Part shown: piece by piece, positions 1-52,393 of the stretch
Position numbering within the stretch: the stretch's first letter is position 1
How the letters are laid out: each line of letters opens with the position of its first letter
Source: Novipirellula herctigrandis
GTDB lineage: Bacteria; Planctomycetota; Planctomycetia; Pirellulales; Pirellulaceae
Direction: 5' to 3'
DNA: 52,393 bases
NCBI GenBank assembly: GCA_007859835.1
Contig: SJPJ01000001.1
Span: forward strand, 5,385,377-5,437,769
Made by a program: the position numbers and the translations under genes
The notes under the pieces: generated by a model
Databases searched by the model: none
What the model was told of the DNA's origin: nothing
The model's input: only the letters and a program-made list of their open reading frames with translations

Positions 1-1
1 A

Positions 2-127
2 GCTGGTAATTCACGTGCGCAAACCGTTTACCTCGGTGCTGGCAACGCGGGAATCAAGAGCCCGTACGGCTTGTGGGGTGCATTGGGCACGCGAGCGAGC
101 AAAGAAACCGAATCATTGGAAGACTAG
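2..127 (+). CDS. DUF1559 protein, 3' end only
   Basis: The last 41 codons of a gene cut by the left window edge. The tail reads SPYGLWGALGTRASKE, which closely matches the C-terminus of the complete DUF1559 protein at 47313-48506 (SPYGLFGALSTRGAKE). This ending is typical of the planctomycete family with a pilin-like N-terminal segment and a C-terminal H-x9-DG domain. These are abundant surface-associated or pseudopilin-like proteins of unknown function. The stop is TAG at 125-127 and a hairpin terminator follows. Only the extreme C-terminus is visible, so the assignment rests on the paralogue in this window. Confidence 0.8.
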   Translation, partial: AGNSRAQTVYLGAGNAGIKSPYGLWGALGTRASKETESLED

Positions 128-172
128 TTTCGCGTGAGCGACGCTTTTGAAATCCAAGATTCAAATCATTCC

Positions 173-209
173 ACCCGGTTGTACATCTCGTGCAATCGGG
201 TCTTTTTTT
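173..209 (+). terminator. Intrinsic terminator of the DUF1559 gene
   Basis: A 9-bp stem (173-181 with 193-201, one G-T pair), an 11-nt loop and a run of seven T (203-209) lie 46 bases after the stop codon. This is a textbook rho-independent terminator on the plus strand. The bases from here to 401 hold nothing else I can support. Confidence 0.85.
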
Positions 210-401
210 GTCCTTTGGACAAACTAAAGCAGTTCAATAAGGTGAGATTGGAAAAGGGGAGAAGTACCTCGTCCTTTTACCTCATGTTGGAGACTTTCGT
301 CTTTGCCAACAATGCCCTCATGGTCGACTGACCCTTTGATTCGGTGATCTCGAAGGAGAATTCCAATCGCTCGGTTCAGGACAGCCAAATGGCTGCATGA
401 T

Positions 402-1496
402 TTACGATGGTAGTTTTGGCAAACGTCTTGATGGGGGACGCTTTGGTTCCCACAAATCTTCGACTTGTTGACCACCTGCTTCGGCTCGGACGAGTAGATA
501 GATTCCGCCGACGAGGGCCCATGAAAATGCAAAACATGTAGCCATGGGGATGATGGCAAGCATGCGACCGATCAATCGTTCGAGACCATCGGGTGCACCT
601 GCCCATTGCAAAATAGCTAACGCGATCATGCCTGCAGCCGAAACAATCCCCGTGATCAGAAACGTCACGACTAGCAACAGAATGAACGCAACCAATGCGT
701 TAAGTATCAAATGCAAAGGCCGGCGATAAAGGTATTCATAACCACGGCTGAGTGAATCGAGTGCGTCGGGGTCGCGCTCGTTCGCCAATGCGGACCAAGC
801 CAACGGTACTGCGACGTTCGCACCGAAGGCCAAGATTCCGCACGGTATACTGATCAAGACAATCGCGACCGCAGCGGGTGCAAGCAGCCATGGGGATTCT
901 GGGGCCATTTGTGTTACGAGCGTGATCAAGTAAATCGCTAGGCCCATGACCAGTACACACGCCAAGGGCACGATAGCGGTTACCCATGCGGCAGGTGAAC
1001 GGCGCAGCGCGATTCGCCAAACGTCCCTCAGACTCATCATCGATCGACCGGCCGTCAACAACGCGCCTTGGCGAACAAACACAATCGCCGCCGGTGACCA
1101 AATCAACACGGTCCAAAGGATCGAGCCGAATTGGCGCAAAATGCGGATGTCGTTAATCGTGGGGCTTAGGACAGTGGTTGCGTTCATCAACCGAACAAAA
1201 CGCATTGTCGTCATCAGTGAATCTTGCGACGCACTGACCGCCGACGCGGATTTACCATCGATCGCGACTAATTCAAGTTGTTCGCCAAGAATCCAGTGCT
1301 GGCCCAACCACCAAATTAAGAGCGTGACCACGCCCATCAAGATCATTGGCGGCGAACCGGCAAGCCGAAGCGTTCGCACCAAACGCAACCACGCAAACAC
1401 ATCAATCCATTCCCGCACACGGCCAAGAATACCGGTTTCCAGGTCATGGCCTTGGTGTGTCTGAGGTCGTTCGGGAGTCGGGGTTTCTGGTGCCAC
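402..1496 (-). CDS. Multi-pass membrane protein of unknown function
   Basis: A 364-residue integral membrane protein with about six hydrophobic segments, near residues 46-68, 127-150, 165-190, 198-228, 260-295 and 305-335. A charged, proline-rich N-terminus and a basic C-terminal tail (WEPKRPPSRRLPKLPS) flank them. The start is GTG at 1496: the next in-frame codons upstream run to a TAA with no ATG between. I recognise no catalytic or transport motif. A soluble loop at about residues 69-125 contains ordinary polar sequence. The next gene upstream on this strand ends 81 bases away, so the two could be co-transcribed. It looks like one of the large uncharacterised planctomycete membrane families; no function is proposed. 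Confidence 0.75.
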   Translation of the reverse strand: MAPETPTPERPQTHQGHDLETGILGRVREWIDVFAWLRLVRTLRLAGSPPMILMGVVTLLIWWLGQHWILGEQLELVAIDGKSASAVSASQDSLMTTMRFVRLMNATTVLSPTINDIRILRQFGSILWTVLIWSPAAIVFVRQGALLTAGRSMMSLRDVWRIALRRSPAAWVTAIVPLACVLVMGLAIYLITLVTQMAPESPWLLAPAAVAIVLISIPCGILAFGANVAVPLAWSALANERDPDALDSLSRGYEYLYRRPLHLILNALVAFILLLVVTFLITGIVSAAGMIALAILQWAGAPDGLERLIGRMLAIIPMATCFAFSWALVGGIYLLVRAEAGGQQVEDLWEPKRPPSRRLPKLPS

Positions 1497-1577
1497 TTGA
1501 TTCGTCTCGATCGTCGAATTGGATTAATGTCATCACATTTGCGTCCCTGCAATACATAATCTAACGATCAAGTGAGC

Positions 1578-4175
1578 CTAACGAAACGTCACCGAGTGCC
1601 ATTGTCGTGGATCCGCAATGGGGGATCTGGCCGAAGAATCGCCTGCTGCGAGTGTTTTGGCGGATAGGAACCAACTTTGACCGGTATGAATTGGAAGTTC
1701 CATCAAGTCTCGTCGCAGCACGGCCAACTCAAAGCTGACGTAATCGCCTTGTTCCTTCGCTGCGACATACCACGTTGGTTGCCAAGCCGCTTGTCCGTCG
1801 ATGGCATCGTGAGTTTTTCCTGATACCGTGGTTTGCAATTCAAAGGCGGTCAAAAAGTCACGATCGGTGTCAATCGATATCTTTAATCGGTCTGACAACC
1901 GCAAATCATGGTCACGGTTTTTTGACGACGAATCGATGGTTTGTGAATCGGAAAATGATTCTCGATCGCAGCGAACAAACAAGTAGACGAATTTTTCGTC
2001 GTAGGCGATTTGGATCGGTGCTGTGGGGCCATTTGTTGCCAAAGCATCTTGCCAAAACCGCTCGTTTGCAACACCGTCAAGTTTAGGTGGTTTGGTTGTC
2101 GATTTGGCGATCACTTGTTGTATGCCGTCGACGGCAAGTAGGTTCGTCCAAGGGTTGCGTGAGTCGCTATTGGATAGTCGTTGGAAGTTACCGGACGAGG
2201 CGACCGTTGATTGCAACGTTTGCTCATCGCCACGCAGCCGAGCAGCTTCGCCTGCGATCAGCATAATGGGATGAAATTCCCAAGCCAGATCGACTTCGCT
2301 CGACGCTTTTGTTCTGTTTCGGTGCAGTGGCAGCGGCGTTTGATCGACGACCAACAACGGCGAGTTGCCGGATGCCTGAACGATACCACTGGCTTGGATT
2401 TGAAACGGAGAGACGGCCACTTGTTGTACGGCGGGATTTGTGGCGGATTCGGTCATTTGAGCCGCCAAGGTGTGGCCGACAAGGTAGCGTAGGTTTCGCC
2501 ATTCACTGCTTCTTTGAATCGCTTCGAGCCGTAAGGAAGCCCATTTCCCGTAAGAGTGCCCAGCAAAACGTTCGGCCAATTCGGCGAGCAGCGACTCTTG
2601 AAATGCAAGACTTTGTGGTGAGGTTTCCATGTCCAGCGATTCAACTTGCTTTTTTATCACCCAACTCAATCGCAGTTGATCCTCGTTGGCTGTGTGGTCA
2701 AGAAGTTGTTTCAAGGATGCCGCGAAAGCATCGGTCGTGGGGCTACCTTGGATCAATTGATCGATACGGCGTGGTTCGGCAAGTCGAGCTTGCACGACCT
2801 GCAGTTGTCGGCGATTCGCTTTAGCGAACCCCGAGGCTAATTTTTGACCCGACGAGATCGGGATTCCAGTGGTAAGCGATTCGCCTCGCGTTGGTTTGCC
2901 AGCTGAATCATAGGTAAACCGAAGCGAAAGGATCGGCTCGGTTGATAACATCGGAGCAACCAGCTGCAATGCATCCTCCCAGAGATCGCCCGCCAGAGCA
3001 CCAGCGACGGTCATCATGGCGCTGCTGTGGATCGCATGGTCGCCCCCTTTTGCGAAAGTGTAGCGGACCACGCGAGGAACGCCGGCTGTGATAGCGACTT
3101 GTGAAAACGCATTGGCTGTTTGCCGGTCAAGCGAATGATCCAGCACCACGACACTCGGTCGATGGATTGCGATCCAATTTTTTGCTTCGGCGATGATGGC
3201 TTGGGCGTTTTGTCCATCGGGATCGATTTGATCCAACGAGGCAGCCGCTAAATTTGCGGCTGCTTGTTTGGCGATCGCCAAATCAATGGCTGATGCATCT
3301 CGGTTCGGAGAGACGTGAGTATGTGGCGACACGGGATCACGGACCAAAATCGAGACTCGTTGTCGATTCTCCATTGCCTCGCTGCCGATCAGCGGCCAAG
3401 GCACTGTGGAAGGGGTTTTGGCGACAACAAGGATCGAGCATCGACGAGCGTCGCCTCGGATGGTTTTCCATTGTTTGGGTCCCCGCTCTCCCCTTAAAAT
3501 CATGCCATGATCGCACGCGGCAAACCAAGTGGTGTCGGTTTGTGCGACATCGCGAACGATCGTTAACGCACCCGTCGATTGGACCCACGCTAGACGAACC
3601 GAGGATTTTGTTTCCGGGGCCAATTCCGGGGCACCGTCGAGTTCTCCGGTGCTTTCCCATGAACGTCCGCGATCATGCGTTTCAAATTCGTGGCTTTCGG
3701 CAACGGGCGACCAATCGGCTACGGCGACCACAGCGTTATCTTCGTCACGTTTTTGTAACGATCGCAAATAAGGTAGCTCTTGACTACTGCTGGGGTGCCA
3801 ATGCTTGCCGCCGTCGTTGGTCCACAACGCGACGCCACGGCCGATTCGAGTGATACGGTCATATTGCCCGCCGATGACGACCGCTTCGAGATTGCTTAGC
3901 CAAACGACATCGGTCAAACCGCACGTAACGCCGCTCGGTTGGGTTCGCCAATTTTCGCCCTCGTCGTCACTTAGCAGGATCGTGCCGTGGTCTCCGACGG
4001 CTAAACCGCGTAGGCCGTTCGGGCTAAACGTGATGGCTTGCAGCGACGCATCCTCTCGCAGCGATTTGGATTGCGTATAGCTCGGTGGCGAATCGAGAAA
4101 CGCTTCCGCTGCAAGCTTCGTTGAGTTTGAAAGTATCCCTACTAGCGCTACGGCTAGGAACGCGACGATTCTCAT
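1578..4175 (-). CDS. Secreted propeller / CBM9-like protein
   Basis: An 865-residue exported protein. The chosen ATG at 4175 overlaps the crcB stop as ATGA, and AAAGGA lies about 8 bases upstream; another ATG three codons earlier is possible. A signal peptide (MRIVAFLAVALVGILS...) comes first. Residues of about 30-260 contain repeated Asp-box or YCF48/BNR-type blades (VGDHGTILLSDDEGENW, WTNDGGKHW, THDRGRSW), the signature of beta-propellers. A helical, Ala/Leu-rich middle of unclear fold follows. The last 180 residues (PKLDGVANERFWQDA, then AYDEKFVYLFVRCDRE) match the CBM9-like family that binds sugars or haem. The combination suggests a secreted or periplasmic binding protein. No enzyme active site was recognised. 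Confidence 0.75.
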   Translation of the reverse strand: MRIVAFLAVALVGILSNSTKLAAEAFLDSPPSYTQSKSLREDASLQAITFSPNGLRGLAVGDHGTILLSDDEGENWRTQPSGVTCGLTDVVWLSNLEAVVIGGQYDRITRIGRGVALWTNDGGKHWHPSSSQELPYLRSLQKRDEDNAVVAVADWSPVAESHEFETHDRGRSWESTGELDGAPELAPETKSSVRLAWVQSTGALTIVRDVAQTDTTWFAACDHGMILRGERGPKQWKTIRGDARRCSILVVAKTPSTVPWPLIGSEAMENRQRVSILVRDPVSPHTHVSPNRDASAIDLAIAKQAAANLAAASLDQIDPDGQNAQAIIAEAKNWIAIHRPSVVVLDHSLDRQTANAFSQVAITAGVPRVVRYTFAKGGDHAIHSSAMMTVAGALAGDLWEDALQLVAPMLSTEPILSLRFTYDSAGKPTRGESLTTGIPISSGQKLASGFAKANRRQLQVVQARLAEPRRIDQLIQGSPTTDAFAASLKQLLDHTANEDQLRLSWVIKKQVESLDMETSPQSLAFQESLLAELAERFAGHSYGKWASLRLEAIQRSSEWRNLRYLVGHTLAAQMTESATNPAVQQVAVSPFQIQASGIVQASGNSPLLVVDQTPLPLHRNRTKASSEVDLAWEFHPIMLIAGEAARLRGDEQTLQSTVASSGNFQRLSNSDSRNPWTNLLAVDGIQQVIAKSTTKPPKLDGVANERFWQDALATNGPTAPIQIAYDEKFVYLFVRCDRESFSDSQTIDSSSKNRDHDLRLSDRLKISIDTDRDFLTAFELQTTVSGKTHDAIDGQAAWQPTWYVAAKEQGDYVSFELAVLRRDLMELPIHTGQSWFLSAKTLAAGDSSARSPIADPRQWHSVTFR

Positions 4176-4564
4176 CCCATCCATCCTTTGACCAAAATCA
4201 TGGCTGTGAAGAGAGCTCCCCAGCCTAAAATTAAATTTGCACCGACGTAGGTGCCTGCAGCGAACCATCGCTCCTCACTCGCCAAGAACATTGACTCGGC
4301 TGCAAAGGTGGAAAACGTCGTCAGGGCGCCTAGGAAACCGACTCGGATGCCCAGCACTGCGCGAGGCGAAAAGAGGTCCGACGCGACACAATATTCCGCT
4401 AGGCCGCCGATTGCGGCGCAGCCGACCACGTTAGCAATCGTGGTACCTAGCATTGCGCTGCTGCCGGGAATCGAGACCATTGCCAGGGTGATTAGGTAGC
4501 GAGCGACCGCTCCGATGGCTCCTCCTGCTGCGACGGCTGCTAGATTGAGCCAACTTGTCATCAT
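4172..4564 (-). CDS. crcB: CrcB/Fluc fluoride channel
   Basis: A small membrane protein, 130 residues from ATG 4564, of the CrcB (Fluc) family of dual-topology fluoride channels that export toxic fluoride. Family hallmarks are GGAIGAVARY near the N-terminus, a conserved Asn in the second helix (TTIANVVGC), and GFLGALTTFSTFAAE, the TTFSTF motif that lines the fluoride path. Four hydrophobic helices fit the usual 120-130 residue length. GTG codons at 4567 and 4600 are alternative starts, but the two ATGs at 4564 and 4561 give the normal family length. Its stop overlaps the start of the next gene. A fluoride riboswitch is the expected control, but none was recognised upstream. Confidence 0.88.
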   Translation of the reverse strand: MMTSWLNLAAVAAGGAIGAVARYLITLAMVSIPGSSAMLGTTIANVVGCAAIGGLAEYCVASDLFSPRAVLGIRVGFLGALTTFSTFAAESMFLASEERWFAAGTYVGANLILGWGALFTAMILVKGWMG

Positions 4565-4935
4565 CACTAACCGATTTAACCATTGCCTAAGTTGGGGCAC
4601 GAACTTACTTTAGATGCATCGAACTACAAGTTGCGTAGATTCGGGGTTTTCGCCCGCCGCGTAAACTCCAATTTTTTGCCTTCTTCGCTCTGTGAGGTCG
4701 ATAGCGGGCTCGATCTCGTCGCTTTTTGACCGCTTTTTCGAATCTCAAAGCTTACGACTCTCCCCCAAATTCTGTAAATTCCCGCTAATTCGTGGCTGTC
4801 CTGGCAAACCTTTGCACCAAGATCTTTGTCAGAACTAGACGCGAGCGAAACTCAAAACATCTGTATTCCACTCCGTTAACATGTATCGGTCGATCATGTT
4901 AACCCCGTTTTCCCCTTTCCGTGCTGACTGAACTG
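4565..4935. other. Divergent intergenic region crcB / ilvB
   Basis: A 371-base region between divergently transcribed crcB and acetolactate synthase. No reading frame of coding quality is seen. The only strong structure is the palindrome at 4875-4903, described separately. Promoters for both genes are expected here, but I see no convincing -35/-10 pair. Confidence 0.5.
4875..4903. promoter_or_regulatory. Perfect 9-bp palindrome ahead of ilvB
   Basis: GTTAACATG (4875-4883) and CATGTTAAC (4895-4903) form a perfect 9-bp inverted repeat around an 11-base spacer, whose ATC and GAT can pair further. It ends 32 bases before the ilvB ATG. A dimeric repressor or activator site, or an RNA hairpin in the leader, would both fit. 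No T-run follows (CCCCGTTTTCCCC), so it is not a standard terminator. Confidence 0.5.
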
Positions 4936-6711
4936 ATGAGTACTGTTAAAGCTGCCGCTACTGAGCCCCAAGTGATGACCGGAGCCGATATCCTGGTCAA
5001 ATCCCTCGTGGATCATGGCGTCGAAGTGCTGTTTGCCTACCCCGGTGGTTGCAGTATGCCGCTGCATCAGGCGCTCACCCGCTTTGGACATTCGATCCGC
5101 ACGATTTTGCCGCGACATGAACAAGGCGGCGGTTTCGCCGCTCAAGGATACTCGCGAAGTACCGGAAAAGTCGGCGTCGTGATGGCCACCAGTGGTCCGG
5201 GGGCGACAAACCTTGTTACCGCCATCGCCGATGCCAAGCTCGATAGTGTTCCGATGCTTTGTATCACCGGCCAAGTTGCCACCGGGGCGATTGGTTCCGA
5301 CGCGTTCCAAGAAACACCGATGGTCGAAATTTGTCGCGGCATCACCAAACATCACTATTTGGTGACCGACATCGCCGATTTGCCTCGAGTGATGAAGGAG
5401 GCGTTCTTCATTGCCACCAGCGGACGGCCGGGACCCGTGTTGGTCGATTTGCCAAAAGATATCCAACTCAGCACGCTGGAAATCGACATGGATCCGTCGA
5501 TGAATTTGCCGGGCTACGAACCGGCGCCCCCGACGGTTCCCTCCGAAACAATCCGGCAAATTGCCGCCGCGATCAAGTCGTCGCACCGACCCATCCTTTA
5601 CGCGGGCGGTGGCATCGTGATGGGCGGGGCGAGTGAAGAACTACGCGAATTCGTTCGTAAGTCAGGGATTCCCGTTACAACAACGATTATGGGGATCGGT
5701 GCGATTCCACCCGAAGACGATCATGCGATGTCTTGGCTTGGCATGCACGGCGCTGCCTACGCCAACTACGCCGTTCGCGATTGCGATCTGTTGATTGCCT
5801 TGGGCGTTCGATTTGATGATCGTGTGACGGGCAAGGTCGAAGCATTCGCCAAAGACGCCAAGATCATTCATGTTGATATCGACTCATCGGAACTGAACAA
5901 GAACAAACAAGCGCACATCGCCGTTCGTGGTGATGTGAAGCAAGTGCTGACGGAACTTAACAAGGTGGTGCAAAAACCGGAAATCGCTCAGTGGCAGGAC
6001 CACTGCGATAAACTCAAGGCAAAGCATCCGTTCCGTTACGACGAGAATTTCGATGGGATCTTGCAACAACATGCAATCAAGACCCTCAGTGATATGACCG
6101 CGGACATGGATACCTATGTAACGGTGGGTGTCGGACAGCATCAAATGTGGGCTGCCCAGTTCTTTCAATTCCGTCGCCCAAGGACATGGCACAGCAGCAG
6201 TGGGCTTGGGACGATGGGATTCGGGCTTCCCGCAGCGATGGGCGTTCAAGCGGCGCACCCGGATGCATTGGTCATCGATATCGATGGCGACGGCAGTTTT
6301 CAAATGAATATCCAGGAATTGGCTACCTGCTTCTGCGAAGAATTGCCCGTCAAGGTTCTGCTACTAAACAACCAGCACCTTGGAATGGTGGTTCAGTGGG
6401 AAGACCGTTTCATGGATCGAAATCGCGCTCACACCTATCTAGGCCCGATTCGGCATGACGAGGCGTCAGGCAAGAGCAATGCGGACCGTTTCACCTACGC
6501 CGAAGACCGATATCCCGACTATGTGCAGATCGCCAAAGGTTACGGTTGCGGCGCTGCAACGGTACGCGAAAAGGGCGACTTGGAGGCGGCGCTGCGAGAA
6601 ATGATCGACCACAAAGGGCCCTATCTATTGGATGTCCAAGTGCCGTACCAAGAGCACGTGTTGCCGATGATTCCGGGCAATATGACCGTTGATGACATGA
6701 TTTTGGAGTAA
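4936..6711 (+). CDS. ilvB: Acetolactate synthase, large subunit
   Basis: A 591-residue ThDP enzyme that condenses two pyruvates to 2-acetolactate (or pyruvate with 2-oxobutyrate), the first common step of valine, leucine and isoleucine synthesis. Visible motifs are FAYPGG, the cofactor-activating Glu in [20 protein letters not shown], the FAD/ThDP core [17 protein letters not shown], and the ThDP-Mg motif from [12 protein letters not shown] to [15 protein letters not shown]. Near the C-terminus a loop after the HTYLG motif ([20 protein letters not shown]) is longer than in enterobacterial enzymes. ATG 4936 is chosen over GTG 4921 because the sequence between them is not family-like. No ilvN/ilvH regulatory subunit gene lies beside it, so it must be elsewhere. 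Confidence 0.93.
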
Positions 6712-6734
6712 TTCACTCTCAGAATGGAATTAAT

Positions 6735-6755
6735 GCGCAGTCAAAACGACTGCGC
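6735..6755 (+). terminator. Hairpin after ilvB
   Basis: A perfect 8-bp stem (GCGCAGTC / GACTGCGC) with a 5-base loop lies 23 bases after the ilvB stop. No clear T-run follows, so it may be a factor-dependent or weak terminator. A second perfect 8-bp hairpin (AAGTGCTT / AAGCACTT, 6790-6812) is in the leader of the next gene. Confidence 0.4.
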
Positions 6756-6938
6756 TATTGAATTGCAGTCGGTGTCCCGTTTTTGTGATAAGTGCTTAAC
6801 AAGAAAGCACTTAGTGCGAAATGTTGCGTGGTTGGCACGTCTCATGCTCTTTTGTCTGAAAGAGCTGTCGCTTCTCGAATAGGTTTAACCTCTGCGCGGC
6901 TGCAAGACCCTCTCCCTCCTCATTTCAGGACACAAGAT

Positions 6939-7349
6939 ATGATTAAGAAAATTTTGGTTGCTGCGGCAATGATTGTCGGTACGGCTGTGTGGTCAGCTGA
7001 CGCGAAAGCGGACCACGGATGCTATGGACCAAGCTATTACGGCGGACATGGACATCATCACTCCAGCCATCGCTACTCCAGCCATCGCTACTCTGGCCAT
7101 CGCTACTCTGGCCATCGCTACTCTGGTCATCACAGCGGCGGGCTCTATCGTGGTGGGCCTGTGGGCGGCTACGGCTACACTCCATATCACTCAGGTTTCG
7201 GTCGCTATTCGGCGACCTATCGAAGTTATGGGTATCCGAGTATTTCGCCTTACCGATCGTATTACGGTGGTGGCTTCGGCTATCCATCGTACGGCCGTAG
7301 TGGGGTTACGATTGGACGAGGCGGAGTCTCGATTGGAATTGGATTCTAA
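6939..7349 (+). CDS. Gly/Tyr/His-rich secreted protein with repeats
   Basis: A 136-residue exported protein. ATG 6939 has AGGA 8 bases upstream and opens a clean signal peptide (MIKKILVAAAMIVGTAVWSA, cleavage near DAKA-DHG). The mature part is low complexity: a His/Ser/Tyr block with tandem RYSGH-type pentapeptides (residues about 42-70), then Gly/Tyr-rich stretches, ending in GVTIGRGGVSIGIGF. A longer frame opening upstream adds a segment without a signal peptide and is rejected. The His density could bind metal and the composition suits a cell-surface or matrix protein, but function is unknown. Similar short Gly/Tyr-rich exported proteins are common in planctomycetes. Confidence 0.75.
   Translation: MIKKILVAAAMIVGTAVWSADAKADHGCYGPSYYGGHGHHHSSHRYSSHRYSGHRYSGHRYSGHHSGGLYRGGPVGGYGYTPYHSGFGRYSATYRSYGYPSISPYRSYYGGGFGYPSYGRSGVTIGRGGVSIGIGF
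7071..7130 (+). repeat. 15-bp tandem repeat, four copies
   Basis: Four head-to-tail copies of a 15-base unit (CGCTACTCTGGCCAT with minor changes), preceded by a partial copy at 7061-7070. They encode the RYSGH/RYSSH pentapeptides. Copies 2 and 3 are identical, which suggests recent slippage-type expansion. Confidence 0.9.
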
Positions 7350-7577
7350 GCCAGTCGCCTCGTTGCCAGTTCGCTGGATTGATAAGTCAGCGAATCAAGT
7401 GAATTAAAACGTCCGCCGTGTTTGCCAAAACGTGTTAACGACCGTTGTGGGTGAAAGCGGCGGATTTTCTTTTGCAGAGGTCTCTTTGCTAGCTGGCATT
7501 TTGCACACCTTCGTTATGATAGACTTACTTGGCGCAAACCTATTTTCAAATTTTTCGAATGAGCGGGATATATATCG

Positions 7578-8279
7578 ATGGACGCTGGCAAAATTCTAGG
7601 AGCCATGATTGGACAGCGAGTCGGTCGTGGGGGGGCGAACGGAAAGGTTCTATCACGCGTGCTTGAGGGGATTGCCGCGGCGGCTGATGACGATCACTGC
7701 GACCATGTGGATCCACGATTCACTCGCGATTATCATCCGCACTACGAGAGCATGGTGCGCGATTCCGTTGTTCGGCATCATCGCTCGGGTGGTCGTTATC
7801 CGGCGGATACCGACCGTTGGCTTCAGCAGCATTACCCGCCCGCACAACATCCCCCATCGCGACAACGGCCTCATTCACATCGTCCTCAGGTCAACTATCC
7901 CACGCAACCACATCCGAGCGGTTTGGAGTGTGACCGCAGAGCCGAGGTGTTGATTTTGGCAATGATCATGGCAGTCCAAGCCGATGGTAGGGTCGATCAG
8001 CGTGAACGAGATAAGATAATCGAAAAGCTCTATCCGCTCGATCAGTTCGAGATCGACTTTTTGCGTCGCGAATTCGATCGGATCCATCGGATCAGCGATC
8101 TTGCCGGTGCGGTCCCACGTGGGATGGAGTACGAAGTTTATGCGGTTTCGCTTTTGGCTATGGATGTCGATACACGCCAAGAACTGATGTATCTGCGGAC
8201 GCTAGCCAATGCATTGAACATTGACCCACGAACATGCAATCAAATGCACCGGCGCTACGGAGCGCCGACGGCGTTTTAG
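7578..8279 (+). CDS. DUF533 / TerB-like protein
   Basis: A 233-residue protein. The N-terminus (MDAGKILGAMIGQRVG) and the C-terminal helical half (residues about 115-230, with EVLILAMIMAVQADGRVDQRERDKI and LLAMDVDTRQELMYLRTLA) match the DUF533 family, which has a TerB-like all-helical fold; the acidic ADGRVDQRE stretch is the typical TerB metal-loop position. The middle (about 45-115) is His/Pro/Arg-rich and probably disordered. E. coli YebE is a relative of unknown function, linked to envelope stress. A purine-rich GAGCGGG lies about 11 bases before the ATG. A 6-bp hairpin (8251-8266) overlaps the end of the coding sequence and is followed by T-rich DNA, a possible weak terminator. Confidence 0.8.
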   Translation: MDAGKILGAMIGQRVGRGGANGKVLSRVLEGIAAAADDDHCDHVDPRFTRDYHPHYESMVRDSVVRHHRSGGRYPADTDRWLQQHYPPAQHPPSRQRPHSHRPQVNYPTQPHPSGLECDRRAEVLILAMIMAVQADGRVDQRERDKIIEKLYPLDQFEIDFLRREFDRIHRISDLAGAVPRGMEYEVYAVSLLAMDVDTRQELMYLRTLANALNIDPRTCNQMHRRYGAPTAF

Positions 8280-8541
8280 TTGTTTTGACGCAAAGTGAAG
8301 TATTGGTTCACGGGGTGATAGCCCGTTTGCTGGGCCGGTGGATGTTGCTGGGATGCAATGAGTTGCACGTGTCATTTTGGGGAGAATTCAGGGCATGGCA
8401 TCCTCATTCATTTTTCATCGCTGCGATTCTTCATAGCCACTGATAACGCATTGCCAACATGCCCTTCGGTAGCAATAGGCCCGTTGGTATCTGTGTCGTA
8501 GCGAATGGAATTCGCGAAAAATAACTTTGCGCAAGGTGCGG

Positions 8542-9909
8542 CTATTTTGCCAAGTCGACCGCCACGAGTTCTTTGTCGTTGCGTATATAGGCGGTGCGAT
8601 TTGCGTAGGCGGGGTGGCTCCACACGACATCGCGTCCATGCGCTTCACCGGTAGGTTCGAGGACATGCATGTGTCCATGTTCGGTGTAGGCGTCAGCTGT
8701 TAACGTCGCCATCACCAAATCGCCAATTTCGCTCATGATTAGATAGCGATCGGTTTCTCCGATTCGAGTGATGAATGCTGTTGCTTGTTTGGCGAGACGT
8801 TTTTCACCTCGACGGGTTGGGTCAAAGGTATCCCAAAGCCGCGATCCATCTTTGGTATCCACGGCAATGAGTTTTCCGGTGCCGGTGTCGACGCCGTAGA
8901 TAACACCGTCAACGATTAGCGGTGTGCTATTGCACGTGTAGACAGCCTGTTTCGGCTTACCACGCCATACTTCAGTCACCTCTGGTTTCTCGGACGACAT
9001 TTTTAGTAACACGCCCTCGCTGTAGATCCCACTGGCGTACATTAGATTCCCTTCGATCATTGGTCGCGTGATCGACATTTCGTATAGCGGTGTGAGAGGG
9101 ACTTCCCAGTAGGGTGACCCATTGGTGGGGTCAAGGCTGACAATTCCGTCAGGGTGAAAAATGAGTAGCTGTTTGGTGCTTGCGAATGTGACCATCGAGG
9201 GTGGGCAATATCCGGTTTTGCAGTCGAGTGATTTCCATTTCACTTCGCCAGTGTTTTTATCAAACGCGATGACGCCTTGTCCTGGGCCACCAACCATGCA
9301 GTAAAGCATGTCGCCATCGACAAGCGGATGCCCAGAGTATCCCCAAATGGGCACTTCCACTGCAAAGTCTTTCTTGAACGAGCGGCTCCAAACGAGTTCG
9401 CCATTTTCGGACTTCAAGCATTTCAGGTCGCCCTCGCTGCCCAATAGATAGACGTGGTCGCCATCGACCGTTGGTGTGCATCGGGGCCCAGCGGGATAGG
9501 AAATGCTGTAGGGACAATCGTATTCGTATTCCCAAATCGGTTTGCCCGTTTTCGCATCCAGTGCAAGTAGGTGTTCTTTTCCATCTAGCTTGGCACGTTG
9601 ACCGGGGTTGTTGAATGCTTCACCCGAATCGCGTTTATAGTCAAACACAAAGACGCGTCCGTCGGCGACGGCGGGACCGGCGTATCCGCCACTGATCGGG
9701 ACTCGCCATTTGATTTTTAGCCCTTCGTCGGGAATTTCCTCGACAATCCCTGTTTCGTGGTAGACGCCATCCCGGTTTTCTCCCATCCACTGCGGCCAAT
9801 CGTTAGCATGAGCAAGCGAATTGTTGGCAAAACCGAGGAAAAACAGGGCTGCCCAAGAGAAGCTCCAATCAAAGAGTGGCCGGATGGAAATCGTCATTGT
9901 TTTAGTCAT
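8542..9909 (-). CDS. Secreted PQQ-type beta-propeller protein
   Basis: A 455-residue exported protein of the PQQ-like/BamB propeller superfamily. Repeated blades carry the signature ALDAKTGKPIWEYEYD, AFDKNTGEVKWKS, SLDPTNGSPYWEVP and AVDTKDGSRLWDT. The N-terminal motif NDWPQWMGENRDGVY is typical of the planctomycete paralogues. ATG 9909 is preferred over a frame opening at 9978 because it begins the signal peptide (hydrophobic stretch WAALFFLGFANNSLAHA). No PQQ or calcium site can be confirmed, so calling it a dehydrogenase would be unsafe. These proteins are highly duplicated in Planctomycetes and their role is mostly unknown. It stands alone, divergent from the sixA-like gene. Confidence 0.85.
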   Translation of the reverse strand: MTKTMTISIRPLFDWSFSWAALFFLGFANNSLAHANDWPQWMGENRDGVYHETGIVEEIPDEGLKIKWRVPISGGYAGPAVADGRVFVFDYKRDSGEAFNNPGQRAKLDGKEHLLALDAKTGKPIWEYEYDCPYSISYPAGPRCTPTVDGDHVYLLGSEGDLKCLKSENGELVWSRSFKKDFAVEVPIWGYSGHPLVDGDMLYCMVGGPGQGVIAFDKNTGEVKWKSLDCKTGYCPPSMVTFASTKQLLIFHPDGIVSLDPTNGSPYWEVPLTPLYEMSITRPMIEGNLMYASGIYSEGVLLKMSSEKPEVTEVWRGKPKQAVYTCNSTPLIVDGVIYGVDTGTGKLIAVDTKDGSRLWDTFDPTRRGEKRLAKQATAFITRIGETDRYLIMSEIGDLVMATLTADAYTEHGHMHVLEPTGEAHGRDVVWSHPAYANRTAYIRNDKELVAVDLAK

Positions 9910-10126
9910 GTTGCCGAAGATGAATACAGGGAGGGAAGGTTGAAAAGTTAGAAAAGACGCTCGGAAGTATTGTATCACTCTAGACCAGAGTCATCGGATC
10001 GGAAATAACAGTGGCCTGGATGAAGAAAGTGGGTCCTGACATGATTCCGGGGACTCGATCGAAGAAAGGAACGCCCGAAAAACCGAGGGCTCCTGTAATT
10101 CCTCTCGAAACAGACATTTTTCACGA

Positions 10127-10654
10127 ATGACTCCATCGAATCCTGACGAAACCGCCGCCTTGGCGCCTCGCCGACTCATTCTTATGCGTCATGCCAAGAG
10201 CGATTGGTCCAATGCGGGGCTATCGGACCATGATCGACCTTTGAATCGGCGTGGGCAACGCGATGCGCCTCGAATGGCTGGCTGGCTCGGTTCCATCGAC
10301 TGCTGGCCCGACAAAGTTCTATGTTCGTCGGCCGTTCGGACCTGTGAGACCCTCGAATTGCTCAAGGACGAATTCGAGACGGATCCTGTTATCTGTTTTT
10401 CAAATTTGCTTTACTGCGCCACCGCCGCGACAATTTTGGATGTGATCCGTAGCGAATCGGGTGAGGCGAGGACGTTGTTGTTGATTGCCCACAATCCTGG
10501 TATTTCAGAATTGGCGTCTCATTTCTCAGACCAATTTATCGGAATGTCAACTGCGGCGATGGTGGTCTTTGAGACGTCCATTTCCCAATGGGGCCAACTT
10601 CAAGCGAATTCGCCCATGACGATGATTCACAACATGCGACCGAAGGCTCTTTGA
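10127..10654 (+). CDS. SixA-like histidine phosphatase
   Basis: A 175-residue member of the histidine phosphatase superfamily, closest in size and layout to SixA, which dephosphorylates phosphohistidine on HPt domains. It has the phosphate pocket LILMRHAKSDW (RHxK form of the RHG motif) with the catalytic His, the downstream SSAVRTCETLELL arginine motif, and the second catalytic His in LLLIAHNPGISELA. Length suits SixA (about 160 residues). The next gene starts 5 bases after its stop, so the two are probably one transcript. Substrate is not evident; no HPt or sensor kinase gene lies nearby. Confidence 0.88.
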   Translation: MTPSNPDETAALAPRRLILMRHAKSDWSNAGLSDHDRPLNRRGQRDAPRMAGWLGSIDCWPDKVLCSSAVRTCETLELLKDEFETDPVICFSNLLYCATAATILDVIRSESGEARTLLLIAHNPGISELASHFSDQFIGMSTAAMVVFETSISQWGQLQANSPMTMIHNMRPKAL

Positions 10655-10659
10655 TCGAC

Positions 10660-11829
10660 ATGTTAAGGCCAAATCTAGCCTGGTTCCTTTTGATCGCGAT
10701 CGTCATCGGTCACTTCGGTATCCATTTGGCGATCTACAACCGAGTCAACGCGACGGGCCTACCGCGACGTGTTACGAAGCGAATCTCGAAGTTCTTTTTC
10801 GTACTTGCGATTTCAATTCCGACGCTGATTACGTTGTTGTTCTTCTCATCGCTTCGGCAATGGCTTGTGGATGGTACCTTCACGCTGATTGGTCCTTGGT
10901 ACGTGACGATTTATGGTGTGTTGTGTTTGGCTAGTTGGTTGTTTCTAGGCATACCATGGTTGATGTGGCGACCCCTTTTGGGTGTCGAATGGGTTAAAGC
11001 AGAGAGGAGCGTTGAGAGCGTCGATGTGCAAACCGTCGTAGGTTTGCCGTTGGCATTGACGACTCGCTGTAAATTTGAATCCAAATTGCCGCTCAACCAA
11101 ATTTTTGAGATGGCCAAAGAGCAGGTGACATTGCCGGTGGTTGGATTGCCGCCGCGACTTGACGGTTATCGAATTGCTCATTTATCCGACATTCACTTAA
11201 CGGGGCACATTCACCCAAGCTACGCTAAGTATGCGGTGGCCGAGGCAATGCGTTGGCGGCCTGACATGATGATTCTTAGTGGCGACATTATCGACAAGCA
11301 GGTTTGTGTCGATTGGCTACCCGAGATTTTTTCTCAAGCCGAAGCGGTTGACGGTTGTTACTACGTGCTGGGAAATCACGACACTCGTATTGCAGATTCA
11401 CGGCAAACTCGTCAAGCAATGGATTGGGCTGGTTGGACTGATTTGGGGTGCACGCAAGTGGATTGTCTTCTCCGTGGCGAACGCGTGCAAATGATTGGGA
11501 ACGAATATCCTTGGTTTGATCGTCCTCGTTTACCGCCGAGCGAAGAGGGGCAGTTCCGAATTTTAGTGAGCCATAGTCCCGACCAGATTTGGTGGGCAAG
11601 AAAACATGGCATTCAATTGATGTTTGCCGGTCACACGCACGGAGGCCAAGGTCGCTTGCCGCTGATTGGACCGCTGCTAAGTCCAAGTTATCACGGCACT
11701 CGTTTCGCGTCGGGTGATTTTTATAAGGCCCCGACGACGATGCACGTGTCTCGCGGTCTCGGTGGTTGCCATCTGCTGCGAATTCATTGCCGCCCAGAGC
11801 TCTCGTTGGTCACGTTGACTGTCGGTTAA
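10660..11829 (+). CDS. Membrane-anchored metallophosphoesterase
   Basis: A 389-residue protein with three or four N-terminal membrane segments (about residues 5-25, 45-68 and 78-110) and a cytosol- or periplasm-facing calcineurin-type phosphoesterase domain at about 165-385. All metal-ligand motifs are present: LSDIHLTGHIH, LSGDIID, LGNHDT and FAGHTHGGQ. This layout resembles the YkuE/YaeI group of membrane-associated phosphoesterases. ATG 10660 is taken rather than one at 10588, which overlaps sixA and adds a polar segment before the first membrane helix. It converges on the kinase gene with only 4 bases between stop codons and no terminator visible. Substrate unknown. Confidence 0.88.
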   Translation: MLRPNLAWFLLIAIVIGHFGIHLAIYNRVNATGLPRRVTKRISKFFFVLAISIPTLITLLFFSSLRQWLVDGTFTLIGPWYVTIYGVLCLASWLFLGIPWLMWRPLLGVEWVKAERSVESVDVQTVVGLPLALTTRCKFESKLPLNQIFEMAKEQVTLPVVGLPPRLDGYRIAHLSDIHLTGHIHPSYAKYAVAEAMRWRPDMMILSGDIIDKQVCVDWLPEIFSQAEAVDGCYYVLGNHDTRIADSRQTRQAMDWAGWTDLGCTQVDCLLRGERVQMIGNEYPWFDRPRLPPSEEGQFRILVSHSPDQIWWARKHGIQLMFAGHTHGGQGRLPLIGPLLSPSYHGTRFASGDFYKAPTTMHVSRGLGGCHLLRIHCRPELSLVTLTVG

Positions 11830-11833
11830 GTGG

Positions 11834-13516
11834 TTACATCGTCCTTGGACGATTGACTTTTCGTCGACGTGCGTACTGGTAGCCGGGGACAAAGAAACAC
11901 CCGGCTGCGACGATGCCAAAGATCAGATGCGCCCAAGGTGGAAATAACGCCATGAACACCGATGCGATTAGAAGCGCGGCGACTTGGTAATAGAACGCGC
12001 CGGTTAGCATTCCTGCTTTGATCAAGAAAATCATTGCGGTGATCACGCCAAGCATCGGTGACAGACTCAGTACCGGCATTCCTAACCACCACTCCAACGG
12101 AAATAGCATTCCAATCGCCATCATACTGGCAGCCCAAACGTGTGCCACTTGTCGTTCAATGAACGTTACGGGACCCATTCGTTGACGTAGTTTCCAAAAC
12201 ACAGCCGCCCACGCTCCTAAGCCGACAATCCATACCGATTCGTAGGCTATTCGATTGGTCACGTGATGATAATCAAGCTGCCAAGTGAATAAGCACGCGA
12301 CGAGCAGCACGAGCGAATGCCACATCCATAATAGTCCCCAATTTTCTAAGACCGTGGCGTGATGAGTCTCTCGAAAGACGCGGGCAATCACTTGACCAAA
12401 ACGCCCGCTGCGAGCGGCGATTGGTTCGTCAGCGAGGTACGAGTCTAAATCGTCCGCCAATGCCGCGGCGGTTTCGTATCGCAAATCGACCGGTTTTTGC
12501 ATACAACGAATGACGATCATCTCCAGATCGCGGTCAATATTTGGACGCAGGATTCGCGGTGGGCTTGGGTCTTGTTCGATCACCATCATCACCAATTCCA
12601 TCGGGGTCTCGGCGACAAACGGCGATCGTCCGGTAAGTGCATAGTACAAAACGCAGCCAAGGCTATAGATGTCGGTGGTCGGCCCGATTAGGTCACGTCG
12701 GTTGCCTGCTTGTTCAGGAGACATGTAGGCCGGTGTGCCCACGAGCATGCCGCTACGCGTCAGATCGGTTTGCGTGCCGGTTCGTTTGGCCAAGCCGAAA
12801 TCGGTGATCATCGGCGTATCATCGCCGGCTAATAAGATGTTGCTTGGCTTGATGTCGCGGTGCAGGATGCCCCGTTCGTGAGCAAAGTCAATCGCGCGAG
12901 CAACCGAGGCAACGATTCTTGCCGCTTCGCGTTGATTCATCGGATGATCAGCGGCAAGTTGGGCGAGTGTTTTTCCTTCGATGTACTTCATGCTAAAGAA
13001 GGGTCGACCGTCGATGTCGCCCACTTCATACACTGGCACGATTCCTGGGTGTTCAAGCCGCGCGGTTGCAGAAGCTTCGGCCATGAATCGCTGTAGATCC
13101 GCTTCGCTGGCTAAGCGTCCACGCAATATCATCTTGACTGCGACTTCGCGGTCGAGGCTGATTTGTTTGGCACGAAAAACCACGCCCATCCCGCCGCGGC
13201 CGATCTCGTCGAGTAAGTCATAATCGCCGATTCGGACCGGCAATTTCAAACTTCGCCATTGCGCGGACGAATCTTCGTCGCTGGCAGGCGGTCGCTCTTC
13301 GTGTGTCGCGCCCGCGGTATCGGTCACCAATACCGCTCCCCATAATCGATGTAGCTCTACAGCATGTTGGGGATATTGTCGACAAATCGAATCAAAATCA
13401 ACGATTTCGCCACGGCAAACCGAGTCAGTGAGATTCGCAAGAATCGTTGCGATTTCTTGATCATCACGACTGATCATGTCATCGCCCGAATCAGGCGTCT
13501 GGCGACTCTCACTCAC
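11834..13516 (-). CDS. Membrane serine/threonine protein kinase
   Basis: A 560-residue Hanks-type kinase. The first 95 residues form a linker that probably contacts the sigma factor. The kinase domain (about 98-365) is complete: GRGGMG loop at 106-111, VAVKMI lysine at 128, HRDIKPSN at 219-226, DFG at 239-241, and GTPAYMSPEQA. After it come about six hydrophobic segments (395-545) and a basic tail, so the sensor part is a polytopic membrane domain, not an extracellular one. GTG 13516 overlaps the sigma stop as GTGA, a sign of translational coupling. Planctomycete genomes contain many ECF-sigma/kinase pairs of this type, in which the kinase is thought to control the sigma factor in place of an anti-sigma factor. 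Confidence 0.9.
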   Translation of the reverse strand: MSESRQTPDSGDDMISRDDQEIATILANLTDSVCRGEIVDFDSICRQYPQHAVELHRLWGAVLVTDTAGATHEERPPASDEDSSAQWRSLKLPVRIGDYDLLDEIGRGGMGVVFRAKQISLDREVAVKMILRGRLASEADLQRFMAEASATARLEHPGIVPVYEVGDIDGRPFFSMKYIEGKTLAQLAADHPMNQREAARIVASVARAIDFAHERGILHRDIKPSNILLAGDDTPMITDFGLAKRTGTQTDLTRSGMLVGTPAYMSPEQAGNRRDLIGPTTDIYSLGCVLYYALTGRSPFVAETPMELVMMVIEQDPSPPRILRPNIDRDLEMIVIRCMQKPVDLRYETAAALADDLDSYLADEPIAARSGRFGQVIARVFRETHHATVLENWGLLWMWHSLVLLVACLFTWQLDYHHVTNRIAYESVWIVGLGAWAAVFWKLRQRMGPVTFIERQVAHVWAASMMAIGMLFPLEWWLGMPVLSLSPMLGVITAMIFLIKAGMLTGAFYYQVAALLIASVFMALFPPWAHLIFGIVAAGCFFVPGYQYARRRKVNRPRTM

Positions 13517-14265
13517 GTGGAAGACTCGTTATCGTCGGAGGATTCTTCATCGGATTCCCCAACATCGAGTAGTTCACGGAGTCGCCGGATTGCACGCAGG
13601 TAACGCATGCTTGCTGCGGGGGGATTCAATCGCAAGACTTCGGCGATCTCAAGATTCGAGAGATGTTCGTAATGTCGCATCAAAACGATCTCGCGATCTT
13701 GGTCGCCAAGTTGTTCGATCGCCGCTTCGACCTTTGACGCAATTTCACGCTGTGTCGCCGCCGCAGCCGGGGTTAAGGCGGGATCGCAAAGCTGGGCCGC
13801 CAACTGAACCGATGATTGGTCATGGCCCGCCGGTGCCGACATCGCTTGTTCGCGATCCATATTACGCTTTGCGCTGACGCGGTGTCGCCGGTAAGTGTCA
13901 ATGATTCGGTCCCACGCGATTTGGCGAATCCACAAATGGAACGCCATCGCAGGGTCATCAAGGTACTTTTCCAGACGTCCGTTTGCTTCGACGAGAACGT
14001 CTTGGACGACATCGCTCACATCCACTCGTCGTTGGACCTTTCGGTCGAGTCGCATTTGCACGAGTCGGCGGACCGATTCGCGGTGCCGTTCGAGCAATCG
14101 ATTGACCGCATCTGTATCTCCACCGCGAACCGCTGCGAGCAGGGTCTCGGTTTGATCGTGATTAGGCCAAATCGATTTTGCCATAAATTCTAAATGTGAT
14201 TCCGTCGGCGGCGTTGTGTTACCGATGCTCTGGGCAGCTTGCAATTCATCCGACCGAACGTTCAC
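13513..14265 (-). CDS. ECF-type sigma factor
   Basis: A 250-residue sigma-70 family factor. Region 2 is at about residues 55-125 (RRVDVSDVVQDVLVEA, FHLWIRQIAWDRIIDTYR) and region 4 at about 180-240 (LGDQDREIVLMRHYEHLSN, LEIAEVLRLNPPAASMRY). An acidic Ser/Asp/Glu-rich tail follows (ESDEESSDDNESST), unusual and perhaps a phosphorylation target of the partner kinase (inference). It starts with GTG 14265, five bases after the stop of the DUF1080 gene, with AGGA just upstream. An ATG at 14184 would drop 27 non-conserved residues. The kinase gene overlaps its stop. No anti-sigma factor gene is present. Confidence 0.9.
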   Translation of the reverse strand: MNVRSDELQAAQSIGNTTPPTESHLEFMAKSIWPNHDQTETLLAAVRGGDTDAVNRLLERHRESVRRLVQMRLDRKVQRRVDVSDVVQDVLVEANGRLEKYLDDPAMAFHLWIRQIAWDRIIDTYRRHRVSAKRNMDREQAMSAPAGHDQSSVQLAAQLCDPALTPAAAATQREIASKVEAAIEQLGDQDREIVLMRHYEHLSNLEIAEVLRLNPPAASMRYLRAIRRLRELLDVGESDEESSDDNESST

Positions 14266-14270
14266 GCGTC

Positions 14271-14975
14271 CTAAAGTTTAGATAGCGAAATGTTCTTGAA
14301 GCGAACCGTCATCGCCGGGCCGCGGTGTAATTGCAATGCCATCACACCGTCGGTTGCTGCTTTTTCGGTTTGTTCGTCGATCACGTCGACTGTTTTGGTT
14401 CCATTGATGAAGTGTTGGATGTGATTGCCGTCGGCCACAATGCGGAATTCGTTCCATTGGCCTGGGTGAACGCTTTTTCCGATGTTTTTGGTGTCCGCGA
14501 ATTTTTCGACAGCCAATTTTCCGTCAGATTGGATCGTGACGTTTTGGCCTCGGTGGGCAAGGATTCCCCGTCCTCGTTCCTCGTACAAAATGCCAGCGTA
14601 AGTGTTTGCGAAGTCAATGTCCGCTTGGTAACCACCGACGCTATATTGTTCTTGGTTGACAACTATGCTGCGATATTGAACTCCGGAATTGCCTCCTTCG
14701 ATTTTGAACCAAAGGGTCAATTCGAAGTTCTCGGGCATATCACCGCTCCACACCAAGAACGTGTTCATTTGGATTGGGTTTTCGTCTGACGTGCGGCCCA
14801 CGATTTCGCCATTCTCAAACGACCATAGTTCCTCGCGACCTTCCCATTCGGTGGTTTTCGTTCCATCAAATAGGACGATCGACTTCGCTTTGGAGTCTTG
14901 GGCAACCTGTTCTTGAGCAAGCAGTGGAGTGATCAAAAAAAGGAGCGTGAGCGGTGTCAAAGCAGTGAGTTTCAT
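14271..14975 (-). CDS. DUF1080 family secreted protein
   Basis: A 234-residue exported protein with a signal peptide (MKLTALTPLTLLFLITPLLA) and one domain of the DUF1080 family, now named 3-keto-disaccharide hydrolase. Family marks are SIVLFDGTKTTEWEG at the start, NFELTLWFKIEGGNSGVQYRS in the middle and GVMALQLHRGPAMTVRFKNI at the end, which form a concanavalin-type jelly roll. DUF1080 members are greatly expanded in planctomycetes and act, where tested, on 3-keto-glycosides. The start at 14975 gives a normal signal peptide; ATG 14987 would add four residues. It is the first gene of a tight unit with the sigma factor and kinase. Confidence 0.87.
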   Translation of the reverse strand: MKLTALTPLTLLFLITPLLAQEQVAQDSKAKSIVLFDGTKTTEWEGREELWSFENGEIVGRTSDENPIQMNTFLVWSGDMPENFELTLWFKIEGGNSGVQYRSIVVNQEQYSVGGYQADIDFANTYAGILYEERGRGILAHRGQNVTIQSDGKLAVEKFADTKNIGKSVHPGQWNEFRIVADGNHIQHFINGTKTVDVIDEQTEKAATDGVMALQLHRGPAMTVRFKNISLSKL

Positions 14976-15062
14976 GAGGTAGGTCATTCAAGGAAGGGTA
15001 GGGGAGTGAAAGGGGTTTTTAGATACGGGGCGATTTGAGTGTAATCGAAGCGTGGATCATAG

Positions 15063-16412
15063 TCACGTCCCGATGCCATTTCGAGTATTCCAGAAACCAC
15101 CGCGACTATGATCAAACCGCAATTTGGAGCCGCGATGCGAATTATCAAAACCGTGGTTGATATGCCAAACGCAATGGCCCTTTACGTACGTGGCGATTGG
15201 CCAGCCTTGCAGGCTTTCGCCATCCCAGGGGCTCCATTGGGATTTCGTATGTTGGTCCGCGTCGCGAATCGTTCGCCGCTCGTTCATGTCGACCAAGACC
15301 AAGTCGGCATCGTAGCCCACTTCGATTCGGCCTTTGCCAACCATGCCCCAAATCCGGGCTGGCGCGTCGCTCATCCACGACGCAACTTGTTCGAGTGAGC
15401 ATTTGTTTTGGTTGACGTGGTCAAGCATCAGCGCCAAGCTGTTTTCTACCGCCGGCAACCCTGACGGACTGTCGGGATACGGTCGTGCCTTCTCTTCGAG
15501 CGTGTGTGGCGCGTGATCGGTTGCAATGACTTGAATTCTGCCATCGAGTAAGCCTTTCCATAGTCCTTCGTTATCGGCTTTGGTTTTGATCGAAGGATTC
15601 ATTTGAATCCGGCTGCCCAAGCGATCGTAGTCGTCGATGTTAAAGAGCAGGTGATGTAGGCAAATTTCGGCGGTGATGTAGGGCTGTGGATCGTTTAACA
15701 GTGCCAGCTCCGCCGCCGTGGAAACATGTAGCACATGAAAACGGTGCTTATGTCTGCGAGCCAAATCGGTCGCTCGTTTGGTTGCGATCATGGCTGCCCG
15801 TTCATCCCGGATCTTCGAATGGTCGGCAACTTGATTCGTTCCCTTGAGCCGCTCTGCATTGGCTCGAACGGTCGACTCATCTTCACAATGTGCACAAATT
15901 GGAAGCGTCGTCTCGGCAAAGATACCCTCGAGTGCATCTTGGTTGTCGACAAGTAAGTTGCCCGTACTGCTGCCGATAAAGATCTTAATCCCGGGAACAT
16001 CGTTGGCGTCAGCTAGCTCTTTGACATTGTCCGGTGTCGCGCCGATGTAAAAGCCATAGTTAACGCGAGATTTTTGAGCTGCGATTTTTTCCTTTTTTCG
16101 CACCCCTTCGATCGTGACTGCCGGTGGAATGGTGTTGGGCATTTCTAAGAAGGATGTGACCCCTCCGGCAGCGCAGGCACGCGAGGCCGTTTCGAGGTCC
16201 TCTTTGTGCGTCAATCCGGGATCGCGGAAATGAACTTGATCATCGATCACGCCTGGCATTAGGACCTTGCCTTGTCCGTCAATGACCTCGTCGGCTTGCA
16301 CCGATTTGCTCGCATCGACATCCACAATGATTCCGTCTTGCACCAGGACGCAGCCTTCCGAAACTGAGTCCGATCGAACGATACGAGTGTTTTGAAAGAG
16401 TGTGCGAGCCAT
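15063..16412 (-). CDS. pyrC: Dihydroorotase, Bacteroidetes-like form
   Basis: A 449-residue amidohydrolase that closes carbamoyl-aspartate to dihydroorotate in pyrimidine synthesis. The order of motifs fits class I dihydroorotase: [19 protein letters not shown] (about 55-73), [12 protein letters not shown], the lysine in [41 protein letters not shown] and [11 protein letters not shown]. The first His of the usual HxH metal pair is Gln (Q59-V-H61); I recall the same DDQVHF form in Bacteroidetes dihydroorotases, so it is probably a lineage feature. The last 20 residues are extra and basic. Other cyclic amidohydrolases such as allantoinase or hydantoinase are possible but less likely. It is separated from the DUF1080 gene by about 90 bases. 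Confidence 0.85.
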
Positions 16413-16653
16413 AGTCGTTCCAATGAAGTCGCGGGAGTTGAAGTTGACGCTTCAGCGTGCTCAGGCGTTGGCCAATCGCTTCAATGCATCGGTAGGTTGT
16501 TTTGACCACATCGTCACCAAACGGAGCACCCTAGAAGGTTAAACTCCAACATAGGCATTAAACGTCAAAATAACAGTGGGCAGCGCGTGGACGACGGCAT
16601 GAAATCGACCAAATTTACCATTCCGCCCTCATTCTCGGCCGCTCCCTTTGTCG

Positions 16654-17583
16654 TTACGAACGGTGGTCATTGATGCGCATTGATGTTTGTCGATATTGAC
16701 TCGGTGTCTTTCCCATGATGCCGCGAAATTGGCGAGAAAAATAGTTGCTGTCGCTAAACCCGACTTCAAACGCAATCTCCGTCACGCTCATTTGCGTGCT
16801 TCGCAATAGTTCGGCGGCTTTGGCGATGCGGATTTTTAATAGATAGGCAATCGGCGTACGTCCGGTCGCGGTGCGAAACGCCCGTAAGTAACTTCGACGC
16901 GACATTCGCGATACGCTGATCAAGTCCTTTAGTTGAAGAGGGTCCGCATAGTGAGTCTCGATGTATGTAATGGTCTCGGCGAGGCGAAGGAGTGAGATGG
17001 AATCCGATCCCTCGCTATTTCCGTAGCAACGAGACAAGTGAGCCGTCAATTGCATAAAGATTGCCGTGGCCGTAAAGCCAAACGCCTTGTCGCGTCGCTT
17101 CAGCTCGCCTTCGAGTTGGTTGACTAGGCCGATGGTGGTGGTTAGGTCTCGGGCGGTCAGTCGCAATCGGCTTTCGAATTGGTGCCTTTGTCGCCACGCC
17201 GGTTCGAGATGAAAAAGCGCATGGTACCCCGGCAGTGACGGCAGGTCATAAAGTTGCATGTCAATCGATGCGGGGTCGAAGAGTATATTGATCAATCGAA
17301 GTTGATCCATGTTCACGTAATCGTGTGGTCGCGACCCGCCGATCACGAAGGCATCCCCTGGAGAAAGCTCCCAAGCGTCTTTGCCAGTGATGTGTAGCCC
17401 CGATCCACCGGTAACGATCACAATTTCGCAAAAGTCGTGGCAATGAATCCCAAACGGCTCTTGAGGGTCGCGACGTTGGACATTGATTGGAAATCCATCG
17501 GCGTCAAACCAATCCTCTCGGCGCAGGACGGGGATGGTCGCACTTTCGGTTTCTGTTTCGGTGTTTGGTGGCAGAGATGTCAT
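16654..17583 (-). CDS. AraC-family regulator (RhaS/RhaR-like)
   Basis: A 309-residue transcription factor. The N-terminal half is a cupin sugar-sensing domain (FGIHCHDFCEIVIVTGGSG, LSPGDAFVIGGSRPHDY). The C-terminal 100 residues hold two helix-turn-helix motifs, with SVSRMSRRSYLRAFRTATG and the signature MSVTEIAFEVGFSDSNYFSRQFRGIMGKTPSQYR. The layout is that of RhaS/RhaR, the L-rhamnose regulators. It is divergent from an alpha-L-rhamnosidase gene, so control of that gene by rhamnose is the obvious guess. ATG 17583 gives the usual length; a longer frame from 17685 adds 34 low-complexity residues. Confidence 0.88.
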   Translation of the reverse strand: MTSLPPNTETETESATIPVLRREDWFDADGFPINVQRRDPQEPFGIHCHDFCEIVIVTGGSGLHITGKDAWELSPGDAFVIGGSRPHDYVNMDQLRLINILFDPASIDMQLYDLPSLPGYHALFHLEPAWRQRHQFESRLRLTARDLTTTIGLVNQLEGELKRRDKAFGFTATAIFMQLTAHLSRCYGNSEGSDSISLLRLAETITYIETHYADPLQLKDLISVSRMSRRSYLRAFRTATGRTPIAYLLKIRIAKAAELLRSTQMSVTEIAFEVGFSDSNYFSRQFRGIMGKTPSQYRQTSMRINDHRS

Positions 17584-17889
17584 GTGACGATTGTTCAGGT
17601 GGGATCCACCGCTGGATAGAAGGGGTAGACGTACAGACTGTTGAGGCACCACTATCGTACTTTGAATGGGATGGTGATGCCCCATGGGTGGCGAGTGTTT
17701 TTGGCACGATTGTCCTGGTTGTGCGGCACTCAGGTGAAGGTTTCGCGACCCGATAGCACTATTCTGTATTTTTGGAGATGGCGCACTCTACAACGATTGC
17801 TTCGCTTTTGAATGTTGGATTGGTGAAGTTTTCTTGCGTGAATGCCAATTGGAGCTGGTCGCAAACCCTTGCTTGAGAATTACTCACTG
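17584..17889. promoter_or_regulatory. araC / rhamnosidase control region
   Basis: A 306-base divergent promoter region. The 7-mer ACGATTG occurs three times on the plus strand (17587-17593, 17706-17712, 17793-17799), each followed by pyrimidines, which could be half-sites for the AraC-type regulator. CAGGTG also occurs twice. No clear -35/-10 pair can be named. Confidence 0.35.
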
Positions 17890-20800
17890 ATGAATCGTCT
17901 TTGGATCACCTTTGTTGTTTACTCGTTTGTTTGTCTGTGTGTCGGTTTTGGGTTTGCGGAGTCGCCAATCGGTGCGATGATGCCGTCCGATCTTCGCAGT
18001 GAGTATCGTGAGAATCCGCTTGGGCTCGATATTTTGCGTCCAAGGTTAAGTTGGAAGGTCGCGTCCGCTAACCAGGGTGATTCACAAGCCGCCTATCGTA
18101 TCTTAGTGGCATCGACTGCCCAAATTCTCAATGCAAATCAAGGCGATTTGTGGGACTCCGGAAGAGTCGATTCGGGGCAAACTCTCTTTGTCGAATATGA
18201 CGGCAAGCCGCTTCCTGCCCGCCAAGTGTGTTTTTGGAAAGTTCGGGTTTGGTCCGAACGTGAATCCGAAGCTCAGTGGAGTGAGCCCGCAAAGTGGACG
18301 ATGGGGTTGCTGGACGAGTCGGATTGGTCAGCCGACTACATAAGCTATCGTGACGAATCGCCAATCTATTCCGATACGAAAAGCTTGTACTTGCCATCGG
18401 CACGCCAATATCGCAAAGATTTTGAAGCGGCAAAGCAAATTAAACGTGCGACGGTTTATGCAACCGCTCTTGGTATCTACGAATTGCATCTCAATGGCAA
18501 ACGAGTTGGCGATGCCTATTTTGCTCCTGGTTGGACCGACTATCGACAACGAGCTTATTACAACACCTACGACGTAACGGATCAGGTTCGTCTTGGTGAA
18601 AATGCGATCGGAGCTTGGGTGGCCGACGGATGGTATAGCGGATACGTCGGTTTCGGGTTGCTGACTGGAATTGGAACCGAAAAAACGGGACGCGCAACCT
18701 ACGGGAAGACACCTTCGTTGATGGCCCAGCTTGAGATCGAATATAGCGATGGTACGCGCGAAGTGGTTGCAACGGACAAGTCCTGGAAAGTGACTGGCGA
18801 AGGACCGATCCAAGAGGCCGACTTGTTGATGGGGGAATCCTATGATGCACGTAATGAGATGTCGGGTTGGTCGACCGCCGATTTTGATGATAGTCATTGG
18901 CCACAAGCGATTGCAGCGAAAGACAATGGATCGATTACCGCAGACTTTTATCAGTACCGAAATCCCAACGGGGCAGGGCAGGGCGTCACCAAGGTTGGGA
19001 CGCCGTGTGAATTCGGATTCCAAAAGCCGAAACTTGAGTCGTTTCCCGGTTTGCCGGTTCGCATGATCGAAAAAATTCCGTCCAAGAAGATTTCTCGCCG
19101 CGGACCAGGGGAATTTATTTTCGATCTCGGGCAAAACTTTGCGGGTGTGATTCGATTGAAAGTGAAAGGCCCCAAGGGCCAAAAGATTCAGATCCGCTAT
19201 GGTGAAATGTTGCATCCCGACGGCCGCCTGATGACCGAAAATCTTCGTAAGGCGCGGGCAACGGATTTCTATATCTGTAACGGTGATCCGAACGGCGAAA
19301 CCTACCAGCCTCGCTTCACGTTCCATGGATTCCAGTATGTTGAACTAGAAAATTTTCCTGGCGAGCCAACGCTTGATACCGTCACCGGTTTGGTAATGCA
19401 TAGTGACACGCCAATGACCAGTAAGTTCGAATGCAGCGACCCGATGGTCAACCGGCTTTACCAGAACGTGCTTTGGACTCAGAGGGCAAACTTTCTCGAA
19501 TTGCCGACCGATTGTCCGCAACGCGATGAGCGAATGGGATGGACCGGCGACGCCCAGGCCTACGTTGCAACGGCGGCCTACAACTCCGACATCGGAGCGT
19601 TCTACACCAAGTGGCTTCGCGAATTGATGGAATCCCAGCGACCTAGTGGTGCGTTTCCCGGTTATGCCCCGTTCCCGTTCCAACATGGCCAAGACTTCGG
19701 AACCGCCTGGGCGGATGCCGGCGTGATCTGCCCTTGGACGATTTGGCAAGTCTACGGGGATACTCGTGTGATCGAGCAGTGTTGGGAACCTATGACACGG
19801 TTTATGCAGTGGCGCAAGACAACGAGTGTCGATGATTTAGGGATTGTGCATGGCAATCAATGGGGCGATTGGTTAGCACAAGGTGCTAGCACTCCGCTGG
19901 ACTTTATCGATACGGTCTACTTTGCAATCTCATCTAAGATGATGTCGGAAATGGCCGAAGCCATTGGTCGAAGCGACGAAGCCGTCCAACATGGCGAACA
20001 ATTTGAAAAGACAAAAGCCGCCTTCCAAGCGAAGTACGTTCAAGGCGATGGCAGCGTGAATGTGAATACACAAACCGCTCACGCACTGGCCTTGTTCGCG
20101 GACCTTGTTCCAGTTGACAAACGCGAAGCGACCGGTCGCCACTTAGCCAAAATGTTGGCTGAGAATGGAAACCACATGGCAACCGGTTTTCTTGGAACGA
20201 GGCCGTTGTTGCCGGTATTGTCCGATTCAGGCCAGAACGACTTGGCGGTTTTCTTATTGCAATCGCGAGAATTTCCGTCCTGGGGATACGAAATCTCCAA
20301 TGGGGCGACGACGATCTGGGAACGGTGGGACAGCTATACCAAAGCAGACGCGTTTGGCCGGCACAATGCCGCGATGAATTCGTTCTCGCACTACGCATTT
20401 GGTGCCGTTTGTGAATGGATGTTCCGCACGTTGGCTGGGATCGAATCGGATGGTCCTGGCTACAAAAAGATCCGCATTGCGCCTAATCCCCCGATGCCCG
20501 GCAGCAACGCGTTGCACACGCCGATCGATTGGGTCAAAGCGTCCTACGATTCTATCCGTGGAGAAATATGTAGCGAATGGAAATTGAAGGATGGACACTT
20601 TCAACTCAATGTGACCATCCCGACTAACACAACCGCCACGGTTGTCTTGCCAACCACGAAAGCCGATAGCACAACTACCAAAAGTGGGAACGATGGTGAT
20701 GTGTCAGCTCACGTGAAATTTGTCCGTGCCTTTGGTGATCGGGCTGTGTTTCAGGTTGATTCGGGCGAATACCAGTTCACGACGGTCTACGAACCCAAAG

Positions 20801-21321
20801 CGAAGGTGGTAGCACTGACAACCTCAACGCCCAAGGACCGTTCGGTCAATCCAGACGGAATCGATCTGAGCGGTGCAAAAGAAGTCGTGAGTTGGGATTT
20901 TGGAAAAGCAACTGATCGAGCGAAATGGAGTGAGCGAAATAATACAGAGATTGAAGTACGCGATGGCAAAGTCTATCTGGTCGGTACCGGTAGCGATCCT
21001 CAAATTGCCACGACGCTATCGAACCCTTGTTCGGGATCATTGGTGATTTGTTTACGCGCGAAACCTTCCAAAGCTTCGTCAAGTCAATTTTTTTGGGCGG
21101 GGCCATCGCGTTCATTTAACGGAGCCGAACAATCCAAACGAAGATTGGCCGCATCAGATCAATTCAACGACTATTTGTTTTCAATCGCTGGCAACGGACC
21201 GATTGGAAAGCTTCGCTTCGACCCCTTCGAGGCATACGATGAGCACAGCGATTCGAAGCAATTGCTGATTGAATCGATTAAGCTCTTCGAGCTACCCGAA
21301 AAAAAAAAGAACAGCCCGTAA
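17890..21321 (+). CDS. Alpha-L-rhamnosidase (GH78)
   Basis: A 1143-residue exported enzyme expected to release alpha-linked L-rhamnose. After a signal peptide (MNRLWITFVVYSFVCLCVGF) come the N-terminal Ig-like and CBM67-type beta domains of GH78 (PIGAMMPSDLRSEYRENPLG, GIYELHLNGKRVGDAYFAPG), then the (alpha/alpha)6 barrel with the acidic motif TDCPQRDERMGWTGDAQAY at about 540-558 and NGATTIWERWDSY. A C-terminal beta domain follows, then an extra region of about 120 residues (VVSWDFGKATDRAKW...) resembling small carbohydrate-binding folds. ATG 17890 begins the signal peptide. The frame ends just after ten A residues (21299-21308); one extra A would read on into the sulfatase that follows. Confidence 0.93.
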   Translation: MNRLWITFVVYSFVCLCVGFGFAESPIGAMMPSDLRSEYRENPLGLDILRPRLSWKVASANQGDSQAAYRILVASTAQILNANQGDLWDSGRVDSGQTLFVEYDGKPLPARQVCFWKVRVWSERESEAQWSEPAKWTMGLLDESDWSADYISYRDESPIYSDTKSLYLPSARQYRKDFEAAKQIKRATVYATALGIYELHLNGKRVGDAYFAPGWTDYRQRAYYNTYDVTDQVRLGENAIGAWVADGWYSGYVGFGLLTGIGTEKTGRATYGKTPSLMAQLEIEYSDGTREVVATDKSWKVTGEGPIQEADLLMGESYDARNEMSGWSTADFDDSHWPQAIAAKDNGSITADFYQYRNPNGAGQGVTKVGTPCEFGFQKPKLESFPGLPVRMIEKIPSKKISRRGPGEFIFDLGQNFAGVIRLKVKGPKGQKIQIRYGEMLHPDGRLMTENLRKARATDFYICNGDPNGETYQPRFTFHGFQYVELENFPGEPTLDTVTGLVMHSDTPMTSKFECSDPMVNRLYQNVLWTQRANFLELPTDCPQRDERMGWTGDAQAYVATAAYNSDIGAFYTKWLRELMESQRPSGAFPGYAPFPFQHGQDFGTAWADAGVICPWTIWQVYGDTRVIEQCWEPMTRFMQWRKTTSVDDLGIVHGNQWGDWLAQGASTPLDFIDTVYFAISSKMMSEMAEAIGRSDEAVQHGEQFEKTKAAFQAKYVQGDGSVNVNTQTAHALALFADLVPVDKREATGRHLAKMLAENGNHMATGFLGTRPLLPVLSDSGQNDLAVFLLQSREFPSWGYEISNGATTIWERWDSYTKADAFGRHNAAMNSFSHYAFGAVCEWMFRTLAGIESDGPGYKKIRIAPNPPMPGSNALHTPIDWVKASYDSIRGEICSEWKLKDGHFQLNVTIPTNTTATVVLPTTKADSTTTKSGNDGDVSAHVKFVRAFGDRAVFQVDSGEYQFTTVYEPKAKVVALTTSTPKDRSVNPDGIDLSGAKEVVSWDFGKATDRAKWSERNNTEIEVRDGKVYLVGTGSDPQIATTLSNPCSGSLVICLRAKPSKASSSQFFWAGPSRSFNGAEQSKRRLAASDQFNDYLFSIAGNGPIGKLRFDPFEAYDEHSDSKQLLIESIKLFELPEKKKNSP
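21299..21308 (+). other. A10 slippery tract at rhamnosidase/sulfatase junction
   Basis: Ten consecutive A residues inside the last codons of the rhamnosidase (GAA AAA AAA AAG). In the frame of the next domain the same bases read AAA AAA AAA GAA. A gain of one A, by polymerase slippage or a sequencing error, or a -1 ribosomal shift, joins the two frames into one protein of 1612 residues. Confidence 0.8.
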
Positions 21322-22727
21322 CTGAGAATGGTCATACGGGTCGCTCCTCGCATCCGAACATCTTATTCGTTCTGACCGAAGACCAAGGTGCCCACACCCG
21401 TTTTCTCGGTACGCCAGGGCTTCGGACGCCGCACATGGATTCGCTGGCTAAATCAGGGACGTATTTCAAGAATGCGTTCGTTGCGTATCCGGTTTGTTCG
21501 GCATCCAAAGCGGCGTTCTATACGGGGCTACATAGCCATACCAATGGTATTCTCAACAATACCCATAACTATCACAAACCCGCCGAGCGAGTAACCGAAG
21601 AAGAACGCAATCGCCGGCTAGCGATAATTAACCGCGTCCGAGATGAGTTTGTCACGATGACCGAAATTCTCAAACGCAATGGTTATTATCAGGGTGTTAC
21701 TCACAAATTGCATGTCTATCCGAATGAAAAGTTCCCTTACGACGAGTTTCTGCATGGCAGACGAGCCGAGCTATCAGGTTTTCTCAATCGGGCAAAGAAG
21801 CGGGGGCAGCCATGGTTTTTGATGGTCAATATCGCAAATTCGCATCGGCCCTATCCCAATAGCGACAAAAAATCGATTCGTGTGAGTCCGACGGATGTGG
21901 AGTTGCCAAAATACTTGCCCGATTCTCCGGTCATTCGCAAAGATTGGGCCGAGTACTTAGCCGCCATCGAAGAAACGGACGCCTTGACGGGCGAAGCGAT
22001 CGACGTGCTTGACCAATCGGGGCAAAGGGAAAACACGATCATCGTCTTTATGAGCGATCATGGACCGACTTTCCAACACGGCAAGATGACTCTCTATGAC
22101 CTAGGTTTGCGAGTTCCGTTGTCCTTTAGTGGACCGGGAATCAAGAAAGGCCAAGTCAGCGATGCGTTGATCAGTGAACTTGATTTGCTTCCGACGTTGG
22201 TTGATCTTTGTCAGCTTGAATCGCCAATCGACTATCCGCTTCATGGACAATCAATGGCAGCTGTGCTTCGTGGTCAGCCGAATGAGAATCCGCGAGAGTA
22301 TGTGTTTGCTGAGATTTCCAATTTGGGGCCGTTACCCAACGATGGTATCCAAGAGCGGAGCGTTTTTGATGGACGTTGGAAATTGATCTATCGTGAAAAC
22401 GTCGAAAAGAAGTGGCGTCAGGTCAACGCTGACAGCCGGCAATTCAAAACCTGGGGCAATCGAACCTATGCTGAAACGATACGGTTGAAAGATAAGTTTC
22501 CACGCCAGTTCCAAATCCTTGTCGAAATGGATCCGCAAAACTTCGACGCTTCGGTGCCACCGTTGGAATTATACGATTTAGCGTCGGATCCTGATGAGAT
22601 GAATAATCTGGCTAGCGATGAGCGGTTTGCCAAAAATCTCGCCCGGCTTCAGAACGCTCTGGTTCAGTGGTGCAAAGCGACCGATGATTCGTCGTTAAGG
22701 TTGCACCAAGAAATCGCGACACCTTAG
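21309..22727 (+). CDS. Sulfatase (S1 family), no start codon of its own
   Basis: A complete arylsulfatase-type domain of about 458 residues beginning HPNILFVLTEDQG at 21351. It has the metal-binding TEDQG, the formylglycine site YPVCSASKAAFYTG (Cys codon 21495; Lys stands where CxPxR or CxAxR has Arg), the metal motif VFMSDHGP, and ELYDLASDPDEMNNLA near the end. The frame is open from 21282 across the A10 tract but has no ATG, GTG or TTG before 21435. Starting at 21435 would remove the first strand and its metal ligands and leaves no signal peptide. So it probably works as the C-terminal half of a rhamnosidase-sulfatase fusion. Its TAG overlaps the convergent priA TAA. Confidence 0.8.
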   Translation, partial: EQPVTENGHTGRSSHPNILFVLTEDQGAHTRFLGTPGLRTPHMDSLAKSGTYFKNAFVAYPVCSASKAAFYTGLHSHTNGILNNTHNYHKPAERVTEEERNRRLAIINRVRDEFVTMTEILKRNGYYQGVTHKLHVYPNEKFPYDEFLHGRRAELSGFLNRAKKRGQPWFLMVNIANSHRPYPNSDKKSIRVSPTDVELPKYLPDSPVIRKDWAEYLAAIEETDALTGEAIDVLDQSGQRENTIIVFMSDHGPTFQHGKMTLYDLGLRVPLSFSGPGIKKGQVSDALISELDLLPTLVDLCQLESPIDYPLHGQSMAAVLRGQPNENPREYVFAEISNLGPLPNDGIQERSVFDGRWKLIYRENVEKKWRQVNADSRQFKTWGNRTYAETIRLKDKFPRQFQILVEMDPQNFDASVPPLELYDLASDPDEMNNLASDERFAKNLARLQNALVQWCKATDDSSLRLHQEIATP

Positions 22728-25138
22728 AGCATGTCCATCGGATCGATGTCGACTACGTATTGAACATCATCCTTTTCCGGGATTGTGAACGAGTCCGTGG
22801 CTCGTCGGATGGTGGCTCCTAAGACTGCCGCATCGGTCGCTTGCAACAGAATATGAAAACGGTACTTGCCGCGAAGTTTTGTAATCGGCGGCGGAGCGGG
22901 GCCGAGCAGGCGGACTTCGACCCCAAGTGCCAACCGGGCGGCTTCGAGACGACCGAGTAGCGAATCGGCAACCGCTTCGGTGACCTCCTCGACGGTACCG
23001 CGAATGATGATTCTCGCCACGCTGCCGAGAGGCGGATAGTTGAATTTCCGGCGACTGACCATTTCATCCGTCGCGAATTGCAAGTAATCGTGCCGGGATG
23101 CGGCCTGGATCGCAGGATGCTCGGGTGTGAAGGTTTGTACTACAACGCGTCCGCCTCGTTCCCCGCGTCCGGTTCGACCGGCGACTTGCGTGACCAATTG
23201 AAATGTACGCTCGGCGGCACGGAAATCGGGAAAGTGCAGGGCGGAGTCCGCGTTGATCACGCCGACCAGTAAAACATTCGGAAAATCAAGCCCTTTGGCG
23301 ATCATTTGGGTGCCGAGAAGGATGTTCAATTCACCGCTGCGAAACGCAGCCAAGACACGTTGATGGCTACCGGGGCGTCGCATTGTATCGCTGTCCATTC
23401 GTGCAATCTTTGCACTGGGGAAACGGGCTTTCACTTCGACTTCAAGCTTTTGCGTTCCCAAACCGCCGTAGCGAATTCCATCGAAACGACACGCCGGGCA
23501 CCACGGCGGCGTGGCGATCGTGTAATCACAATAGTGGCACACCGCTTTTCCTCCGTCGCGATGATGCGTGAGTGGCATGTCACAATCGGGACACGAAACG
23601 ACATGACCACACGACGGACATTGGATCGTTGTTGCAAACCCGCGTCGATTTAGCAGCAAGATCACTTGTCCGTTTTCGTTCAATGTATCTTGGACTGCTT
23701 GGTGCAAGGGGCGACTGATCGCGCCGCGCGTTCGATCATCACGGATACGCAAATCGACAAGTTCAACATTCGGCATCGGCCGCTGATAAATTCGATCCTT
23801 CATCGTAATCAGCTCGGCATGTCCCGTTGCGGTCGCGTGCCACGATTCCATCGAAGGCGTTGCACTGCCTAGAATCAATGGAATTCCAAGCGACATCGCT
23901 CGGGCGTGAGCGACTTTGCGAGCATGATAACGTGGTTGGGTGTCTTGCTTGAACGATGCATCATGCTCTTCATCGATCACGATCAAGCCGAGGTGGGGCA
24001 GGGGGGCGAACACGGCGCTTCGCGGGCCGACGACCACTTGGACTTCCCCGCGGCGAATCCGTTGCCATTGATAATGGCGTTCAGCCGGCGTCATTTGGCT
24101 ATGCAATACTGCGACGCCCTCGAACCGACGCTCGAATCGTCCGCGAGTTTGCGGCGTTAGGCTGATTTCCGGGACCATCACAATGGCACTGCGACCGAAG
24201 CGAACGACATGCTCAATCGCTTTGATGTAGACTTCCGTCTTGCCGCTGCCGGTGACACCATGCAGTAGCAACGTCCTGGCTTCACCTGAATCGATCGCCG
24301 CATCGATTTTTTCAAGTGCGCTGACTTGTTCGTTACTAAGTGTGTGGATTTGCTGATTTTCGCCGTCGTCTTTTTGCCAACGCATTGGCATCGCTGTGGT
24401 CATTTCGCGGCGAACCGCGACTTCGACGTAGCCTTTGGATTGCAGCGCATTGATTGGCCCGCGAGTGCACTCGGCGTGAACCATCAATTCCGATGCGGTC
24501 ATCGGCCGACCTGCGGCGATCAAAAACCGGAAAGCCGCTTGCTGTTTTGCGGGAAGAGCCTCGATCGATTTGTCGTCCGATTTTTGCTTACAGGGTGTCA
24601 GGTAGGTGCGTTCTCGTGTCCCTGCGTTTGCTCGCACGCTCGATGGGATGAGTGTGTCGAAAACCTGTCCGGTCGGTGTTTGATAATAATGGCTGATCCA
24701 CGACACGAGGCGAACCAAATGGGCATCGCAAAGCGGCTCTTCATCGAGGACTTCGATGATGTCTCTTAGTTTGCCGCTTCGTTTGGTCGGGCCAAGTTGT
24801 GTTTCAATGCACCAACCGATCATTTTTTTGCGACGATGCCCAAGGGGGACGCTGACGCGCATCCCTGGTTTGACTAAATCGCGGTATTCTTCGGGGATTC
24901 GGTAATCGTAAGGGCCATAAGGCGCCTCGCTAAAGACGATTTTTGCCGTTGCTATGTCGTCGGCAATCGTCAATTCCCACGGAGGGGGTTCGGTCTCGAA
25001 CAGCTCGGCTTGTTGGGGCGTGTTTTGGGGCGCCTGCGATACGTCATTTGCCAACGGATTCTCGGAAAATGGATTCCGCGGATGACGAGGGGGATCGTCA
25101 TCCGGGTCGCTGTTCGAGGGTGGATCCACGGAGGCCAT
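22724..25138 (-). CDS. priA: Primosomal replication-restart helicase PriA
   Basis: An 804-residue DNA helicase that reloads the replisome at stalled forks. Order of parts: an acidic, proline-rich N-terminal tail absent from E. coli PriA; the DNA-binding domain (SEAPYGPYDYRIPEEY, VPLGHRRKKMIGW); Walker A in LHGVTGSGKTEVYIKAI; DEEH box in VIDEEHDASFKQD; HARAMSLGIPLILGSATPS; a zinc region with paired CPSC, CPDC, CHYC and CPAC cysteines; and motifs V-VI in LLGTQMIAKGLDFPNV and QVAGRTGRGERGG. The start is unsure: ATG 25138 is chosen, while ATG 25192 would add 18 residues. It is divergent from nadD. Confidence 0.93.
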   Translation of the reverse strand: MASVDPPSNSDPDDDPPRHPRNPFSENPLANDVSQAPQNTPQQAELFETEPPPWELTIADDIATAKIVFSEAPYGPYDYRIPEEYRDLVKPGMRVSVPLGHRRKKMIGWCIETQLGPTKRSGKLRDIIEVLDEEPLCDAHLVRLVSWISHYYQTPTGQVFDTLIPSSVRANAGTRERTYLTPCKQKSDDKSIEALPAKQQAAFRFLIAAGRPMTASELMVHAECTRGPINALQSKGYVEVAVRREMTTAMPMRWQKDDGENQQIHTLSNEQVSALEKIDAAIDSGEARTLLLHGVTGSGKTEVYIKAIEHVVRFGRSAIVMVPEISLTPQTRGRFERRFEGVAVLHSQMTPAERHYQWQRIRRGEVQVVVGPRSAVFAPLPHLGLIVIDEEHDASFKQDTQPRYHARKVAHARAMSLGIPLILGSATPSMESWHATATGHAELITMKDRIYQRPMPNVELVDLRIRDDRTRGAISRPLHQAVQDTLNENGQVILLLNRRGFATTIQCPSCGHVVSCPDCDMPLTHHRDGGKAVCHYCDYTIATPPWCPACRFDGIRYGGLGTQKLEVEVKARFPSAKIARMDSDTMRRPGSHQRVLAAFRSGELNILLGTQMIAKGLDFPNVLLVGVINADSALHFPDFRAAERTFQLVTQVAGRTGRGERGGRVVVQTFTPEHPAIQAASRHDYLQFATDEMVSRRKFNYPPLGSVARIIIRGTVEEVTEAVADSLLGRLEAARLALGVEVRLLGPAPPPITKLRGKYRFHILLQATDAAVLGATIRRATDSFTIPEKDDVQYVVDIDPMDML

Positions 25139-25338
25139 AGCGGGTTTGCTGAGGATGCGCAGGGAGAATGGGGGCGATAATGTGGTTAGCATACCGGATG
25201 AGCCTGGTGAGAGCGAAACGGGTGTCTAACGCTATTTTTCGCACTCCCCGTGACAAGTCTGGTCAATCGCTACAATCATTACGAAATAATCCGCGTTTTT
25301 TTAGTCAGCAGGGCAGGCAAGGGCAGGGCAGGGTAGTC

Positions 25339-25956
25339 ATGAAAATTGGAATCTTTGGCGGATCGTTTGATCCTATACATCTTGGACATTTGTGGATTGC
25401 CGAATCCGCTATCGAAACGCTTGGGCTTGACCAAGTCCGTTGGATCCCTGCGGCCAAGTCTCCGCTCAAACCCCATGGGCCCGTTGCCAGTGATCAAGAT
25501 CGTTTGGAAATGGTGCGGTTAGCGATTTCAGGAGCCGAGAAGCATCGCCTGGACGACCGGGAAATTCGACGTGGAGAGATCAGCTATTCGGTTGATACCG
25601 TGGCCGACCTTCAGGCAGAGTTTCCCACGGACGAATTCTGCCTGATTATCGGTAGTGATTCCCTTGCATTGATTCACAAATGGTATCAAGCCAAGAAATT
25701 GCTCGAGAGAATCCTCCCGGCAGTGGTGCAGCGAGGGGGAGAGCCGGATATCGACTTCTCTGTGCTCAATGGTTTGGTTGATCCTAAACGCGTCAAGATG
25801 ATTCGCGATCATGTGATCAAGATGCCAGTGATCGAAATTTCGAGTAGCGAGATTCGTGAGCGAGTCGCCCAGGGGCGAAGCATTCGTTACCGCGTCCCGC
25901 GAAGTGTTGAGGCACTGCTCGAGGCGAGAAAAATCTATCACGATTCAAGCCGCTAG
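25339..25956 (+). CDS. nadD: Nicotinate-nucleotide adenylyltransferase
   Basis: A 205-residue enzyme that adenylates nicotinate mononucleotide to deamido-NAD, the next-to-last step of NAD synthesis. The nucleotidyltransferase signature GGSFDPIHLGHLWIAE is at residues 6-21, WIPAAKSPLK follows, and ISSSEIRERVAQGRSIRYRVP is near the C-terminus. ATG 25339 sits 5 bases after a GGCAGGG purine stretch. A frame open to 25168 would add a basic, unrelated segment and is rejected. A G-rich run of short direct repeats (GGGCAG type, 25307-25334) sits immediately before the gene. Confidence 0.93.
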   Translation: MKIGIFGGSFDPIHLGHLWIAESAIETLGLDQVRWIPAAKSPLKPHGPVASDQDRLEMVRLAISGAEKHRLDDREIRRGEISYSVDTVADLQAEFPTDEFCLIIGSDSLALIHKWYQAKKLLERILPAVVQRGGEPDIDFSVLNGLVDPKRVKMIRDHVIKMPVIEISSSEIRERVAQGRSIRYRVPRSVEALLEARKIYHDSSR

Positions 25957-25990
25957 AGGTCGTTGTTCTACTGCATTTCGAAGCGATGAA

Positions 25991-26620
25991 TCATTTCTTT
26001 TTCTGAGCATATGCGTTCACGAACATCGTTACGCATTCTTTGACATATTGCTTTTGCGGTTTAACGCTCGTTTTCTTTTTGATTCCCAACAAGGCAGGCC
26101 AAAACGCGTACGAGAGCAACAGTCCCATCAATTGTTCTGCGGCAACCTCGGGTTGCTTGATGGCCATCCGCCCGTCCGCGTGAGCGAGTCGTAACCATTC
26201 CGCTAATCGATTGTCGATTCGGGCCGTTTGGTCCGACATGAATTGACTGAACTCGGGGGCTGTCATCAACCGAGAAACGATGACTTTCGACAAGCCAAGA
26301 AAGTCCACATCGCTGACGGAACGCACGATTTCCAAAGCGATCGTATTCAACTGAGTGACAAGAGATTTTTTTGAATCGTAGGAAAACTCGGACACAAGTT
26401 CGATTCGGTTGACCATCTCGTCGATGATAGCGGCGAACAAGTCTTCTTTGCTGGGGAAGTGATGATAGACCGTTCGCTTGGAGACATTTGCGGTCGTCGC
26501 AATCATGTCCATGCTGGTGTTGTCGTATCCGTTGGCAATGAACTCTTTGACCGCTGCGTCGAGTACAGCCTTCTTTTTGCGGTCCGTCATTCGGATATTT
26601 GGTGCGCTGGCAGGTTTCAT
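25991..26620 (-). CDS. TetR-family repressor
   Basis: A 209-residue regulator. The N-terminal helix-turn-helix is classic TetR: AVLDAAVKEFIANGYDNTSMDMIATTANVSKRTVYHHFPSKEDLFAAII (written here in two parts in the sequence, about residues 17-65). The C-terminal ligand domain resembles the AefR/TetR_C group (DFLGLSKVIVSRLMTAPEF). It lies divergent from an RND efflux operon, with a palindromic operator between them, so it most likely represses the pump and itself. ATG 26620 is used; ATG 26590 is possible. A much longer frame from 26824 runs into the efflux gene and is rejected. Confidence 0.9.
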   Translation of the reverse strand: MKPASAPNIRMTDRKKKAVLDAAVKEFIANGYDNTSMDMIATTANVSKRTVYHHFPSKEDLFAAIIDEMVNRIELVSEFSYDSKKSLVTQLNTIALEIVRSVSDVDFLGLSKVIVSRLMTAPEFSQFMSDQTARIDNRLAEWLRLAHADGRMAIKQPEVAAEQLMGLLLSYAFWPALLGIKKKTSVKPQKQYVKECVTMFVNAYAQKKK

Positions 26621-26650
26621 AGAAAATACACTGGACAGTTTACTTTGGTG

Positions 26651-26678
26651 TTGCCGAAAGTACACTCTACGGTATACT
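26651..26678 (+). promoter_or_regulatory. Promoter of the RND efflux operon
   Basis: TTGCCG (26651-26656) and TATACT (26673-26678) are good -35 and -10 matches with a 16-base spacer, about 48 bases before the adaptor ATG. The predicted operator overlaps almost the whole element, so a bound repressor would block polymerase. Confidence 0.55.
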
Positions 26679-26683
26679 TCCGG
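26654..26683. promoter_or_regulatory. TetR operator palindrome
   Basis: Inverted repeat CCGAAAGTACAC (26654-26665) and GTATACTTCCGG (26672-26683) with a 6-base centre; 10 of 12 positions match. Size and place between divergent tetR and efflux genes are typical of a TetR dimer site. Confidence 0.65.
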
Positions 26684-26726
26684 AAGAGGCAAGGTCGGCT
26701 CTCTTCGAATCCATGAGTTATCATTT

Positions 26727-28391
26727 ATGCGAATCTTATCTTTTTTGTCCGTATTCGTTCTGCTTTTGATTGGTTGCGAAAAGCCAGCGGTCGAGTTTTC
26801 GCCAAAGGCGGCGCATCCCGTCAACGCGATGACGCTAAAGAAGTCCGCACCGGCGACGTCGTATGAAGTATCGGGAACCGTAAAATCTTGGAAAACCGAG
26901 CAAATCGGTTTTGAGGTCGCTGGACGTGTTCAGTGGGTTCTTGAACCGGGCAAGAACGTGGACGGTCGGATTACCGATGCGGATCAGAACTTGATTTCGG
27001 AAGGGACTCCGTTGGCCAAAATTGATCCTGTTCGGTACGAAATTGCGGTGCAATCGGCCACAGCCGCTCTTGATGTTGCAACGATGGACAAACAGATCGT
27101 CCAGATCCGGTATCAGGATACCATTCCCGCCGACATCGAATCGGCCAGCGCGGACGCCCGACTCGCGGAAGATGATTTTGCCCGTATCAAGCGGCTTCAA
27201 AACCAAAATGCTGTTTCTCAGGCCGAATACGATCAAGTGTCCACCCGGCTGCAAACACAAAAACTGCGACTGACGAATCTTCGCTCAAGCTTGAAACAGG
27301 CGAGCGCGGAATTGAAGGCAGCCGAGGCTCGCATTACCGTTGCGCAGCAAAACCTTGAAGACGCTCAGCGTGACCTTGAACACACCGTTCTTTATGCCTC
27401 ATACCGTGGACAAATTTCAGAAGTTCATGTCGTTCCGGGAAGCGTCATTAGCGCCGGTTCTGCTGTGTTGACTTTGCAGATGATGGACCCGATCAAGGTC
27501 GAAATCGAAGTCTCCGCGGAACAGTCGCGATTGATTCAGCGTCGTCGACAAGTGCCGGTCCGATTCACAATGCCCGAAGGAACGGATGAGTCTCAAATGG
27601 CAATGGTTTATGTCGTCGATCCAAGTGCCGATGCATCCACGCGAACGTTTACCGTAACGCTGCTGATTTTGAATAAACAGTATCGTCCGGAATTACCCGA
27701 ATCGTTAAGGAGCTTATCGGTTGCTAGGGCCGCGAAGATTTGGCCGTTGAACCTGAATGAAGTCATGGGAACCGACAGCGACGCCTTTTTGGTCGAAGAG
27801 AATATGCTCGAGCATGATGATCAAGGGCACTTTTTGTGGGTGATGGACGGCATCGAACTGATGCAAACGATGCCTGACGTAATGAAAGTGCGAAAGCATT
27901 ATGTTGAACGATTGGGCGTGCGGATTCCGTTCTTGGGAAACTGGGTATTCCAACCGGTGAAGTTTTTGGACGCAGGAAACGACATCAATTCGCGAACATT
28001 GATTGCAGGCAACCTCGAATTCCCAGAAGGAAACAAAGACCAATGGGATGGTCAATCGGTTGTGTTCGATTCGGGCCAACATTGGATGCTACGTCCGGGT
28101 GACCTCGTCCACGTGAATCTTGGTCGCGAACAAATCAAAGAAGGCTATTACGTTCCTGTGGAAGCAATTTATGAAGAGTCGGGTGAAACATTCGTGTTTG
28201 TGATCGACGAGAACGTCGCACGAAAAACGGAAATTAAAGTGGATTTGCCGGATAGGCTTGATACGGCATCGACGCTTCGTATCGATCCACTCGAAGCGGA
28301 TCGCTTTTCCGAAACCACACGCATCGTCGTCGATGGTGTTCATTTTTTGAAAGACGGCGATAAGCTTTTCGTGTTGGGAGAAAAGGAATGA
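26727..28391 (+). CDS. RND efflux periplasmic adaptor lipoprotein
   Basis: A 554-residue membrane-fusion protein linking an inner-membrane pump to an outer channel. A lipobox (VLLLIGC-EKP) ends the signal peptide, so the protein is a lipoprotein. Next are a beta-barrel/lipoyl half (IGFEVAGRVQWVLEPG), a long alpha hairpin at about 120-220 rich in Ala/Gln/Leu (QAEYDQVSTRLQTQKLRL, LEDAQRDLEHTVLYASYRG) and barrel strands. It is longer than AcrA (about 400): an insert at about 325-450 has no clear relative. Its TGA overlaps the pump ATG. ATG 26727 is the only start that gives the lipobox. Confidence 0.88.
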   Translation: MRILSFLSVFVLLLIGCEKPAVEFSPKAAHPVNAMTLKKSAPATSYEVSGTVKSWKTEQIGFEVAGRVQWVLEPGKNVDGRITDADQNLISEGTPLAKIDPVRYEIAVQSATAALDVATMDKQIVQIRYQDTIPADIESASADARLAEDDFARIKRLQNQNAVSQAEYDQVSTRLQTQKLRLTNLRSSLKQASAELKAAEARITVAQQNLEDAQRDLEHTVLYASYRGQISEVHVVPGSVISAGSAVLTLQMMDPIKVEIEVSAEQSRLIQRRRQVPVRFTMPEGTDESQMAMVYVVDPSADASTRTFTVTLLILNKQYRPELPESLRSLSVARAAKIWPLNLNEVMGTDSDAFLVEENMLEHDDQGHFLWVMDGIELMQTMPDVMKVRKHYVERLGVRIPFLGNWVFQPVKFLDAGNDINSRTLIAGNLEFPEGNKDQWDGQSVVFDSGQHWMLRPGDLVHVNLGREQIKEGYYVPVEAIYEESGETFVFVIDENVARKTEIKVDLPDRLDTASTLRIDPLEADRFSETTRIVVDGVHFLKDGDKLFVLGEKE

Positions 28392-31300
28392 ACTTGCCAG
28401 CGATTTCGGTCAAATACAAGCCAATTGTCGTGTCGCTTGCGGTGATGGCGATGGCGTGGGGAACGTTTGCTTTTTTTACGATGCCAAGACGCGAAGATCC
28501 GGAATTCACGATCCGTGTTTGCGTGATTTCAACCGCGTGGCCGGGTGCTCCTGCGGAAAAGGTCGAGGAGTTGGTGACCGAAAAGATCGAGCAGCAAATG
28601 GTCAGCATCGAACAGGTCGAGACGGTCCGGTCGACTTCGCTGGTAGGCCAATCGACCATTTTTGTGGAGCTTGATGACAAAGTCGCTCCGGCGGATATTC
28701 AAAATGTGTGGGACAAAGTTCGCGCCCGCGTTGCACTTGCACCAATGCCCGATCCCTCGATTCACCCCGTCGTCAATGACGAATTTGGCGATACGGCAGT
28801 GCTGGTTTTAGCGGTCCACCAAGTGCCCGTTCACGGACGAGACGAAGTTCGACCACAGGATCGTTATACACCACGGCAATTGGAAATTTGCGCAGAGACC
28901 ATCGAAGATGCTGTGCGACTATTACCTGGCGTTGCAAAAGTCGAAAAGTTTGGCATTCGCGAAGAAGCGGTCTTTATTGAGTCCGATCATGGCAATTGGG
29001 CACAATTGGCATTGACGACAAAGCAGCTAGAGCAATTGGCTGCGGATCGAAACATCATCCAACCAGGCGGTGAAATCTCAACCAGTTCGGGGCATTTTTC
29101 AGTCAAACCAGGTGGCGAATTCGACGCGATTGATGAAATCAAACAGATCGCAAGCACGGTGCGTTCGGACAAGGATGACAATAGCGTCTATTTGTCGGAC
29201 TTGGGGCTTACTGTGACACGCGACTATGAAGATCCGCCAAAGTATATCTGTCGATTTGGTGACTCGAAGTTGTCTTCACCCGCTGTGACCCTTGGGATAA
29301 CGATGCGGTCGGGTTCGAACATCATCGACATTTGCAATGCGTCGAAGCAAACCGTTCGAGAGCTAATTGAAGTTCAACACCGTTTGCCGCCCGACGTGGC
29401 GGTCACACCGGTATCGGATCAATCCGAGAACGTTTCGGCGAAGGTCAACGATGTCATTGTTAACTTTATCGAAGCAATTTTGATCGTGGTCATCGTGGTC
29501 TACATTGTCGTTGGTGTCCGGACTTCGTTTGTGATGGCTGCAAATATTCCAGTGGTGGTCATTGCTTCGATCGGAGTGATCACGCTGTTCGGCGTCCAGC
29601 TTGAGCAAATTTCGCTCGCTGCGATCATCATTTCCCTTGGGTTGTTGGTCGACAATGCCGTTCAAGTATGTGATCAAGCTCGTACGAATCAACTTGCTGG
29701 TATGAAACCGTTCCAAGCGGCGATCGAAGGTGCGAATACGTTAGCCATTCCAATGTTGGTCGGTACGTTGACAACGATGGCTGCCTTCGTGCCGATGCTG
29801 TTTGCGCTCGAAGGCGGTGCGAAGGAGTATGTCTATAGTCTTCCCGTAACGGTATCGACAACGCTTGCGCTAAGCTGGCTGCTGGCGATGACGCTCTGTG
29901 TGATTTTGGCGGGACTGTTCATTCGTGCTCCCAAACATCACGAGCCAGCCTCGCCGCTGGTTCGGCTGTTGTTGACAACAAGTAACCTCGTCGCAGCGAC
30001 GGTTCGTCGGTTATTAGGGAGGGGGCCACGTTTGGGTAACAGCATCGAGGAACCGAACGGTTCGCGTGGGCTTGCAAACCAAGAAAATCGAGGCGACAAG
30101 AATGTTTTGTTCCGCCTCTACGGCGTGATTGGCATGTGGGCGGTCAGGTTTAAATGGCTGACGTTGGTCGCTACGGTTGCGGTTTGCATTGCCATCTTGA
30201 TGCTGCCCGTTAGCTCCGAGTTTTTTCCGGAAGCGGCACGCGATCAATTTGCGGTGAAAATCTGGTTGCCTGAAACTGCTACGATCCAGCAGACGGACGA
30301 AATTGCCAAGCAAGTGGAAGATATCATCCGGCGGCTTAGTCCGGTGGGTGAAAATGAAACGGCGTACAATGGTCACGTCGAACGATTGCGGGCGATGCGT
30401 ACCATCGTCGGAGGTGGCGGTTCCCGATGGGCGTTGGCATGGAGTCCCGAACCGCCAGCGAGAAACTATGCTGAAATCTTAGTCCGGACGACCGACAACC
30501 GTTTCACCACCCATTTTGCTCATCAATTGCGAACGGTTTGTGAACGAGGTGATACCGAGTTGGGTTTGTTGCCGGTGGTGAATGCCAGAATTGTCCCCGT
30601 CAAATTGGCGCTTGGCCCGCCTGCGGATCCGTTGGTGTTTCGGATTATTGGTAACGGATTCGCCGATAGGGATGTTTTGCATCGTGCTAGCCGCCGATTG
30701 GTGGAGATTGTGGATGAACAGCCTGAAACATGGAATGTTCACGATTCTTGGGGCGTCAACGGATATCAAGTGCGGGTGAATGTAGACAAGGACCGCGCGA
30801 CATTGTCAGGAGTCACTAACGCCCAGGTGGCCAAAACATTGAACTCGTACTATTCGGGATTGAAGTTGACATCGTTTCGCGAGGGGGATCATCAGGTTCC
30901 GATTTACTTTCGGTTACGCCGCGAACCCGAGGCCGAAATGTCGATCCGCCGTTTGCAAGAGGCGTTCGTCGAAGGCGATAACGGAAAGACGCCGTTAGAG
31001 TCACTGGCCAGTTTTCAATTCTCTTGGGAACCCGCGAAGATCCAACGCCGAAACATGAACCGCGCGATAGAGGTGTCGTCGCAAATGGAACCCGGGGTGA
31101 CGGGCAACGACGTGGTATCGCGTGTCTTGAAGTCGGATGAAATGAAACAGCTTCAAGCGTCGCTGCCAATGGGATACTGGATCGAACCAGGTGGAGCTTA
31201 CGAAGAAAGCAAACAGTCGGGCGGTCAGATGGCGACGTCGTTCGCAATTTCGTTTGTGTTGATCGTGCTTTGTTTGATCTTTCAATACAACGGATGGTCC

Positions 31301-31834
31301 AAGCCAATCATGATTCTTGCGACGTTACCATTGGCTTTGGTTGGCGCATGGTTGGGACTGAGCCTGACGGACAATACGCTCGGGTTCATGCCTCAGCTTG
31401 GCATCCTCGCCTTGTTTGGGATCGTGCTTAATACGGCGATCATCTTTGTCGAATTTGCGGATATTCTGATTGCCGAAAAATCCGCGAGCTCCGACGGCAA
31501 TGGCCCCATTTGTGGAATTGAGAAAGAAGAGTTCCGCACCTGCCTTGTCGAAGCGGGAAAGCAGCGAATGCTACCTATTTTCCTAACGACGGCAACGACC
31601 GTGGGAGGCTTGTTGCCGTTAGCTCTAAGCGGTGGTCCGCTTTGGGTTGGGTTGGCGTGGTGTATGATTGTCGGGCTGTTGTTCACGACCACTTTGACAC
31701 TGTTTGTCGTGCCGGCATTCTATGCCGTTTTGGTCGAAAGCTTTGGCGTCAAACCGATAGCGAACACTTCTCCGTATCCATCCACGTCCTTGTCACCGCT
31801 GTCGCAGGGAGCCACTGTCGCAGAGAGCGTGTAG
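28388..31834 (+). CDS. RND-family efflux pump (AcrB/HAE1 type)
   Basis: An 1148-residue proton-driven exporter. It has the N-terminal helix (IVVSLAVMAMAWGTFAFFTM), then PRREDPEF, the porter domain, and two blocks of membrane helices. Block one contains GLLVDNAVQVCDQA, with the transport Asp, and AAFVPMLFALEGGAKEYV; block two contains LGILALFGIVLNTAIIFVEFAD and FLTTATTVGGLLPLALSGGPLW. The DN in GLLVDNAV fits the relay aspartate region of motif A. A linker of about 60 polar residues between the halves (KHHEPASPLVR... NQENRGDKNV) makes it longer than AcrB. The ATG overlaps the adaptor stop with AAAAGGA just upstream. No outer-membrane TolC-type gene is adjacent. Substrate cannot be told. Confidence 0.9.
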   Translation: MNLPAISVKYKPIVVSLAVMAMAWGTFAFFTMPRREDPEFTIRVCVISTAWPGAPAEKVEELVTEKIEQQMVSIEQVETVRSTSLVGQSTIFVELDDKVAPADIQNVWDKVRARVALAPMPDPSIHPVVNDEFGDTAVLVLAVHQVPVHGRDEVRPQDRYTPRQLEICAETIEDAVRLLPGVAKVEKFGIREEAVFIESDHGNWAQLALTTKQLEQLAADRNIIQPGGEISTSSGHFSVKPGGEFDAIDEIKQIASTVRSDKDDNSVYLSDLGLTVTRDYEDPPKYICRFGDSKLSSPAVTLGITMRSGSNIIDICNASKQTVRELIEVQHRLPPDVAVTPVSDQSENVSAKVNDVIVNFIEAILIVVIVVYIVVGVRTSFVMAANIPVVVIASIGVITLFGVQLEQISLAAIIISLGLLVDNAVQVCDQARTNQLAGMKPFQAAIEGANTLAIPMLVGTLTTMAAFVPMLFALEGGAKEYVYSLPVTVSTTLALSWLLAMTLCVILAGLFIRAPKHHEPASPLVRLLLTTSNLVAATVRRLLGRGPRLGNSIEEPNGSRGLANQENRGDKNVLFRLYGVIGMWAVRFKWLTLVATVAVCIAILMLPVSSEFFPEAARDQFAVKIWLPETATIQQTDEIAKQVEDIIRRLSPVGENETAYNGHVERLRAMRTIVGGGGSRWALAWSPEPPARNYAEILVRTTDNRFTTHFAHQLRTVCERGDTELGLLPVVNARIVPVKLALGPPADPLVFRIIGNGFADRDVLHRASRRLVEIVDEQPETWNVHDSWGVNGYQVRVNVDKDRATLSGVTNAQVAKTLNSYYSGLKLTSFREGDHQVPIYFRLRREPEAEMSIRRLQEAFVEGDNGKTPLESLASFQFSWEPAKIQRRNMNRAIEVSSQMEPGVTGNDVVSRVLKSDEMKQLQASLPMGYWIEPGGAYEESKQSGGQMATSFAISFVLIVLCLIFQYNGWSKPIMILATLPLALVGAWLGLSLTDNTLGFMPQLGILALFGIVLNTAIIFVEFADILIAEKSASSDGNGPICGIEKEEFRTCLVEAGKQRMLPIFLTTATTVGGLLPLALSGGPLWVGLAWCMIVGLLFTTTLTLFVVPAFYAVLVESFGVKPIANTSPYPSTSLSPLSQGATVAESV

Positions 31835-31998
31835 ACAAAATCGGGCTCACGCATCACGGACGCAAACGAAGTCAGACGCAATTCAGAAAATGACTCCGTA
31901 TCAATTGAAACTGCTTGGTTATGAGTCGCGAAAACGGCTAGAATCGTGATGATGAAGTGTCCAACGTGTTGTTTTCGAAAGATTGGGAGATTGTAATC

Positions 31999-32928
31999 AT
32001 GCCGGCTTATCACGTTGAGCGATCGATACAGATTGATGCTCCGGTGGAGAAAGTTTTCGATACGGTTGTCGATTTCAGTACGTGGACGACGTGGTCACCG
32101 TGGTTATGCGTGGATAAGAGCGCTGAAGTGACTGTCAGCGCCGATCCAAATTCGGTGGGTTCCCAATATGCCTGGGTCGGCGAAGTTGTTGGTCAAGGTG
32201 AGATGGAACATCTTCGGTTGGATCGACCTCGAAGCATTGCAGACGAAATTCGGTTCGTGAAACCGTTCAAGTCGAAGTCCAACGTTAGCTTTCGTCTTGA
32301 GTCGATTGGCCAAGGTGCGAAGATCACATGGATAATGGATGGCAATTTGCCGTGGTTCATGTTCTGGATGCGATCGCAAATGGAAACGTTCATTGCGATG
32401 GACTATGACCGTGGTTTGCGAATGTTGAAAGAGTACATTGAGACTGGCACGGTGCTCTCGGAAACGGAAGTTGTGGGGGTTGAATCGGCCGATCCTATCA
32501 CCGTCGTGGGTGCTCATAATTCCTGCGTTCTCGAAGCAATCAGCCCTGCAATGGAAAAAGCTTTCACTGCAGTGATCGATAGTTTTTCCGAAGCGGGAAT
32601 CTCGACAGAGACTGAGATGATCAGTGTCTACCACGATTTCGATATGAAAAGCGGGCGTTTTGAATTCACAAGTGGATTTGCGGTTGCACCGGGTTGTCAT
32701 TTGCCATCCGGCTTGGTGTCCCGCGATTTGGCTGGAGGCAAGGTGCTACATTTGCGGCACATTGGCAGTTATGGAAACTTGGGCAACGCGTGGAGTGGGG
32801 CCTATCAATACGCCCGCTACAAGAAAATAAAAATTCTGAAGCAGGCTGGGTATGAAGTTTATCGCAACGACCCCAAGACGACGCCGGTCGCGGAGCTGGT
32901 TACCGACATTTATCTGCCGATAAAATGA
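31999..32928 (+). CDS. SRPBCC domain fused to GyrI-like domain
   Basis: A 309-residue soluble protein with two small-molecule-binding domains. Residues 1-145 are an SRPBCC/polyketide-cyclase fold (HVERSIQIDAPVEKVFDTVVDFSTWTTWSPW), and residues of about 160-309 are GyrI-like (TVVGAHNSCVLEAISPAMEKAF, VLHLRHIGSYGNLGNAWSGAY, TDIYLPIK). ATG 31999 has GGGAG 9 bases before it; a frame to 31957 lacks this. The ligand is unknown; in some families such proteins bind drugs or signals that also feed MerR/TetR circuits, and it follows the efflux operon, though with about 165 bases between. Its last 29 bases overlap the convergent FMN reductase. Confidence 0.85.
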   Translation: MPAYHVERSIQIDAPVEKVFDTVVDFSTWTTWSPWLCVDKSAEVTVSADPNSVGSQYAWVGEVVGQGEMEHLRLDRPRSIADEIRFVKPFKSKSNVSFRLESIGQGAKITWIMDGNLPWFMFWMRSQMETFIAMDYDRGLRMLKEYIETGTVLSETEVVGVESADPITVVGAHNSCVLEAISPAMEKAFTAVIDSFSEAGISTETEMISVYHDFDMKSGRFEFTSGFAVAPGCHLPSGLVSRDLAGGKVLHLRHIGSYGNLGNAWSGAYQYARYKKIKILKQAGYEVYRNDPKTTPVAELVTDIYLPIK

Positions 32929-33439
32929 CCGCATCGGCAAGCCTGGTAGTTTCCTTCACCAGCGTCTTCACACGATCGGCGATTTCATCGTTGGCCAACG
33001 AGTCGCCTTCGAATGCATCGCCGGTCGCATAGATAAATCGTGGTACGATCAGGCAGCGAAAATCCAACATCAAACTATTCGCCAATCCCATCGCCGACAT
33101 GTAGCTGCCTTGCCCGCCCGCAGACAACATCATGCTTACCACTTTTTCGGTCCACGCTTGTCCCGTTAGCTCGATCGCATTTTTCGCAGCCGCATTGACG
33201 TCAAAGTTGTAAACGGGTGACGCGATAAAAATCGCTTTGGCAGATTCAATCAAGGATGACAGTCGTTTGACGTTCTCGTCGCCGTAAGCGGCAGCACCAT
33301 CACAGGCGGGCAACGGCGTGTCCGATAGATCGAACATCGTGACTTCGCGTCCCGTTGACCGGAGTTCGTCAGCGCAGGCTTTCGCCAGGATGCGGCTGCG
33401 ACTATCGGGGTTCAAGCTAGCACTGAGAACTAAGAACAT
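32900..33439 (-). CDS. NAD(P)H-dependent FMN reductase family
   Basis: A 179-residue flavodoxin-fold protein. The phosphate loop SASLNPDSRSRILAK is at residues 6-20, the flavin-side SPVYNFDVNAAAKNAIEL at about 75-92, and SAGGQGSYMSAMGLANSLMLDF at about 108-129. These are the marks of the NADPH-dependent FMN reductase / chromate reductase family, which reduce free flavin, quinones or azo dyes. ATG 33439 is used; the earlier TTG 33448 would add three residues. It converges on the SRPBCC gene with a 29-base coding overlap. Confidence 0.88.
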   Translation of the reverse strand: MFLVLSASLNPDSRSRILAKACADELRSTGREVTMFDLSDTPLPACDGAAAYGDENVKRLSSLIESAKAIFIASPVYNFDVNAAAKNAIELTGQAWTEKVVSMMLSAGGQGSYMSAMGLANSLMLDFRCLIVPRFIYATGDAFEGDSLANDEIADRVKTLVKETTRLADAVILSADKCR

Positions 33440-33552
33440 TAGGGTCAAGGCCTTTTGGGATTGGGTTGAGAAGCGATATTTCTATTGTAGTGCTTCGTGA
33501 ACTTTGATTCTTGCGTTTGCCGAAGTGAAAGTGGCAACGAGTCTTTCGCGGC

Positions 33553-33582
33553 CGAGGCTACGATATTGGACTCGTAGCCTCG
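33553..33582. other. Perfect 11-bp hairpin, REP-like
   Basis: CGAGGCTACGA (33553-33563) pairs perfectly with TCGTAGCCTCG (33572-33582) around an 8-base loop. It lies between the ThuA and FMN reductase genes, about 70 bases past the ThuA stop. No T-run follows on either strand, so it may be a repeated extragenic palindrome or a terminator of another kind. Confidence 0.5.
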
Positions 33583-33651
33583 TCCACTACACTTGAAATG
33601 AATCTCTAGCGGGCCCGAACATGTTTGCAGGCATGACAATGTCTTCAAGCT

Positions 33652-34419
33652 CTATTGGGCGGCTACCCATTTGATTCCACGCTCAAGAACCTCACGAAAA
33701 CCCGCATTGCTTTGGGCTTCTGGATTGTCGCCCAATGTCAATACGAACACACGACACTTGCCGAATTCTCTGGCCCAAGCAACTTCTTTCATGATGTCTT
33801 TGTGTTCTGACGTTAGCAGAATGGTGCTCTGGCCGTCATGCTTGCCATGCAGCACGTAGCCCTCGTCAATCGTGTTGAAATCTGCCATCCCAAGGGTGAT
33901 CGGATGCTCCGTGTCGGCCACTTCAATTTTCAGGTCGAGCTCCGGCTTCCAGCTGAAGTTGCGTTCATCGTGGCCAATCACCCGATCCCAAAAATCCCAC
34001 TTTTCCCATGCCAAAATTGCGTGATGCAGGATCACAATCCCCTGTCCTCGCTGGACAATCCGTTCCAAGGTCGCCTTGGCGTCACCGGCAAAATGGGGGC
34101 CGACCTCTGGGGCCTCTCCTCGCTCCATCCCGTAGAAGACCACAGCATCGTAGGCGTCACGGACTTCCTCCGAGCTTGATGCGAAATGCTCCATGTGTTG
34201 TGGGTAGGCATCCACGCCCGGCACTTCGCGAAACAGCCTATAGAACTCCGGCACATCAAACGCATGTCCTCCGGTAACGACGGCAATACGAACTCTATCG
34301 GTTTCGTTCCGAGTTCCATCGTCGTTCGGTTCAGGGGATGGCGTTGTCGGTCCCGAGCAGGAACTGAAAAAAATAGCCGAAGTCAATGCCAATAGAATTG
34401 GCCAAATCCGAAGTCTCAT
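33652..34419 (-). CDS. ThuA-like lipoprotein
   Basis: A 255-residue lipoprotein (lipobox IFFSSC-SGP) followed by a ThuA-like glutamine-amidotransferase fold: RVRIAVVTGGHAFDVPEFYRLF, YDAVVFYGMERGE, QRGQGIVILHHAILAW, HPITLGMADFNTIDEGYV and RVFVLTLGDN. ThuA proteins take part in disaccharide (trehalose, sucrose, 3-keto-sugar) utilisation, and secreted forms are very common in planctomycetes near sugar oxidoreductases and hydrolases. The ATG has AGGAG 5 bases ahead. It follows the GH43 gene on the same strand by 75 bases and is probably in one transcript with it. Confidence 0.87.
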   Translation of the reverse strand: MRLRIWPILLALTSAIFFSSCSGPTTPSPEPNDDGTRNETDRVRIAVVTGGHAFDVPEFYRLFREVPGVDAYPQHMEHFASSSEEVRDAYDAVVFYGMERGEAPEVGPHFAGDAKATLERIVQRGQGIVILHHAILAWEKWDFWDRVIGHDERNFSWKPELDLKIEVADTEHPITLGMADFNTIDEGYVLHGKHDGQSTILLTSEHKDIMKEVAWAREFGKCRVFVLTLGDNPEAQSNAGFREVLERGIKWVAAQ

Positions 34420-34494
34420 GGCAACTCCTAATCTTCCCCACTGTCAAAACGTAGGTAGAGTTCAGCGAGGTATTTGTCCGTGATAGGGATTCGT

Positions 34495-35514
34495 CTATTT
34501 AGTTAAAGACGTAATCGTGTGTTTCTCTACACCTTCAAAGGTGAGTTGAATCGGTTTGATGTGTCCATTGGAGTCGAACTCCATCCGGTCGATGCAAGTA
34601 ACTCGATGATTGGCGTCCGTTTCACCAAGGGGTCGCCGATGATAGATGGCATACCAGAGATCCTCATTAGGCTCATGGATGACCGAGTGATGTCCCGCTC
34701 CTGTGGCTACCTTCGGGTCCTGCTGCAATACCTTGGCAATTCGTTTGAACGGGCCCAATGGCGAATCGGCGATGGCATAGGCTACGCAATAGTTGGGCCC
34801 ACCCCAGCCGCCTTCCGACCACATGAAGTAGTACTTCCCATTTCGACGAAACATGGTGGGGCCTTCCACGTAACCATCGGGAGTAATCTCTTTGAACACG
34901 GTTCCGTCGTCGAAGGGTAGGAAGCCCGTGAAATCATCCTTCAACTTTGCGATATTGCAGTGCGACCAACCGCCATAAATCATGTAGTATTGGCCGTCCT
35001 CGTCAAGAAATGCAAATTGGTCGATTGGTTGTGCACCATTGTGAATCTTGCCGATCAGCGGTTTGCCGAGATGATCCGTGTACGGCCCCGCCGGATGGTC
35101 GGCCACGGCAACGCCGATGCCTCCGATTTCTCCATCATGCACGTCATTGGCACCAAAGAAAAGGAAATATTTTCCTGACTTTTCAATGATCGCGGGAGCC
35201 CACAGAGCGCGGCGAACCCATTTCACAATCTTGTTATCCAGAACTCGCTCGTGCCGCGTCCAATTCACAAGATCCGGCGAGGAAAATGCGTCGAGGTGCA
35301 ACTGCTCATCATAGGCCGCGGAAAAGGTGGGGAATATCCAGTATTCGTCACCAATAATAATACCCTCCGGGTCCGCATACCAACCGGGAACGACTGGGTT
35401 TCCAGAAGTCGCTTTTTCCGAAGTGGTATCGCCTAGGGCTGTTTGCTGCGTAAACAAATGAGAAACAGGAACAAGCAAGCTGAGGAAAAGGGGGAATATA
35501 AACTTTATTTTCAT
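34495..35514 (-). CDS. Glycoside hydrolase family 43-like enzyme
   Basis: A 339-residue exported five-bladed propeller glycosidase (signal peptide MKIKFIFPLFLSLLVPVSHL). The three GH43 carboxylates can be placed: Asp in PGWYADPEGI (about 48), the modulator Asp in AQPIDQFAFLDEDGQYY (about 165), and Glu in YVEGPTMFRRNGKYYFMWS (about 218). ALWAPAIIEKSGKYFLFF is also typical, though the usual WAPD has Ala. GH43 enzymes release xylose or arabinose; substrate cannot be fixed. The frame is open to 35748, but ATG 35514 starts the signal peptide. No accessory domain is present. Confidence 0.87.
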   Translation of the reverse strand: MKIKFIFPLFLSLLVPVSHLFTQQTALGDTTSEKATSGNPVVPGWYADPEGIIIGDEYWIFPTFSAAYDEQLHLDAFSSPDLVNWTRHERVLDNKIVKWVRRALWAPAIIEKSGKYFLFFGANDVHDGEIGGIGVAVADHPAGPYTDHLGKPLIGKIHNGAQPIDQFAFLDEDGQYYMIYGGWSHCNIAKLKDDFTGFLPFDDGTVFKEITPDGYVEGPTMFRRNGKYYFMWSEGGWGGPNYCVAYAIADSPLGPFKRIAKVLQQDPKVATGAGHHSVIHEPNEDLWYAIYHRRPLGETDANHRVTCIDRMEFDSNGHIKPIQLTFEGVEKHTITSLTK

Positions 35515-35999
35515 AAAGAATTTCTCGTTTGTCTCAGGTAGATCATTTGCGCAGGGTGAAGATCCAAACACGGAACCAATGGAAACGTCGCGACCGCAAG
35601 CAGAGTGCTCGACTACGCTAGCGACGATGTCCAAGAGCAAAGGGGGAGGGGCAAAAAAACGCATCTTTCTGTCCGATCCAATTGTTCTCTTGTTTCGTTG
35701 GTGGTTTCTTTGTTGGCGAGTATACCAAAGCGAGTGTTTCGGAGCCAACGCTTCGATTCATGCTTGCGGGGTCAATTCGTTAGCGTATTTGGGATGCTCC
35801 ATTATTCGCTGTATGACGCAAGCCGTCGGTTTTTCCCACGCCGAGACAGTGCCTGGTGCGTCTGACCGCTTCATCACTCCAATGCCGATCAGATGAATGG
35901 CTCGGCGTTCTTTGCTAAGATATTGCTCGGCTATTGCAGTAAATCAGAACTTCAATGCTTACCTACCATCTTCCACTATCTCTCCTTGGAACTGAATCC
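35515..35999. other. GH43 / DUF6807 divergent intergenic region
   Basis: A 485-base region between divergent genes. Short open frames cross it, but none has a ribosome site, family motif or plausible composition. It contains A-rich and G-rich stretches (35639-35662) and presumably both promoters. I see no defined regulatory element. Confidence 0.45.
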
Positions 36000-36983
36000 A
36001 TGCTCCCTCCCTTTCAACTGGTACACTCGATCGGCGTTTGTTTGCGAACTATTTGTTGGACAGCTTTTTTGTGGTTTGTTGTTGGACCTAGTGCGGCCGT
36101 TCTGGGTCAAGACATGGCGATTCGCGACCTATCGGATAAGTCGGTTGGGATTTTTGATGGTGAGCGACCGGTGTTGGTTTATAACCATGGCGTGATGGTC
36201 GGTGAGCATGTTCCCAAGCAAGACCATCGTTGGAAGCGGGCCTGCTATATTCATCCCGTATATGATCTTAGCGGTGATGTGTTGACCGAGGACTTTCCGA
36301 AAGATCACTATCACCATCACGGCGTGTTTTGGACTTGGCCCTACGTCAAAGTAGAAGACAAAACTTTTGATACCTGGCAAGGAACCGGTATGGATCAACG
36401 GTTTGTCCGTTGGATTGACCGCAAAGTGGGTGTTGATGCCGTCACGTTAGCTGTCGAGAATGGATGGTTCATTGGCGAGAAGAAAGTAATGATCGAACAG
36501 GTCGAGATTACTGTGAATCGGGCTGGCGCCGATTCACAAGCAGTCGATGTGCGTTTGCTACTGACGCCTACGGAACAGCCGGTGACACTACAAGGGAGGG
36601 GTGGAAAAAGTTACGGTGGTTTGACGATGCGGTTTCGTAGCAAAGCTAAGGAAGACGTGACGATCACCGTCCCAACTGGGCGCACCCGAGAAGACCTTAA
36701 AATGACGCCGCTTCAATGGGTGGACTACACATCAAAGCATTCTGATGCCGACGACATGAGTGGAGCCACCGTGATGATTCACCCTCAGCATCCCGATTAT
36801 CCACCGATGTGGTTAACGCGGCACTATGGTCCACAGTGCGTGGGGTGGCCTGGTGTCGAAGCTCAGACGCTTGTGCCAGGCGAAACAACTCAGCTGGATT
36901 ACCGAATTTGGATTCACCGCGGTTTACCAGAACTCGAGCAGCTTAAAAAAGCCTACGAAGATTATTCGTCCAATGCAAATTAA
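36000..36983 (+). CDS. DUF6807 (PmoA-like) secreted protein
   Basis: A 327-residue exported protein of the family once called methane oxygenase PmoA and now DUF6807. Marks include RPVLVYNHGVM, KRACYIHPVYDLSGDVLTED, then FPKDHYHHHGVFWTW, a His cluster that may bind metal, and GGLTMRFRSK and HYGPQCVGWPG. The membrane methane oxygenase itself is not implied; the name is a database accident. These proteins recur beside sugar oxidoreductases and hydrolases in planctomycetes, with unknown function. ATG 36000 begins the signal peptide; ATG 35955 is an alternative. A 6-bp hairpin (36989-37007) just after the stop could aid termination. Confidence 0.83.
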   Translation: MLPPFQLVHSIGVCLRTICWTAFLWFVVGPSAAVLGQDMAIRDLSDKSVGIFDGERPVLVYNHGVMVGEHVPKQDHRWKRACYIHPVYDLSGDVLTEDFPKDHYHHHGVFWTWPYVKVEDKTFDTWQGTGMDQRFVRWIDRKVGVDAVTLAVENGWFIGEKKVMIEQVEITVNRAGADSQAVDVRLLLTPTEQPVTLQGRGGKSYGGLTMRFRSKAKEDVTITVPTGRTREDLKMTPLQWVDYTSKHSDADDMSGATVMIHPQHPDYPPMWLTRHYGPQCVGWPGVEAQTLVPGETTQLDYRIWIHRGLPELEQLKKAYEDYSSNAN

Positions 36984-37184
36984 CACGGGCCTACGTAATC
37001 AGTAGGCATGCTTTCGTACACCTCTAAGTTCGATGGTGAACAAACGGCATGCCTTAACATGCAATTCCAGTGCATGTCAAAGATGTTGGTTTTGGGGCTG
37101 GCCGGTCACCCTATCTTATGCACTGGTGTTACAATCAATGTGTCAAATGGGGTATGAATTCCACACATGTTTGAGGGCAAAGAT

Positions 37185-37742
37185 ATGGTCGCCCACGTCC
37201 AGCCCGTTTATCAGTACAGCGTTGATGAAGCGGATATTATCATCCGCGTAAACGATTGGTGGATCGCATTTGCCAAAGAAAACAACGCGGCGGTTCTAGA
37301 CGAACCATCGGTGGTTGGGCATGCGGTCTGGGATTTTATCGCTGATGAACCCACACGAATGTTGTACAAGGAAATTCACGAGCAGGTCCGGAAATCTGGG
37401 ATTCCGATCACGGTTCCATTTCGTTGCGATTCACCAACGTTAAAACGCTTTATGCAATTGACGATAGGGAAAAATCCGCGAGGTCAATTGTTGTATGAAA
37501 GCTCCCTGATTCGCGCTGTGCCTCAGGCTCGTTGTGCAGTACTGGATTCTCAACAGAAACGGTCCAATGCATTTCTTACCATGTGCAGTTTCTGCAAGCG
37601 GTCTTTGGTCGAGCCATCGGGTTGGTTGGAGATGGAAAATATCTCACTCAAGCTACGACAGTACGAAAGGCAAACGGTTCCTGAATTGCGATATACAGTG
37701 TGTCCAGTCTGTGTAAACCAGTTGCGCGTATCGAAACAGTGA
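37185..37742 (+). CDS. Small PAS-like protein with zinc finger
   Basis: A 185-residue soluble protein. Residues 10-115 look like a PAS-type sensor (YSVDEADIIIRVNDWWIAFA, HAVWDFIADEPTRMLYKEI). The C-terminal 50 residues contain CSFCKRS (Cys 134 and 137) and CPVCVNQL (Cys 173 and 176) with a Trp-Leu-Glu segment between. That layout matches the small cysteine domain often attached to PAS or response-regulator proteins (consensus CxxCKxI...GICPxC). ATG 37185 has GAGGGC at good spacing; ATG 37167 is possible. There is no kinase, cyclase or DNA-binding domain, so it may act as a partner or redox/zinc sensor. It stands alone between DUF6807 and GH127. Confidence 0.65.
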   Translation: MVAHVQPVYQYSVDEADIIIRVNDWWIAFAKENNAAVLDEPSVVGHAVWDFIADEPTRMLYKEIHEQVRKSGIPITVPFRCDSPTLKRFMQLTIGKNPRGQLLYESSLIRAVPQARCAVLDSQQKRSNAFLTMCSFCKRSLVEPSGWLEMENISLKLRQYERQTVPELRYTVCPVCVNQLRVSKQ

Positions 37743-37830
37743 CTTTTGCCATGGAAGTACGGCGTCGGCGCTGCGGCAAGCTCCATCGTGAAGCCGCATT
37801 TTCACTTGGACGCTCTTTCGATGTAGCTCG

Positions 37831-40515
37831 TTACTTTGGTGAATCCGTTTCCCTTATCCAGACGGATGATCGAGTGGTCGAACGACCGTTGCTGGATTTG
37901 GCGGCGCGATTTTGCCTCGCATAATACGGGATAGCAGTGAATCGTGTGCCGTCGGCCCATGCGCCGCGGATGAGGGTGACTCCGTCCAGAAGATCCGCCT
38001 GCCAATCCGATGTCAAAGTGGCCTTTCGGTCCAACGACTTTCCTAACTCCTGGTCCACGCTTTCAACGCAATAGATCAAAGGGCCACGCCGTAGAGCAAC
38101 TTGTCCTCGGGTCGCTTCAATGTTGTCGATCCCCCGAATCCGCTGGATCTTCATGGGCAGCACGAGATCGATTTTGTCGCCGGGATTCCAGACTCGTGTG
38201 ATCACGGCATATCCGTTTTCCAATTGCGGTGTGCCTACGGAACCGTTGACCGCGATGGATGTGATTCCGTCTGATTGCGGTTCGCTGGTGTAGAGTTCGC
38301 TGACGCAGTGATCAGGAACTCGAATCCGGACGCTGAATTCCCGTTGCTCGGTCGGGTTGACGGTGATCGACACGTCACCGCTCCAAGGGTAGTCGGTCTG
38401 CTGGATCATTTGGACATCGGTGTCGGCAACGTCTCCGACTGAAACGGTGCTACCAACAAATAGGTTGACATAGATACTGTCGGCGCTCTTGCTATACATC
38501 CATGTGGGCAGCATTAACAACGTGCGAGGAATGTTCCCAACGCAGCATGGACATCCATGCCAATCGTAGCGAAGTTGATTGATATCAAGTGGATTTTGGT
38601 AGTAGAAGTTTTTTCCCTCTAGATCGATGGAACCAAGTAATGCGTTGTAAAGCGTTTCTTCGTACAGATCCACGTACTTGGCTTGATGGTAAGGCAAATG
38701 CAACTTGTGTTGGAAGAAAATCTCACCACAACTGGAACACGATTCACAATATGCGTTATGACGGAGTGAGTAGTCAGGTCCAAAGCCCTCGGAGGTTTCG
38801 CCGCTGCCGAGTCCGCCGGTGACATAGTATTTCCGGTTGACCATATTGTCCCACAACGACATCACGGCGCTTTGATAATCCACATCGCCGGTTTCCATGG
38901 CAACATCAGCCATGCCGGCGTAGGAGTAGGAAGCACGTACGGCGTGTCCAACTGCCTCGTACTGCTGGGTCACAGGCACGTGGCTTTGGTCGTACTCGTC
39001 TCCGTCTTTGCGATTATCTAGCAAGAACTTTGCAAGTTCGATGTAGTCGTCGCCTTTGCCGGCTCCTTCTATCCGGTTGACGAATCGGCCGAAGCGTACC
39101 AACGCAATTTCCATTGCTTGGTGTCCGTCGTACCAAGGTTTTTTTGGCGCGGGGCCTAGGTGATCACACCAGCAATCCGCCAATTTTTTTGCTGCGTCGT
39201 AAAGTCGTGCGTCGGTTTTTTCGGTTAGCAAGTAGTGGGAAATTGCCGCTTCAAGGAAATACCCAGCGACGTATCCTTCGTGATCCGCTCGGTGCCTGGG
39301 TGACCAGCGCGGATAGTCACCGAGCGTAAAGAATGTCTGGATATAACCATCGGGCTCCTGGGCTGCCAAGATCTTGGGAATCCAGTCGTCCATCGTAGCC
39401 CGCATCGACTGTTGTGCTTCGATGATCTCGGCATCGCCTTGCGGATCGACCATTTGGGCGATGCAGATTGATTCGATCGTGTTATAAATCCAGGCATTCG
39501 AAAAGACATGCCCGCGATGTTTCTGAAAAGGTTTCCCTGCCAACTTGTTACCGGCGTCAACGAAATTATTGATGCCGCCTTCCCGCAATTCGGGGTCGGA
39601 TATTTTGCGAATGCAGTGTGGAATCCAATTCACGATCAACGCTTTTGCACGGTGATTCCACAATGGGCTGTCGATCGTGTAGTGCTTGGTGTCGATGAGT
39701 TCCAGTTGTTGTTTTGGTGGCGGTGCAACCACTTTTACCGCCAATGTGGACGAAGCAAGCAACGGACCTTGCGTGGCCGTCATCTCTAACACGTAGTCGC
39801 CCAACGTAGAAAACGTGGCAGTCGTCACCAGCGAAGCGGGATTGGCAAAGTTCACCTCGCCAGGCCCCGAGGCCTTCGTCCATGTCACTTTCGTTTGCCT
39901 GTCGTCCGTCGTCCCTAGTGTTTTTAGTTTTGCCTCTAAGAATGACTTCCCGCCCAACACAACCGTGCGATCGATACCGGCGTCTACGGTTGGGGGGAAG
40001 GCAGGCGATTTGCCGGAATCGTAGACTCGCCATTCAAGGATGCCCGTTGAGAAGTTGCCATCCCCGTCTATCTCAAGTCGAAGTTCAGACGTATCGACTT
40101 CTTCGAAGGTCGTCGTATTGAATTGACTGGCCGCGACTCCGAGGCCCGAAGCTTTCTTTACAGGCACAAAATTTTCACCATCCCAATACAGCAGGCGGCA
40201 TTCCTTGGGGAGCCGGACTCCTTGGTGATCGTCCCACCAGAAGACGTCCACTTTTTTGGTGCTGATGGGTTGGCTCCATTCGTACTGGACCCATTGAGTC
40301 CCTCGGCTAGGCCAGTTCCCGTAACTTCCCTGTCCGCGGACGTGGGAACTGTCTGGCGAGTGGCCGTCATTGAGTGCTCCCAAAGACGTGTCCCCCGACA
40401 CATGCGAGCTAGTGGGGGTAGCTACCACAGCAATGTTCACATCGGAAGCAACCGCAGCAGAGTGGAAATAGGATGCGATCAATATCACGATGGCGAAGCA
40501 TTTTTTTAAACACAT
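37831..40515 (-). CDS. GH127-type beta-L-arabinofuranosidase with F5/8C and PKD domains
   Basis: An 894-residue exported enzyme. Order: signal peptide; a discoidin (F5/8 type C, CBM32-like) domain at about 30-170 (NWPSRGTQWVQYEWSQP, KKVDVFWWDDHQG); a PKD/cadherin-like domain at about 175-265 (VDAGIDRTVVLGGKSF); and a GH127/DUF1680 catalytic domain at about 275-890. The zinc-thiolate centre can be placed: Glu near GGLGSGETSEGFG, cysteines in AYCESCSSCGEIFF, and the paired cysteines in HGCPCCVGNIPR, where one Cys is the nucleophile in HypBA1. GH127 and its relatives remove beta-L-arabinofuranose or related sugars. Start ATG 40515 gives the signal peptide. Confidence 0.9.
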   Translation of the reverse strand: MCLKKCFAIVILIASYFHSAAVASDVNIAVVATPTSSHVSGDTSLGALNDGHSPDSSHVRGQGSYGNWPSRGTQWVQYEWSQPISTKKVDVFWWDDHQGVRLPKECRLLYWDGENFVPVKKASGLGVAASQFNTTTFEEVDTSELRLEIDGDGNFSTGILEWRVYDSGKSPAFPPTVDAGIDRTVVLGGKSFLEAKLKTLGTTDDRQTKVTWTKASGPGEVNFANPASLVTTATFSTLGDYVLEMTATQGPLLASSTLAVKVVAPPPKQQLELIDTKHYTIDSPLWNHRAKALIVNWIPHCIRKISDPELREGGINNFVDAGNKLAGKPFQKHRGHVFSNAWIYNTIESICIAQMVDPQGDAEIIEAQQSMRATMDDWIPKILAAQEPDGYIQTFFTLGDYPRWSPRHRADHEGYVAGYFLEAAISHYLLTEKTDARLYDAAKKLADCWCDHLGPAPKKPWYDGHQAMEIALVRFGRFVNRIEGAGKGDDYIELAKFLLDNRKDGDEYDQSHVPVTQQYEAVGHAVRASYSYAGMADVAMETGDVDYQSAVMSLWDNMVNRKYYVTGGLGSGETSEGFGPDYSLRHNAYCESCSSCGEIFFQHKLHLPYHQAKYVDLYEETLYNALLGSIDLEGKNFYYQNPLDINQLRYDWHGCPCCVGNIPRTLLMLPTWMYSKSADSIYVNLFVGSTVSVGDVADTDVQMIQQTDYPWSGDVSITVNPTEQREFSVRIRVPDHCVSELYTSEPQSDGITSIAVNGSVGTPQLENGYAVITRVWNPGDKIDLVLPMKIQRIRGIDNIEATRGQVALRRGPLIYCVESVDQELGKSLDRKATLTSDWQADLLDGVTLIRGAWADGTRFTAIPYYARQNRAAKSSNGRSTTRSSVWIRETDSPK

Positions 40516-40690
40516 GGTTTGATTGGCCTTGTACTGAGCAACTTGAGATATTCAGGAGTTCAAGACGAGATGAAAGCGAAGGGGACAGCGACGTCCACGA
40601 ACCGTTACCCAAAGGACACACCACGGTTTGTGGCGGCTCATCCATCGATTGTTGAAAGCGTAGTGCTTTTATCACAACGATTGGTCGAGA

Positions 40691-43600
40691 TCACATCGTA
40701 GCGGATTTTAGTTCCACTATGGTAGCTTGCATCGCTTGAAAGGCAGACGGTTGAATACCGTTTTCCATCAAGTCGGCACCGGATCGGGTTTTGCCTTCGT
40801 CAACCAGCGGGGCTCGTCCTTCGACGCAATGTGTTTCAGTAATCGTGTAGGTGCGATTGGGGTCCAGCCCTTGGGGCTTTACGGGACCAAGCGTTTCGTC
40901 CTGCAATTGAAAGATGAAAACCACCGCGTGCGAAAGGTCAGCGGTGACGTAATTTTGGACGCAACGGGGTGCATCATGGGGCGGCTCCACGCGGTACATG
41001 TCGCCTAATTGAACCACCTCACGAATCTGCTTATAGGAATCAATCGCATTGCGGCATACGGCCCGATCCGCTGCGGAAAGTGAGGCGACATCAATGTCCA
41101 TGCCAAATCGAGCACTCATCGCAACACTGGTGGCAAAGTGCATCGGCCGGTTGCCTGAATGGGTTACGTGACTGCACATCGCAATCGAGGGAAAGAAATA
41201 AGAATAGTCCCATTGCATCCTGACGCGGCGAAGAGCATCGGTATTGTCACTTGGCCAAAAATCGTGGAAGTATTGCAGTGCGCCGTAGTCCACTCGTCCA
41301 CCGCCGCCCGAGCATAGCATCAACTCAACCTCCGGAAACGCTTCGGCGGTTTTCTTCATCAAATCGTATAAGTGGCGTGTGTAATCGATCCACAGGTGTG
41401 TCTGTTGCTGGGCCGATAGGTACGACGATCCGGGTTGAGTGACATAGCGGTTGGCATCCCACTTGGCGTAGCTGACTCCGGGAACGCCCAATGCGCCGTT
41501 GATCACGGCCCACTCGTGTTGACGGACTTCAGGACGAGTGTTGTCGAGAATCAATTGGCTACGTTGGAGTTGGAGATCGCGATTCGGTTGGCGGATCACC
41601 CAATCAGGATGCTGTTCATAGAGCTCGCTCTTTGGGTTCACCATTTCAGGCTCAATCCAAATGCCGAATCGCAGGCCGCAGTCCACTGCTGCTTGTGCTA
41701 GCGGTGCGAGTCCTTTGGGAAAACGCTTGCGATTTGGCTCCCAATCACCCAATCCCGCTCTGTCGTTGATCCGCGGATGCTTGTTGCCAAACCATCCGTC
41801 GTCGAGCAAGAACAGTTCAACACCCATCTGTTTTGCCGGGCCGTATAATTGAACAATACGATCAAAGTCAAAGTCAAAGCCGGTTGCCTCCCAATTATTG
41901 AGCAACGTCGCTCGGGGCTCGTCCCCATCGCGAATGCCATGCTCGCGTGCCCACGCATGGAACTTGCGGCTCATCTCGCCAAGACCGTTTTCACTCCAGA
42001 CCCAAATCATGGTGGGCGTCGTAAATGTTTCATTTGGCAACAGGGTATACGCGGAGGCATTCGGGTTCACGCCACACAGAGCGCGAACACGGTCACCCTG
42101 GTGATCAAAGGCAAACTGGAAGTTGCCCGACCAGGCAAGTGACCCAGTCAGTACGCGGCCAGACGATTCGTTTGGTTCGCCATCGAGCGAAAGCACAAAG
42201 GAAGGAGTTCGGAATTGATGAGCCCGCACACCCAAATTGGAATCAAGGATTTTTGTGCCGGGCGTCAGCGGTTCGCTGATCGGATTCATCTCGTCGTACC
42301 AGTCACCGTGAAAGTGCTGAAGCCGAATATGGTCGGACGAAAGCAACAGTGACGATGACGCCATCCGTTCCAATACGATAGGACCGTCTTCATGATGCGT
42401 GATCTCCGTCCACTGCTGAACGAGATCACGGTCGCGATAGATGCGAAAACACATCACGACATCAAGCGGAAGGGCCTCGTCGCGTAAGTGAATTCGAACC
42501 ACTTCGATGTCGCCGTGGGATTTGCGTTCGGTCCGGACATACTTCAAGGATGTCGAGCGATTGCCGTCGGCATGCACGACTTGGAGTGCCGGTTCAAACA
42601 CATAGCCGTAACCTCCTTGTGGGTAAGCCGTGTCTTGGGGGCTATTGGCAAATTCGGCTCCTGATCCCCCAATCATTGTTTGGTTCAGTCGGCCGTCATC
42701 AGCGACGACGAACTCGAACGCCAACGATTTTCCTTTGATTTCGATCGTTTCATAAGGCGGAAGTGCAATGGGTTTTGGAGCGTTCGGCTGCATCGTGAAT
42801 TTCGCTTCCGCCCAGTCGCCGTGATCGTCTCCTGAGCCGTCGCCGGCATCATCAACGCGTAACTCCAACACATCGACTCCACGCACGTCCAGATCGATCG
42901 GGCTCGCAGGGCTGTCTCCTTGGACCGTTCCACTTTCCCAAAGCGTTTCTCCATCGGCAATGATTGCGAATTCAACTGAACCCTTGCCGTTTGCACTATC
43001 GTCCACTCCGGCAACACAGGTAAACCGATCGCCCTTGCCGTTTAGCTTAATTCGCATTTTGCTCGGTGAATGCGTCCCGATACCATGTTCGAAAACGTCA
43101 CCACGGATAGTAAGCGGATTACCAGTGATGCCGCGATCGGCTTTGATCGCTCCCCACCCGCATGTTACTTGTGAAAGGTCCAAAGACGATACCGGTACTG
43201 TCCGGGTTGCATCAATGATCGCTTGCAGCAATGACTTATCGCCTGGCACATCATTGTCGAGCGACCAAATCATTATGCCACCAAGTTGTTGGTCGATTGC
43301 ATATTCGGTTTTCGCTCTGATCGTAGGGATTCCGTTGTGCCAAATGGTCGTTCCAATTTCGTCAACGAGTTCCGCTCCCGGATACTTGGACAAAATCGTG
43401 TCGTAGCCGATTCCGCCGTTTTTAAAGTCTTCACCGAATCCATATCCATAAAAGGGAACGCCTAAAACCGCCTTTGATTTTGGCAGTCCTCGTCCGATCC
43501 AGTATTCCGTATTCGATTTTGCGAACTCCAACGAGGAATGTTGACCTGGTGCGTTAGGGTTCCAGGATCCCGCTGCATCGTAGGCCATGATGTTGACAAA

Positions 43601-44179
43601 ATCGAAACGGGAAAGTGTGGAATCGGAGACTCGAGCGCCGCCATAGCCTTTTGAAAGCGCCGCGGTCAACTGTTTGCCTTCTGGTTGAAAGGCCTTCGCC
43701 AGTTCTTCTACAAACGGTCCGTAGTCCTCCGTGATTGACGGACCTTCGATGTCGACATCCAAACCGTCAAAGTCGTGTTCCTTTACGTACCGAATCAGAT
43801 GCTCTGCGAATCGTTTGCGATGATCCGATGAAAGAAGTTTCTGATAGCGTGCTTTAAGTTCTGCGTTGCCAGCGGCGGAACCGCCACCGATCGAAATTAA
43901 CACCTTCACATTATGTTGGTGTGCCTGTTTGATAAGTAAGGCATTCTTTGAATTGAACGATAGCTTTCCCTCGTCGTTAATCGGATTTTCGAACGCGATA
44001 TTGATATGCGTTAATGCCTCATAGCGAATCGTTTGCGAAAACTCGCTTAAATCAATCCAATTCGGAACATAAGCAACGACACGGAAAGGCTGCGTGGGTT
44101 CTTGTGCATTGCAGACGAAAGTTGTTACCAGAAAAATCAGACAAGCAACAAGATAGTTGCAGAGTTTACGAATGCTCAT
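40691..44179 (-). CDS. GH18 - NPCBM - GH36 fusion enzyme
   Basis: A 1162-residue exported protein with two catalytic modules. Signal peptide MSIRKLCNYLVACLIFLVTT. Residues of about 30-325 are a GH18 barrel (FRVVAYVPNW, VKVLISIGGGSA, and the catalytic DGLDVDIEG with Glu near 143). Residues 330-475 are an NPCBM module (FEHGIGTHSPSKMRIKLNG, LELRVDDAGDGSGDDHGDWA). The rest is a full GH36 alpha-galactosidase: LLNNWEATGFDFD, LFLLDDGWFG, GIWIEPEMVNP, nucleophile Asp in YAKWDANRY (about 906) and acid/base Asp in FWPSDNTDALRR (about 977). A frame open to 44509 is too long; ATG 44179 starts the signal peptide. A secreted chitinase-like plus alpha-galactosidase combination is unusual. Confidence 0.9.
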   Translation of the reverse strand: MSIRKLCNYLVACLIFLVTTFVCNAQEPTQPFRVVAYVPNWIDLSEFSQTIRYEALTHINIAFENPINDEGKLSFNSKNALLIKQAHQHNVKVLISIGGGSAAGNAELKARYQKLLSSDHRKRFAEHLIRYVKEHDFDGLDVDIEGPSITEDYGPFVEELAKAFQPEGKQLTAALSKGYGGARVSDSTLSRFDFVNIMAYDAAGSWNPNAPGQHSSLEFAKSNTEYWIGRGLPKSKAVLGVPFYGYGFGEDFKNGGIGYDTILSKYPGAELVDEIGTTIWHNGIPTIRAKTEYAIDQQLGGIMIWSLDNDVPGDKSLLQAIIDATRTVPVSSLDLSQVTCGWGAIKADRGITGNPLTIRGDVFEHGIGTHSPSKMRIKLNGKGDRFTCVAGVDDSANGKGSVEFAIIADGETLWESGTVQGDSPASPIDLDVRGVDVLELRVDDAGDGSGDDHGDWAEAKFTMQPNAPKPIALPPYETIEIKGKSLAFEFVVADDGRLNQTMIGGSGAEFANSPQDTAYPQGGYGYVFEPALQVVHADGNRSTSLKYVRTERKSHGDIEVVRIHLRDEALPLDVVMCFRIYRDRDLVQQWTEITHHEDGPIVLERMASSSLLLSSDHIRLQHFHGDWYDEMNPISEPLTPGTKILDSNLGVRAHQFRTPSFVLSLDGEPNESSGRVLTGSLAWSGNFQFAFDHQGDRVRALCGVNPNASAYTLLPNETFTTPTMIWVWSENGLGEMSRKFHAWAREHGIRDGDEPRATLLNNWEATGFDFDFDRIVQLYGPAKQMGVELFLLDDGWFGNKHPRINDRAGLGDWEPNRKRFPKGLAPLAQAAVDCGLRFGIWIEPEMVNPKSELYEQHPDWVIRQPNRDLQLQRSQLILDNTRPEVRQHEWAVINGALGVPGVSYAKWDANRYVTQPGSSYLSAQQQTHLWIDYTRHLYDLMKKTAEAFPEVELMLCSGGGGRVDYGALQYFHDFWPSDNTDALRRVRMQWDYSYFFPSIAMCSHVTHSGNRPMHFATSVAMSARFGMDIDVASLSAADRAVCRNAIDSYKQIREVVQLGDMYRVEPPHDAPRCVQNYVTADLSHAVVFIFQLQDETLGPVKPQGLDPNRTYTITETHCVEGRAPLVDEGKTRSGADLMENGIQPSAFQAMQATIVELKSATM

Positions 44180-44515
44180 TGGGGGGGCGTCTCGGCAGGC
44201 ATGGCAGGCGAATGGGTAGGGAGGAATCCAAAATCCTAACAGACGGGGTCTTGGATGACTACTTTGGCGACGAAGTCTCTCTGGGGCACCCGGGTGGGGG
44301 CAAGCTCTCGGTCGTGCCAAGTTGGAGATCACTTCGGAAATGCCCGTGAATGATACAATCGGCGAAGCACACTCGGAGTCTGTCTCTCGGCCATGACGAG
44401 AGCACATGGAAAGGCGGATATAGGGCGGTTTGTTCCGATTCGTTGAGGAAGTTGCCGAAACGGCTCGGTCGCCATCGAGGTGTCGAACCCCCCAACTCGT
44501 AAGAGACACAAACTG
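44180..44515. other. Divergent intergenic region, GH18-GH36 / membrane hydrolase
   Basis: A 336-base region between divergent start codons. Long frames from the flanking genes extend into it on both strands but lack ribosome sites and family sequence. Runs of seven G (44181-44187) and other G-rich patches are present. No defined promoter or operator is recognised. Confidence 0.45.
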
Positions 44516-47152
44516 ATGGAAAGCAAAGGGAGTTCAACGCAACGCGTTGATCATAGCAGTGAATTGTCGTCCAATTGCGCGAATGTCTCTTGGATTCGAA
44601 TCGTTTGGGCACGACTCTTGGTTGGCTGGATCGTGCTTATTTGCGCCGAGGTCTTCTCGGGGGCGTCGTTGAAAATGGGCCTGTGGCATCCGTGGACGTT
44701 AATCGTTACGTATTGGTTGTACTTTGCTCATTTTTTTCTGTTCACAACGTTGGCTGTGCGTACGGGCCGTACATCGTTGGCGTCTCTGTATCTATGGGGA
44801 GTGCTGTTTGGGCTTTACGAATCTTGGATTACGAAAGTCATTTGGCACGGCTACGGCGGCGATGGCAAACTTGTATTGGGAAGTATCGGGCCATATGGGT
44901 TCTCTGAATTAAGCATGGTCTTCCTGTTTCATCCAGTAGCCTCGTTCCTGCTTCCGTTAGCGGTGACATGTTTGGTGTGCCCGTCGTTGCGTGGGTTATT
45001 TCCGGATCTGGTGTGGTTCACTGGAAAGACCCGGGGCGTGCGACTGTTTCTGTGCTATTTGCTGTTCTCATTGCCGCCGATCATCGCGATGAATTCCGGT
45101 GGTCCGTTGAACTTGGTCCGCAATCTGGTTGTGGTGATCGTTGTACTGTTCGTCTTAAATCGGCTGTCACGGCCTGCGCTGGCGGGACCAAATTGCGATC
45201 GGATTGTGGTGTTCGGTCGGCGGGGCTTTGTGGGGCTTTGTATCTATTTGGTGTTACTGTACTTGGTCACCTATTTTGGCCTGCGCCCGGAAGGTATGCC
45301 GTCAGCCTCTGTCCAGTTGGCGACGGGTGTGTTTTACGCTTTGGCCATCATCGGTCTTTGGCGGCACACTGCTCGCGAACCGATGCCTGATGAATCGGTT
45401 CCGGTGGATCCAATGGAAATGCGGCGAGTCAAAACCTTTTTTGTTGTCTTGATGTCACTTTCATTAGTATTGTCGTCGTTCGCGGGATGGCCCGGTTTGT
45501 TTGTACCGATCATGCTGAACTTTGCGTTATGGACTCCGTTGGGGTTTTTGCTGACGATTTTGGCTTGGTTTCGCGATGGCAAAGCAAGTCCAAACGACAA
45601 GCTTGATGAGGAACCACAGCCCAGATCTTTTTTGCGACGAGCAACACGTTTGGCGGGTTTTGGATGTGGTGGTGTTGGCCTTTTGTTCGCCACATTACTG
45701 GGTTTGATCTACATTTTGATTGGCCATTCGGTCCCCAAGACGTATCCGACGATCGAGCATCCAATCGCAGCGCCCCCTTTAGCGGCCAATCTTGGTGGTG
45801 GGCTTGAGGGTTTCGATTCACCTTATGTCGGGCACACCGGAAGCTGGGATGGCAAGGGCGGCGGAATGTTTGGATCGTCTAAGTTGTCGGACTTGGATAC
45901 GGAAGTGGCGATGGGGCTTCGCTGGACATTCATGAGCGTTTACTGGAGTTCCATGGAACCGGACGGACCGGTCGATTTAAGCAAAGGAATTCCGCCCGCT
46001 TGGCAAGCACTTGACTCATTTGTTATCGCTGCTCATCAGCGGCAACTGAATGTTCTGATGCAAGCTCCGGTTGTTGGCGGCAATGCGGGTGGGCCTCCGC
46101 CTTGGGCTGGCCGGCGAGAACCCGGTAAGTCGGCACCCGAGAACATGGACGCATTGGCCGATTTTGCGAGTAAGCTAGCCGAGCGGTATCGCCCCGGCGG
46201 AACACTTGCGCAGCGCGAGGGTTGGGATACAAGTTATGGCATCCGAGCATGGGAGTTGGACAATGAGCCGGAAGCCTACCGTACGCATTGGAAAGGCCAA
46301 GCAGCGGATTATGCCGAGTTTGTGGCCAAAGCGAGTTCGCGGATCAAGGCGGCTGACCCTCAGGCGTTGATTGTGGCACCCGGTGTCGCCAGCGGTGATC
46401 ACGTGGTCCCCTGGCTTGAATCCACATTGGATGTGGAAGGCAAGAACGGCTCTCCGACCTTCAAACAGAACGGCAATTCCTACTCGATCGGTCCTGCGGT
46501 GGATGTCGTTAGCTTTCACAATTACGAAGGCCTCGACACGTTTTTTTCAGGTCACGATATGACCGTGGGTCGTGCATTCCAAAAAGTGCGAGGCGTGTTC
46601 GAAAAATGGGAGGACCGTTCGCTCGGATATGAATACTCTCGAAAAAAAGAATATTGGCACACCGAAGGCAACTTCGATTTCGTCGGTGCGTTGTCCGAAG
46701 AGCGTCGTGCCGCGTGGCGGTTTCAGTTCTTTACCAGAGCCTTTGCTGCGGGGATCCGGAAAGTGGTCGTGATGGATGCTTCGCCACTAGAACAAATTGC
46801 GGTCAAGGCCTACGTCGAAGTCCTTCCCAGGCCATTTCCCATGTTGGCCGCAAGCGATCAAATCGAAGTAGTCGATGGCAGCGCGGTTGCTTTTCAGTGT
46901 CTCGATGGCGACGGGGTTGAGGCTGGGCGGGTATGGATTGTCTGGGCGCAAGCTGACACGGGGGACGCGATGATCGATCTTCCTGTCATCGGCGATCATG
47001 TGCAAATTGTTTCGGTGGGCGGTCAACGGGAAATGAAACCGGCATCGCAAGGGCGCGTTCGACTGTTGCTCGGTGGCGACCCAAAAATGCCAGCACCGGT
47101 CTTGGTTGTTGATCGAGCAAAAGAGGGTAGCGGTGCAGAAATCGACATCTGA
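44516..47152 (+). CDS. Polytopic membrane protein fused to GH-A-like hydrolase
   Basis: An 878-residue protein. Residues of about 25-410 contain some ten hydrophobic helices (WARLLVGWIVLICAEVF, TLIVTYWLYFAHFFLFTTLA, SVQLATGVFYALAIIGLW and others). Residues of about 430-800 look like a (beta/alpha)8 glycosidase of clan GH-A: RWTFMSVYWSSMEPDGP, acid/base Glu in AWELDNEPEAY (about 584), VDVVSFHNYEG, and nucleophile Glu in YWHTEGNFD (about 717). A short beta-rich tail follows. The family cannot be fixed (GH39, GH5 and GH30 are candidates). ATG 44516 is preferred to GTG 44480. A sugar hydrolase tied to a many-helix membrane domain is rare; it may act on lipid-linked or envelope glycans. Confidence 0.75.
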   Translation: MESKGSSTQRVDHSSELSSNCANVSWIRIVWARLLVGWIVLICAEVFSGASLKMGLWHPWTLIVTYWLYFAHFFLFTTLAVRTGRTSLASLYLWGVLFGLYESWITKVIWHGYGGDGKLVLGSIGPYGFSELSMVFLFHPVASFLLPLAVTCLVCPSLRGLFPDLVWFTGKTRGVRLFLCYLLFSLPPIIAMNSGGPLNLVRNLVVVIVVLFVLNRLSRPALAGPNCDRIVVFGRRGFVGLCIYLVLLYLVTYFGLRPEGMPSASVQLATGVFYALAIIGLWRHTAREPMPDESVPVDPMEMRRVKTFFVVLMSLSLVLSSFAGWPGLFVPIMLNFALWTPLGFLLTILAWFRDGKASPNDKLDEEPQPRSFLRRATRLAGFGCGGVGLLFATLLGLIYILIGHSVPKTYPTIEHPIAAPPLAANLGGGLEGFDSPYVGHTGSWDGKGGGMFGSSKLSDLDTEVAMGLRWTFMSVYWSSMEPDGPVDLSKGIPPAWQALDSFVIAAHQRQLNVLMQAPVVGGNAGGPPPWAGRREPGKSAPENMDALADFASKLAERYRPGGTLAQREGWDTSYGIRAWELDNEPEAYRTHWKGQAADYAEFVAKASSRIKAADPQALIVAPGVASGDHVVPWLESTLDVEGKNGSPTFKQNGNSYSIGPAVDVVSFHNYEGLDTFFSGHDMTVGRAFQKVRGVFEKWEDRSLGYEYSRKKEYWHTEGNFDFVGALSEERRAAWRFQFFTRAFAAGIRKVVVMDASPLEQIAVKAYVEVLPRPFPMLAASDQIEVVDGSAVAFQCLDGDGVEAGRVWIVWAQADTGDAMIDLPVIGDHVQIVSVGGQREMKPASQGRVRLLLGGDPKMPAPVLVVDRAKEGSGAEIDI

Positions 47153-47235
47153 ATTGTTTCGGCTAACACTCGGATGTCAGACAACGTGGAAGTCTATGTT
47201 CGTATCGTTGTTTCCTCTGGTTTTGCCGAAGCACG

Positions 47236-47266
47236 AAAAAACCGCGTTTCGCAAGAAACGCGGTTT
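47236..47266 (-). terminator. Strong terminator with GNRA-type loop
   Basis: A perfect 12-bp stem (47239-47250 with 47255-47266) closed by a four-base loop; on the plus strand the loop is GCAA. On the minus strand the hairpin runs into TTTTTT, ideal for ending the DUF1559 transcript 46 bases after its stop. It can also pair on the plus strand, about 86 bases after the membrane hydrolase stop, so it may serve both genes. Confidence 0.85.
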
Positions 47267-47312
47267 CAAAACTCTCAGTATCTAAAGCAGACTTGCGCAA
47301 CGGCAAGGCTTG

Positions 47313-48506
47313 CTAGAACTCCGTCTCAATCGTTTCTTTGGCGCCTCTCGTTGAAAGTGCTCCAAACAAACCGTAGGGGCTCATCGATCCGGGGGCTGTA
47401 TAGCCTGAACCACGACGTACGGTAGGCGTGTGGGGATTACCACCTTCGATTGAGTCGGTGATGAACTTGACCGCACCGTCGCCCATCAAGACGTGAGCAC
47501 CACCTTGATGTCGGCTTGATGGGGGAAGCTGTCCAATTCCAGAGTCGCTACCTCCCATGCAGGAATAGTTGTTGGGTGGCAGAATGGCATTGAAGCTTGT
47601 GTACAATGGCGCACCGTCTGCCCAACGTCCACCGCGAGTTTGGTTTCCTGAACGGATGTTGCTAGTCGTTGAACGCCAGAACTGAGGACGCAAAGGATCT
47701 GGATCGTCCCTGCAAGGCAATATGCCACCATGCATCTGTCCCCAATCTCGTTCGGTCCGTGGAGCCGTTCGCGTGTCACGGTCGCCAAGGTCCGTTGCGA
47801 TTTCGCCGCCCATCATCGTATTTGCCAAGCCATCAAGTACGTCGCGGAACCTCATGACTTGGCGACCAACAAACATTCCGCGGCAAGATTCACGGACTTC
47901 TGCGGCAATACCGTCGTGCCACCGATTGTTATCAAACCGGATTAATCCAGTGTCATTGCGGTGAGTTGCATCACCAAGACACACCGTGTAATTCGTGCGC
48001 CCCATGGTTGGTGAACCGAACCCAGGATCGCTTGGGCATCGGAAGGTTGGAACGTCGGTCATCCAAGGATCGTAGCCTGTCGTCCAAGGAGCGGGACCCA
48101 TTGCCGGCCAAGGGTCATTGGGATTGCCGTCGGCGAATGGGTTGCTTATTTGCTCCCAAAGCGCTTGTTGCTCAACGAATGGCAAAATGCCGATCAGCCA
48201 AGAGAGTCGAAAGCGGTTGTTGCCTTGTGCGGAGATCCGTCCGGTACCACCGCTGTTGCGTCCTGTTGCATTTACGATTCCGTACTGCCAAGTTCCACCT
48301 AGTTGCATAGGCAGTTGACCGAACGCGGACTCGTAATTGTGAAAGCCTAAACCAATTTGTTTGAAATTGTTGCTGCAGCTCATTCGCCGAGCTGCTTCGC
48401 GAGCTGCTTGAACAGCCGGAAGTAATAAACCAACAAGTACGCCGATGATCGCAATAACCACCAGTAATTCCACAAGGGTGAAGCCCTTGCGACAAGATCT
48501 GGACAT
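47313..48506 (-). CDS. DUF1559 pseudopilin-like protein
   Basis: A 397-residue protein of the planctomycete DUF1559 (SBP_bac_10) family. The N-terminus is a type IV pilin-like methylation site and helix (RKGFTLVELLVVIAIIGVLVG, residues 7-27), followed by QAAREAARRMSCSNNFKQIG. The C-terminal part has the H-x9-DG signature (RHQGGAHVLMGDGAVKF). The tail SPYGLFGALSTRGAKE matches the gene fragment at the left edge of the window. These proteins are thought to be processed by a prepilin peptidase and to be exported; function is unknown. ATG 48506 has GGAG 8 bases upstream; a longer frame from 48554 is rejected. A small lipoprotein gene lies about 110 bases upstream on the same strand. Confidence 0.92.
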   Translation of the reverse strand: MSRSCRKGFTLVELLVVIAIIGVLVGLLLPAVQAAREAARRMSCSNNFKQIGLGFHNYESAFGQLPMQLGGTWQYGIVNATGRNSGGTGRISAQGNNRFRLSWLIGILPFVEQQALWEQISNPFADGNPNDPWPAMGPAPWTTGYDPWMTDVPTFRCPSDPGFGSPTMGRTNYTVCLGDATHRNDTGLIRFDNNRWHDGIAAEVRESCRGMFVGRQVMRFRDVLDGLANTMMGGEIATDLGDRDTRTAPRTERDWGQMHGGILPCRDDPDPLRPQFWRSTTSNIRSGNQTRGGRWADGAPLYTSFNAILPPNNYSCMGGSDSGIGQLPPSSRHQGGAHVLMGDGAVKFITDSIEGGNPHTPTVRRGSGYTAPGSMSPYGLFGALSTRGAKETIETEF

Positions 48507-48619
48507 GTCAAATTCTCCAAAAAGAAAACGAAACGAAACGAAAAAATCACTCAATCGGGTGACTTTGTTATGGGCTAAACGCGGAGGACGAAAGACGTGA
48601 CGCGCTAGCGACGTGACAA

Positions 48620-48796
48620 CTATGTGTTGTCTTGAACAGCTTCTTCCATCTGCTTGTCGTAAGCATCATATTCAGCCTGCATTTCTTCCTCGGTCTTATC
48701 CGGTTCGATAACCGTTGGCGTGGTGTTACGACCACATCCGACTGCGGAAAAAGATGTTAATGCACAAACAAACAGCATCGAAACAATACAACGCAT
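48620..48796 (-). CDS. Small lipoprotein
   Basis: A 58-residue peptide with a signal sequence and lipobox (MRCIVSMLFVCALTSFSAVGC-GRN). The mature part is short, acidic and probably unstructured (EPDKTEEEMQAEYDAYDKQ). ATG 48796 has AAAGG about 9 bases upstream; the TTG at 48814 is not needed. Tiny lipoproteins of this kind regularly accompany DUF1559 genes in planctomycetes and are likely co-transcribed with them. Function unknown. Confidence 0.78.
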   Translation of the reverse strand: MRCIVSMLFVCALTSFSAVGCGRNTTPTVIEPDKTEEEMQAEYDAYDKQMEEAVQDNT

Positions 48797-49469
48797 CGCG
48801 AAACTACCTTTCAATCAAACAACGGAGGTCAAGGAAAACGCTCGTTCGGACCCTGCGCCAATAAACAATAAATCAAAGAGTAAGGGGATACTCACCATTG
48901 TTCTCGGGGGCACCAAATAGCGAATTTGACTAGACGCACGCACGCATGCATCTTGCTATTTCGTTCAATACCTATACCGAATCGTTCAACGAATTGGAGG
49001 TATTTGATTCTGGTGGGCTATGTGGTGGCGGGGGGGGACAAAAAAACGTAACTGTTTCAACGTAGACGCAATGTAGACGCGATGCAACGCTTCATCGGTC
49101 TTTTTTTTAGAGAGTTGACTAGGCGGACAATATGTCACACCTGAGAGGGTGGGAGGGGGGCGGTTTCTGAGTGCTTGTTCCTTGGTTGAGGTACCGTCTT
49201 CAATAAGTCAACTTCGAAAACACGCGTGTCATATCCGAAGAACGTTACATCGAAGGAACTAGCTGCAATTCAGCATTATCAAACTAGTTGCCTTATGTCG
49301 CTGACGGAATTGTTGCTCAATGTGGTTGGTAGGCTCACTGAAGCACTGTTACGCCAGGCTGCGAAAAAGGGGGCGGGCAGAAAATACGACGCGGCGTATG
49401 CCTCCTTTTTAGGTACCCCGAATTCGTCCATGGGAATTTGCTCTTGTGCCCTTAGAAGCTCTTGTGCCC
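48797..49469. other. Long intergenic region
   Basis: A 673-base stretch without a supported gene. It contains a G-rich patch (49027-49038), an 11-base-period repeat with GTAGACGC at 49062-49069 and 49073-49080, a weak 5-bp hairpin (49080-49097) followed by eight T (49101-49108), and G-rich tracts near 49147-49162. The hairpin with T8 looks terminator-like on the plus strand, but no gene precedes it. Promoters for the lipoprotein and DUF1559 genes should lie here. Confidence 0.5.
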
Positions 49470-49475
49470 CTAGAA
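49440..49475. repeat. 18-bp tandem duplication across a stop codon
   Basis: Two adjacent 18-base copies, GCTCTTGTGCCCTTAGAA and GCTCTTGTGCCCCTAGAA, differ by one base. The second copy covers the stop codon (49470-49472) of the DUF5989 gene and each copy has a stop in the same frame on the minus strand. Confidence 0.85.
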
Positions 49476-49688
49476 GAGCGTGTAGATGAACGGCGCGGCT
49501 CCTCCGGCAGCGAGCAGGCTGATCAGTCCAAGCAGCAACAGCGAACTAATCAGTGGCACCAGCCACCACTTTTTGTTCTCTAGCAAGAAGTGACCGAATT
49601 CGCGCACAAGACTGTTTTCGCCTCGCGAGGCTTCGCGTTCAAACTCGGATTGCTGTGTGCCGTCGTCATTGTCTTCTGTTTTAGTCAT
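49470..49688 (-). CDS. DUF5989 small membrane protein
   Basis: A 72-residue protein of the DUF5989 type: an acidic, polar head (TEDNDDGTQQSEFEREASR), then REFGHFLLENKKWWLVPLI leading into one transmembrane helix (SSLLLLGLISLLAAGGAAPF) and the end IYTLF. Proteins like this recur directly next to SxtJ-like and carbamoyltransferase genes. ATG 49688 is 8 bases past the SxtJ stop; TTG 49700 is an alternative that overlaps it. As last gene of the three-gene unit it may stabilise or anchor the complex. No function is established. Confidence 0.82.
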   Translation of the reverse strand: MTKTEDNDDGTQQSEFEREASRGENSLVREFGHFLLENKKWWLVPLISSLLLLGLISLLAAGGAAPFIYTLF

Positions 49689-49696
49689 CAGTTCGC

Positions 49697-50119
49697 TCAA
49701 TATTGTCTGAAATATTGTCTTGGGTCTTCCTTGTTCGCATCACTTCTAGCCGGTCGGTCTTTCCAAAAGGATGTCGTACCATCGGTTTTGCGCAGCCGAA
49801 GCGGGTCATGGCCAAAAACTCGTAACAGTAAGCCAATCGGTGTTACCAATGCAAAGAATACGATGCCAAACAGAAAATGCCCCACGGTCCAGGCAATCGG
49901 AAACGTGATTCGTTGCCATGCCCGGATGATCGGCAATTTTGTGCTCGGCATCACATAATAAACAACGGTAACGAAAATCCCGATGCTTAAAATTGCCTGT
50001 CGGATCGCTCCTGATGGCACGACCGAGAACGCTAGTATGGCCAAGACGGCTCCGAGCGACAATCCAAACCAACGCTGCATTGATTCAGTAGGAGGTGACT
50101 GCAAATCAATCAATGGCAT
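49697..50119 (-). CDS. SxtJ-like membrane protein
   Basis: A 140-residue membrane protein with about three helices (residues 15-35, 38-58 and 72-98: FGLSLGAVLAILAFSV, RQAILSIGIFVTVVYYVM, IAWTVGHFLFGIVFFALVTP). A basic, polar tail then ends ARSDANKEDPRQYFRQY. Size and setting match the SxtJ family, named after a gene of unknown role in cyanobacterial saxitoxin clusters and always found near a carbamoyltransferase. Its ATG 50119 overlaps the carbamoyltransferase stop by one base (TGATG), so translation is coupled. No catalytic site is visible. Confidence 0.83.
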   Translation of the reverse strand: MPLIDLQSPPTESMQRWFGLSLGAVLAILAFSVVPSGAIRQAILSIGIFVTVVYYVMPSTKLPIIRAWQRITFPIAWTVGHFLFGIVFFALVTPIGLLLRVFGHDPLRLRKTDGTTSFWKDRPARSDANKEDPRQYFRQY

Positions 50120-51948
50120 CAATCCGGCTCCAATGCAGAGAGGTAATGTTCGCTCGTTTTACGCATTGCTTCCGGTTGGTTTTCTTTCAGGAACACATGA
50201 TCGCCGACGACCAAGACGTCCATCTCCGTTGCCATGAAGCACCGGTAAGCGTCAGCCGCACTCTGCACGATTGGCTCACCGCGGACATTGAAGCTGGTGT
50301 TGATCAAAACCGGACATCCGGTTTGATGATAGAACTCAGTGATGAGTGCGTGATACCGCGGGTGCCGTTCTGGATCGACTGTCTGAACTCGAGCGGAATA
50401 GTCCAAGTGTGTTATCGCAGGCAGGTCACTTCGCGGGTGCCGAACCCTCTCAACCCCAACGAAGGACTGGTCTTGTTCAATTCGTTTTTCCGGGTTCACA
50501 AACGAGGTGAATAACATGTACGGCTGGTCTGAATTGGGCTCGACCTGAAAATGATCGTGGGCACGCTCTCGAAGAACCGACGGAGCGAAGGGCCGGAACG
50601 ATTCCCGGTATTTGATCTTCAAGTTCATTGTTGTCTGCATCTCGGGATTCCTCGGATCACCCAAAATGCTACGGTTCCCCAATGAGCGTGGCCCGAATTC
50701 CATTCTGCCTTGCGCCCATCCCACAACATGGCCGTTGGCAATCAAGTTAGCGACGTGGCTGCACAGTTCTTTTTCGGTTGTGTAGTGCTTTGCAGTTGCA
50801 CCCTGATGGAGCAACGCTTCGATTTCGTTTTGCTGATCAATGGCAGGACCAAGAAACGATCCCTGTTGCGAATCCTGCGTACATGGCACCCGATGGTTTC
50901 CGAGCATTTGGTGCCAAATGGACCACGCAATTCCCAACGCGCCACCCGCGTCGCCCGCCGCAGGTTGCACCCAAATGTGTTTGAATGGTCCCTCACGCAA
51001 CAATCGACCGTTCGAGACACAATTGAGGGCGACTCCACCCGCCATGCACAAAGAATCCAAACCCGTTTGCTGATGCACATACCCGGCCATCCGAAGGACA
51101 ATGTCCTCGGTAACGGATTGGATGCTTGCTGCGATATCCATGTCAACTTCACGCACAGGCGTATCCGGCAATCGGCGTGGGACCCCTAGCAATCGCTCAA
51201 GTCTTCGGCCCGTCATTCGCAACTTGTGGCAGAAGTCGAAAAAATCCATATTCAGTCGATAACTTCCATCGTCAAAGAGCGTTACCAATTCCTCGTGAAA
51301 CAGAGACGCGAACCTTGGCTTTCCGTAGGGGGCAAGTCCCATCAACTTGTACTCACCCGAATTGACTCGAAATCCACAAAAGTATGTAAACGCGGAATAG
51401 AGTAGGCCAAGCGAGTGCGGAAAACGAATTTCTTGCTTCAAATCAAAGCGATGATCGCTTCCGATACCCCAGCAAGTCGTCGCCCATTCACCGACACCAT
51501 CAATTGTCAGAATCGCAGCTTTCGGGAATGGGCTTGGAAAGAACGCGCTAGCGGCATGCGACTGGTGGTGTTCACAAAAAACGATACGACGCCGGTAATC
51601 GCCACCCAGCTCTTTTCGAATCTCACGAGGCAAATGGAGTTTTGTTTGTAGCCAATCAGGCATTGCCCGAGCGAAAGAGCGGTAACCTCGAGGAGCGTAA
51701 GCCAGATAAGTTTCCAGCAACCGATCGAACTTCAATAATGGCTTTTCGTAAAAGCCGACATAATCAATATCGGCAATCCGAACATTGGCATGATCCAAGC
51801 ACGCCTTCAAGGCCAAAGTTGGAAACGAAGCGTCATGCTTTTTTCGGGAAAACCGCTCTTCGCTAGCAGCAGCGATCGGATGCCCGTCTTGAATTAAGGC
51901 AACGGCCGAGTCGTGATAATAGGCGGATATGCCAAGGATCAAAGTCAT
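50119..51948 (-). CDS. Carbamoyltransferase (NodU/CmcH/SxtI type)
   Basis: A 609-residue enzyme that transfers a carbamoyl group from carbamoyl phosphate to a hydroxyl of a sugar or other metabolite, through a carbamoyl-adenylate. The N-terminal ASKHA/Kae1-like half has ILGISAYYHDSAVALI, SEERFSRKKHD, the metal site EHHQSHAASAFF, TIDGVGEWATT, YKLMGLAPYGKP and the nucleotide-binding MAGGVALNCVSNG. The C-terminal half is YrdC-like (WAQGRMEFGPRSLGNRSIL, RPFAPSVLRE, VLINTSFNVRGEPIV). Length fits TobZ and NodU (about 560-610). Its ATG overlaps the stop of a decayed SGNH hydrolase gene as ATGA, with AAAGGA about 9 bases upstream. Confidence 0.92.
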   Translation of the reverse strand: MTLILGISAYYHDSAVALIQDGHPIAAASEERFSRKKHDASFPTLALKACLDHANVRIADIDYVGFYEKPLLKFDRLLETYLAYAPRGYRSFARAMPDWLQTKLHLPREIRKELGGDYRRRIVFCEHHQSHAASAFFPSPFPKAAILTIDGVGEWATTCWGIGSDHRFDLKQEIRFPHSLGLLYSAFTYFCGFRVNSGEYKLMGLAPYGKPRFASLFHEELVTLFDDGSYRLNMDFFDFCHKLRMTGRRLERLLGVPRRLPDTPVREVDMDIAASIQSVTEDIVLRMAGYVHQQTGLDSLCMAGGVALNCVSNGRLLREGPFKHIWVQPAAGDAGGALGIAWSIWHQMLGNHRVPCTQDSQQGSFLGPAIDQQNEIEALLHQGATAKHYTTEKELCSHVANLIANGHVVGWAQGRMEFGPRSLGNRSILGDPRNPEMQTTMNLKIKYRESFRPFAPSVLRERAHDHFQVEPNSDQPYMLFTSFVNPEKRIEQDQSFVGVERVRHPRSDLPAITHLDYSARVQTVDPERHPRYHALITEFYHQTGCPVLINTSFNVRGEPIVQSAADAYRCFMATEMDVLVVGDHVFLKENQPEAMRKTSEHYLSALEPD

Positions 51949-52290
51949 GGAGATTCGGTCCTTTCCGCCTCTCTGGCCAGCGTTGTTTCGCTCTTCGATT
52001 CATCTGGTGTGAAGTCAGCGAGTAACAACGCGACCTCTCTAAGACGGCATGGCGTCATGCTGTAGCCAGGTACAGCTGCGTTAAACACCGGGATTTCGCG
52101 ATTGCCGAATCGATTGCCGTTTGATAACGCAGTTCTCAAGTACGCGACAAAGGTCTCGCCCGTCGTCAGGTACTACTCCCGCGTAAGTATAGTTCGCATA
52201 AACGCCTAGACGAAGCCCTCGAACAATCCAGGAAGCCAGAAAGCCAGGGCAAGATCGTTGGTCACGTCCGCGCCGGGCGGGCCGCAATCG
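51945..52290 (-). pseudogene. Decayed SGNH/GDSL hydrolase gene
   Basis: Remains of an SGNH-family esterase. One frame reads GETFVAYLRTALSNGN and VFNAAVPGYSMT, matching the second conserved block of bacterial SGNH hydrolases (ETFPAxLxxxL... VINxGVPGYS). It opens only at 52172, after a TAG. Just upstream, another frame reads LGVYANYTYAGVVPDDG, which aligns with the GDSxTYGxGVPDD block but has lost the GDS serine. Removing one G from the GGG near 52160 joins them as PDDG-ETF. The rest of the enzyme, including its catalytic Asp/His, is missing: the frame ends at 51945, overlapping the carbamoyltransferase ATG. Most likely a pseudogene; the overlap suggests it was once the first gene of this operon. 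Confidence 0.65.
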
Positions 52291-52393
52291 CAGCCTGCGA
52301 TCATTCAGGATGAGCCTAGCCCGGATTATTCACGGCCGCTGCTTCGCGGGGTGATTGGCAACTGAATTGGGTTGAGTTGGTGTAACCGTGGCT

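Follow-up and report, generated by a model that had tools for sequence, protein, structure and literature searches.

A run of ten adenines joining a GH78 rhamnosidase frame to an out-of-frame sulfatase in Pirellulaceae, a candidate site of transcriptional slippage

The rhamnosidase gene, the A10 run, and the sulfatase frame

The window, a stretch of 52,393 nucleotides, comes from a 9.5 Mb genome (G000) of the Pirellulaceae, the family to which N. pilleata also belongs. Its forward strand carries an ORF of 1159 amino acids (17842..21321) encoding a GH78 alpha-l-rhamnosidase, which matches five rhamnosidase Pfam families (PF17389, 1.5e-124; PF08531; PF25788; PF05592; and PF17390). Membership of GH78 is seen from the rhamnosidase six-hairpin domain, which is present together with the N- and C-terminal domains, and the nearest solved chain is 3w5m. 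Translation more likely starts at ATG 17890 (MNRLWITFVVYSFVCLCVGFGFAES...), with a Sec-type leader as judged by eye. The protein ends in ...LPEKKKNSP, and its stop codon (TAA, 21319..21321, forward strand) lies four codons past a run of exactly ten A residues followed by a G (A10, 21299..21308, forward strand), the proposed slippage site. An earlier, sequence-only reading of this DNA had placed the end of the GH78 frame at just this distance.

The same reading had described a complete sulfatase in the -1 frame, and this is what is found. On the forward strand, 481 codons are open from 21282 to 22727, with a translation that begins ALRATRKKKEQPVTENGHTGRSSHPNILFVLTEDQG... and a complete S1 sulfatase (PF00884, 3.2e-41) whose catalytic domain spans approximately 21351-22697, whereas the remaining (+1) frame is closed by a stop five codons past the A10. 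No ATG, GTG, or TTG occurs in the sulfatase frame from 21282 up to ATG 21435, which itself falls downstream of the first conserved block of the enzyme (ILFVLTEDQG), and no hydrophobic leader precedes the core (best 12-residue Kyte-Doolittle mean of -1.3), in agreement with the earlier statement that neither a start codon nor a signal peptide stands ahead of the core. The anatomy of rhamnosidase gene, A10 run, and sulfatase frame is confirmed as real.

The active-site motif of S1 formylglycine sulfatases is C/S-x-P/A-x-R. The putative active-site Cys motif of the window sulfatase is CSASK (21495..21509, forward strand), with Lys where Arg stands in the general motif; PVCSASK is found in 18/20 rows of the family and CSPSK in the other two. 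Among solved chains the nearest is the S1_8A sulfatase 9bb9 (E 3.9e-54, residues 17-471), and 6hr5, entitled 'Alpha-L-rhamnosidase/sulfatase (GH78)', ranks seventh (2.6e-26) under four S1_8 chains, 4mhx, and 9hh3. With the nearest solved relative over the whole domain as the basis, the window sulfatase would be classed as S1_8-like, and an assignment to S1_25 is ruled out by this ranking. This bears on the parallel drawn earlier with Formosa agariphila, whose P36 unites an S1_25 sulfatase and a GH78 domain in one multidomain protein that performs consecutive steps on ulvan oligosaccharides (PMC8511951). The parallel stands in function, as a GH78 rhamnosidase and a sulfatase are predicted to occur together in one protein in the window too, but not in sulfatase subfamily.

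Relatives of the rhamnosidase and sulfatase pair

Scanning the GTDB species genomes with a peptide pattern yielded 20 relatives of the sulfatase. The family search gave a match at E 1e-90 in 13/241 genomes (the window genome counted), and a class-wide search of 397 genomes added two more, G059 and G498, each of which has a leader and lacks a junction. The sequence-only reading had proposed a comparison of the junction in related genomes, and in N. pilleata Pla100 (genome G190, locus L033) a GH78 frame and a sulfatase frame are indeed joined at an A10 (6008-6017 of L033) in the same -1 relation as in the window. Protein identity between the two loci is 64% for GH78 and 60% for the sulfatase, and the DNA flanking the A10 has diverged, with the run beginning at codon position 2 in the window and at position 1 in N. 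pilleata. The N. pilleata sulfatase frame is stop-free over 495 codons and has an ATG directly ahead of PNILF (6073 of L033); a leaderless stand-alone sulfatase is therefore possible in that species. Every run of at least nine A residues was scanned in both genomes (63 in G000 and 26 in N. pilleata). Since runs of at least ten are few (11 in G000, two of them A11, and 4 in the 8.5 Mb of N. pilleata) and one in each genome lies at the same junction, the A10 at the window junction is not due to chance.

Other relatives show the pair in different arrangements. In G221 (L071), which shares its family with the window genome, the same two protein families follow each other in the same order as a single frame of 1662 codons; unlike the window gene, this is a constant, true in-frame fusion, in whose linker no A run exceeds five. 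In G195, the GH78 and sulfatase genes adjoin yet are separate, the latter with a leader of its own. Such a hydrophobic leader was found in 13/13 of the stand-alone sulfatases examined, a subset of the 17 in the tree (best 12-residue Kyte-Doolittle mean of 1.86 to 2.79), whereas the same measure gives -1.3, -0.5, and -0.25 in the joined sulfatases of the window, N. pilleata, and G221, respectively. Relatives with a separate, leader-bearing sulfatase had been named beforehand as evidence that would speak against a fusion. They do exist, but because the window sulfatase is intact and a true fusion is found in G221, we read them as pointing to the loss of the leader from the window copy.

The GH78 search returned 32 genomes at E 1e-200, and among the 30 loci examined (the window included), the only A10 runs are those of the window and N. 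pilleata, the two loci whose sulfatase is out of frame. In 27 other GH78 loci, no A run longer than six was found from 90 nt before to 60 nt after the stop; three of these end before the homologous C-terminus, L211 through an early stop and L212 and L213 because the last domain is missing. The proposed comparison thus also shows no long A run in the GH78 relatives that lack a sulfatase in another frame.

As for the state of the sulfatase, the residues that are invariant in the family (99, defined on the 17 stand-alone rows) are kept at 96 positions in the window, 95 in N. pilleata, and 93 in G221. Between the window and G235 sulfatases, codons differ at 106 first, 73 second, and 266 third positions (pN 0.19; pS 0.79, a saturated value). 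By these measures, the window sulfatase is maintained and intact. In the sulfatase tree, its branch (0.33) is as long as that of the stand-alone copy in G195, with longer branches in N. pilleata (0.65) and G221 (0.43). Loss of the sulfatase does happen, as the clearly broken copy of R. rubra (L034) shows.

In the gene trees, the window and N. pilleata are placed apart. The sulfatase tree rejects a clade of the two (AU p 0.0146), the GH78 tree does not (0.205), and a grouping of the two with G221 is rejected by neither tree (0.18 and 0.135). The joint may therefore have originated independently, by convergence, in the two genomes rather than once, which we put forward as a suggestion because their union is rejected by the sulfatase tree only.

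A10 runs in ten genomes

Eight further genomes, picked for carrying GH78, sulfatase, or GH2 relatives, contributed all of their 30 A10 runs to a census. With a long frame defined by at least 180 codons on either side of the run, the 45 runs of at least A10 in the ten genomes, when read as sense A, comprise 19 within a long frame, 6 junctions, and 20 others; when read as sense T, all 45 are others. Sense A outnumbers sense T by 25 sites to 0, or by 8 to 0 if each kind of site is counted once, and the 25 sites should not be taken for 25 independent events, as many are homologous. Part of this strand bias may be explained by tolerance of Lys-rich linkers, as sense T would encode Phe-Phe-Phe. All 25 sites are exactly A10, and each lies between Pfam domains or past the last one. 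The most widespread is the in-frame A10 of dnaX (10/10 genomes), followed by the linker between aminotransferase and condensation domains of an NRPS-like protein (four genomes), the linker between carrier and KR domain of a PKS (three), the passage from ThuA to DUF7133 (three), the GH78/sulfatase junction (two), and, in one genome each, a sulfatase/GH2 junction, a SASA esterase/GH95 site, and a site between a phosphonate-binding protein and a PQQ propeller. By contrast, among 74 A9 runs in G000 and N. pilleata there are, by the same limits, no junctions, and only seven lie within long frames (five sense A and two sense T); at least one of these seven (L116) sits inside a catalytic domain (GH2). 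Outside these limits, runs are found near gene starts as sense A (L081, L219, L233, and L237) and as sense T in L082, where a T10 lies approximately 31 codons into a 600-codon frame, and perhaps also in L080, L215, and L243, so that the sense-A bias is not absolute near gene starts. Looser limits (100 and 60 codons) would add L082 and L236 as in-frame sites; they were omitted, their frames being unproven.

The second -1 junction of the window genome (L084) consists of a sulfatase ending in ...VKKKG and a leaderless GH2 enzyme in the -1 frame, whose relative in G002 (75%) carries a leader of its own. This GH2 gene was not found within the approximately 1.5 kb flanks of any of the seven other close relatives of the L084 sulfatase; as none of them provides a homologous pair, this junction rests on one genome. 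In N. pilleata, an A9 joins the HTH_32 and DDE_3 halves of a transposase in a -1 relation (L161), which misses the 180-codon limits. Three candidate junctions were dropped: L160, whose upstream ORF ends ahead of the run; L124, whose run is covered by an in-frame ORF; and L086, which is antisense of dnaX.

In dnaX, both slipped frames meet a stop within 1-6 codons (20/20 frames), compared with a median of 20 codons to the first stop in the same set of long ORFs, where 18.5% of stops fall within 5 codons and 31% within 10. Stops in both frames fit slippage of RNA polymerase better than -1 slippage of the ribosome. The other nine in-frame A10 sites are less clear, with first stops after 0 to 16 codons (NRPS 2-11, PKS 2-9, SASA/GH95 0 and 6, and ThuA 2 and 16). 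At the junctions, the third frame stops within seven codons in 6/6 cases; the early stop of the upstream frame belongs to the definition of a junction and was not counted as evidence. The ThuA/DUF7133 A10 occurs in three phases in three genera, namely 0 (L242), -1 (L235), and +1 (L214), and the difference comes from the flanks and not from the length of the run. L214 was taken as +1 by its Pfam-supported ThuA frame, being -1 only via an uncharacterized frame. As a +1 shift is needed there, a -1 ribosomal shift would not give the long form, whereas a slipping polymerase would do so in all three.

Probable slippage, its alternatives, and its consequences

The reading that we consider probable is that the A10 is a programmed transcriptional slippage site, from which a short rhamnosidase and a long rhamnosidase-sulfatase would be made. 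When copying the A10, RNA polymerase would produce transcripts whose A runs vary in length. Those with ten A residues, or one fewer, would reach a stop 4-5 codons past the run and encode only the secreted rhamnosidase, and those with 11 (or 8) would read on in the frame of the sulfatase, yielding a rhamnosidase-KKK-sulfatase fusion, the only route seen here that would provide the sulfatase with a start and an export signal. Two enzymes, one in free and the other in tethered form, would thus come from a single promoter and act on a sulfated rhamnose-containing glycan; this substrate is suggested by the GH78 domain and by analogy with P36 (PMC8511951). Slippage itself, its mostly transcriptional mode, the product ratio, and the substrate are what we infer from sequence. 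The homopolymer at the frame transition has the approximately nine or more sense-strand A/T typical of genes with programmed transcriptional slippage, and in N. pilleata it is kept at the transition while the flanks diverge, as in such genes.

Known systems offer partial parallels. The dnaX gene of Thermus thermophilus undergoes transcriptional slippage at an A9, and Antonov et al. list dnaX genes with A10 (PMC1088944, PMC3711429). The window locus resembles Thermus dnaX and the two-ORF A10 dnaX genes in its sense-strand poly-A and its short and long products, which are predicted here, and the relatives' own dnaX shares the Thermus layout of an A10 with stops in both slipped frames; unlike in dnaX, the window joint connects two separately folded enzymes and would supply the second with a start and an export signal. 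In tssM1 of Citrobacter rodentium, an A11 lies ahead of a stop, slippage restores the full-length protein, and both forms are needed (PMC4256274). The window likewise has its poly-A close before a stop, and added A residues are predicted to give the long form, but tssM1 is one interrupted protein and the window appends a complete extra enzyme. Slippage is further cited for spa13 (A10), Buchnera mur genes (A10), and tssM (PMC6260861, PMC4256274). E. coli reporters of a single gene family gave frameshift efficiencies of 10% at A7, 40% at A9, and 63% at A11 (PMC3711429).

The strongest alternative, though still an unlikely one, is programmed -1 ribosomal frameshifting at A_AAA_AAG in the window (21303..21309, forward strand, in the GH78 frame) or A_AAA_AAA in N. 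pilleata, with or without a hairpin. The products would be the same, made by a ribosome that slips instead of a polymerase, and the two mechanisms could act side by side. An X_XXY_YYZ heptamer in the zero frame, of which the sequence-only reading makes no mention, is present at both loci, every A10 in fact includes a ribosomal -1 heptamer, and E. coli dnaX uses A_AAA_AAG (PMC3711429); an A7 would be enough, however, and the sites carry A10.

Genes with -1 programmed ribosomal frameshifting have a stimulatory structure a few nucleotides downstream. In the window, a weak hairpin is predicted 4 nt past the heptamer (21314..21341, forward strand), with a fold z of -0.92 that is matched by 20% of 200 native control segments, so that a ribosomal stimulator is unsupported there. 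The fold is strong in N. pilleata (-2.7; 1% of controls as low) and moderate at the sulfatase/GH2 junction (-1.65; 8.5%), which is evidence for a ribosomal stimulator at these two sites, but measured against native controls the structure is not consistent across the three. The quick stops of dnaX in both slipped frames and the ThuA site that needs +1 are, in addition, what slippage of RNA polymerase would predict.

The sequence-only reading had left open whether slippage occurs or the read is one A short, with a fusion as the product either way. The fusion is supported, and transcriptional slippage is favored over sequencing error because dnaX has its A10 in the classic slippage layout in 10/10 genomes. 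Assembly errors are common in homopolymers and a constant fusion does exist in G221, but a true A11 in the DNA, giving an ordinary fusion of that kind, would demand the same missing A at five -1 junctions in four genomes. Moreover, A11 is called elsewhere (two in G000 and one in G195, none within a long ORF), and dnaX is a fair gauge of such errors because, if there is one dnaX per genome, all ten were recovered as in-frame A10. Sequencing error at the window A10 is thus unlikely, and we give a true A11 only a slim chance. Equally slim is the chance of phase variation, in which replication slippage would alter the A run so that a subpopulation carries a fused gene. Homopolymers in genes for secreted and surface proteins are typical of it (PMC3711429), yet among runs of at least ten, the 25 that lie within or between long frames all have a length of exactly ten, the frame varies through the flanks at constant run length, and dnaX, with the same run, is presumably not phase-variable. 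Finally, that the sulfatase is a decaying remnant of a leader deletion or recombination next to an incidental A10, for which the broken R. rubra copy and the long N. pilleata and G221 branches might be cited (although the window branch equals that of a stand-alone copy), is highly improbable given 481 and 495 stop-free codons, nearly all invariant residues kept in the window and N. pilleata, the third-position excess, and an A10 in two genera.

Programmed transcriptional slippage at the A10 would mean that one enzyme gene gives free and tethered forms of a polysaccharide-degrading pair, whose second enzyme single-frame gene callers would take for a start-less or leaderless fragment. Slippage is described in the cited papers for IS elements, dnaX, and secretion genes (PMC1088944, PMC3711429, PMC4256274, PMC6260861). 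No report of slippage in planctomycetes was found in the open-access literature, among the matches listed; one open-access paper matched in that search names Planctomycetes only in a table. N. pilleata Pla100, a named strain with the layout of the window, is held in public collections.

The A10 joint is real and recurrent, and it is probably a variant of programmed slippage and possibly a device used across the family. Whether the A10 tracts of the Pirellulaceae form a general transcriptional joint at domain borders, serving secreted carbohydrate enzymes, large modular synthases, and dnaX alike, is in our view an evenly balanced question, and the chances are no better and no worse that such a joint lets one gene give a short and a long protein whatever the phase of its second module. 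If so, programmed slippage would extend to catabolic and biosynthetic genes across the whole family, and fusions of secreted enzymes could arise and persist without ever being in frame.

Sulfatase active site and the gene beside the pair

The window sulfatase carries the active-site motif CSASK (21495-21509), which is common to 18 of the 20 aligned family members, the other two having CSPSK; the residue usually found in sulfatases at the Lys position of this motif is Arg. In R. rubra, the copy related to this sulfatase is broken and contains several stops (6001-7385 in locus L034). An AraC-type regulator (window 16654-17685) is encoded divergently from the GH78 rhamnosidase and is a candidate regulator of the pair that GH78 forms with the sulfatase.

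A runs at module borders and in mobile-element genes

Runs of ten A residues (A10) also lie between the modules of other proteins, in separate loci whose coordinates are given within each locus. At the border of the ThuA and DUF7133 modules, A10 is found near 2001-2010 in three genera (L214, L235, and L242), and all three reading phases are represented across these loci. L229 (near 2001-2010) has an in-frame A10 where a SASA acetylesterase adjoins a GH95-like domain. In L224 (near 2001-2010) A10 stands at the end of a phosphonate-binding protein and is followed by a PQQ_2 propeller in the -1 frame. Mobile-element genes include a transposase with a run of nine A residues and its DDE half in the -1 frame (L161, 2001-2009), and an integrase-like gene, identified by eye, with A10 near 2001-2010 and its next part in a different frame (L223).

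A10 in modular synthases and near gene starts

The linker between the aminotransferase and condensation domains of an NRPS-like giant protein contains an in-frame A10 in four genomes (near 2001-2010 in L078, L087, L221, and L230), the rest of the linker sequence having diverged; slippage here would yield a truncated synthase. In polyketide synthases from three genomes, A10 lies in frame at the border of the carrier and KR domains (near 2001-2010 in L088, L217, and L227). Finally, A10 occurs close to the start of long open reading frames (near 2001-2010 in L081, L233, and L237), preceding a CEPR- or LETR-type motif in L233 and L237, and slippage at these three start-proximal runs would waste part of the output.
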